From Nitrosomonadales bacterium (GTDB lineage Bacteria; Pseudomonadota; Gammaproteobacteria; Burkholderiales; Nitrosomonadaceae): a stretch of 39,942 nucleotides of DNA. The stretch spans positions 1-39,942 of the forward strand of contig VFJL01000031.1 in NCBI GenBank assembly GCA_009886095.1. The letters are read 5' to 3'. This document shows positions 1-39,942 of the stretch, in pieces; position 1 is the first letter of the stretch; every line of letters starts with the position of its first letter. A program made the position numbers and the translations under genes. The notes beneath the pieces were generated by a model. The model had not been told where the DNA came from. It worked only from the letters and a program-made list of their open reading frames with translations, and made no database searches.

Positions 1-146
1 AGATTGACGCAGCGGCGGCAGCCCTGACAGATATCAAACACACGCTGCGCCTCATCGAGCAGCTTGGTTTCATCGTAAAAATCTGGATTCTTCCAGTCGA
101 GTGGATGGCGCTTGGGTGCCTCCAGACTGCCTTCGCGGGTGGTCAT
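1..146 (-). CDS. Fe-S cluster-binding protein (heterodisulfide reductase-related), N-terminal part
   Basis: Only the first 48 codons lie in the window; the gene runs off the left edge. It starts at the ATG whose complement is at 144-146. The visible protein begins MTTREGSLEAPKRHPLDWKN and ends in a C-x-x-C-x-x-C motif (CQGCRRCVN), the start of a ferredoxin-type 4Fe-4S site. Large Fe-S proteins related to heterodisulfide reductase or glycolate oxidase subunits are often found downstream of a short rubrerythrin in betaproteobacteria, which fits the neighbour at 254-673. From that pairing I infer a role in electron transfer linked to peroxide or oxygen stress. The assignment rests on a short fragment plus context, so the exact family is uncertain. 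Confidence 0.6.
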   Translation of the reverse strand, partial: MTTREGSLEAPKRHPLDWKNPDFYDETKLLDEAQRVFDICQGCRRCVN

Positions 147-191
147 GGGAATGGGGAGAATAGATCCGGCGGGATATGCAGGATTGCTGCA

Positions 192-231
192 GGCTGACCG
201 GGCCTGAATAGAGGCTCCGGTTCGGTCAGCC
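192..231. repeat. Inverted repeat between the Fe-S protein gene and rubrerythrin
   Basis: GGCTGACCG (192-200) pairs perfectly with CGGTCAGCC (223-231), leaving a 22-base loop. A short T run follows on the plus strand (235-239), but no plus-strand gene precedes it. On the minus strand, the direction of both flanking genes, no T run follows. It could be an RNA hairpin that sets relative expression of rubrerythrin and the downstream Fe-S gene. A functional terminator is not supported. Confidence 0.4.
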
Positions 232-253
232 CACTTTTTACAATCCTCTTCTA

Positions 254-673
254 CTAATCAGCAAAATTATCCAAAGCCTTCTGGAAACGGTTGGCGTGAG
301 AACGTTCAGCCTTGGCCAATGTTTCAAACCAATCAGCAATTTCATCAAAACCTTCATCACGGGCAGACTTGGCCATACCGGGATACATGTCGGTATATTC
401 ATGGGTCTCGCCAGCGATGGCGGTTTTCAGATTATCCCGGGAAGCGCCGAAAGGCAGACCGGTAGCGGGATCCCCGCAGCTTTCCAGATATTCCAGATGG
501 CCGTGGGCATGACCGGTTTCACCTTCAGCGGTGGAACGGAATACTGCTGCCACATCATTCTGGCCTTCCACATCCGCTTTGGCAGCAAAATATAGATAGC
601 GACGATTGGCCTGAGATTCGCCAGCAAAGGCTGCTTTCAAATTAGCTTCGGTTTTCGATCCTTTTAAATGCAT
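254..673 (-). CDS. Rubrerythrin, short form without rubredoxin domain
   Basis: This 139-residue protein is a ferritin-like diiron protein of the rubrerythrin family, cytoplasmic, with a likely role in reducing hydrogen peroxide. Two four-helix half-repeats are visible. Each carries a glutamate-rich helix ([10 protein letters not shown] near residue 18, AGETHEYT near residue 88) and an E-x-x-H diiron ligand pair (EGETGH near residue 50, KAERSH near residue 122). The C-terminal rubredoxin domain of classical rubrerythrin (about 190 residues) is missing, so an outside electron donor is needed; the Fe-S protein just downstream on the same strand is a candidate. A strong Shine-Dalgarno sequence, AGGAG, sits about 7 bases before the ATG at 671-673. 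Family assignment is secure. Confidence 0.93.
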
Positions 674-864
674 GATTTTCTCCTATTGGGGCAACGGGTT
701 GATAATTAAAAATTACACTGACTGACAGAATACCCAGAATGAAATGATATGCTGAAATAACGCGAATTTCAGATTGTCCAGAGTCAGGAAGACTAGCGGA
801 GGGCTCCTGGCTTGTCAACTACGCTTGTTGACACTGCGTCCCTCGGGGCAAGTAGTCCGGCCAG

Positions 865-1755
865 TCACTCTCGATTCATTCTTGTTGAAAACAAGCTGGC
901 CGAAACAATCATTGCACCACCCGCCCATTCCTTGAGAGTCATAGCCTCATTTGTCAGGAAATACGCGGCAACGGCTGCCACTACCAATTCAAACAGCATA
1001 ATCACGATAGCACGATTCGCCGGAATATGAGTCAGGCCATATTGCACGACCAGGCTCAGGGCAAACACCACTAGCCCTACCCCTAACATGAGCAACCACG
1101 AACCCGCAGAAATATCAGCAAGCGCAAATGGGGCAGGCAAAAACAAGCTGTGACCCAGCCCCATCAACATCACTCCCAGCCACAGCGCCAGAGACTTCAA
1201 CTGGATGCTGTGGTATTGATCTTTTCGGATCAACACATTCATCAGCGCAAACATGATGCCGCCTGACAGTCCCATCCAGTCGCCGTAGGATGTAGGCAGC
1301 GGAAAACCGCTGTCCGGCTGCCACAACATGGTTACCGCACCAGCCAGCGAAAGGGCGATTACCAAATACCCGTGCAGACTCAGTCTCTCGTTCAATAGCA
1401 GGCGCGCGAGCAGGATAGTCCACAGTGGCGCGAGATAAAACAACAGCAATACTCGCATTACTTCGCCGTGAATAATGCCGAGAATATAAGCGATGTTAGT
1501 CCAACCTGCGAACAGAGCGATCCAGAATAGCAGTTGTGGCTTACCGCCGAATATGTATGATATTCGTACACTTTTACGAAATAGCACCAACCCCAGCGAT
1601 AAGGCGATGGAATAAGTAATAACCGTTGATACCTGTCCGCTTATTCCACTCTGCTCCAGCAACCGGTAGGGATACCACAGCAACCCCCAGATGGCGGCGC
1701 CAATGAGCAAGGCCACTGCCGGAAAAACATTTTGCTTGTTTGGTGTGGTTAACAA
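865..1755 (-). CDS. DMT superfamily (EamA-type) inner-membrane transporter
   Basis: The 296-residue protein is almost entirely hydrophobic and shows about ten membrane segments in two EamA-like halves. The first half ends near LSLAGAVTMLWQ and the second begins near YGDWMGLSGGIMFALMNVLI. Proline-containing helices and a conserved glutamate near NEAMTLKEWAGG in the last helices are typical of drug/metabolite exporters. The substrate cannot be read from sequence. The only usable start is the TTG at 1753-1755, since no methionine occurs early and the first helix begins soon after. The gene is divergent from dapC with 59 bases between the starts, so the two promoters must overlap or lie very close. 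Confidence 0.85.
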   Translation of the reverse strand: MLTTPNKQNVFPAVALLIGAAIWGLLWYPYRLLEQSGISGQVSTVITYSIALSLGLVLFRKSVRISYIFGGKPQLLFWIALFAGWTNIAYILGIIHGEVMRVLLLFYLAPLWTILLARLLLNERLSLHGYLVIALSLAGAVTMLWQPDSGFPLPTSYGDWMGLSGGIMFALMNVLIRKDQYHSIQLKSLALWLGVMLMGLGHSLFLPAPFALADISAGSWLLMLGVGLVVFALSLVVQYGLTHIPANRAIVIMLFELVVAAVAAYFLTNEAMTLKEWAGGAMIVSASLFSTRMNRE

Positions 1756-1814
1756 CTCGTTCGGCCTTTATAATTCGACATTGATCAACAGTGGGAAATT
1801 AGAGGTGCTCAATA

Positions 1815-3008
1815 GTGAATTCAAACCTCAACCGTCTGCAGCCTTACCCCTTTCAAAAACTCAACCGACTGTTCGAAAGAATCACGCCTGACCCGGCCTT
1901 TCCACCTATCAATTTACATATTGGTGAGCCCAAGCACGCAACACCCGATTTCATTCGCCAGGCCCTGACGGACAATCTTGCCGGGTTGGCGCATTATCCC
2001 ACAACGCTTGGAACCAAGTCGCTGCGCGCGAGTATTGCCACCTGGCTAATGCGTCGCTATCACCTGCCTGCCATCAATCCCGATACCGAGGTTATTCCGG
2101 TCAACGGCAGCCGCGAGGCACTATTCTCTTTCGCCCAAACGGTGATAGATGCATCCCTCCCGCAAGCAGCAGTGGTCTGCCCCAACCCTTTTTATCAAAT
2201 CTATGAAGGTGCAACACTGCTGGCCGGCGCTACACCTCATTTTCTCAACACCCTGCCGGAAAATAATTTCGCGCTTGACTATGCGCAGCTACCTAGCGAC
2301 ATCTGGTCGCACACGCAGCTAATTTACGTCTGCTCACCCGGCAACCCCACCGGTAGAGTAATGTCGCTGGACGAATGGCGGCAACTGTTTGCGCTTTCTG
2401 ATCGTTACGGTTTCATCATCGCTGCTGACGAATGTTATTCAGAAATTTATTTCGACGAATCCCAGCCGCCGCTGGGTGCACTGGAAGCTGCGCATCGCCT
2501 GGGGCGTAGCGGTTTCCCCCGGCTGGTGGTGTTCAGCAGCTTGTCGAAACGGTCCAATGTGCCGGGTATGCGTTCCGGCTTTGTTGCAGGAGATGCCACG
2601 ATACTGGAAAAATTCCTACTCTATCGCACTTACCACGGCAGCGCGATGAGTCCGGCGGTGCAGGCGGCAAGTGAGGCAGCATGGAATGACGAAGCGCATG
2701 TGGCAGAAAACCGCCGCTTATACCGGGAGAAATTCGCCGCAGCCGCTACGTTGCTGCCGACAGCCCTGTCGGCAGCCATACCCGCAGCCGCTTTTTATTT
2801 ATGGGCAAAAACACCGGTGAGCGACGTTGAATTCGCCCAACAGCTTTATCGCGATTATAATGTCACGGTTCTACCGGGCAGTTACCTGGCGCGGCATGCG
2901 CACGGTGTCAATCCCGGTGAGAATTTCGTGCGTATCGCACTGGTCGCGCCACTGGCGGAATGTGTGGAAGCGATCGGGCGCATGAACAGCTTAATCGGCA
3001 ATCTCTAA
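1815..3008 (+). CDS. dapC: Succinyldiaminopimelate aminotransferase
   Basis: This fold-type I PLP aminotransferase of 397 residues converts N-succinyl-2-amino-6-ketopimelate and glutamate to N-succinyl-LL-diaminopimelate in lysine and peptidoglycan precursor synthesis. Visible motifs are SPGNPTG near residue 176, the D-E-C-Y segment (AADECYSEIYFDE) that holds the cofactor, the PLP lysine at about residue 245 (SSLSKRSNVPGMRSGF) and a C-terminal arginine region (NFVRIALV). The protein opens NSNLNRLQPYPFQKL, as in betaproteobacterial DapC. The start is GTG at 1815, with GAGG 8 bases upstream. It heads the dapC-dapD-dapE run, which separates it from other class I aminotransferases. Confidence 0.93.
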   Translation: MNSNLNRLQPYPFQKLNRLFERITPDPAFPPINLHIGEPKHATPDFIRQALTDNLAGLAHYPTTLGTKSLRASIATWLMRRYHLPAINPDTEVIPVNGSREALFSFAQTVIDASLPQAAVVCPNPFYQIYEGATLLAGATPHFLNTLPENNFALDYAQLPSDIWSHTQLIYVCSPGNPTGRVMSLDEWRQLFALSDRYGFIIAADECYSEIYFDESQPPLGALEAAHRLGRSGFPRLVVFSSLSKRSNVPGMRSGFVAGDATILEKFLLYRTYHGSAMSPAVQAASEAAWNDEAHVAENRRLYREKFAAAATLLPTALSAAIPAAAFYLWAKTPVSDVEFAQQLYRDYNVTVLPGSYLARHAHGVNPGENFVRIALVAPLAECVEAIGRMNSLIGNL

Positions 3009-3045
3009 GAATTTGAATTGATAGCTACATCTTTTAAGGAAAATC

Positions 3046-3867
3046 ATGGATCAACTGCAAAGCACCATTGAGGAAGCCTTTGAACGCCGTGCTGACATTA
3101 CCCCGCGTAACGTCGAAGCTAAACTCAAGGAATCCGTCACACAGGTACTGGATATGCTCGACAGCGGCAAGCTGCGGGTAGCGGAAAAAATCGACGGTGA
3201 ATGGCACACCCACCAATGGATTAAAAAAGCCGTGCTGCTGTCTTTCCGCATGGAAGACAACAGCTTTATCAAGGGAGGCTTCTCCAATTATTTTGATAAA
3301 GTCCCTTCCAAATTTGCAGATTACAGCTCCAAGGATTTTCGTAACGGCGGCTTCCGCGTGGTGCCGCCCGCAGCCGTGCGCAAAGGCTCGTTTATCGCCA
3401 ACAACGTTGTATTGATGCCATCGTATGTCAATATTGGTGCCTATGTAGGTGAAGGCACCATGGTCGATACCTGGGCCACGGTCGGCTCCTGTGCCCAGAT
3501 CGGCAAGAACGTTCACTTGTCCGGCGGGGTGGGCATAGGTGGTGTACTAGAACCAGTGCAGGCCAACCCGACCATTATCGAGGACAACTGTTTCATTGGT
3601 GCGCGCTCTGAAGTTGTTGAAGGTGTAATTGTCGGCGAGAATTCGGTGATTTCAATGGGTGTATACATCGGCCAAAGTACCAAGATATATAACCGTGAAA
3701 GTGGTGAAATCAGCTATGGCCGTATCCCTCCAGGGTCGGTGGTGGTTTCCGGCAATCTACCTTCTGCCGATGGAAAATATAGCCTTTACTGTGCGGTAAT
3801 CGTCAAGCAGGTAGATGCCAAAACTCGTGCCAAAACCGGAATCAATGAGTTATTGCGCGGGATTTAA
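3046..3867 (+). CDS. dapD: Tetrahydrodipicolinate N-succinyltransferase
   Basis: DapD transfers succinyl from succinyl-CoA to tetrahydrodipicolinate, the committed step of the succinylase branch of DAP/lysine synthesis. The protein has 273 residues, the usual length. An N-terminal helical domain is followed by a left-handed beta-helix of hexapeptide repeats from about residue 105 to 230 (for example [19 protein letters not shown] and [13 protein letters not shown]), then the C-terminal strand with [13 protein letters not shown]. The ATG at 3046 has AAGGA just upstream. It lies 37 bases after dapC and 61 bases before dapE, so cotranscription is likely. Confidence 0.97.
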
Positions 3868-3913
3868 ACGACCTGGCACCTCTAATCAAACTACTGACTA
3901 CGATAGCCATTAA

Positions 3914-5065
<1,152 letters not shown>

Positions 5066-5130
5066 AAGCACCAACCGAAAAGGGTGCAGATGGAAAAATA
5101 TGGTGGACGGGATTTACAGAATTTCGCCAG

Positions 5131-5155
5131 TTCAATAGGATTGTATTCTATTGAA
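5131..5155. repeat. Short inverted repeat downstream of dapE
   Basis: TTCAATAG (5131-5138) and CTATTGAA (5148-5155) form an 8-bp stem with a 9-base loop in the 185-bp gap between dapE and prmB. It is AT-rich and has no following T run, so it is a weak hairpin or possible protein-binding palindrome rather than a clear terminator. Confidence 0.3.
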
Positions 5156-5193
5156 TCATGAGCAATTCTGTTCATTTCGTTTGATTCTGGTTT

Positions 5194-5211
5194 CCTCTGC
5201 GTCCTCTGCGG
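5194..5211 (+). repeat. Tandem 9-mer of the widespread CCTCTGCG intergenic repeat type
   Basis: CCTCTGCGT followed directly by CCTCTGCGG forms two tandem 9-mers in the dapE-prmB gap. Runs of CCTCTGCG-like units ending in GGTTCAA recur in intergenic DNA of many proteobacterial genomes. Their function is unknown. Only two units are present here. Confidence 0.4.
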
Positions 5212-5250
5212 TTCAAGACTTTTCTGCATTCATATATTACAAAAGCATTT

Positions 5251-6165
5251 ATGTTCACTCAGGCTGAAACCCAACTCCACACGATCCGTGACCTGCTGCG
5301 CTTTGCAGTGAGCCGTTTCAATGAGGCTGGTCTTTTTTTTGGCCACGGTTCTGCCAGCGCTTATGATGAGGCAGCCTATCTCATTCTGCACACGCTACAT
5401 CTACCCCCCAGCCAACTGGAATCGTTTCTCGGTGCACGCCTCACCAGCACTGAGTTAGATCAGGTATTAAGCATAATCAAACGCCGCACGCTGGAAAAAA
5501 TTCCTGCCGCCTATCTCACCCATGAAGCCTGGCTGGGGGATTTCAGTTTTTATGTGGATCAGCGTGTGCTGATACCGCGCTCGTTTATTGCCGAATTGCT
5601 GCGAGAGCAGCTTGCACCGTGGATCGCTGATCCTGCAGAGATCCATTCCGCACTGGATCTCTGCACCGGATCGGGATGCCTCGCGGTGCTACTCGCTCAC
5701 GCTTTTGAAAATGCCAGAATAGATGCCACGGACATTTCAAATGAAGCACTGGAAGTCGCCCACAGGAACGTAGCCGATTATGGCCTGGAACAGAGAATCA
5801 GTCTGCTGCAATCGGATTTGTTCAACGGACTAGCGGGGCGCCGTTACGACTTGATTATCAGCAACCCACCTTATGTCGATGCCGAATCAATGGCGACGCT
5901 ACCTGAAGAGTATCAGCATGAACCGCGCCATGCGCTGGCAAGCGGTGGAGATGGACTGGAGGCAACGCGGATAATCTTGCGCGAAGCGGCTGCTCATTTA
6001 ACTGACGAAGGATTACTGATCGTTGAGATCGGCCACAACCGCGACGCCTTGGAACAAGGCTTTCCCCAGACTCCATTCACCTGGCTCGAAACCAGTGCGG
6101 GCGATGGGTTTGTGTTCATGCTGAAACGTGACCAGCTTCCCCCATCCTCTCTCCAACCTGAATAG
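5251..6165 (+). CDS. prmB: Ribosomal protein L3 N5-glutamine methyltransferase
   Basis: PrmB is a class I SAM-dependent methyltransferase that methylates a glutamine of ribosomal protein L3. The 304-residue protein has an N-terminal helical domain (to about residue 90), a SAM-binding motif I (LDLCTGSGCLAVLLA near residue 135) and the N-P-P-Y active-site motif at residues 205-208, characteristic of glutamine N5 methyltransferases. The segment after it (EYQHEPRHALASGGDGL) also matches PrmB/PrmC. PrmB rather than PrmC is favoured by length, by the N-terminus (TQLHTIRDLLRFAVSRFNEAGLFFGHG) and by the usual dapE-prmB neighbourhood. Confidence 0.92.
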   Translation: MFTQAETQLHTIRDLLRFAVSRFNEAGLFFGHGSASAYDEAAYLILHTLHLPPSQLESFLGARLTSTELDQVLSIIKRRTLEKIPAAYLTHEAWLGDFSFYVDQRVLIPRSFIAELLREQLAPWIADPAEIHSALDLCTGSGCLAVLLAHAFENARIDATDISNEALEVAHRNVADYGLEQRISLLQSDLFNGLAGRRYDLIISNPPYVDAESMATLPEEYQHEPRHALASGGDGLEATRIILREAAAHLTDEGLLIVEIGHNRDALEQGFPQTPFTWLETSAGDGFVFMLKRDQLPPSSLQPE

Positions 6166-6176
6166 TGCCAAGTAAA

Positions 6177-6581
6177 ATGAGTAGTTCCGAACAAATGATT
6201 CTGATAGTAATGGCCTACATCTCAACCGGCATAGGGTTGATCGGTTATGATTTCGCCACCCCTTTATCCGAAAGAAAATCCTATATCCGGGAAGGGAATC
6301 TCAAGGCTGGACTTGCCATTTTGTTCCTGTGGCCCGCAACAGTTTCATTCGACATATTCGGAATAGGTGGAAAATGCAGACAACCCCCACGCTTTCTTTT
6401 GAGTGCTTTCATGTTGGCGGGAACCATGTATTTCTGTGCCATGGTGATTTTTTTGCTGTCGCGTTGGCTTGTCAGTGTCAACTGGATAGCATTCATCGCG
6501 ACAGCCATTATTCTGTTCACGGTCAACCCCATCATCACGGCTCTGGTGCTGCCCCATCATGCGGCGCCAGACTCGCAGTGA
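6177..6581 (+). CDS. Hypothetical inner-membrane protein
   Basis: I do not recognise this small membrane protein of about 134 residues. Four hydrophobic segments are visible: around MILIVMAYISTGIGLIGYDF, AGLAILFLWPATVSFDIFG, FLLSAFMLAGTMYFCAMVIF and WIAFIATAIILFTVNPII. A basic loop (SERKSYIREGNLK) lies between the first two, and another (GGKCRQPPR) between the second and third. Two starts are possible: a GTG at 6165 that overlaps the prmB stop, or the ATG at 6177. I list the ATG because neither has a good ribosome-binding site and MSSSEQMILIV is a natural membrane-protein start. It may be cotranscribed with prmB. Confidence 0.6.
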   Translation: MSSSEQMILIVMAYISTGIGLIGYDFATPLSERKSYIREGNLKAGLAILFLWPATVSFDIFGIGGKCRQPPRFLLSAFMLAGTMYFCAMVIFLLSRWLVSVNWIAFIATAIILFTVNPIITALVLPHHAAPDSQ

Positions 6582-6616
6582 TGCCCTGATTTTCGGTTTA
6601 CTTTATGGAGCTGCTG

Positions 6617-6979
6617 ATGAAAAAAATGCTCAAACCATTATTGGTTCTGTCCGCGCTTTTGTTCTTTACGCCCCAAGCAGTCATGGCAGAAAGTTATCAT
6701 ATGAATGCAGCTGAAAAACTGGTCGGGGGCATCGCCAATGTCGCCACCGGTTTTATCGAACTACCCAAAACCATGATCGTAACCAGCCAACGTGAAAATC
6801 TGCTTTACGGTATGACCATTGGGTTGGTCAAAGGCGTCATGCATACAGCTGGCCGCACCTTGATCGGCGCATTGAATGTGGCGACGTTCCTGTTTCCTAC
6901 CGATCCATGGGTCGAGCCGCAGTACGTTTGGGAAGATTTTGGAACGGAAACTTCTTACCGATACCGGCAGACGCACTAA
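6617..6979 (+). CDS. Exosortase system-associated protein, TIGR04073 family
   Basis: This is a 120-residue exported protein with a clear Sec signal peptide (MKKMLKPLLVLSALLFF, probable cleavage after AVMA at residue 24). The mature part carries the family pattern: GFIELPKT near residue 45, then N-LLYGMTIGLVKGVMHTAGRT, then ALNVATFLFPTDPWVEPQYVW. The TIGR04073 family is found in bacteria that have exosortase/PEP-CTERM systems; its biochemical role is not known. An upstream in-frame ATG exists at 6605, but the ATG at 6617 has GGAG six bases before it and starts directly with the signal peptide. No exosortase gene or PEP-CTERM protein is visible in this window. Confidence 0.82.
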   Translation: MKKMLKPLLVLSALLFFTPQAVMAESYHMNAAEKLVGGIANVATGFIELPKTMIVTSQRENLLYGMTIGLVKGVMHTAGRTLIGALNVATFLFPTDPWVEPQYVWEDFGTETSYRYRQTH

Positions 6980-7143
6980 TGCGCTTCGGAAAACTGATGG
7001 ATTAACGGGGCCACAAATTTGTGTCCCCTCGAGAAAATAGAGATGCAAGCAGTGTAGTGTAACTGCCTAGTATCGCAAATTGTAAATAACGAAACATATT
7101 GTTTTGGATTTACCCATAGCATGGCAGTTGCATTGCGGTAATT

Positions 7144-7197
7144 GCCCTCTCCCTAACCCTCTCTCCCGCAAGCGGGAGAGAGGGTTAGGGAGAGGGC
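7144..7197. repeat. Long perfect hairpin repeat (REP-like)
   Basis: Two perfectly complementary 26-base arms (7144-7169 and 7172-7197) are separated by AA. The arms are pyrimidine-rich or purine-rich and built on CCCTCTCCCTAACCCTCTC-like units. Very similar palindromes are common between genes of many proteobacteria. It lies between two converging genes (6979 on plus, malic enzyme ending at 7270 on minus), where it could end transcription from both sides or stabilise transcript ends. The rest of the 6980-7269 gap shows nothing I can name. Confidence 0.85.
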
Positions 7198-7269
7198 TGG
7201 CGTAACTGAGCATTACTACATGCAACGTATGTTTCGCAATTAACAGGTCGTGATGCTAGTGGGCGAGGC

Positions 7270-8907
7270 CTACGCATAGCCCGGATAATGGGGGTCGTAC
7301 ATTTGTTCTCGCACATACTCGAGCACATCCGCAGGCTGCGGCTTGGCGGCAAAGCCGCGCTGGTATGCAACCTCGGCAACCGCTACCGCGATCTTTGTGG
7401 ACGCTTCGCGGGTATGTATTAAGGACGGATAGAGGCTGCCTTGCTCAAGGTCGGTTGGAGTCACTTGCGCCGCCAGTGTGTGAGCGGCAGCAAGAAACAT
7501 CTCGTCAACGATACGCGTAGCACCACAGGCAATTGCACCTAGCCCGATGCCTGGGAAGATATATGAGTTATTACCCTGACGCGGCACCAGCGTTTTACCC
7601 CCCACCTGCACTGGCGCAAAGGGGCTGCCGCCCGCAAACAGGGCACGTCCGTCAGTTCCGCTGTAGGCCTGTTCGGCGGTGCATTCCGCTTTTGAGGTGG
7701 GGTTGGACAAGGCAAATACGATAGGCCGGGCGTTGCAATCGGCCATGGCGCGCAACACTTCCGGCGTAAAAGCACCACCGGCTGCGGAAACGCCGATAAT
7801 ACCGGTTGGCCGAAGTATTTTCACCGCCGAAAGAAAATCTCCCACGGGCGCATGATCATGTGCGTACGGTAGCTTTTGTAATGGAAGGCCGGTACGCGAT
7901 TTCACCACCAGCCCCTTCGAATCGACCAGCCAGCAACGCTTGCGTGCATCCGTTTCACTCATGCCCGACGCGACCAGTGCAGCCACAATGAGATTGGCAA
8001 TACCCGTGGCTGCGCCTCCCGCACCGAGGAACAGGAACTGCTCATCGGCAAGCTTGCTCCTCTTAATACGCAACGCCGACAGTATGCCGGCCAAGACGAC
8101 GGCCGCTGTGCCTTGAATGTCATCGTTGAACATGCAGATCCGGTTGCGATACTTCTCCAGCAGCCGGGATGCATTGTGACTGGCAAAATCCTCGAACTGG
8201 ATGATCACATTGGGAAACACTTCGTGCGCCGCTGTGATGAATTCCTCGATCAATTCATCATAGGCCGGGCCGGTCACTCGATGGCGGCGCAAGCCCACAT
8301 AGTACGGGTCGTTCAGAAGCGTTTCGTTGTTGGTGCCCATGTCGAGCATTACCGGCAGGCAAATTGCAGGATCCACGCCCGCGCAGGCGGTATAAAGAGA
8401 CAGCTTGCCGACCGGAATACCCATCCCATTGGCACCTTGGTCGCCGAGACCCAGAATGCGCTCACCGTCGGTCACGACGATGATGCCGGCACTGAGCGGC
8501 CAGTTGCGCAAGATCGCAGCGATCCGGCCGCGATCATTGATGCCGATAAACATGCCGCGTGGCCGTTGGAAAATATGGCCAAATCGCTCGCAAGCCAGTC
8601 CGACTGTCGGGGTGTAAATCAGCGGCTGAATTTCATCAATGTTGTCGCATACCACTCGGAAAAATAAAGCCTCATTACGGTCATGCAGCGCATTTAAGGC
8701 AACGAACTTTTCCAGCGGATCGGACAGCTTGCGCAAATTTTGCAGGACGCGGACGACCTGCTCATCCTGGGTAAGGACGTGCGGTGGAAGCAGGCCTCGC
8801 AGACCCAACGCATCGCGCTCGGCTTCCGTAAAAGCAGTGCCCTTATTACGTAGGGGATCATGAAGCAACTGTACGCCACGAGGCATCACACGCGGGGCAT
8901 CATTCAT
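7270..8907 (-). CDS. maeA: NAD-dependent malic enzyme
   Basis: This enzyme oxidatively decarboxylates malate to pyruvate with reduction of NAD. At 545 residues it has the size of the large eukaryote-type/SfcA malic enzymes. Visible are the N-terminal domain with IYTPTVGLACERFG, the glycine-rich VTDGERILGLGDQGANGMG segment, the metal-binding region FEDFASHNA followed by NDDIQGTAAVVLAG, and the NAD-binding fold FLGAGGAATGIA. The ATG at 8905-8907 has GGAG about 6 bases upstream. NAD rather than NADP preference is inferred from family membership. It stands alone on this strand and is 63 bases from rluB. Confidence 0.92.
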   Translation of the reverse strand: MNDAPRVMPRGVQLLHDPLRNKGTAFTEAERDALGLRGLLPPHVLTQDEQVVRVLQNLRKLSDPLEKFVALNALHDRNEALFFRVVCDNIDEIQPLIYTPTVGLACERFGHIFQRPRGMFIGINDRGRIAAILRNWPLSAGIIVVTDGERILGLGDQGANGMGIPVGKLSLYTACAGVDPAICLPVMLDMGTNNETLLNDPYYVGLRRHRVTGPAYDELIEEFITAAHEVFPNVIIQFEDFASHNASRLLEKYRNRICMFNDDIQGTAAVVLAGILSALRIKRSKLADEQFLFLGAGGAATGIANLIVAALVASGMSETDARKRCWLVDSKGLVVKSRTGLPLQKLPYAHDHAPVGDFLSAVKILRPTGIIGVSAAGGAFTPEVLRAMADCNARPIVFALSNPTSKAECTAEQAYSGTDGRALFAGGSPFAPVQVGGKTLVPRQGNNSYIFPGIGLGAIACGATRIVDEMFLAAAHTLAAQVTPTDLEQGSLYPSLIHTREASTKIAVAVAEVAYQRGFAAKPQPADVLEYVREQMYDPHYPGYA

Positions 8908-8970
8908 GCTGTCTCCTATAAGCAGGATAAGGTTGCAGAACAGAAAAAGCTTACATGAATCAGGTGTGAG

Positions 8971-9786
8971 TTACGCGACCAGTTCCAGCAAGCGTTTCAC
9001 TTCAGCTTCGTCCAGTTCCAGCGATTTGCCGCGCTTGAGGCGCGGTGGCAGGTTGATCGGGCCGAAGCGCACCCGGGTGAGACGGCTGACCATCTGCCCC
9101 GCCGCTGCAAACATCCGGCGCACTTCACGGTTCTTGCCTTCTTTCAATATCACCCGGTACCAGTGATTGGAACCCTCACCGCCCTGATCCGACAATAGCT
9201 CGAGTTTCGCCAGGCCGTCTTCGAGTTCAATGCCGGTGGTCAACAATGTCGTCTGTTCCGGGGTCAAACGTCCCATGATGCGTACCGCATATTCGCGCTC
9301 AACCTCAAACCGTGGGTGCATCAAACGGTTAGCCAATTCGCCGTCGGTGGTGAATATCAGCAGCCCGCTGGTGTTGAAATCCAGCCGACCTATCGCGACC
9401 CATTTGGATGATTGAAGCTGTGGCAGCTTGTCGAATACCGACGGGCGGCCTTGCGGATCATCGCGACTGACAATCTCGCCTTCCGGCTTATGATACAAAA
9501 TGACTCGCGGCAGGCGCTCGCCGAATTTAAGATGAATGGTACGCCTCCCTATCCGCACCACATCATCCGGTCCGGCTCGGCTACCGGTCTCCGCCGCCTT
9601 GCCGTTGATGGTCACCTGGCCAGTGGCAATCAGCTCCTCCATCTCGCGCCGCGACCCCAGCCCTGCCTGTGCCAGCAATTTGTGCAGTTTGTGCGTGACA
9701 CCTGGTGCAGATGCAGGGGCGACCCTGGTGCTGGTCGATGTCGGCGTTTTCTTCTTTATTGGTCTGATCGGTCTGCTGGTTCTCAT
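8971..9786 (-). CDS. rluB: 23S rRNA pseudouridine synthase (RluB type)
   Basis: This is a 271-residue RsuA/RluB/E/F family pseudouridine synthase. A basic N-terminal tail (about 30 residues) is followed by an S4 RNA-binding domain (KLLAQAGLGSRREMEELIATG, near residues 35-80) and the catalytic domain with the active-site aspartate in GRLDFNTSGLLIFTTDG. The REYAVR and KNREVRRMF motifs of the family are also present. The S4 domain together with the downstream LTRVRFGPINLPPRLKRG segment points to RluB, which modifies 23S rRNA at position 2605 (E. coli numbering). RluE and RluF are less likely alternatives. Confidence 0.88.
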   Translation of the reverse strand: MRTSRPIRPIKKKTPTSTSTRVAPASAPGVTHKLHKLLAQAGLGSRREMEELIATGQVTINGKAAETGSRAGPDDVVRIGRRTIHLKFGERLPRVILYHKPEGEIVSRDDPQGRPSVFDKLPQLQSSKWVAIGRLDFNTSGLLIFTTDGELANRLMHPRFEVEREYAVRIMGRLTPEQTTLLTTGIELEDGLAKLELLSDQGGEGSNHWYRVILKEGKNREVRRMFAAAGQMVSRLTRVRFGPINLPPRLKRGKSLELDEAEVKRLLELVA

Positions 9787-9942
9787 CTGTTTCTCAATGT
9801 GATAAATCGTTCACGCTCTGCCTTTATTCCAATAGTTTGCGAGTGAGGAGAGGTGGCGAGTGACCGCCGAAGATAATACGAATAATACGACAAGGCGTGA
9901 ACAGGAAAGCAACAAAATTTCGCTGATAACATGAACCCGGGG

Positions 9943-10539
9943 TCAGATTTCTCTGCGCTCCATCACCGCCTGCGCCAGGGTGCCGCTATCGACATGCTCC
10001 AGTTCACCGCCCACCGGCAGGCCGCGTGCAATGCGTGTGACCCTCATTCCCCTGGCATGCAACAGTTCGCTGATGTAATGCGCGGTAGCTTCGCCTTCCA
10101 CGGTAAAATTGGTAGCCAGTACAACTTCCTGCACCACGCCGTCCTGGGCCCGCTTGAGCAATCGGTCAAGATGGATTTCCTTGGGACCGACGCCATCCAG
10201 TGGCGAGAGTCTGCCCATCAGCACGAAATACATACCTTTGTAGCAGTGCGCCTGTTCCATCATTATCAGATCGGCAGGCATTTCCACTACGCATAGCAGT
10301 CCCGCATCACGCCGTTGGGAACGGCATAGCTCACACACCATTTCTTCGGTAAAATTATTGCATTTCTCGCAATGCCTGATATGTTCCAGCACATGGGTTA
10401 ATGAGCTGGCAAGCCGTTGTGCGCCCGCATGGTCGCGCTGCAGCAAGTGATAGGCCATACGCTGCGCTGACCTGGGCCCGACGCCGGGCAGGCAGCGCAG
10501 CGACTTGATCAGGTCTTCGAGACTGGTAGGTGTTTTCAT
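9943..10539 (-). CDS. recR: Recombination mediator RecR
   Basis: RecR works with RecF and RecO to load RecA at single-stranded gaps. From the ATG at 10537-10539 the protein has 198 residues, the usual length. A helix-hairpin-helix ([20 protein letters not shown]) is followed by a four-cysteine zinc motif (CEKCNNF...[10 protein letters not shown]), a Toprim domain ([15 protein letters not shown]) and the C-terminal Walker-like part. The frame stays open for nine more codons upstream, but the chosen ATG has GAGG seven bases before it and matches the family start. It is the last gene of the dnaX-ybaB-recR operon. The 132-bp gap before it carries a repeat-end-like sequence at 10551-10567. Confidence 0.95.
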
Positions 10540-10671
10540 TTTGAGGCCTCGAATTATTAGAGGCACCCTTGAATAAACCGTAGAAAAAAGCAGTGAATCA
10601 AGGAAGTGAAACGCACGGGTGTTGGCAAGCTAGCAGAGACAAGCTCCACGTACGATCAATCTTTCATGAAT

Positions 10672-10998
10672 TCAAAACGGCAATTTCATTCCTGGCGGCA
10701 GACCCATGCCGGAGGTGAAACCAGCCATTCTTTCCTGGCTGATAGCTTCAACCCGCCGCACCGCGTCATTGACCGCAGCGGCGAGCAGATCCTCCAGCAT
10801 TTCTTTGTCATCACCAATCAGACTGTCGTCTATGCTGACGCGCTTCACGTCATAACGGCAAGTCATCACCACCTTGACCATGCCCGCGCCGGATTGACCT
10901 TCGATTTCCATCTTGGCCAGTTGCTCCTGCATGTTTTTCATGTTTTCCTGCATTTGCTGGGCCTGTTTCATCAGGTTACCCAAGCCACCTTTCATCAT
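10672..10998 (-). CDS. ybaB: YbaB/EbfC family nucleoid-associated protein
   Basis: This 108-residue DNA-binding protein is the usual partner gene between dnaX and recR. The N-terminus is a methionine- and glutamine-rich helix ([26 protein letters not shown]), the family hallmark, followed by the strand [20 protein letters not shown]. YbaB-type proteins bind DNA as dimers and are proposed to act in nucleoid organisation or repair. A strong GGAGG sits 7 bases before the ATG, and only 15 bases separate it from the dnaX stop, so it is cotranscribed. Confidence 0.95.
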
Positions 10999-11013
10999 TT
11001 TCTACCTCCGCTA

Positions 11014-12660
11014 TTAAATGGGTTTGATCGAGGAAACAATTAGTCTTGCGTCAAAATTCTCCACCAGTTCGCGCACGAACGAGTCTGTTTCTATGGCGGC
11101 GATAGCCTGCGATTGCTTCGCCTGCTTTTCACGGTTTTCCAGTTCTGCTGGCGTCATGCCGGTAATGCTGCCGACAGAAAATTTCAGCCGTACCGGCTTG
11201 CCAAGATGCTCGCTTAGCGCAATTTTCATCTTTTCCTGGTAGGCCTTTTCCAGTAGATGCCGGTGGATTTCTGGTACGCATAGTTCGATTTCATTCGCAG
11301 AAAAATTCTTTAGTTCGCAGTGCTGTGCCAGCATTTTCGCCATGCCATTCAATTTTAACTGATTCACCAATGCCGGCCAATCGCCGTCGGATGGAGCTGC
11401 AACTGCGCTCGGTGTTGCTGCAACTGGCGTAACCGGCGTAACTACAACCGCTGTTGCTGCCGCAGTTGACACTGCCGGACGCGGCGTGACAGAGGGAACC
11501 TGCCGAGTGGCAGCGGGTGGCTGTCTGGTATTTGTAGCCGCCTCTACTTTGCGTGTGCTACCTGCTGCTGTATCCCCAGGCATGAAGGCCAGCATGCGCA
11601 TCAGTGTCATGCTAAAACCAGCGTATTCATCAGGTGCCAAACTCAGATCGCCGCGGCCATGCAGCGCAATCTGATAGAACAATTGAATATCTTCCGGCAT
11701 GAAAATTCCCGCCAGTGTAAAAATCCGCTCACGCTCCAGCACATCTTCGCTGATAGCCTGCGGTACGGTCTGCGCCAGCGCAAGGCGATGCAACAGCGCT
11801 GCCAGATCCTGCAAAGCCGCATCAAACGACAAGCTACGGGCCTCCATCGCGTCGGCTAACGCTAACATCCGCACCCCGTCTTTTTGCGCCAGTGCGTCCA
11901 ACAGGTCATATAGATAGTCCTGATCAATCGCACCCAACATGGCGCGTACCGAGGCTTCTTCGACCGCACCCTCGCCGAAAACAATCGCTTGGTCCAACAT
12001 ACTCAACGCATCACGCATGCTGCCCTGCGCCGCTCGCGCCAGCAATTGCAATGACACAGCGTCACAACCTATCTGCTCCTGCTCCAGCACGTGCTTAAGA
12101 TGCGCGGCAATCAGTGACGGCGGAATCTGTTTCAGATTGAATTGCAGGCAGCGCGACAGAACGGTGACGGGAATTTTCTGCGGATCGGTGGTGGCGAGCA
12201 CAAACTTGACATGCTCCGGCGGCTCCTCCAAGGTTTTCAGCATGGCGTTGAAAGCCGACTTGGAGAGCATGTGCACTTCGTCAATGATGTAAACCTTGTA
12301 GCGGGCGCAGGTGGGAGCGTAGAGCGCGTTTTCCAGCAGCTCGCGCATGTTGTCCACCTGGGTGTTGGAAGCAGCATCCAGCTCGATCAAATCGACAAAA
12401 TGCCCACCGTCGATTTCACTACAGGCAGAGCACTTGCCACAAGGTGTAGAGGTAATGCCGGTTTCGCAGTTGAGTGCCTTGGCCAGTATGCGCGCAATGG
12501 TGGTTTTGCCGACACCGCGTGTGCCGGTGAACAGGTAGGCATGGTGCAGACGTTTCCGTTCCAGCGCATTGGTCAGCGCCTTGACCACGTGATCCTGTCC
12601 GGTTAGCTCGGAGAAGCTCTTGGGGCGCCATTTACGCGCAAGGACTTGGGTTTGGGACAC
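11014..12660 (-). CDS. dnaX: DNA polymerase III subunits gamma and tau
   Basis: DnaX is the ATPase of the clamp loader that places the beta clamp on DNA and holds the polymerase cores. The 548-residue protein has a Walker A motif at 46-53 (GTRGVGKT), a zinc site with C65, C74, C77 and C80, the DEVH Walker B at 127-130 and the sensor region TTDPQKIPVTVLSRC. The middle is a low-complexity linker rich in Ala, Pro, Thr and Val (about residues 365-425), followed by a tau C-terminal domain. I see no A-rich slippery run, so a programmed frameshift making gamma is not evident. First gene of the dnaX-ybaB-recR operon. Confidence 0.96.
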   Translation of the reverse strand: MSQTQVLARKWRPKSFSELTGQDHVVKALTNALERKRLHHAYLFTGTRGVGKTTIARILAKALNCETGITSTPCGKCSACSEIDGGHFVDLIELDAASNTQVDNMRELLENALYAPTCARYKVYIIDEVHMLSKSAFNAMLKTLEEPPEHVKFVLATTDPQKIPVTVLSRCLQFNLKQIPPSLIAAHLKHVLEQEQIGCDAVSLQLLARAAQGSMRDALSMLDQAIVFGEGAVEEASVRAMLGAIDQDYLYDLLDALAQKDGVRMLALADAMEARSLSFDAALQDLAALLHRLALAQTVPQAISEDVLERERIFTLAGIFMPEDIQLFYQIALHGRGDLSLAPDEYAGFSMTLMRMLAFMPGDTAAGSTRKVEAATNTRQPPAATRQVPSVTPRPAVSTAAATAVVVTPVTPVAATPSAVAAPSDGDWPALVNQLKLNGMAKMLAQHCELKNFSANEIELCVPEIHRHLLEKAYQEKMKIALSEHLGKPVRLKFSVGSITGMTPAELENREKQAKQSQAIAAIETDSFVRELVENFDARLIVSSIKPI

Positions 12661-12707
12661 AATGTTGGTTGGGTGCAGGATAAACCTTACCTACTGGTCA
12701 AAAAGGG

Positions 12708-12805
12708 TGGCGAGCCTAACCCCCGGCACTTGCAAGAAATAGCTGTGGCTGCTTCCTTCCGGACCTGACCAGGTTCACTACCATGCAATGCGGGGAGGCC
12801 CGCCA
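12708..12805 (-). ncRNA. ffs: Signal recognition particle RNA (4.5S, small bacterial type)
   Basis: On the minus strand the ends TGGCGGGCC and GGCTCGCCA pair to close a 98-base hairpin. The apical part holds the conserved Ffh-binding core: CAGGTCAGGTCCGGAAGGAA, with the GGAA tetraloop and the asymmetric loop AGCAGCC on its 3' side. The RNA binds Ffh to target nascent membrane proteins. The gene lies just upstream of dnaX on the same strand, a common arrangement. Confidence 0.95.
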
Positions 12806-13042
12806 TAGAAAATGGTTACAAATAAATACAGTTGGCGTTCTTATATAGAAGGAAGATATCCAAAACCTCCTCTTCTTACTCTAACCGCAAACGCTATTCT
12901 GCCACTGTATTTTTGCTATTTCTCAATTGCGCCATTGTGCACGGAGTTGCCGCTCACGTCCACTATACGACACTATATACGATCGGCTTTTATCCGATTC
13001 TGCTACCTGCTTCTCCGGCATTGGCTCTGGTATCCTTGCGAT

Positions 13043-13936
13043 ATGGCACATAATCGAAACACCACTCTGCCAAACTATCGCGGCCGTTTCGCCCCCTCCC
13101 CCACTGGTCCGCTGCATTTCGGCTCGCTGGTCGCCGCCGTGGGCAGTTATCTGGAAGCGAGATCACGCCACGGCGAATGGTTAGTCAGGATCGAAAACCT
13201 GGATCCGCCACGCGAGGTCGTGGGCGCAGCCGAGGAAATTCTGAATGTCCTTGAAGTATTGGGGATGGAATGGGATGGCGCAGTGGTCTATCAAAGCTGG
13301 CGGAATGAAGCTTATCAGGACGCACTTGCCACACTTGAGCAACAGGGTCTGATCTATCCTTGTGCCTGCAGCCGCAAGGAAGTTGCCGATTCCAGCATTA
13401 TTGGCATAGACGGCCCGATTTACCCTGGTACTTGCCGTGGTGGCCTGCTCGCTCGCAAGAGTTCTACCGCATCACGAGTACTGACTCATAACCATCCGAT
13501 CGAATTCAGGGATGCCCTGCGTGGCTTGGTTAGGCAGCAACTGACCAGCGCCACCGGCGATTTCGTGTTGCGCCGAGCCGATGGCATCTACGCCTATCAA
13601 TTGGCGGTGGTGGTGGATGATGCCGCACAAGGCATTACCCATATCGTGCGTGGCGCGGATTTACTGGATTCAACCCCACGCCAGATTTATCTGCAACAGT
13701 TGTTAGGTTACCCAACGCCTGCGTATATGCATCTGCCGGTGATGATTAACGCTCAGGGCGAAAAACTCAGCAAACAAACCCAGGCTACTGCCATTGATAT
13801 ATCTAAACCGGTGACACAATTGATCGCAGCAGTACGTTTTCTCAACCAGATGCCGCCAGCCGAATTGGTCGAAAGCAGTGTCGCGTCATTCTGGCAATGG
13901 GCGATGAAGAATTGGCAGCCAGAGAAAATTCTGTAA
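13043..13936 (+). CDS. gluQ: Glutamyl-Q tRNA(Asp) synthetase
   Basis: GluQ is a shortened glutamyl-tRNA synthetase that attaches glutamate to the queuosine of tRNA(Asp). The protein has 297 residues and lacks an anticodon-binding domain. The HIGH-equivalent signature is RFAPSPTGPLHFGSLVAAV (residues 15-33), the zinc ligands are CACSRKE and YPGTCR, and the KMSKS-equivalent is EKLSKQT near residue 240. The reading frame is open further upstream to 12812, but that part has no family similarity that I can see and would start almost on top of the SRP RNA gene. The ATG at 13043, 12 codons before the conserved RGRFAPSP, is the sensible start. Confidence 0.93.
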   Translation: MAHNRNTTLPNYRGRFAPSPTGPLHFGSLVAAVGSYLEARSRHGEWLVRIENLDPPREVVGAAEEILNVLEVLGMEWDGAVVYQSWRNEAYQDALATLEQQGLIYPCACSRKEVADSSIIGIDGPIYPGTCRGGLLARKSSTASRVLTHNHPIEFRDALRGLVRQQLTSATGDFVLRRADGIYAYQLAVVVDDAAQGITHIVRGADLLDSTPRQIYLQQLLGYPTPAYMHLPVMINAQGEKLSKQTQATAIDISKPVTQLIAAVRFLNQMPPAELVESSVASFWQWAMKNWQPEKIL

Positions 13937-14101
13937 AACTTGTGATGTCTGATCAACTCCCATCCGGAAACATAGCATTATGATTTAATTGGGCGGATTC
14001 AAGTCTGAAATACAACAGTGTTATAACGAATAAGTTGAGTAGACTCAAAGTATTTTCCCTTTAGCCTCTCACAGAACCATGTGTGTGTTAGCGCCTGCTT
14101 G

Positions 14102-14524
14102 CTACTTGCCACCTCGGGTTTCAGTCGCGAAAGTAATGTGATTGTATCCCGCTAGACGTGCGGCCTCCATGACTGCAATGACGGACTGATGCGTGGCATT
14201 GGCATCGGCATTGATGACGATTACCGGCTCGATTTGGCCGCCTGCAGCCGCACGCAACTCATCACTGAGTCCTTCAGCGCCGGAGTATTTGATGGGCGTA
14301 CGGTTGACCACATAGCTGCCGGTAGCGCTGACTGAAACATCTATGGTGTTGGGACGTTCAGCAGGCTTATCTGCTGTTGCCTGTGGCAAACTGATTTCCA
14401 GCTCTGAAAATTTCGAGTAGGTGGTGCTGATCATCAGAAAAATCAGAATCACCAGCAGTACATCGATCATCGGAATCAGATTGATTTCCGGATCTTCTTT
14501 TGGCCTGCCACGCTGGAAGTTCAT
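14102..14524 (-). CDS. exbD: ExbD/TolR family biopolymer transport protein
   Basis: ExbD is part of the proton-driven ExbB-ExbD motor that energises TonB- or Tol-dependent outer-membrane processes. The 140-residue protein has a short cytoplasmic N-terminus, a single membrane helix (IDVLLVILIFLMIST) with the essential aspartate in NLIPMIDVLL near residue 22, and a periplasmic domain ending in the peptidoglycan/partner-binding fold. Unusually, 268 bases of repeat DNA separate it from exbB. Its ATG overlaps the stop of a repeat-borne reading frame. No tonB or tolA gene is seen in the window. Confidence 0.93.
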   Translation of the reverse strand: MNFQRGRPKEDPEINLIPMIDVLLVILIFLMISTTYSKFSELEISLPQATADKPAERPNTIDVSVSATGSYVVNRTPIKYSGAEGLSDELRAAAGGQIEPVIVINADANATHQSVIAVMEAARLAGYNHITFATETRGGK

Positions 14525-14584
14525 GGGGTGAATTTAATCGTATTATGAAAGGTGAGCAACAATGGAGAGCGACTTGTAGTCACC

Positions 14585-14737
14585 TCTAAATTCAAATCCC
14601 ATTTCATCAGTGGCACTTCGTTGATACCCTCACACGCGCCTGGCCGTACTATTTGTCCCGAAGGAAGTCCTCTTGGAGGACGTACTATCTGCGGCGTTCG
14701 TTCGTCATTATCTCGCTTCACTTTTAAACTGGAATTG
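14585..14737 (-). repeat. Family I repeat, copy A (between exbB and exbD)
   Basis: About 150 bp, on the minus strand. Read on that strand it starts near AATTCCAGTTTAAAAGTGA and ends near GAAATGGGATTTGAATTTAG. It aligns along most of its length with the copy at 17196-17347, including shared blocks such as GGACTTCCTTC and GGTATCAACGAAGTG/GAATATCAACGAAGTG. One boundary differs from the other copies because it joins a family II-like end (CCTCTAAATTC at 14583-14593 on the plus strand). Confidence 0.75.
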
Positions 14738-14781
14738 GGATAACAAAGCATTATTGACGAAATCCGCATTTTTAGAAATAC
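14738..14781 (+). repeat. Family II repeat, right-end fragment
   Basis: The plus strand reads ATAACAAAGCATTATTGACG followed by AAATCCGCATTTTTAGA. It matches the right end of the family II elements at 17836, 19181, 19862 and 22155 (consensus GCAACAAAGTATTGTGACG, then AAATCTGGATTTCTAGAG). It directly abuts family I copy A and runs almost to the exbB stop codon. Confidence 0.65.
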
Positions 14782-14792
14782 TTTGTGTAGAA

Positions 14793-15407
14793 TCAACTTT
14801 TTCGCTCGCCGTGGATAATCTCCACCAGTTTCAGTGCCTGCAATTCCATTTCCACCACCAGCGAGTCCACTTTAGCACGGAAATGACGGTAAAAAACCAT
14901 GCTGGGAATTGCTACCAGGATACCAAACGCAGCATTGTAGAGCGCCACAGAAACACCATGAGCAAGTTGCGCCGGATTACCGCCACCACCAGTAGGAGAA
15001 TTTGAGCCGAAAATTTCGATCATACCGATCAGAGTTCCGAATAAACCCATCAACGGGCTTAAGGAAGCGATAGTACCCAAGGTGGTGAGATAACGCTCCA
15101 GGTCATGGGCGACAGCGCGGCCTGCTTCCTCAATGGATTCTTTCATGATTTCACGCGTGCTTTTGTCGTTCTTTAAACCTGCTGCGAGAATCTGTCCGAG
15201 TGGTGAGTGTTTGTGCAGACGCATAAGCATTTCTGCGCTCACACCATTTTCCTGGTACTCCTGCATCACTCTGGGCAACAAATCTCTAGGTGTCACTATG
15301 CCGGGACGCAAAGCCCATAGGCGTTCCCCGATAATGCCAACAGCGACGATGGAAGCCAGAATAATCGGCCAAACCGGCCAACCCGCAGCTTGAATCAAAG
15401 TGAACAT
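14793..15407 (-). CDS. exbB: MotA/TolQ/ExbB proton channel family protein
   Basis: ExbB is the proton-channel subunit of the ExbB-ExbD complex in the inner membrane. The 204-residue protein has an N-terminal membrane segment (AAGWPVWPIILASIVAVGII), a cytoplasmic region and two C-terminal membrane segments with the family signature: TIASLSPLMGLFGTLIGMIEIF (near residue 110) and ALYNAAFGILVAIPSMVFY (near residue 155). The ATG has AGGAG about 8 bases upstream. It is transcribed away from xseA through a 329-bp divergent gap. The C-terminal stop lies at the edge of inserted repeat DNA, but the protein has normal length. Confidence 0.94.
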   Translation of the reverse strand: MFTLIQAAGWPVWPIILASIVAVGIIGERLWALRPGIVTPRDLLPRVMQEYQENGVSAEMLMRLHKHSPLGQILAAGLKNDKSTREIMKESIEEAGRAVAHDLERYLTTLGTIASLSPLMGLFGTLIGMIEIFGSNSPTGGGGNPAQLAHGVSVALYNAAFGILVAIPSMVFYRHFRAKVDSLVVEMELQALKLVEIIHGERKS

Positions 15408-15521
15408 GCCATAATCTCCTCAGTACTACTCTGATGCTTAAATCAGAGCCGTAATGTATCTTGCCCCTGTATTTTCAGCAAGGATGAGAATGTATTTTCG
15501 GTTAGAAATATAATATTTTTC

Positions 15522-15556
15522 TTATCCACAATTATTGTGGATAAGTTTGTGGATAG
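15522..15556. promoter_or_regulatory. Cluster of three DnaA-box sequences with palindrome
   Basis: A perfect DnaA box TTATCCACA (15522-15530) is followed by a perfect inverted box TGTGGATAA (15536-15544) and a one-mismatch inverted box TGTGGATAG (15548-15556). The first two form an exact 11-bp inverted repeat around TTA (15521-15545). About 100 bp of AT-rich DNA follows (roughly 15600-15670). This fills part of the 329-bp divergent exbB-xseA gap. No dnaA, dnaN or mnmG gene is nearby, so a DnaA-binding regulatory or titration site is a better guess than the chromosomal origin. Confidence 0.55.
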
Positions 15557-15736
15557 CCCATGAATTAGTTCGTTAAGTCACCCTTCCATAAGGCTATTCT
15601 CTGATATGCTTAATTTTGATACTTATAAATACTACTTATTAAACAAATAGTTATACTAAAATAAGAATTCATGCGGGTTTGCCCGTTACAATTATGCAAT
15701 CTTCGTTACAAATGTGGATTACTGTAGAATGACAGG

Positions 15737-17080
15737 ATGAATTTCCTTCCCGAAACAGAGAGTTCCCGCGCAGTCTTGAGTGTGAGCGAATTAAATCATA
15801 GCGCCAAGGAGTTGCTGGAACATGCTTTCCCATTACTATGGGTTTGCGGCGAAATTTCCAATCTTAAATGTTATGGCTCGGGTCATTGGTATTTCTCCCT
15901 CAAGGATGCGGATACCCAGGTGCGTTGTGTCATGTTTCGGCACAAGAACCAGTATCTGAACTGGCAACCCAAAGATGGCATGCAGGTGGAAGTGCACGCA
16001 CTGGTAACGCTATACGAAGCACGTGGAGATTTTCAGTTAAGTGTCGAAACTGTCCGTCGGGCCGGGTTAGGCGCGCTGTTTGAGGCATTTGGACAGCTCA
16101 AGGCCAAGCTGGAAAAAGAGGGGTTGTTTGAGTCCGCCCGCAAAAAACCACTGCCGCCATTTCCACAACAGATCGGCATCATCACCTCTCCTGCCGCTGC
16201 CGCACTGCACGATGTGCTATCCACCTTGCGGCGCCGCATGCCCTCTCTCCCAGTCGTTATTTATCCCACACCAGTGCAGGGTGACGGCGCTGCAGCAAAA
16301 ATAGCCGAGGCCATTCAGACGGCTGCAACACGTGCCGAGTGCGCAGTACTAATTCTATGTCGCGGCGGCGGTAGCATCGAAGACTTGTGGGCATTCAATG
16401 AGGAGATTGTGGCGCGCGCAATCGCTGCCTGCTCCATTCCCATCATCTGCGGCGTAGGTCACGAAACCGATTTTACCATCGCTGATTTTGTCGCTGATGC
16501 TCGCGCGCCCACACCTACCGGCGCAGCGCAATTCGCCTGCCCGGATCGTGAAGAGTTACTGCATCATACGGTGATCCTGTACGGCCGCATACAGCGCATA
16601 ATCCAGCACGGGATCGAAAGCCGCATGCAAGAAACTGACATACTCGCACGCCGCTTGATACACCCCGGCGAGCAAATCCGTAATCGATCCACCCACCTGC
16701 AACGTTTACGCGAACGGCTGGCTAGCGCTGGGCTACGGCACTCCGAAAACAGGCACTGGCGTTTGCGTGAACTAAGCCAGCGTTTTGCTACTGCCCGCCC
16801 CGATATTTCTCATCTGATCGAACAACAACATGAGCTGGGTTTGCGTTTACGCCGCGCCGCTGTCCACCGTACCGAGACACTCGTGATGATTCTGCAGCGC
16901 CAGCAAGCGCATCTTGTCCACCTTAACCCGCAGTCCGTGCTAGAGCGCGGTTACAGTATCGCATATACTGCAGACGGCGCAATACTGCGTGACAGCGACC
17001 AGATCAGCATCGGTGATAGCATCACGGTGACATTTGCCCAAGGCTGGAGCAAGGCGAGCATCTTGGAGAAAAGCAAATAG
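15737..17080 (+). CDS. xseA: Exodeoxyribonuclease VII large subunit
   Basis: XseA is the catalytic subunit of exonuclease VII, which degrades single-stranded DNA. It has 447 residues, as expected. Order: an N-terminal OB-fold (VSELNHSAKELLEHAFPLLWVCGEISNL, to about residue 105), the catalytic domain with PFPQQIGIITSPAAAALHDVL, ILCRGGGSIEDLWAFNEE and GVGHETDFTIADFVADARAPTPTGAA, a long coiled-coil region rich in Arg, Gln and His (about residues 285-395), and the C-terminal NPQSVLERGYSIAY segment. The ATG at 15737 has ACAGG immediately before it. The small subunit gene xseB is not in the window. Confidence 0.96.
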   Translation: MNFLPETESSRAVLSVSELNHSAKELLEHAFPLLWVCGEISNLKCYGSGHWYFSLKDADTQVRCVMFRHKNQYLNWQPKDGMQVEVHALVTLYEARGDFQLSVETVRRAGLGALFEAFGQLKAKLEKEGLFESARKKPLPPFPQQIGIITSPAAAALHDVLSTLRRRMPSLPVVIYPTPVQGDGAAAKIAEAIQTAATRAECAVLILCRGGGSIEDLWAFNEEIVARAIAACSIPIICGVGHETDFTIADFVADARAPTPTGAAQFACPDREELLHHTVILYGRIQRIIQHGIESRMQETDILARRLIHPGEQIRNRSTHLQRLRERLASAGLRHSENRHWRLRELSQRFATARPDISHLIEQQHELGLRLRRAAVHRTETLVMILQRQQAHLVHLNPQSVLERGYSIAYTADGAILRDSDQISIGDSITVTFAQGWSKASILEKSK

Positions 17081-17195
17081 TCATACACGATTATGAAAAA
17101 ATTTTGGAAATTTGTGACTAGTGTAGACATTCTGGAAGTGGTGGTGCAGACTCCGGAGACTTATATCAACCCACAACATGCTTGGAGCCATCTGC

Positions 17196-17347
17196 TCCAG
17201 CTCCAGTTCAAGAGTGAAACGAGGCGATGATGAACGAATGCTGCATATGGTACACCACCCAAAGGTGACTTCCTTCCGGACAATAATACGGTCAGGTACG
17301 AGTGAGAATATCAACGAAGTGTCACTGATAAAATGAAATTGGAATTA
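17196..17347 (+). repeat. Family I repeat, copy B (after xseA)
   Basis: About 150 bp, beginning near CTCCAGCTCCAGTTCAAG and ending AAATTGGAATTA. It is homologous to the reverse complement of copy A (14585-14737) and its two ends match copy C (28193-28253). The ends CCAGTT and AATTGG are short imperfect inverted repeats. It fills much of the 331-bp gap between xseA and the DUF423 gene. The remainder (17081-17195) shows nothing I recognise. Stop codons interrupt the frame that is open in copy A. Confidence 0.75.
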
Positions 17348-17411
17348 CCCGCCTGAACCACATGTGCCGCAAGCCAGCTAACCCCCTCTTCATCAAGGAT
17401 ACACGCCTCCA

Positions 17412-17786
17412 ATGTCCAGAATCTTTCTAACACTCGGTGCCATCAATGCATTCCTATGCGTCGCTTTCGGTGCCTTTGGTGCACATGGTCTGAAACAGAG
17501 ACTCTCCGTCGACATGCTCGCTGTGTACCAGACTGGCGTACAGTACCATTTTTATCATGCGCTGGGCTTGATCGCGGTCGGTCTGGTGCTGCTGCATCTG
17601 CCTAAATCCAGGCTTATCGTGCTGTCAGGCTGGCTGATGCTTGCGGGAATTGTACTGTTTTCCGTTAGTCTCTATGCGCTGAGTCTGTCGGGGTTACGCG
17701 GACTCGGCATGATCACACCGTTCGGTGGGGTGGCTTTTTTGAGTGCATGGGCGCTGCTTGCCTATGGAGTATGGGCGGCAAAATGA
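17412..17786 (+). CDS. DUF423 family small membrane protein
   Basis: This 124-residue integral membrane protein has four hydrophobic helices. The family pattern is clear at the N-terminus: LGAINAFLCVAFGAFGAHGLK, then YQTGVQYHFYHALGLIAVGL, and at the C-terminus ITPFGGVAFLSAWALLAYG. The E. coli relative is YgdD, whose function is not known. A family II repeat follows about 50 bases after the stop. The start is ATG at 17412. Family assignment is confident; no function should be assumed. Confidence 0.9.
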   Translation: MSRIFLTLGAINAFLCVAFGAFGAHGLKQRLSVDMLAVYQTGVQYHFYHALGLIAVGLVLLHLPKSRLIVLSGWLMLAGIVLFSVSLYALSLSGLRGLGMITPFGGVAFLSAWALLAYGVWAAK

Positions 17787-17835
17787 AGCCCCCTCGGCGA
17801 TCAAATTGGTAATATTGTGGATTGTTATCATGAGC

Positions 17836-17973
17836 GTCTTTAAAAATTCAAAGCTCCAAATAAGGCGAGACGAGAACAAAAAATATAGTCGCGGCATCTA
17901 GCTGATATGTAAGGAAACATTTTTTATGGGCAACAAAGTATTGTGACGAAATCTGGATTTCTAGAGATAGCCT
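17836..17973 (+). repeat. Family II repeat, copy a (before the RNA methyltransferase gene)
   Basis: About 138 bp. The left end is TAAAAATTCAAAGCTCC and the right end GAAATCTGGATTTCTAGAG followed by ATAGCCTC. It shares the inner block GATATGTAAGGAAACATTTT with copies c and d. The right end stops one base before the ATG at 17975, so the element supplies the whole leader next to the start codon. Confidence 0.75.
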
Positions 17974-17974
17974 C

Positions 17975-19204
17975 ATGACATTCCAGCATTTCTTCGCTCC
18001 CTGTCCGCGCGGACTGGAGTCCGTGCTTGTCACCGAACTGGAACAACTCGGCGCGTCTGGCGTGCAGGCACGCGACGGTGGCGTACAATTTCAAGGGGAT
18101 TGGTGCATCTGCTACCGTACCAATCTGCAAAGCCGCATCGCTAGCCGTGTTCTATGGCAGGTTGCGAGCCAACCCTACACGGGCGAGGCTGATATTTACA
18201 AAACTGCATACGCATTACCTTGGAACAAATGGTTTGTCCCAACGCTTACTGTCCGCGTCAACGTGGCGGCAATCAAGTGCCCGTTGCGCAGTCTTGATTT
18301 TGTTACGCTCAAAATCAAGGATGCAGTATGCGATAAGTTCCGCGAAACTACCGGCCATCGCCCTAGCGTGGATACGACACAGCCGGATATCCGCATACAT
18401 GGCTTTCTCGATGCACAGAAATTCACCCTGTATCTGGACACCTCTGGTGATGCCCTATTCAAACGAGGCTTAAGGAAAACCGCCGGGCAAGCGCCACTAC
18501 GGGAAAACCTTGCCGCCGGCATTTTATATCTTGCAGGCTGGCAACCGAGTATTCCACTGCTCGATCCGATGTGCGGTAGTGGCACATTCCTGTTGGAAGC
18601 GGCTCAAATGGCGCTGAATATCGCACCCGGATCAGGGCGCAGCTTTGCTTTCGAGAAACTCAAGAAATTCGATCACGTGCTGTGGCACAAACTAAAAGAA
18701 GAAGCCGTCGCACAGGAAAAGCCGAGAACACCACAGCCAATATTTGGCAGCGATTTATATGGTGATGCTCTAGCTGATGCTCATGTCAATCTGTCTGCAG
18801 CCGGATTTTCCAAAGTAATTGAGCTGAAACAGGCGAATGTACTGGAAATTTCTGCACCTGCACCGACCGGTATACTTGTCACCAACCCACCCTATGGCGT
18901 GCGCATAGGCGAGCAGCAACAGCTTACAGAGCTTTATCCCAAACTGGGAGATGCCCTGAAGAAGAGGTTCAGCGGTTGGAAGGCCTATATTCTCACCACC
19001 GACCCAATGTTACCAAAATTAGTCCGCCTGACTGCCTCACGCCGCACCCCTTTGTTCAACGGTGCGCTCGAATGTCGCTTGCTGGAATACAAAATGGTGG
19101 CGGGCGGAATGCGAAAAGTACGGCCGGCAACCGCCAAGCAGCAGTTGGATCAGACTTCCCCTGACAGTCAAAATCAGGCTGCCTCTAAAAATTCAAAGCT
19201 CTAA
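17975..19204 (+). CDS. THUMP-domain 23S rRNA methyltransferase (RlmL N-terminal type)
   Basis: This is a 409-residue class I SAM-dependent RNA methyltransferase. It matches the m2G2445-type half of E. coli RlmL rather than the full two-domain RlmKL. The N-terminal THUMP region begins FFAPCPRGLESVLVTELEQLGA. The SAM motif is PLLDPMCGSGTFLLEAAQMA near residue 195, and the catalytic N-P-P-Y is TNPPYGVRIG near residue 305. The protein end is odd: the last residues, AASKNSKL, are encoded by the left end of a family II repeat, which also provides the TAA stop. The leader is repeat DNA as well. Specificity is inferred from family. Confidence 0.88.
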   Translation: MTFQHFFAPCPRGLESVLVTELEQLGASGVQARDGGVQFQGDWCICYRTNLQSRIASRVLWQVASQPYTGEADIYKTAYALPWNKWFVPTLTVRVNVAAIKCPLRSLDFVTLKIKDAVCDKFRETTGHRPSVDTTQPDIRIHGFLDAQKFTLYLDTSGDALFKRGLRKTAGQAPLRENLAAGILYLAGWQPSIPLLDPMCGSGTFLLEAAQMALNIAPGSGRSFAFEKLKKFDHVLWHKLKEEAVAQEKPRTPQPIFGSDLYGDALADAHVNLSAAGFSKVIELKQANVLEISAPAPTGILVTNPPYGVRIGEQQQLTELYPKLGDALKKRFSGWKAYILTTDPMLPKLVRLTASRRTPLFNGALECRLLEYKMVAGGMRKVRPATAKQQLDQTSPDSQNQAASKNSKL

Positions 19205-19336
19205 ACATGGCACTATTCTGTTACAAGTAAAGTTGAATATGCGGCTTAAACCGGATGCATTATTGTCTTGGCTCCAGGGCCCACTTTTGTGAGCAACAAA
19301 ATATTGTTGACGGAGTCCGGATTTCTAGAGATGGCC
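19181..19336 (+). repeat. Family II repeat, copy b (overlaps the methyltransferase 3' end)
   Basis: About 156 bp. The left end is GGCTGCCTCTAAAAATTCA (from 19178) and the right end GTCCGGATTTCTAGAG followed by ATGGCC. The inverted ends agree with the consensus GGCYGCCTCTAAAAATYCA. The middle differs from copies a and d. It overlaps the last codons of the upstream gene and ends 8 bases before the dsbB ATG. Confidence 0.75.
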
Positions 19337-19344
19337 ATTAATCG

Positions 19345-19839
19345 ATGAGGCTAGGAATAAGATACCTTTTTCTATTTATTTTTCTGGGCTGCGTCAGCGT
19401 GATTGGTTATGCCCTGTATCTTCAGCTAGTAAAACATCTTCTACCCTGCCCTCTTTGCGTCGTACAACGAGTCGCTTATTGGCTAATGGGGCTAATCGCC
19501 TTGCTGGCATTCTTCCACAATTCACATGCAACAGGTCGTCGGGTGTACAGCGGTCTGATAGCCGTTTTTGCAATTGCCGGAGCGGTGGTTGCGCTACGCC
19601 ATGCCTGGTTAGTACGCTATCCCGAAGCATTTGAATGCGGTATCAGCCCGGAAGAAAAATTCCTCAACGCCTTGCCGATCGCCAAATGGTGGCCCAGCAT
19701 GTTCGAGGCGAATGGGGATTGTGCTGATTCAACATGGAAACTCATGTCACTAACTATTCCGGACTGGTCAGTTATTTTTTTCTTAACTTTTGGTAGCTTG
19801 GCAGCCTATGTCTTCTTTGTCAGGCACAGCCGACGCTGA
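19345..19839 (+). CDS. dsbB: Disulfide bond formation protein B
   Basis: DsbB reoxidises DsbA and passes electrons to quinones in the inner membrane. The 164-residue protein has four membrane helices. The first periplasmic loop holds C35-P-L-C38 and the second loop holds C98 and C126 (FECGISPEE and GDCADSTW), the four essential cysteines in the expected places. The conserved arginine after the CxxC (VVQRVAYW) is also present. The ATG lies 8 bases after a family II repeat and has no clear ribosome-binding site. No dsbA gene is adjacent. Confidence 0.94.
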   Translation: MRLGIRYLFLFIFLGCVSVIGYALYLQLVKHLLPCPLCVVQRVAYWLMGLIALLAFFHNSHATGRRVYSGLIAVFAIAGAVVALRHAWLVRYPEAFECGISPEEKFLNALPIAKWWPSMFEANGDCADSTWKLMSLTIPDWSVIFFLTFGSLAAYVFFVRHSRR

Positions 19840-19861
19840 GTTGATGCTATTTTATTTTAAT

Positions 19862-19928
19862 CGGTATGTAAGGAAATATTTTTGTGGGCAATAAAGTATT
19901 GTGACGAAATCCGAGTTTCCAGATGTAG
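19862..19928 (+). repeat. Family II repeat, truncated copy c (right half only)
   Basis: About 67 bp beginning GGTATGTAAGGAAATATTTT and running through GGGCAATAAAGTATTGTGACG and AAATCCGAGTTTCCAGA. It matches the right halves of copies a and d, but no left end is present. It lies in the 200-bp dsbB-htpX gap. Confidence 0.7.
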
Positions 19929-20039
19929 TCAGAATAGATAAGCTGGCATAGTCTGCCCACCCTACTTGAAAACTGGACTTGCAACCCAATAACTTATTTC
20001 AATAAACTATTTTTTCGAAGCTTAACGGAGTCCGCGTCA

Positions 20040-20921
20040 ATGAAACGTATTTTTTTATTCATGGTTACTAATCTGGCGATCCTGCTCGTACTGAGTATTA
20101 CGCTGCGGTTATTGGGTGTAGATCGCATCCTGGATGCCGAGGGCGTCGGGATAGATTTCAATTCTCTGCTTATTATGGCAGCAGTGATTGGTTTTGGCGG
20201 GTCACTGGTTTCGCTTGCCATGTCCAAATGGAGCGCGAAACGTATGACCGGCGCAGTGGTAATCGAGCAGCCATCTGATCCAACCGAACGCTGGCTAGTG
20301 GAAACGGTACGGCGCCAGGCTGAGCTTGCTGATATTGGTATGCCGGAAGTGGCGATCTACGATGCATCCGACGTGAATGCCTTTGCCACCGGCATGAACC
20401 GCAACAATGCGCTGGTAGCAGTGAGTACCGGTCTGCTGCAAAATATGCACAAGGACGAAATTGAGGGAGTGCTGGCGCACGAAATAAGCCATGTAGCCAA
20501 TGGTGACATGGTAACGCTTGCGTTGATTCAGGGTGTAGTCAATACTTTCGTGATTTTTCTGTCGAGGATAATCGGCCATACGGTAGATCGTGTCGTATTC
20601 AAAACCGAACGCGGCCACGGACCAGCTTTTATGATTACGAGTATTGTGGCGCAAATGGTGCTGGGTGTTCTTGCCAGCATGGTCGTCATGTGGTTCAGTC
20701 GTCAGCGTGAATTTCGTGCCGATGCGGGTGGTGCGCAACTGGCGGGACGCAACAAAATGATCGCTGCACTGGAGCGCCTGAAACAACAGCATGAACCATC
20801 GCAGCTACCGGATCGAATCGCAGCATTTGGCATTTCCGGTGGAAATAATGATATTAGAGGTTTGTTCATGTCACATCCGCCGCTCGAAATGCGTATCGCG
20901 GCACTACGTGCAGCGCCCTGA
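20040..20921 (+). CDS. htpX: Membrane zinc metalloprotease HtpX
   Basis: HtpX is an M48-family protease that degrades damaged inner-membrane proteins. The 293-residue protein has two N-terminal membrane helices (residues 4-25 and 42-62), the catalytic H147-E148-I-S-H151 motif, a third zinc ligand glutamate in [14 protein letters not shown] (near residue 223) and two more hydrophobic segments between them. The C-terminal [12 protein letters not shown] is a family hallmark. GGAG lies about 10 bases before the ATG. A strong terminator follows 32 bases after the stop. Confidence 0.96.
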
Positions 20922-20953
20922 TATATTTTCCTGCAATTCTTGATTGGATACAG

Positions 20954-20987
20954 CGGCGGAATGCGTCATGCGTTCCGCCGTTTTTTT
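20954..20987 (+). terminator. Rho-independent terminator after htpX
   Basis: CGGCGGAATGC (20954-20964) pairs with GCGTTCCGCCG (20970-20980), with one G-U pair and a 5-base loop, and is followed by seven T (20981-20987). It faces the plus strand and lies 32 bases after the htpX stop. Confidence 0.92.
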
Positions 20988-20997
20988 ATGGGGGAAG

Positions 20998-21146
20998 ACG
21001 AAATATTTCGTGTCGATAGGATAGCTTTCAGGCGGGAAACCAGACGTGCGCTGGTTGAGAGGTGTATTTTCGCCTTGGCGTTCCGGCAATGGCCGGACTA
21101 GGTCTCGATGCGGCCGCAATGAATATTGCCAACTTTACTCGAGACC
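20998..21146. repeat. Cluster of palindromes between htpX and mlaA
   Basis: Three structures occur in this gap. ACGAAATATTTCGT is a perfect 14-bp palindrome at 20998-21011. TCCGGC (21082-21087) pairs with GCCGGA (21092-21097). GGTCTCGA (21101-21108) pairs with TCGAGACC (21139-21146) and encloses a further GCAAT/ATTGC stem (21116-21129). None has a T run, so they are not standard terminators. They may be remnants of small palindromic elements. Confidence 0.45.
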
Positions 21147-21173
21147 ATTTGCCGTAACAATGGGTTCTACAAC

Positions 21174-21995
21174 TTATCTTGAACTTTCAGGCAGACGTTC
21201 CATCACAGTGAGGCTAGACATGGATGGCTTCTGGACACTTGACTCACTCAGAAGATCTTCGTCGGCTTTTCGTTGCGGTGGGTTGCCATCATATATTAGG
21301 CTGCGACGTCTTTGTAGATAAGCGTCACGCAGGAATTCGTATTTATCCAGTGCAGCTTCCTCTAACGTTTTATCGGTATCCAGCAGATCTGCACGCTGGT
21401 CAGTCAATCTCGTCGCTCCGACCAGCGGGCCGATGAAAGGAGCAACAAAGAAACTACCTACAACAATAGGATCGGTAGCCGCATCTAGCACGAGTCCACC
21501 AGCATCACGCAGTGAACTGGGGCCAAGAAGAGGCAGCATTAGATAAGGTCCGCTGGGAACGCCGTAAAATCCCAGAGTTTGGCCGAAATCTTCATTACGT
21601 TTTTCTAGACCCATGTCACTAGCTATGTCAAGTATGCCCCCCAAGCCAAAAGTTGAATTAACCACTATCCTCCCGCCACTGGATGCCGCATTTGCAAACT
21701 TGAGCTGTAGAAGGCTATTAAGCGTCACTCCTATATCGCCGAAGTTGGAGCGGATATTGCCAACCATCATTCGGATGGGGCCGGGTACCGCCGCTTTATA
21801 ACCCTTCGCCACTGGTTCCATTACATTATTGTCAACCATTTCATTAAACTTGAATACGGCGCGATTGCCAGACTCATACGGATCTTGCTGGGCGAATTCC
21901 AGTGGGTCTTTCTGAACCTGAGTTGTGGCACAACCGGTGAGAGCAAATCCCAGTAGTAGCAGGGCAGGAAGCTTAAAGGACGTAAGACGACTCAT
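21174..21995 (-). CDS. mlaA: Phospholipid-binding lipoprotein MlaA (VacJ)
   Basis: MlaA sits in the outer membrane and removes surface phospholipids for retrograde transport by the Mla system. From the ATG at 21993-21995 it has 273 residues. A lipoprotein signal ends in the lipobox LTGCATT. The family core follows: DPYESGNRAVFKFNE, then GDIGVTLNSLLQLKFANAAS, FGLGGILDIASDMGL and GFYGVPSGPYLMLPLLGPSS. The frame is open for 30 more codons upstream, but that would put a non-signal sequence before the lipoprotein signal. The other mla genes are not in the window. Confidence 0.94.
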   Translation of the reverse strand: MSRLTSFKLPALLLLGFALTGCATTQVQKDPLEFAQQDPYESGNRAVFKFNEMVDNNVMEPVAKGYKAAVPGPIRMMVGNIRSNFGDIGVTLNSLLQLKFANAASSGGRIVVNSTFGLGGILDIASDMGLEKRNEDFGQTLGFYGVPSGPYLMLPLLGPSSLRDAGGLVLDAATDPIVVGSFFVAPFIGPLVGATRLTDQRADLLDTDKTLEEAALDKYEFLRDAYLQRRRSLIYDGNPPQRKADEDLLSESSVQKPSMSSLTVMERLPESSR

Positions 21996-22154
21996 ATTCA
22001 GAATGTTCCAGTTTGTTGTTACAACTAAAATGAAATATTGCCACAAATATAGGACGGATTCAACCTCGCGATGCATTTGTGTCATTTGAGATGCAATTTG
22101 TTAACACAAGATGTTAATGCAAAACAACACTGCCAGCCTTCGGCAGGGCTATGA

Positions 22155-22295
22155 GGCTCCTCTAATAATTTAAAGCTCTAAACAAGGCAAAACGGAAACA
22201 AAAAATGCAGACACTGCATGTGATTGATATGTAAAGAAACATTTTTCGTAAATAAATAAAGTACTGTGACGAAATCTGGATTTTTAGAGGCGGCC
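22155..22295 (+). repeat. Family II repeat, copy d (between mlaA and murJ)
   Basis: About 141 bp and the clearest copy. It starts GGCTCCTCTAATAATTTAAAG near 22155 and ends GAAATCTGGATTTTTAGAGG at 22290, with CGGCC after it. The ends are inverted repeats, CCTCTAA and TTAGAGG being exact. Inner blocks GATATGTAAAGAAACATTTTT and AAAGTACTGTGACG match copies a and c. It lies in the 343-bp gap between mlaA and murJ. The rest of that gap holds only a weak CTGCC/GGCAG hairpin. Confidence 0.8.
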
Positions 22296-22338
22296 TATGG
22301 CTTGTTACCGGACGTGCTGACCGAAACCTTATTCCGAT

Positions 22339-23877
22339 TTACTCCACTCCACGTTTGGCAAACTCCCTTAGACGGAAACCAAGCAGCCAGAGTGTAGCAA
22401 AATAACTTGCTGCACCGAGTACCACTACCCAGATCAGCCATATGGCTCGCTCTATTGCAGAACTCGCCAGCCACGATGCATCCCTGTCTGTGGCAAACCA
22501 CAGCGCCACCCCCATCACTGCCAGCGCCAACAGCACTTTAAGAAAAAAAATCATCCAGCCTGGTTGTGGCTGGTAAATTTTCTGGCTACGCAGTTTATAG
22601 TAAAGCAAACCAGCGTTAAGACACGCGCCAAGACCGATAGACAATGCCAAGCCTGCATGGCGCAACGGTATGATAAACGCGAGATTCATCAACTGGGTGG
22701 CGATGAGGGTGATGATAGCAATTTTCACTGGCGTCTTGATATTTTGCCGCGCATAAAATCCGGGGGCCAATACTTTCACCAGGATCAGTCCCAGCAGTCC
22801 CACACTGTAAGCCACTAACGCATCACGCGTCATCCACACATCATTAGCAGAAAATTCTCCGTGATAAAACAGGGTAGTGATCAACGGAGTGGCAAGCAAC
22901 GCCAATGCCAGTGCCGCTGGTAGCGTCAATAGTACGGTCAGGCGCAGACCCCAGTCCAGCAACCGGGAATATTCTTCGGTACTGTTGTCGACATAATGCC
23001 GGGACAACGATGGCAGCAATACCGTCCCAAGTGCCACGCCTAATAAACCGGCGGGAAACTCCATCAATCGATCAGCATAATAAAGCCACGACACACTGCC
23101 GGTAATGAGGAACGAAGCGAATATGGTATTAATTAACAAACTGATCTGGCCGACGGACACGCCGAATACCGCTGGCCCCATTTGTCTAAGTACGCGCCAT
23201 GCACCGACATCGCCAGATCTCAGACGTAGACGCGGCATCATTTTGATACGTAGCAGAAACGGCACCTGGAAAGCGAGTTGGAGCACGCCGCCAATGAGTA
23301 CCGCCCATGCCAGCGCCAACACCGGAGTGTCCAGTAATGGCGCAAGCCAGAGGGTACAGCCGATGAATGACAGGTTCAGCAGCGCTGGGGTTACTGCAGG
23401 CACGGAAAATTTCCCGTACGTGTTGAGTATGCCCCCCGCTAAAGCTACCAGCGAGATAAATAAAATATAAGGGAATGTGATGCGTAGAAGTTCGATCGTC
23501 AGCACAAATTTCTGCGGGCTGGCAGAAAATCCCGGTGCGCTCACATAAATCAGTAGTGGTGCCGCAATCACCCCAATCAGCGTAGCCACGAACAACGCAA
23601 TCCCCAGTAACGTCGCGACATGATCAACAAGATCGTGCGTTTCCTCTGGCGTGCGATTATTCTTGTATTCTGCAAGTATTGGCACAAATGCCTGCGAAAA
23701 TGCACCCTCGGCAAACACGCGACGCAACAGATTGGGGATACGAAAGGCGACAAAAAATGCATCTGTGGCGATGCCTGCACCAAAAATACGGGCAATTAAT
23801 ACATCGCGCACAAACCCGAGAATACGGGATATCAGGGTCATGCCGCTGACGGTAGCAAGGGTTTTAAGCAGATTCAT
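22339..23877 (-). CDS. murJ: Lipid II flippase MurJ
   Basis: MurJ moves lipid-linked peptidoglycan precursors across the inner membrane. The protein has 512 residues and about 14 membrane helices of the MOP/MATE exporter fold. The start [35 protein letters not shown] is characteristic, with the essential arginines at about 18 and 24. [27 protein letters not shown] follows as in all MurJ proteins. It is divergent from rpsT with a 208-bp gap, the usual arrangement in many proteobacteria. Confidence 0.97.
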
Positions 23878-24014
23878 GGGGGAGTATGTTACCCTGAATA
23901 CACTTGCCCATTCACATGAATAGGCAATAATCTGGCCAGCTTCCTACCTCCGCTCTACGAGTGACGGCTCGCAAATTTTTCATCCGCACCCCTTTATCAG
24001 TCGTTTATTACTCC

Positions 24015-24043
24015 TTGCAAGATGCTGCGAATAAACGTAGAAT
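24015..24043 (+). promoter_or_regulatory. Sigma-70 type promoter of rpsT
   Basis: A -35 element TTGCAA (24015-24020) is followed by 17 bases and a -10 element TAGAAT (24038-24043). Transcription would start near 24050, about 36 bases before the rpsT ATG. Spacing and both boxes are close to consensus, fitting a highly expressed ribosomal protein gene. Confidence 0.75.
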
Positions 24044-24085
24044 CTACGTCTTTTCGGCAATAGTCGAATGAATTGAGGAATCTTT

Positions 24086-24349
24086 ATGGCCAATAGCGCA
24101 CAAGCTAGAAAACGTGCAAGACAAACCGTTAAGCAACGCGATCACAACACTAGCCTGCGCTCGGAGTTGCGTACTGCGATTAAGCATGTGAGAAAGGCTG
24201 TTGAGGCTGGTGACAAAACCGCTGCACAAGCCGTATTCAAAGCATCTATTAGTACTGTCGATGCAATTGCTGACAAACGGATCATCCACAAGAACAAGGC
24301 TGCACGCCACAAGAGTCGCCTGTCCGCTGCCATCAAGGCAATGGCCTGA
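24086..24349 (+). CDS. rpsT: 30S ribosomal protein S20
   Basis: S20 binds the 16S rRNA near the base of the small subunit. It has 87 residues and is Lys-, Arg- and Ala-rich. The start [20 protein letters not shown] and the end [20 protein letters not shown] are typical. GAGGA lies 7 bases before the ATG. A promoter and a terminator flank it closely, so it forms a single-gene unit. Confidence 0.98.
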
Positions 24350-24363
24350 TCAGCTAACCGCAT

Positions 24364-24394
24364 AAAAAAGCCTGGAGATATCCGGGCTTTTTTT
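24364..24394 (+). terminator. Rho-independent terminator of rpsT
   Basis: AAAAAAGCCTGGA pairs with TCCGGGCTTTTTT (one T-G mismatch or wobble in the stem) around a GATA loop, with seven T at the 3' side (24388-24394). It begins about 15 bases after the rpsT stop. The A run on the 5' side may also let it act on the minus strand. Confidence 0.92.
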
Positions 24395-24632
24395 GTTTCC
24401 ATGATTCCCCTCGCGTTAATTCGTCCTTCACGCCATGACATTGCCATTCCAGAAAACTGCAGTATTGTGGTCATGGGCAATGAGTTCCGATTCATCGCCA
24501 TTTCGGCGTTAGCCACATTCAACGCAATTCATGCAAGGCATTCTCTGGAACCCCTTTTAAGGCTGTCAGGAAAAAGGCTTGAAAAAGTTGGTTAAATAGG
24601 TAAAGATGCTGGCTAGTGCGCAACAAACAATT

Positions 24633-24654
24633 CACGGCGGCTGATGCCGCCGTG
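24633..24654 (+). promoter_or_regulatory. GC-rich hairpin in the argD leader
   Basis: CACGGCGGC (24633-24641) and GCCGCCGTG (24646-24654) form a perfect 9-bp stem with a TGAT loop, followed by TTTCATTTT. It ends 36 bases before the argD ATG. It could be an incomplete terminator, an attenuator or a transcript-stabilising hairpin. The rest of the ~300-bp gap from 24395 shows nothing else recognisable. Confidence 0.5.
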
Positions 24655-24690
24655 TTTCATTTTGGCCCTGAGAAAACTAGGTATTAACTT

Positions 24691-25863
24691 ATGTCAAATC
24701 TGATGAACACCTACTCGCAGCTACCCGTCACCTTCGTCAAAGGTGAAGGCGTGTGGCTGTGGGATGATAAAGGCATGCGCTATCTTGATGCGCTTGCTGG
24801 TGTTGCGGTATGTGGTCTGGGGCATTGTCATCCGGAGTTGGTGAAAGCAATTTGTGAACAAGCCGGGACACTGATCCATACTTCCAACCTTTACCATATC
24901 GGCAAACAGGAACAACTGGCCAGCAAGCTAGCCGTTCTGTCAGGTATGGACAATGCATTCTTTTGCAATTCCGGTGCGGAAGCGAATGAAGCCGCAATTA
25001 AACTGGCAAGACTGTATGGCCATAATAAAGGTATAGACCTGCCCACCATCATTGTGATGGAAAAATCCTTTCATGGCCGTACCATGGCGACCTTGACTGC
25101 AAGCGGCAATCGCAAAGTGCAGGCTGGTTTTGAACCACTGCTCACCGGCTTTGCGCGCGTTCCATATAATGACCTGGAAGCGGTAGCGCAAGTAGCCGTG
25201 CATAATAAAAATATTGTCGCTATTCTGGTTGAACCGTACCAAGGTGAAGGTGGTGTCAATGTACCGCAGGCGCATTATCTGCAAGGTCTGCGCCATCTGT
25301 GTGACCAGCATGGCTGGCTGCTAATGTTGGATGAAGTACAATGTGGCATTGGCCGCAGCGGTAAATGGTTCGCCTTCCAGCACAGCGGTATCTTTCCCGA
25401 TGTCATGACACTGGCCAAGGGTTTGGGCTCTGGCGTGGCCATCGGCGCCTGCCTTGCGAAAGGTACGGCGGCGAATGTATTCAAGCCTGGTAATCACGCC
25501 TCTACTTTTGGCGGCAACCCATTGGCCTGTACTGCGGCACTTACCACGCTGGCTGTAATCGAAAGAGATGACCTGATACGTAATGCAATGGAATTAGGCG
25601 ATTTCATGCGTAGCGCGTTCAAGGCACAGTTAACTGACGTGGCTGGTATTACGCAGATTCGTGGCCAAGGATTAATGATCGGTATCGAACTTTCCAAGCC
25701 CTGCGGCGAACTGGTGAAGGAAGCCTTGAAACAGGGACTGTTGATCAACGTGACTTCAGATAAAGTGGTGCGTCTGCTCCCGCCATTGGTGATTCAGCGG
25801 AATGAGGCCGAGCAGGTAGTAAACGCCGTATCCACGCTGGTGAAAGAATTTCTGAAAACGTGA
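24691..25863 (+). CDS. argD: Acetylornithine aminotransferase
   Basis: ArgD is a class III PLP aminotransferase that makes N-acetylornithine from N-acetylglutamate semialdehyde in arginine synthesis; the same enzyme type can serve DAP synthesis. It has 390 residues. Visible motifs are FFCNSGAEANEAAIKLAR (near 88), the D-E-V-Q cofactor segment MLDEVQCGIGRSGKWF (near 213), and the PLP lysine at 243 in TLAKGLGSGV. FGGNPLACTAAL follows as in the family. It heads argD-argF-argG, with gaps of 92 and 49 bases. Confidence 0.95.
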   Translation: MSNLMNTYSQLPVTFVKGEGVWLWDDKGMRYLDALAGVAVCGLGHCHPELVKAICEQAGTLIHTSNLYHIGKQEQLASKLAVLSGMDNAFFCNSGAEANEAAIKLARLYGHNKGIDLPTIIVMEKSFHGRTMATLTASGNRKVQAGFEPLLTGFARVPYNDLEAVAQVAVHNKNIVAILVEPYQGEGGVNVPQAHYLQGLRHLCDQHGWLLMLDEVQCGIGRSGKWFAFQHSGIFPDVMTLAKGLGSGVAIGACLAKGTAANVFKPGNHASTFGGNPLACTAALTTLAVIERDDLIRNAMELGDFMRSAFKAQLTDVAGITQIRGQGLMIGIELSKPCGELVKEALKQGLLINVTSDKVVRLLPPLVIQRNEAEQVVNAVSTLVKEFLKT

Positions 25864-25955
25864 AGTCCAGAGAATAGCAGGACAGACTGCCCTGCAGTTC
25901 TTAGCTCTTTTTTATAAACGAGTGTATCCACCCCGCTTATCTCATTGCGCCCAGC

Positions 25956-26879
25956 ATGCAACTCAAACACTTTCTACAATTCAATGATTTCACCCGCGAG
26001 GAATTCGAGTATCTGTTCGAACGCGCCCGCTGGATCAAACACGAATTCAAGCAATACCAGCGCTACTGGCCGCTGGAAGACCGTACTCTAGCGATGATTT
26101 TCGACAAACATTCGACTCGTACACGGCTCTCATTCGAAGCTGGCATGCATCAACTGGGTGGCGCGGCAATCTATCTCTCCACCCGCGATACCCAGTTGGG
26201 GCGTGGTGAGCCAGTGGAAGACGCCGCACGTGTAATTTCGCGCATGGTGGATATCGTCATGATCCGCACTTATGAGCACGACATCATCGAGCGCTTCGCC
26301 GCGCATTCGCGAGTACCGGTGATCAACGGCTTGACTGATGAATATCATCCCTGTCAGATCATGGGCGATATTTTCACTTTCATTGAGCAGCGTGGAAGCA
26401 TCGCTGGCAAGACAGTGGCATGGATCGGCGATTCCAACAACGTCTGCAATACCTGGTTGCAGGCAGCAGAAGTGTTTGATTTCAACGTGCATGTCTCCAC
26501 TCCCCCCGGCTACGAAGTCGAACCGGAACGGGCTGGGCTTTACGGCACTGGCCACTATGAGGAATTTGCCGATCCGCTTGATGCAGTAAAAGATGCCGAT
26601 CTCGTGACCACCGACGTATGGACCAGCATGGGTTTCGAGGCCGAAACCGAGGAGCGGAAAAAGGATTTTGCCGACTTCCGGGTGGATGCCGAAATGATGT
26701 CCTGCGCCAAAAAGGAGACGCTGTTCATGCACTGTCTACCTGCCCATCGCGGTGAAGAAGTGTCGGCGGAAGTCATTGATGGGCCTCAATCGGTGGTGTG
26801 GGAAGAAGCGGAGAATCGACTGCACACACAGAAGGCATTGATGGAGTATCTGCTGCTGGGAAAGATTGACCATCTCTAA
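25956..26879 (+). CDS. argF: Ornithine carbamoyltransferase
   Basis: ArgF makes citrulline from ornithine and carbamoyl phosphate. It has 307 residues. The carbamoyl-phosphate site S53-T-R-T-R57 ([14 protein letters not shown]), the second-site motif HPCQIMGD, the ornithine-binding region TDVWTSMG and the catalytic H-C-L-P ([13 protein letters not shown] near 258) are all visible. It lies between argD and argG on the same strand. No ArgR operator could be identified by eye. Confidence 0.97.
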
Positions 26880-26928
26880 AGCAACTCTCAAATTCTGCAG
26901 CTCAAGAATTATTCTCAATGGATCGAGC

Positions 26929-28170
26929 ATGAAAAAAATTAAAAAACCTGGTTTGTCCGAAGTGCGCAAAGTGGTGCTGGCCTTTTCTGGCGGACTGGAT
27001 ACTTCAGTGATTCTGAAATGGTTGCAGGACACTTATCAGTGTGAAATCGTCACTTTCACCGCAGATATCGGTCAAGGAGAGGAAGTAGAGCCCGCTCGCG
27101 CCAAGGCGAAACAACTCGGCGTGAAGGAAATTTTCATCGAAGACCTGCGCGAAGAGTTTGTGCGTGATTTCGTATTTCCTATGTTCCGCGCCAACACTAT
27201 TTATGAAGGTGAATACCTGTTGGGCACTAGTATCGCCCGTCCACTGATTGCCAAACGGCAAATTGAGATCGCACGTAAAACCAAGGCAGATGCAGTCTCA
27301 CATGGTGCGACCGGTAAAGGCAACGATCAGGTGCGCTTCGAACTTGGCTACTATGCGTTACAACCCGACATTCATGTGATCGCACCCTGGCGCGAATGGG
27401 ATCTTACCTCGCGCGAGAAGCTTTTGAAATATGCGGAGCAACACGGCATCCCGGTGGAAATGAAGAAAAAAGGCGGCTCACCTTATAGCATGGATGCCAA
27501 CCTGCTGCACATTTCCTATGAAGGCCGCATACTGGAAGATCCGGCGCAGGAACCGGAAGAGTCCATGTGGCGCTGGAGTGTATCGCCAGAGAAAGCGCCC
27601 GACAAAGCAGAATACCTTGACCTGGAATTCAAACAAGGCGACATCATTGCGTTAAACGGCAAAAAACTCTCACCTGCGGACGTGCTTGCCAAACTCAATC
27701 AATTGGGCGGTAAGCACGGTATTGGCCGTTTGGATCTGGTCGAGAACCGCTACGTTGGCATGAAGTCACGTGGCTGTTACGAGACTCCTGGTGGCACTAT
27801 CATGCTGCGCGCCCATCGCGCTATCGAATCCATTACCCTCGACCGGGAAGTAGCGCATCTGAAGGATGACCTGATGCCCCGTTATGCCGCGCTGATTTAC
27901 AATGGCTACTGGTGGAGTCCAGAACGCAAAATGCTCCAGACCATGATTGATGCCTCACAAACCCATGTAAATGGCTGGGTGCGACTAAAACTCTACAAAG
28001 GCAATGTGATCGTGGTTGGACGGGACTCCAAGACCGATTCGCTGTTCGACCCCAACATCGCCACTTTCGAAGAGGACAAAGGTGCCTACAACCAGGCGGA
28101 TGCGGCAGGGTTCATCAAACTGAATGCACTACGGATGCGCATCGCAGCGAATTTGAAAAACAGAAAATAA
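26929..28170 (+). CDS. argG: Argininosuccinate synthase
   Basis: ArgG condenses citrulline and aspartate with ATP. From the ATG at 26929 it has 413 residues. The PP-loop is [10 protein letters not shown] (residues 18-27), with TADIGQGEE after it and [15 protein letters not shown] near residue 125, then [17 protein letters not shown]. The frame is open upstream to 26866, overlapping the argF end, but the sequence before [16 protein letters not shown] is not conserved in the family. The start is 49 bases after argF, so the arg genes probably share a transcript. Confidence 0.96.
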
Positions 28171-28192
28171 TCGTTGAGCTGCTTGATCATTC

Positions 28193-28253
28193 CAATTCCA
28201 GTTCAAGTGAGGATATCAACCAAGTGTCACTGATGAAATGCAATTGGAATTAC
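28193..28253 (+). repeat. Family I repeat, short copy C (before yajQ)
   Basis: A 61-bp element with inverted ends CCAATTCCAGTT and AATTGGAATTAC. It matches the two ends of copy B, but about 90 internal bases are missing. The join falls at a GTGA sequence that occurs near both edges of the missing part in copy B (GAGTGA), as expected for deletion between short direct repeats. It ends 6 bases before the ribosome-binding site of the next gene. Confidence 0.75.
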
Positions 28254-28272
28254 ACCTTAAGGAGAAAGCGTC

Positions 28273-28758
28273 ATGCCATCATTCGACATAGTTTCCGAGG
28301 TTGACAAGCAGGAAATCAGAAATGCGCTTGACCAGGTGAACAAGGAAGTCAGCACCCGCTTCGATTTCAAGGGGTCGGATGCGCGCGTAGAGCAGACTGA
28401 TTACAAGCTCACAATTTTTGCTGACGACGAATTCAAACTAGGTCAGGTGCTGGATATCCTGATGGCCAAACTTGCCAAACGCGGCGTTGATGTGCGCTGT
28501 CTGGACAGAAGTGAAGTAGAAAAAATAAGCGGCAACAAAGTCAAGCAGCAGGTTACGGTAAAGACCGGCGTAGAAACCGAGTTGGCGAAGAAAATTATCA
28601 GACTCATCAAGGACAGCAAACTCAAGGTACAGGGTAGTATCCAAGGTGAAGCTGTGCGTATTTCAGGCGCAAAGCGCGATATCTTGCAAGAAACCATTCA
28701 ACTGATAAAAAAATCCATTACTGAGTTTCCTCTACAGTTTCAGAATTTCAGAGAATAA
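28273..28758 (+). CDS. yajQ: YajQ family nucleotide-binding protein
   Basis: This 161-residue protein starts [37 protein letters not shown], the classical YajQ pattern, and ends in the second ferredoxin-like half with [17 protein letters not shown]. Family members bind nucleotides, and some (for example in Xanthomonas and Pseudomonas) bind cyclic di-GMP and act with a transcription factor. No such partner gene is adjacent. An AAGGAGA ribosome-binding site lies directly after a family I repeat, and the ATG follows about 8 bases later. Confidence 0.93.
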
Positions 28759-28796
28759 CTTGCTGGTTAGGAACAGCCTGGCCCGTCCCAGTGAAG

Positions 28797-29501
28797 TTAT
28801 AATGCCAGGCCAGATATCCACTTGGTATACAAGCGCCGGGCGATCTCATTTAACGCTGATATCCGGTTAGTCAAACCCATCTGCATTGCCTCAGCCGACT
28901 GCACCGGCGGCCAGAAACCACTCGTAGTTTCTCCAGTACCTGCTTCACACCAGGCTTTCACCATCTCCTCAGTCATTTCAACATGGCATTGCATTGCCAA
29001 GTGCTTACCCAGCGAGAATACCTGATTCTCACAAAATCGACTCGATAGCAGGCGGAGCGCATCAACGGGAAGAGTGAAGGTCTCACCGTGCCAGTGAAAT
29101 GATTCAAATTCCGATAGATCGCCGAACCATTCACGGGCAATGGGATTATCCGCCACGCTGACTTCCCCCCAGCCGAATTCCTTGACCGGGCTCCTGCTCA
29201 CCGCGCCACCCAAGGCTTTTGCCATCAATTGCCCACCGAGACAGTGGCCCAGCACCGGAACGTCATTAGCCACCGCCTGCCTGATCAGCGCCAGTGCTGG
29301 CGTAATCCAGGGTAGATCATCATTTACACTCATGGGTCCACCCATGAACACCAGCCCACTGAATTCACTGGTATCTGAGGGAGAAACTTCCCCAGCGTCG
29401 ATTCTGATGAGCCGCCATGGAATAGCATGAGCATCCAGAAATGTGGCCAAATAGCCTGGACCTTCAATGGAAAAATATCTGAAAATTGCAACCGGTTTCA
29501 T
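28797..29501 (-). CDS. Class I glutamine amidotransferase-like protein
   Basis: This is a stand-alone 234-residue GATase1 domain related to GMP synthase amidotransferase domains and gamma-glutamyl-type hydrolases. The nucleophile is C87 in the elbow VLGHCLGGQLMAKALGG, and the oxyanion region is FMGGPMSVND near residue 52. A histidine-containing segment (FHWHGETFTLP near 139) and a late His-x-Glu (CHVEMTEEM near 183) complete the triad. The amide acceptor or substrate is not apparent. It lies 27 bases after mltF on the same strand and may be cotranscribed. Confidence 0.85.
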   Translation of the reverse strand: MKPVAIFRYFSIEGPGYLATFLDAHAIPWRLIRIDAGEVSPSDTSEFSGLVFMGGPMSVNDDLPWITPALALIRQAVANDVPVLGHCLGGQLMAKALGGAVSRSPVKEFGWGEVSVADNPIAREWFGDLSEFESFHWHGETFTLPVDALRLLSSRFCENQVFSLGKHLAMQCHVEMTEEMVKAWCEAGTGETTSGFWPPVQSAEAMQMGLTNRISALNEIARRLYTKWISGLAL

Positions 29502-29528
29502 GAGACTTCCCGATACCTGTCGATTAAT

Positions 29529-30932
29529 CTAATTCTGGCCATAACGTAGCGGAGAAGCTTCTTCAGAAGCCGCAAAGTTACGTGAATAAGGGCGCTCGTA
29601 TCTCAATAAAATATCATAGTAATTCCGGACAGATTCCGTCAGAATGACCGCCTCATCGCCGCGTGCGTAGCCATGCTTCAGATTACCGAAATATTCGCTG
29701 TGACTCAGTAGCGGTAATGCCTTTCTCAAATCCACCCATGAATCCGGGCTCAATCCCAAACGCTGCGCCAGAATACGTGCATCTTCCAAATGACCATAGC
29801 CCAGATTGTACGCGGCCAGCGCCATCCAGGTCCGATCAGGTTCTACAATACGCGGCGGCAACACTTCCTTCAGCAACAGCAGATAACGCGCTCCGGCGAG
29901 TATGCTCTGCCGCGCATCAAGGCGGTCTGTTACTTTCATCCGGTCGGCGGTATGTTCTGTCAGCATCATGATGCCACGCACATTGGTGGACGAAGTTGCC
30001 AGTCGATCCCAGTAGGACTCCTTGTAGGCCAATGCCGCGATTAAACGCCAGTCGATCCCCGTCAATTCCTCAGCCTGATGGAAGTGGTCGCGTAAGTCCG
30101 GCAGTAGCGTGCGCATTTTTCCCAGGATACCACCCACATCCGTCTGTTCCAGTCGTTGAATATGGCCGTAATACCGATCAAGCAGGCGCCTTAAGGTACC
30201 ATCCTGTTCGATTCGTTTAAAAAATTTCTGCGCCTTTACCAGTAGCTCTGAATCTGCGTTTGGAGAAAACACCCACGCCTTACCGGTTTCTTCACCTAAA
30301 TTGAAGGCTGAGCCCAGATTGGGATAGAAGTTTTTTGCCAGATTGATCTGGCTGGAGTCGGCAATGGCATAGTCGATCTTGCCTTCTGCCAGCTTTGTCA
30401 GCAACTCCTCAGCGGTGATATCCACTTCAGTCCATTTCAAGCCGGGAACCTGCTGCTTAGCTTCATTCAGTCGTACAGCATGTGATGTTCCGGTCACGAT
30501 CTCAATACTTCTTCCGACAAGCTGCTGAATACTTTTGGGTTTGGGGTAGTCTGTGTTATAGGCCACTTGGGGTTGGGTACGCTGATAAACCGGACCAAAA
30601 CGAGCGCCTGATCCATGCCGATCGGTAACATTCAAGCCAGCGGCGAAGTGCTCCTGCGGATTTTCCAAAGCCAATAACGCCTGGCTCAATTTTGGCATCA
30701 CTCTAAATTTCGCCTCCACACCCAATTCCTTCGCGAATTCGGAAACCAGATCGAACTCCAGTCCAGCATAACTGCCGTCTGAATTTTCATAATAGGTATC
30801 GGGGCTATTAACTGTAATAACCACCAACTCATCCGCCTTGCCCGATGGTGGCCTCAGCTTCTCATACGAATCACAAGCCGCGAGCACAAAGCCACAAAAA
30901 ACAAGTACGGAAAATGAAAGGAAGCTGCGCAT
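29529..30932 (-). CDS. mltF: Membrane-bound lytic murein transglycosylase F
   Basis: MltF cuts peptidoglycan glycan strands. A signal sequence (MRSFLSFSVLVFCGFVLAAC) ends in a lipobox-like LAAC, so this protein may be lipid-anchored. Next comes a periplasmic solute-binding-like domain (about residues 35-270; DELVVITVNSPDTYYENSDG), then a lysozyme-like SLT domain with the catalytic glutamate in LAYKESYWD (near residue 305) and the family segments SSTNVRGIMMLTEHTA and AAYNLGYGHLEDAR. A second in-frame ATG lies ten codons upstream (30962). I prefer the inner one because it begins the signal peptide directly; neither has a strong ribosome-binding site. Confidence 0.92.
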   Translation of the reverse strand: MRSFLSFSVLVFCGFVLAACDSYEKLRPPSGKADELVVITVNSPDTYYENSDGSYAGLEFDLVSEFAKELGVEAKFRVMPKLSQALLALENPQEHFAAGLNVTDRHGSGARFGPVYQRTQPQVAYNTDYPKPKSIQQLVGRSIEIVTGTSHAVRLNEAKQQVPGLKWTEVDITAEELLTKLAEGKIDYAIADSSQINLAKNFYPNLGSAFNLGEETGKAWVFSPNADSELLVKAQKFFKRIEQDGTLRRLLDRYYGHIQRLEQTDVGGILGKMRTLLPDLRDHFHQAEELTGIDWRLIAALAYKESYWDRLATSSTNVRGIMMLTEHTADRMKVTDRLDARQSILAGARYLLLLKEVLPPRIVEPDRTWMALAAYNLGYGHLEDARILAQRLGLSPDSWVDLRKALPLLSHSEYFGNLKHGYARGDEAVILTESVRNYYDILLRYERPYSRNFAASEEASPLRYGQN

Positions 30933-30980
30933 AAGATGGGAGTGAGCAGGATACGAGGACATTCTGCCATGTTTTTGCCA

Positions 30981-31009
30981 TGAACAAGGGCAAGATAAAC
31001 TGGTAAAAT
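30981..31009 (+). promoter_or_regulatory. Probable promoter of tRNA-Ser
   Basis: TGAACA (30981-30986), 17 bases, then TAAAAT (31004-31009). The -35 match is moderate and the -10 match good. The start would fall near 31016, eight bases before the mature tRNA. mltF is transcribed divergently from just to the left. Confidence 0.5.
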
Positions 31010-31023
31010 GTCCGACTTAAAAT

Positions 31024-31116
31024 GGAGAGGTACCGAAGTGGCCATAACGGCGCTGACTCGAAATCAGATGGTCAGGGTAACCTGGCACGTGGGTTCGAAT
31101 CCCACCCTCTCCGCCA
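31024..31116 (+). tRNA. tRNA-Ser (anticodon CGA)
   Basis: The acceptor arms GGAGAGG (31024-31030) and CCTCTCC (31106-31112) pair perfectly, followed by discriminator G and an encoded CCA (31114-31116). The anticodon loop CTCGAAA lies between CTGA and TCAG, giving CGA at 31059-31061. A long variable arm (GGTCAGGGTAACCTGGCAC region) and the T-loop TTCGAAT identify a class II serine tRNA. It reads UCG codons. The glycan gene cluster starts about 370 bases downstream. Confidence 0.97.
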
Positions 31117-31240
31117 AGCATAAGCAATAACTCACTGACAATAATTGTATAAGTTATTCAAAGCGCCCAATCGTTGCCGCTGACCTTACCCGCTATTTTG
31201 GTAGATGGAAAAGGGCAAATCCAACATCTTCCGAGATATG

Positions 31241-31273
31241 AAAAAACCCACCAATGTAGGTCATGGTGGTGGG
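31241..31273 (-). terminator. Rho-independent terminator facing the minus strand
   Basis: Read on the minus strand, CCCACCA (31267-31273) pairs with TGGTGGG (31247-31253) and is followed by six T (31241-31246). It faces away from both flanking plus-strand genes. The only reading frame it could serve is the minus-strand remnant that stops at 31275, two bases away from the stem. Confidence 0.75.
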
Positions 31274-31274
31274 G

Positions 31275-31486
31275 CTAACAGTTCATTGTTATTTGTTTCC
31301 TATTATCAATGGGCTGGAACAAAATAAGGCCACCAAAACCACGCTGGACGGGAAAAAGGATGCCCACACCCTTCTTGTCGCTGAGAAAGTTGGGTAGGCC
31401 ATTATTGAGGCTTTGCTTGTGAACAAGCAGATGCGTCAATTGAGTTGACAGCCATGGTTTTTTATTGGAAAGGAACTCCTTAGCTA
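31275..31486 (-). pseudogene. Possible 3' remnant of a minus-strand gene
   Basis: An open frame on the minus strand ends with TAG at 31275-31277, two bases before a strong minus-strand terminator. The frame continues to 31556 inside the pyruvyl transferase gene, so only the part to about 31486 can be original. The peptide (LNNGLPNFLSDKKGVGILFP, then IDNRKQITMNC) is not one I recognise. A stop codon placed exactly at a terminator suggests the tail of a real gene whose 5' part was lost when the glycan cluster arrived. This is an inference; it could be a chance frame. Confidence 0.35.
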
Positions 31487-32881
31487 GTGGAGCGGCAATT
31501 AGTGAAAAACGATCGAGAGTGGCAGATTGGGATTTTTGGAACCTTTGATGTTGCAAATTATGGTGACCTACTGTTTCCTATCATCGCAGAAAAGGAGTTA
31601 ACCAATCGGCTTGGGGCTGTAAAATTTCATCGCTTTTCCTATCATGCTAGAACTCTGCCACAGTGGCCTTACGAAGTCATCTCACTTTCAGAGTTGCCGG
31701 AGTTAGCCGACTCGCTTGACGCCGTCCTTATTGGTGGCGGTTTCATCATCCGATTCGACAAGTTTATAGCGCCTGATTACGGTCCGCCGAATCCTTCCAT
31801 TCACCATCCCACCGGTTACTGGCTATCGCCCGCACTGATTGCCTTGCAGCATGGCATTCCGCTGATTTGGAACGCTCCGGGCATGCATTGCAATGAAGTG
31901 CCAGAGTGGGCCGTTCCTCTAGTAAAGCTGATGCTCGAGCACAGTCCTCATATCAAGGTTCGCGATACCCTATCTCAGTCGATCCTTACTCCTCTGAGCA
32001 ACAAGGCCCAAATCGATGTATTACCCGATACGGCCTTCGGTCTCTCGCGACTACTTAATGACAAGCAACCCTCGGCGGAATTCCTCGAGTTACGTAAAAA
32101 CGTAGGTTTGACTAACCCGTACCTGATCGTTCAGGCAATAGCCGGACTGGACAGTTTTTTGCGACTATGGAGAACCCATTCGAGTCAATTTCAGAAATTA
32201 CAAATTGTGCTGCTGCCAATAGGGCCAGTGCTCGGGGACCATGAGTCAATACTGGGCAACGATCTGCCTCGTTCGATTCGATTACCGTTCTGGCCTCAAC
32301 CAAAATTGCTTGCCGAGTTAATCTGCCATGCTGAAGGGGTAGTTGGGCAGAGTTACCATTTGGCGGTCAGCGCACTCGCCTTCGGCGTTCCAGTCTTTTG
32401 CTCGGCTGACCTAGGCTGCGGAAAATATACCGCCTTGCCGGTTTACGAGCGAATCTTCCAGCTTTCATGGGACATCAAGATCGATCCGCAGTGGCTCATC
32501 TCGAAATTGGGGAAACGGCCCATTTCTGCCGCAGCAAGTCATGCCCTCAATCAACTGGATGCGCACTGGGATCAGGTAGCCGGGATCATCCGAAAGGGAA
32601 CTAGGCCAACCAAGCCCGCACTCAATCGGTATTGGCAGTCACTACCAGGTTATCTTGAAGCCGCTCAAGATCATTGCCAGACGCCGGGAGTCGGAATCTC
32701 GCCCGCTCAAGCAGTCGCTGCAAAGCATAGAGCATCGTCTATGGCAGAGGTCACGGAGTTAAGCAACGCCTTGATGAGATCCAATGAGCACATTGCCGCC
32801 CTGTACGAATCAAACTCGTTTAAACTTACTGCACCGATGCGTACAATTAGACGCTATCTGAGACAGTTGCTGGGAAAATAA
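31487..32881 (+). CDS. Polysaccharide pyruvyl transferase family protein
   Basis: This 464-residue protein belongs to the family that adds ketal-pyruvate to sugars of exopolysaccharides or cell-wall glycans. The opening GIFGTFDVANYGDLLFPIIAEKEL has the family start (G-x-x-N-x-G-D). It is followed by DAVLIGGGFIIRFDK, IPLIWNAPGMHC and the C-terminal GVVGQSYHLAVSALAFGVPVF, where a conserved histidine sits. After about residue 390 comes a linker and a helical tail (SNEHIAALYESNSFKLTAPM) of a kind often fused to glycosyltransferases. The start is GTG at 31487, or the in-frame GTG at 31502 preceded by GGAG. First gene of the glycan cluster; 5 bases before the oxygenase gene. Confidence 0.82.
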   Translation: MERQLVKNDREWQIGIFGTFDVANYGDLLFPIIAEKELTNRLGAVKFHRFSYHARTLPQWPYEVISLSELPELADSLDAVLIGGGFIIRFDKFIAPDYGPPNPSIHHPTGYWLSPALIALQHGIPLIWNAPGMHCNEVPEWAVPLVKLMLEHSPHIKVRDTLSQSILTPLSNKAQIDVLPDTAFGLSRLLNDKQPSAEFLELRKNVGLTNPYLIVQAIAGLDSFLRLWRTHSSQFQKLQIVLLPIGPVLGDHESILGNDLPRSIRLPFWPQPKLLAELICHAEGVVGQSYHLAVSALAFGVPVFCSADLGCGKYTALPVYERIFQLSWDIKIDPQWLISKLGKRPISAAASHALNQLDAHWDQVAGIIRKGTRPTKPALNRYWQSLPGYLEAAQDHCQTPGVGISPAQAVAAKHRASSMAEVTELSNALMRSNEHIAALYESNSFKLTAPMRTIRRYLRQLLGK

Positions 32882-32886
32882 GCCTT

Positions 32887-33594
32887 ATGATCGACTTGAC
32901 CAAATTGACAGAGCACCGCCTACAGTCTCACCCTTTTAATTGGGCTGAAATCGGCGATTTGTATTCGCTGCATGATGCCGTCGCATTGGCCAAAACCTTT
33001 CCGCACGATTACTTCAAAACGGTATCTGGCTACGGCGGTGAAAAGGACTACGAATATGAGGCGCGCCAGCTTGTCGAAATGGGCACGCACCGTATCATCA
33101 ATCCGCAGACACTTAGCCCTGAATGGCTGGGCCTGGCCCAGGATTTATGTTTACCATCATACCGATCGGCGATGTCTCTGTTAACCGGAATTGATCTAAT
33201 TTCCGCACCGATAGAGGTCAACGTCTTTCACTATGGGCCAGGTGCTTGCCTTGGCCCTCATCCCGACTTAAGCGACAAGTTGGTCACACATATCTTGTAT
33301 TTCAATGAATCATGGAACCCCGATGATGGGGGCTGCTTAAATATCCTACGTTCCCCAGATCCTGATAGCGTGGTGGCCGTGGTACCCCCCATCGTTGGAA
33401 ACTCGGCCATTGTCGTACGCTCGGACGATTCGTGGCATGCCGTTTCAAGGGTAGTAGATGGATGCCTCTCGTCCCGTCGCAGCATGACTGTGACCTTCTA
33501 TCGGCCTAATTCTGTCAGTTCGATGTGGCCGGAAAATGATCGATCCCCCTTACACTGCTATGATGCCGATGTGGAAACCAGGCGAATCACTTAA
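32887..33594 (+). CDS. 2OG-Fe(II) oxygenase (prolyl 4-hydroxylase-like fold)
   Basis: This 235-residue cupin-fold dioxygenase has the iron ligands in order: H125-x-D127 (LGPHPDLSDKLVTHILYFN) and a distal H184 (DDSWHAVSRV), followed by arginines (CLSSRRSMTVTFY near 197) that would bind 2-oxoglutarate. NPDDGGCLNIL is the usual strand between them. Such enzymes hydroxylate peptides, amino acids, lipids or sugars. Here the substrate is probably a glycan or its carrier, judged only from neighbours. It is 5 bases after the pyruvyl transferase gene and 109 bases before the large fusion gene. Confidence 0.85.
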   Translation: MIDLTKLTEHRLQSHPFNWAEIGDLYSLHDAVALAKTFPHDYFKTVSGYGGEKDYEYEARQLVEMGTHRIINPQTLSPEWLGLAQDLCLPSYRSAMSLLTGIDLISAPIEVNVFHYGPGACLGPHPDLSDKLVTHILYFNESWNPDDGGCLNILRSPDPDSVVAVVPPIVGNSAIVVRSDDSWHAVSRVVDGCLSSRRSMTVTFYRPNSVSSMWPENDRSPLHCYDADVETRRIT

Positions 33595-33703
33595 CCGCTA
33601 CTCGCTCTGCTTCAATTGTTCCGATACAGTGCTACTCAGAAAGAGCCCCAGCAATTGAGTTCGGTGATACTGTGGAGCTCACTGCCAGCCTGGATTTTTC
33701 GAC

Positions 33704-36700
33704 ATGAAGCATAGAGACCTGGCTGACATGGCAACAACAAACTCAGATGCATACCGGGACACCGACCTCGGTGAGAATTGGGAAGCTCTTGAAGGGTCAA
33801 AACAGTCTCGATTTTTTTCACAGATTGCGATTGAGCATTTACCCGGCTGGCTGATTGACCAACTGAAATCGCAATCTCTTACGCTTGCCGACTGGGGCTG
33901 CGCCCAAGGTGATAGCACCAATGTATGGGCAAGCCATATCGATGCCCAACAGTTGACCGGCGTTGACTTCTCATCAGCGGCTATTGAACAAGCGGCAAAA
34001 CGCTACCCAACTATACGCTTCATTAACGAAAACTGGCTGACGGAAAATGACACTCAGAAAGAGCTTTTCGATGTTGTGTTTTCTTCGAACACGCCGGAAC
34101 ACTTTCATAGTCCCTACGATGCCTTGCACAACCTATGTGACCGAGCAAAAAAAACAGTTGTACTCGCATTGCCCTGCCGTGATCCGGATAGAATCAATAA
34201 ACACTTTTTCTCCTTTCTTCCCGAAAACATACCATCGGTTCTGCCCAATGGATTTAGGCTGGTCTGGTCGCAAACTGTAGATTGCCGCACGCTACCCAAT
34301 ACGCTTTGGGAAGGAGAACAGATAATTTTGTTGTTCGCCGATTCCAATTGGGTGGATGGACTAGGACTTACTCTAGACGACATCAAAATTGAGCAGCCCT
34401 CTGTCGTTGAAGTAGGTCGCCTCAAACCAATTGTGGCGAAACGCGACAGCACGATGGCGCTGGTGAGTTTACCGAAACAGGGTGCCTCCTGGCAGCTGAT
34501 TCGACCTTTGCGCTCTGTTGCTCGTCTGGCGCGTTACAATCTTGCCAACGAAGATCGTCAGCGATTAACTCAAGCAGCACTGCGCCAGCATTATCACCGC
34601 CTGCCACTACCTGCTTCAGCAAAACGACTGGTTAGCTTTGTCTACCATAAGTTGGTTGGCAAAACCGTACGGGCACTGCGCCGAAGTGCGTTGCGTGTTT
34701 CCCAGTTCCATGCGCCATCAATTAAATCTGCCCCCAGGGCGGACAACCTGCCAGATTACATCTTCTGGGGTGTTATCGACTGGCATTTTCGCCATCAGCG
34801 TCCCCAGCAACTTGCCCTGGCTTTAGCGAATACTGGCCGGCGTGTTTTTTATATTTCTCCAAATTTTGCAGACGATGAGCGAGCGGGTTTTGAGGTCGAA
34901 GCGCTGGATGCTGCGGGCTTGCTGTTTCAAGTAAAGCTATTTATTAAAGGCGAGCATGTTATCTATTCCTCTGCACTGGGATTCGAAACCGTCTCCCAAT
35001 TAAGAGCTAGCATCGGAGAGGTGTTGGAATGGGCTAACTGTGAGCAACTCATCTCGCTGGTTCAGCACCCATTTTGGCATAACGTGGCCTCGGTGCTGCC
35101 AAACAGCCGCCTGATCTATGACTGCATGGATCACCATGAAGGCTTTGGCAACAACACTGAATCTTTGCTGCAGACTGAAAAAGCACTGCTGAATAAAGCG
35201 GAGTTAACGGTTACAACTTCTAACTGGCTGGATAAATCTGTCGCGCGGCATACCAAGCAGCGTGCGTTGATTCGAAATGCCAGCGATTACGATCACTTTG
35301 CCAACGTGCCGGATAGCATCTATCACGATCCGCAGGGCCGGCGAATCATTGGCTACTACGGTGCGATTGCCGAATGGTTTGATCTGGATTTGATCGAGGC
35401 TGTTGCGAAGCAACACCCGGAGTGCTGTGTTTTGTTGATCGGTGCAGACACTGTTAATGCCAAGTCCAGACTCGGCAAGTTGGCCAATGTTACTTTCACT
35501 GGTGAGGTGCCGTACAGCAAGCTACCGTATTATCTTTGTGGCTTTAGCGTCTGTTTGTTGCCATTCAAGGTGATTCCACTCACGTTAGCAACGAACCCGG
35601 TCAAAATCTACGAATATCTCAGTGCGGGTAAACCAGTCGTGACAGTTGATTTGCCGGAGATGGCGCAGTTTAATGGCTTGGTGTACGCGACTGCTGATAA
35701 AGACGCTTTCCTTGCCGCAGTCAGCGCAGTGTTGAGCCAGCTAGAACCTGTTATCTTGGCTCAACAGCGCAAGGATTTCGCACAAGGACAAACCTGGCAG
35801 CGCCGTGCCGAAGCACTGATTCAACACGCCGAATCACACGCTCGTGACCCCAAAATTAGCGTTGTTGTTGTAACGTACAACAATCTTGATCTCACCCGTG
35901 CATGTCTGGCGAGTCTGGATGAGCACAGCCAGTACGAGCATATGGAAATCATTGTGGTCGACAATGCCTCCAGCGACGGTTCGTCGGCGTTCTTGTCTGA
36001 GTGGGTTGCAAAAAACAAATACCGCAAACTGATCCTCAATGAGGACAATAAAGGCTTTGCAGCGGCCATCACCCTAGGCTTAGCCGCCGCAAATGGCGAC
36101 TACCTGGTACTGCTCAACAACGACACCTACGTCACTCCCGGTTGGCTGCGCACGCTGCTCAGGCACCTGCAACGTGACGAAACCATCGGCCTGATTGGGC
36201 CAGTGACTAACAATATTGGCAACGAAGCCAAGATAGATATCGCCTATAGCTGCATGGATGAGATGCTACTGAAATCGGCCGCCTACACACGCAGACATAT
36301 TGGTCAAACCTATCCATTGCGTACTGCGGCATTTTTTTGCGTGATGATGTCGCGGGTGACCTACGAGCGCGTGGGCACATTGGACCCGTCCTTTGGACGA
36401 GGCTTCTTCGAAGACGACGACTACTGCCGTCGAGTTGAACAGTTAGGTCTGCGAATTGTGTGTTCTGAAGATGCATTCATTCACCATCAACTATCAGCCT
36501 CATTCAACAAGCTTAAACAGGGAGACCGGCATAAACTGTTTGAGGAAAACAAGAAAATTTATGAGGCAAAGTGGGGGGAATGGATGCCCCACGGATATCG
36601 GAAAAAACAGAATGCGACGACAGTCGTCCGCTCTGAATCTTCTGTGTTTCATGGGCAACGACACATCGACGGTCAATGCAATGTGTGCGGCAAGCAGGCG

Positions 36701-37507
36701 CATTTTTTCTATCAAAAAGTCGCACTTTGGCGTGAATCACTCAACTGCGAACACTGCCGCACGACTAGTCGATATCGCTCAATCACACGGGGAATCCTGC
36801 GCGCTATCTGTGAGTTGACTGGTGACGAGGCAACTTCATTGGCGACGTTGCCGCACAGCAGCAAGACGAGACTCCGCGTCTATGACACACAGCCTCCCTT
36901 CTATTACGACCCTTGCGCCTATCCTCTACCTGATCTCTTAAAGGCGACAGGCTGGGTAGAAATTATGCTGTCTCAATACAAGCCAAAGAAACCACTGGGG
37001 AAAGTGCTCGCCAAGGGGGTGACCAATCAGAATCTGGAATGCCTCACCTTTGCCAGTGACTCACTGGATATTGTGATTACCAGTGATGTTATGGAGCACG
37101 TTCGCTTGGATGATCGTGCGCATAGGGAAATCTATCGGGTTCTGAAGACCGGTGGTATCTACATTTTTACGGTTCCTCACAACCGCGCTTGGGACGAAAC
37201 ATTGATTCGGGTTCAGATAATTGATCCGGATGACCCATCTAAAGATGTGCATCTTCTGGAACCAGAATATCACGGCGATGCCAACAGTGATAAAGGTAGT
37301 GGAGTTTTGGCGTACCGCACGTATGGGAAAGATGTTGAAACCTTCCTGGCAGGACTTGGATTTGAAGTGGAGTATAGCCGCCTGGACATTGAGCAGCTTG
37401 GGATTATGAATACCGAACTGTTCTATTGTAGGAAAGGTAGCGCACTTAATCAAAGAACCTGTGCCGCCAGCCTACCTATCGGTTATTTCATCTCAACGGC
37501 TCTATGA
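33704..37507 (+). CDS. Four-domain methyltransferase-glycosyltransferase-glycosyltransferase-methyltransferase fusion
   Basis: A 1267-residue cytoplasmic protein without signal peptide. Order: (1) class I SAM methyltransferase, motif I LADWGCAQGDSTNVW near residue 61; (2) a basic linker with ASWQLIRPLRSVARLARYNL near 261; (3) GT4-like (GT-B) glycosyltransferase about 348-700, with FWGVIDWHFRHQRPQQLALA, GYYGAIAEWFDLDLIEAV and NPVKIYEYLSAGKPVV; (4) GT2-like (GT-A) glycosyltransferase about 716-940, with ISVVVVTYNNLDLTRACLAS, VDNASSDGSS and LLNNDTYVTPGW; (5) a CxxC...CxxC zinc-ribbon-like segment (CNVCGK, CEHCRTT, 990-1020); (6) a second methyltransferase, SDVMEHVRLDDRAHREIYRV, to about 1250. 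The final residues look unconserved. It probably builds and O-methylates a sugar chain, possibly as a capping unit. Confidence 0.85.
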   Translation: MKHRDLADMATTNSDAYRDTDLGENWEALEGSKQSRFFSQIAIEHLPGWLIDQLKSQSLTLADWGCAQGDSTNVWASHIDAQQLTGVDFSSAAIEQAAKRYPTIRFINENWLTENDTQKELFDVVFSSNTPEHFHSPYDALHNLCDRAKKTVVLALPCRDPDRINKHFFSFLPENIPSVLPNGFRLVWSQTVDCRTLPNTLWEGEQIILLFADSNWVDGLGLTLDDIKIEQPSVVEVGRLKPIVAKRDSTMALVSLPKQGASWQLIRPLRSVARLARYNLANEDRQRLTQAALRQHYHRLPLPASAKRLVSFVYHKLVGKTVRALRRSALRVSQFHAPSIKSAPRADNLPDYIFWGVIDWHFRHQRPQQLALALANTGRRVFYISPNFADDERAGFEVEALDAAGLLFQVKLFIKGEHVIYSSALGFETVSQLRASIGEVLEWANCEQLISLVQHPFWHNVASVLPNSRLIYDCMDHHEGFGNNTESLLQTEKALLNKAELTVTTSNWLDKSVARHTKQRALIRNASDYDHFANVPDSIYHDPQGRRIIGYYGAIAEWFDLDLIEAVAKQHPECCVLLIGADTVNAKSRLGKLANVTFTGEVPYSKLPYYLCGFSVCLLPFKVIPLTLATNPVKIYEYLSAGKPVVTVDLPEMAQFNGLVYATADKDAFLAAVSAVLSQLEPVILAQQRKDFAQGQTWQRRAEALIQHAESHARDPKISVVVVTYNNLDLTRACLASLDEHSQYEHMEIIVVDNASSDGSSAFLSEWVAKNKYRKLILNEDNKGFAAAITLGLAAANGDYLVLLNNDTYVTPGWLRTLLRHLQRDETIGLIGPVTNNIGNEAKIDIAYSCMDEMLLKSAAYTRRHIGQTYPLRTAAFFCVMMSRVTYERVGTLDPSFGRGFFEDDDYCRRVEQLGLRIVCSEDAFIHHQLSASFNKLKQGDRHKLFEENKKIYEAKWGEWMPHGYRKKQNATTVVRSESSVFHGQRHIDGQCNVCGKQAHFFYQKVALWRESLNCEHCRTTSRYRSITRGILRAICELTGDEATSLATLPHSSKTRLRVYDTQPPFYYDPCAYPLPDLLKATGWVEIMLSQYKPKKPLGKVLAKGVTNQNLECLTFASDSLDIVITSDVMEHVRLDDRAHREIYRVLKTGGIYIFTVPHNRAWDETLIRVQIIDPDDPSKDVHLLEPEYHGDANSDKGSGVLAYRTYGKDVETFLAGLGFEVEYSRLDIEQLGIMNTELFYCRKGSALNQRTCAASLPIGYFISTAL

Positions 37508-37526
37508 ACAACCCAGGGTGTTGGTA

Positions 37527-37604
37527 ATGAAAATTGATTCCTCTTTCGTGATCACTCCGTTACGTGCCAGTGAACTCTGCACGGCAGATGAGGCGAATAA
37601 GTGA
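37527..37604 (+). CDS. Possible 25-residue leader frame coupled to wecB
   Basis: A 25-codon frame (MKIDSSFVITPLRASELCTA and five more residues) begins at the ATG at 37527 and ends with TGA that overlaps the wecB GTG start as GTGA. No homology is recognised. It may be the remnant start of a lost gene or a short frame that couples translation of wecB to upstream ribosomes. Evidence is limited to the overlap and position. Confidence 0.25.
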   Translation: MKIDSSFVITPLRASELCTADEANK

Positions 37605-38704
37605 AAACCAAGAGATGCCTTTGTGTTGTGGGTACGCGTCCGGAAGCCATCAAAATGGCCCCAGTCATTTTGGCGTTGAAAAATGAGCCTTGGGCGAATG
37701 TCCGTGTGCTTGCTACTGCGCAACACCGCCACATGCTTGACCAAGTGATGAGTTTTTTTGATATAGAGCCGGATATTGATCTGAATATCATGCGGCCCAA
37801 CCAGGCGCTGACCACTTTAACAGCCAGACTGCTGCTTAAACTCGACGATGTACTAAAAACAGAGAAACCGGATGTAGTGCTTGCGCAAGGTGACACGACC
37901 ACGGTGATGGCCGTGGCACTGGCCTGTTTCTATCACCGCATCCCCTTCGGCCATGTAGAGGCGGGGCTTCGCACCTGGAATATGCAAAATCCATTTCCAG
38001 AGGAGGCGAACCGGGTGATAGCCGGGCGTTTGGCACGCTGGCATTTTGCGCCCACTGAAAACGCGCGCCAGAACTTGCTGCGAGAAGGCGTGAGCGATGC
38101 CGACATCATTGTCACCGGTAACACGGTGATTGATGCACTGTTAATGACAGCATCGAAAGAACTGGATATTGGTATCGAACTGGATGATGCCAAACGGCTG
38201 ATCCTGGTTACATCCCATCGGCGTGAAAATTTTGGCGAACCCTTCCGCAATATCTGCCGTGCACTGAACACCTTGGCTGAACGAAATTCCGACATCCAGA
38301 TTTTGTATCCTGTGCATCCCAATCCGAATGTGAAGGATGTCGCCCATGAGATGCTGGGCGGGAGCGACAACATCATTTTATGTGGGCCTTTGGATTATGC
38401 ACCTTTCATTGCGGCGATGAAACGAGCTTATTTGATTATCAGCGATTCGGGCGGCGTGCAGGAGGAAGCGCCAGCGCTGAGTAAACCGGTATTGGTATTG
38501 CGCGACGAAACTGAGCGCCCCGAAGCTGTCGAGATGGGGGTGGTAAAGCTGGTGGGGCCGGACTATAAGCGCATCATCAAAGAGACGCAATTGCTGTTAG
38601 ATGATGGGGTTGCCTACCAGACCATGGCACGCGGTGTTTCCCCGTATGGCGATGGCAAAGGGGCAGGGAGAATTGTGTCTGCGTTGCGAGAGTACTTCGC
38701 TTAA
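37601..38704 (+). CDS. wecB: UDP-N-acetylglucosamine 2-epimerase (non-hydrolysing)
   Basis: WecB interconverts UDP-GlcNAc and UDP-ManNAc, the precursor of ManNAc and ManNAcA residues in surface glycans. The 367-residue protein shows the family motifs CVVGTRPEAIKMAPVILAL at the start, AQGDTTTVMAVALACFY near residue 90, FGHVEAGLRTWNMQNPFPEEANR near 110 and, at the C-terminus, SDSGGVQEEAPALSKPVLVLRDETERPEA. The start is a GTG at 37601. Its stop overlaps the next ATG by one base, so the two genes are translationally coupled. No ManNAc dehydrogenase (wecC) is visible downstream within the window. Confidence 0.95.
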   Translation: MKTKRCLCVVGTRPEAIKMAPVILALKNEPWANVRVLATAQHRHMLDQVMSFFDIEPDIDLNIMRPNQALTTLTARLLLKLDDVLKTEKPDVVLAQGDTTTVMAVALACFYHRIPFGHVEAGLRTWNMQNPFPEEANRVIAGRLARWHFAPTENARQNLLREGVSDADIIVTGNTVIDALLMTASKELDIGIELDDAKRLILVTSHRRENFGEPFRNICRALNTLAERNSDIQILYPVHPNPNVKDVAHEMLGGSDNIILCGPLDYAPFIAAMKRAYLIISDSGGVQEEAPALSKPVLVLRDETERPEAVEMGVVKLVGPDYKRIIKETQLLLDDGVAYQTMARGVSPYGDGKGAGRIVSALREYFA

Positions 38705-39834
38705 TGCAATTAGTCTATTTATCTCCTGTGCCGTGGTCAAGTTTTGCACAGCGACCACACAAATTTATTGCGTGGTTTCATGCCACCACGGACGGGGATG
38801 TGTTGTGGGTCGACCCTTACCCAACCCGCTTTCCACTGTTTTCTGATCTCCGTCGAATAGGCTCCCAGGAAAGCAAGGAAAACCACGCGCATCCTGCATG
38901 GCTAAGGGTCATCAGGCCATCCGCCTTGCCCATAGAGCCACTACCCGTGTCAGGCTGGGTGAACGCGTTAATGTGGCAACCGATGCTTAAGGAAATCGAT
39001 GCATTTTCTCGTCAAAAACCAACTCTTTTAGTCGTTGGCAAACCATCGGTACTGGCTCTGGCTGTTTTGAAGCGACTCAAGGGGTGCAACTCTATCTACG
39101 ATATGATGGATAATTTCCCTGCTTTTTATTCTGGACTTTCCCGCCTGGCGATGCGTTGCAGGGAACAGGAATTGGTTCGCTGTGTGACTTTTGTGCTGGC
39201 TTCATCGACTGCGTTAAAGAAGCACTGGAGCGGTGTTCGGGAAGGTATTCAGTTAGTGCATAACGGACTGGATGCCGAGGCTTTACCAGCGCCAAGAAGT
39301 AACGTTGGTTCAAGAGAAAAAAAGGTGCTGGGTTATGTGGGCACCATCGCGGCATGGTTTGATTGGAACTGGGTAATTGCGCTGGCCAAGGCCCGGCCAA
39401 TGGATATCGTGCGACTGATTGGCCCGGTGTTTGCACCCGCTCCAGGTGTGCTGCCGGAAAACATAGAGATGTTGCCGCCTTGTAACCATCAAGTAGCTCT
39501 GCAGGCCATGCAGGGCTTTGATGTTGGATTGATTCCATTCAAGAAGAATGAACTGACGGCATCGGTTGATCCGATTAAATATTACGAATACCGCGCACTA
39601 GGGTTGCCTGTGATCTCCACCAGTTTTGGTGAAATGGCGTTGCGCGGAAGCGAGCAAGGAATCTTTCTCAGCGGGGAGCCACAGAACCTCAATCATCTGG
39701 TACAAAAAGCACTGCTTTTCAGCGCCGACGATAAGGCAATACAGCAATTTATAGCCGGCAATACATGGGAGGTGCGTTTTGCCGCTATAAAACTTAAGGT
39801 AATTATATACCTGACAGACCCATTGTTAGATTAG
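38704..39834 (+). CDS. GT4-like glycosyltransferase
   Basis: This 376-residue GT-B fold protein begins MQLVYLSPVPWSSFAQRPHK. It carries IYDMMDNFPAFYSGLSRL, then GYVGTIAAWFDWNWVIALAK near residue 215, and the C-terminal donor-site segment FDVGLIPFKKNELTASVDPI leading into KYYEYRALGLPVISTSFGEM. All three blocks have clear counterparts in the middle glycosyltransferase domain of the 1267-residue protein (IYDCMDHHEGF, GYYGAIAEWFDLDLIEAVAK, NPVKIYEYLSAGKPVVTV). The two are therefore related modules, likely acting on similar substrates. The gene is coupled to wecB by a TAATG overlap. Confidence 0.85.
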   Translation: MQLVYLSPVPWSSFAQRPHKFIAWFHATTDGDVLWVDPYPTRFPLFSDLRRIGSQESKENHAHPAWLRVIRPSALPIEPLPVSGWVNALMWQPMLKEIDAFSRQKPTLLVVGKPSVLALAVLKRLKGCNSIYDMMDNFPAFYSGLSRLAMRCREQELVRCVTFVLASSTALKKHWSGVREGIQLVHNGLDAEALPAPRSNVGSREKKVLGYVGTIAAWFDWNWVIALAKARPMDIVRLIGPVFAPAPGVLPENIEMLPPCNHQVALQAMQGFDVGLIPFKKNELTASVDPIKYYEYRALGLPVISTSFGEMALRGSEQGIFLSGEPQNLNHLVQKALLFSADDKAIQQFIAGNTWEVRFAAIKLKVIIYLTDPLLD

Positions 39835-39942
39835 AATCTGTTGCCTATCACTGTCGCCAACAGCCTCAGCAGACTTAACCATATCTAATCTGCCCATTGG
39901 AAGATCAAGTCTTTTCCCTTCCAAAATTTCAACTACAGTCAC
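39826..39942 (-). CDS. Possible C-terminal end of a convergent gene
   Basis: On the minus strand a frame without stops enters from the right edge and ends with TAA at 39826-39828, overlapping the end of the plus-strand glycosyltransferase gene by 9 bases. The 38 visible residues (including VVEILEGKRLDLPMGRLDMV) read like ordinary protein sequence but match no family I know. On the plus strand the same region has no frame with a usable start. It could be a chance opening; more sequence to the right would settle it. Confidence 0.35.
   Translation of the reverse strand: MTVVEILEGKRLDLPMGRLDMVKSAEAVGDSDRQQILI

Follow-up and report, generated by a model that had tools for sequence, protein, structure and literature searches.

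In the S-layer glycan system of Geobacillus stearothermophilus, WsaE is a trifunctional protein in which an N-terminal methyltransferase, making a 2-O-methyl cap, precedes two rhamnosyltransferase domains; it is soluble, is encoded beside wzm/wzt, and its methyl group caps the chain (PMC2943079). ORF6 of Klebsiella pneumoniae O7 was shown in vitro to begin with a methyltransferase-kinase terminator, followed by a coil and, at the C-terminus, two glycosyltransferase (GT) modules, and in both O7 ORF6 and O12 WbbB a single protein for an ABC-exported O-polysaccharide comprises a terminator, a coiled coil and a pair of polymerase GT modules, the GT modules being of the GT2 type in the former and of other GT families in the latter (PMC11231755). 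The same functional plan, in which a dual-GT polymerase is paired with a methyltransferase that terminates the chain from the distal tip of a coil ruler, is divided between two separate proteins in E. coli O9a, WbdD and WbdA, of which WbdD carries a kinase (PMC3482155). In those analogues that have been characterised, iterative action of the GT modules gives a polymer, and a methyl group ends the chain (PMC2943079, PMC11231755).

The window analysed here, a whole contig (C57) of 39,942 bases from an assembly of 2.1 Mb (81 contigs, 93.5% complete) of the Nitrosomonas family, encodes a 1267-aa protein of comparable plan. Like WsaE, it joins an N-terminal methyltransferase (MT1) and two GT domains in one polypeptide, the likeness being one of domain plan, but no C-terminal second methyltransferase has been described for WsaE. 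In addition, WsaE uses rhamnose, whereas the gene in the window adjoins wecB and genes encoding a pyruvyl transferase and a 2OG oxygenase. Compared with O7 ORF6 and O12 WbbB, the window protein has no kinase (Pfam detected no kinase domain in the 1267 aa), a GT-B plus GT-A core, an extra methyltransferase-like domain (MT2) and no coil. It differs from WbdD/WbdA in being a single chain, and no WbdD chain was present among the PDB matches of the MT1 profile at E 0.01. Stand-alone TuaH-like GT4 and GT2 glycosyltransferases resemble the core in folds and motif residues, but the sequence similarity is weak and far under the family cut-offs.

Domain order of the fused protein

The frame at 33704..37507 on the + strand starts with ATG, contains no internal stops and, according to Pfam and segment mapping, encodes MT1, a short linker, GT-B, GT-A and a zinc ribbon/MT2. 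Pfam matched Methyltransf_25/31 at residues 63-144, Glyco_trans_1_4 at 563-678 (the GT-B C-lobe), Glycos_transf_2 at 719-883 (E 2e-27) and part of Methyltransf_11 at 1107-1155, and NCBIfam returned distant TuaH-like and GT2 similarity, with every match far under cut-off. An AlphaFold model of residues 1-975, built from 16 sequences, contained three domains folded with confidence (mean pLDDT 78), the low-confidence parts being mostly the linker and the ends. Parts of this model matched GT-B enzymes (methylmannose polysaccharide mannosyltransferase, GumK, and MshA) and GT-A GalNAc-transferases in Foldseek, and a PDB sequence search with the whole protein retrieved chiefly generic GT2 enzymes. 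The open reading frame, the Pfam order and the model confirm the predicted presence of a methyltransferase, a GT-B, a GT-A and a second methyltransferase-like domain in one frame.

MT1 (aa 1-240; 33704..34423, + strand) is a canonical class I SAM methyltransferase and a putative chain-capping domain. The D/ExGxGxG motif I and the downstream acid of this class are represented in the 16-sequence alignment by DWGCAQGD(G/S)T and the conserved D88, the window reading DWGCAQGDS with the change G71S, and the MT1 profile matched BamL/BpumL methyltransferases in the PDB. The GT-B domain (aa 340-708; 34721..35827, + strand) is distantly TuaH-like (NPVKIYEYLSAGKP, with E637 invariant), and the GT-A domain (aa 712-970; 35837..36613, + strand) is of the GT2 type, with VVDN, LNNDT (DXD-like) and FEDDD conserved among relatives. 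The original prediction saw signature residues in every domain; alignments of relatives bear this out for MT1, GT-B and GT-A but not for MT2, which is treated below. A profile-profile comparison of MT1 and MT2 shared only an 18-column stretch (probability 12%), in agreement with the suggestion that the two are unrelated beyond the fold, and an origin of the pair as duplicates was rejected.

Recurring fusions and a probably contracted coil

To place the protein in its family, the four segments were mapped onto each of 65 relatives found in a scan with one genome per species. The GTB-GTA core is constant across these relatives and the N-terminal module is swapped. The MT1+GTB+GTA junction was found in 21 of them, mostly Burkholderiales but also Pseudomonas and Desulforamulus (the count includes Rugosibacter L046, in which an assembly gap divides the frame), and GTB+GTA+MT2 in eight (Cellvibrionales, Nitrospira, Desulfopila, Nitrospinota, a family-mate of the window, and others). 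Because both junctions recur in independent genomes, a fusion of separate genes by sequencing error, a concern raised with the original prediction, is excluded. An MT1-type domain, the core and MT2 occur together in the window only, and in none of the 65 relatives or the broader order and class samples. Four relatives (L040, L061, L043, and L042) are mosaics of four or more parts with a different N-terminal methyltransferase, L041 has five domains (two N-terminal methyltransferases, the core and MT2), a make-up of three methyltransferases and two GTs that is found in one Nitrospira protein, and L047 carries two N-terminal methyltransferases before the core. The N-terminus of L059 is a sulfotransferase domain (weak match) and that of L067 consists of hexapeptide and Capsule_synth domains. 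The viral contigs searched gave no match to the 1267-aa protein, and the phages and plasmids searched contained partial or three-domain relatives only. The protein is a mosaic version of the known polymerase-terminator plan, and its relatives hold equal or richer mosaics.

The linker (aa 241-339; 34424..34720, + strand) is short and poorly modelled in the window, while a coiled coil of tandem heptads is found at this site in many relatives. The region N-terminal to GT-B ranges from ~10 to >800 aa in the relatives when N-terminal modules are counted, and the linker alone from 125 to >500 aa in the MT1-bearing ones, against 84 aa (256-339) in the window. Tandem Repeats Finder, applied to the coding DNA upstream of GT-B, gave a period that is a multiple of 21 bp (21, 42, 84 or 126) in 15 of the 19 array-bearing relatives (binomial p 5e-10 against an expectation of 1 in 7), the remaining periods being 33, 96 or 138 bp. 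In a composition-shuffled heptad test, z was at least 3 in 19/65 relatives; the hydrophobic-heptad score misses Ala-rich ERDxAxA coils, so the coil calls in L040, L046, L047 and L061 rest on the repeats themselves. The 84-aa linker of the window showed no tandem repeat and a heptad z of -1.2 in the same test. The features recognised between MT1 and GT-B are a single remnant heptad, AKRDSTMAL (aa 245-253; 34436..34462, + strand), comparable to the ERDSAVA repeats of L046, and the post-coil motif SWQLIRPLR (aa 262-270; 34487..34513, + strand), which reads SWRLTxPLR in many relatives and for which a strict regular expression proved too restrictive for a meaningful count.

In the core tree, the window protein groups most closely with Rugosibacter L046 and the Chloroflexota MAG L047, at a support of 90, under the tree's 95 star. 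In L046, MT1 is followed by nine visible ERDSAVA-type heptads flanking a 100-N assembly gap. The window protein has lost the coil “ruler” that separates the capping part from the building part in most relatives, and its linker is most simply read as a contracted array. The N-gap of L046 falls exactly within its repeat array, which indicates that heptad arrays are hard to assemble, and a short-read assembly might have merged such an array in the window, in which case the real gene would have a full ruler. This is very unlikely: collapse of an array would ordinarily leave near-identical copies behind or interrupt the contig, but here the contig is unbroken and shows a lone, diverged heptad remnant, without copies beside it and without a repeat signal. 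The domain order and conserved motifs show a putative terminating domain at the N-terminus, joined to two GT modules on a single chain, as in the polymerase-terminators. Since the extended coiled coil between these parts, found in many relatives, is absent, the window protein falls outside that group by this mark, even if its working plan looks alike.

Divergence of the two methyltransferase-like domains

The window MT1 departs from the family at eight of 62 near-invariant columns (W18R, R21D, F22L, D25N, G71S, L131P, E160D, and E166K), compared with 0-6 in 15 relatives and with 13/312 in the remainder of the same protein (Fisher p 0.013); the corresponding numbers for GT-B (4/116), GT-A (6/100) and MT2 (3/96) are inside the family range. 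When window-specific changes in MT1 were counted against those of L046, four outgroups gave 24-29 versus 9-13, about twice the rate of this sister, and a fifth gave 19 versus 16, all five outgroups being related to one another and the sites few. The same comparison was nearly even for GT-B (26:25) and GT-A (17:14). These data fit a model where constraint on capping may have been relaxed after loss of the coil, for which the evidence is modest.

One could go further and propose that MT1 is a decaying remnant: with the coil lost, capping would have become useless and selection on it relaxed, which would leave the GT core, and perhaps MT2, as the only working parts. The excess of changed columns and the faster rate with four of the five outgroups speak for such decay, but the frame is intact, SAM motif I is mostly kept, the fifth outgroup shows no rate difference, and a dN/dS of ~0.14, with dS saturated, places the frame under purifying selection. 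We consider decay of MT1 improbable. That an MT1 with this many altered columns could be losing function is nonetheless a point against reading the protein as a polymerase-terminator.

MT2 (aa 975-1250; 36626..37453, + strand) is a divergent zinc-ribbon methyltransferase-like domain. Its ribbon (CxxC...CxxC, aa 992-1018; 36677..36757, + strand) had been described as an insert; the four cysteines (C992, C995, C1015, and C1018) are real and invariant in all nine MT2 sequences aligned, but they lie at the N-terminal edge of the domain and not within the fold. In the same nine sequences, the position of motif I is occupied by an invariant Y-D-T-Q with no glycine-rich loop, and the strand-2 acid site, SEY in the wider relative L125, reads S(Q/L/N/R/S)Y/F. 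Because the canonical motif I and strand-2 acid of class I SAM methyltransferases are both absent from all nine members, the proposal of four catalytic domains is not secured; the possibility, raised at the outset, that a domain might lack catalytic residues throughout its family is realised in part, for MT2.

It is a serious, if not the favored, possibility that MT2 is a zinc-ribbon binding module built on a methyltransferase fold and not a methyltransferase. The missing motif I and the replaced acid are consistent with this, as is the restriction of the Pfam and PDB profile matches to the second half of the domain. However, the remainder is strongly conserved, with ~90 invariant columns across the nine sequences, and L125 also has no textbook motif I, so the wider zinc-ribbon group may bind SAM differently. 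The AlphaFold model of MT2 (pLDDT 52) is too poor to judge the pocket.

Gene context and proposed function

The glycan genes of the window, from 31487 to the contig end, follow a tRNA-Ser(CGA) gene (31024..31116, + strand). The gene for the fused protein was absent from 8/8 congeners at the E-value used. The preceding locus, from an mltF-like gene to tRNA-Ser, is kept in seven congeners, and in 6/6 of those compared continuous DNA similarity breaks off at most a few bases from the end of tRNA-Ser, with one further 69-base match beyond it in L141 only. As congener similarity stops at this point, the glycan genes lie in a variable island bounded by tRNA-Ser(CGA). The island encodes a polysaccharide pyruvyl transferase (PF04230; 31487..32881, + strand), a 2OG-Fe(II) oxygenase (32887..33594, + strand) with homologues close to the core gene in 12/65 loci, the fused protein, the UDP-GlcNAc 2-epimerase WecB (37601..38704, + strand), whose gene is the commonest downstream neighbor in relatives, and a stand-alone GT-B (38704..39834, + strand), which is ~27-29% identical to the GT-B domain and often follows wecB downstream of the core gene in relatives. 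The contig ends 108 bases after this last gene.

Among the 53 relatives with at least 4 kb of upstream DNA, Wzm was found upstream of the core gene in 48 and Wzt in 46, and the one Wzt examined, that of L027, has a Wzt_C domain. Wzm/Wzt are absent from the window as far as the contig extends. A Wzm/Wzt pair (L109) is encoded elsewhere in the genome, on contig C36, beside argJ-like and ppc-like genes (names read from sequence, the permease also by PF01061). The genome, at 93.5% completeness, contained no cap-binding Wzt_C domain and no Polysacc_synt match, and it has one Wzy_C protein. As the exporter pair is unlinked and Wzt_C was not found, the cap may not be needed for export. The domain order and the ABC-export context in relatives support the predicted role in glycan synthesis, and capping a chain is the best guess for MT1, given the WsaE and Klebsiella O7 precedents (PMC2943079, PMC11231755) and the frequency of Wzm and Wzt among the relatives.

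Taken together, these observations make it reasonably probable that the window protein is a fused polymerase-terminator with a reduced coil, serving the synthesis of an ABC-exported surface polysaccharide. We infer that the GT-B and GT-A modules would alternate to build a chain with two repeating linkages on a lipid carrier, and that MT1 would O-methylate the growing non-reducing end and so stop growth. MT2, placed beside the polymerase, would most likely methylate a repeat residue, or could now be a non-catalytic substrate- or complex-binding module. By analogy with WbdD, the coiled coil of many relatives, which would keep the capping domain off the polymerase, should set chain length, and its contraction to one heptad predicts short chains or capping uncoupled from length.

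The original interpretation is partly supported. Its proposal that two sugars are added and methylated in a fixed order stays hypothetical; the GT modules of the analogues polymerise and the methyl group ends the chain. A related model, in which either GT contributes a single sugar and both methyltransferases decorate the resulting short, fixed oligosaccharide, would fit a product with no length control, as the missing coil and the lack of Wzt_C suggest. This is unlikely, as the characterised proteins of the same architecture are polymerases (PMC2943079, PMC11231755) and the relatives sit with Wzm/Wzt.

Surprising features of this system are modules that can be swapped, a coil coded by repeats, the lack of that coil in the window and a second, non-canonical methyltransferase domain. 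Tentatively, they could describe a widespread family of mosaic polymerases with a fixed GT-B/GT-A engine, a swappable N-terminal cap and a coil “ruler” written in heptad DNA repeats whose slippage would alter its length, the window protein being a ruler-less form with a second non-canonical methyltransferase. Since the coil is written in tandem heptad repeats, chain length could evolve, and even vary within a strain, by slippage; if true, in-frame heptad repeats would be a simple genetic route to altered polysaccharide length. MT2 poses the question of whether a methyltransferase fold can still work when the usual SAM motif is missing, and a natural coil-less protein offers a direct test of the molecular-ruler model. 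With its swapped modules, the family offers cap chemistries, coil lengths and polymerases in dozens of natural combinations that could be used to test how bacteria control the length of surface glycans.

Island border and translation start

The DNA of congeneric genomes resembles that of the window as far as the 3' end of a tRNA-Ser(CGA) gene (31024-31116) and diverges beyond it. The tRNA gene is thus the border of a variable island, which takes up the remainder of the window (31117-39942). The translation start of the 1267-residue frame is uncertain, with 33704 and 33728 as the two candidates. The second ATG (33728, residue 9) corresponds approximately to the start position in most relatives of the N-terminal methyltransferase domain (MT1), and no clear ribosome-binding site was found ahead of either ATG.

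Richer mosaics and their neighbors

A Nitrospira relative of 1512 residues (L041, 1158-5696) combines three methyltransferase and two glycosyltransferase domains in a single frame. At another related locus, L043, the protein carrying the constant GT-B/GT-A pair (8402-12997) has an LpxL-like N-terminus followed by a methyltransferase, a linker, two glycosyltransferases, and the second methyltransferase-like domain (MT2). By sequence, the N-terminus looks like a candidate LpxL-type acyltransferase; a Pfam search gave no match for this part. A conserved protein of ~810 residues (12997-15438 in L043; homologues in 17 loci) gave no Pfam match; its gene usually lies immediately downstream of the core gene.

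In the window's own genome, a Wzm/Wzt exporter pair lacking the cap-binding domain Wzt_C (L109 on contig 36, 8110-9748) is flanked by housekeeping genes, distant from every glycan cluster seen.

Repeat-encoded coils

The coiled-coil linkers of ten loci (L041, L042, L044, L047, L049, L052, L059, L060, L061, and L097) are encoded by in-frame tandem DNA repeats of 21, 42, 84, or 126 bp. Slippage in these repeats could possibly lead to variation in glycan chain length.
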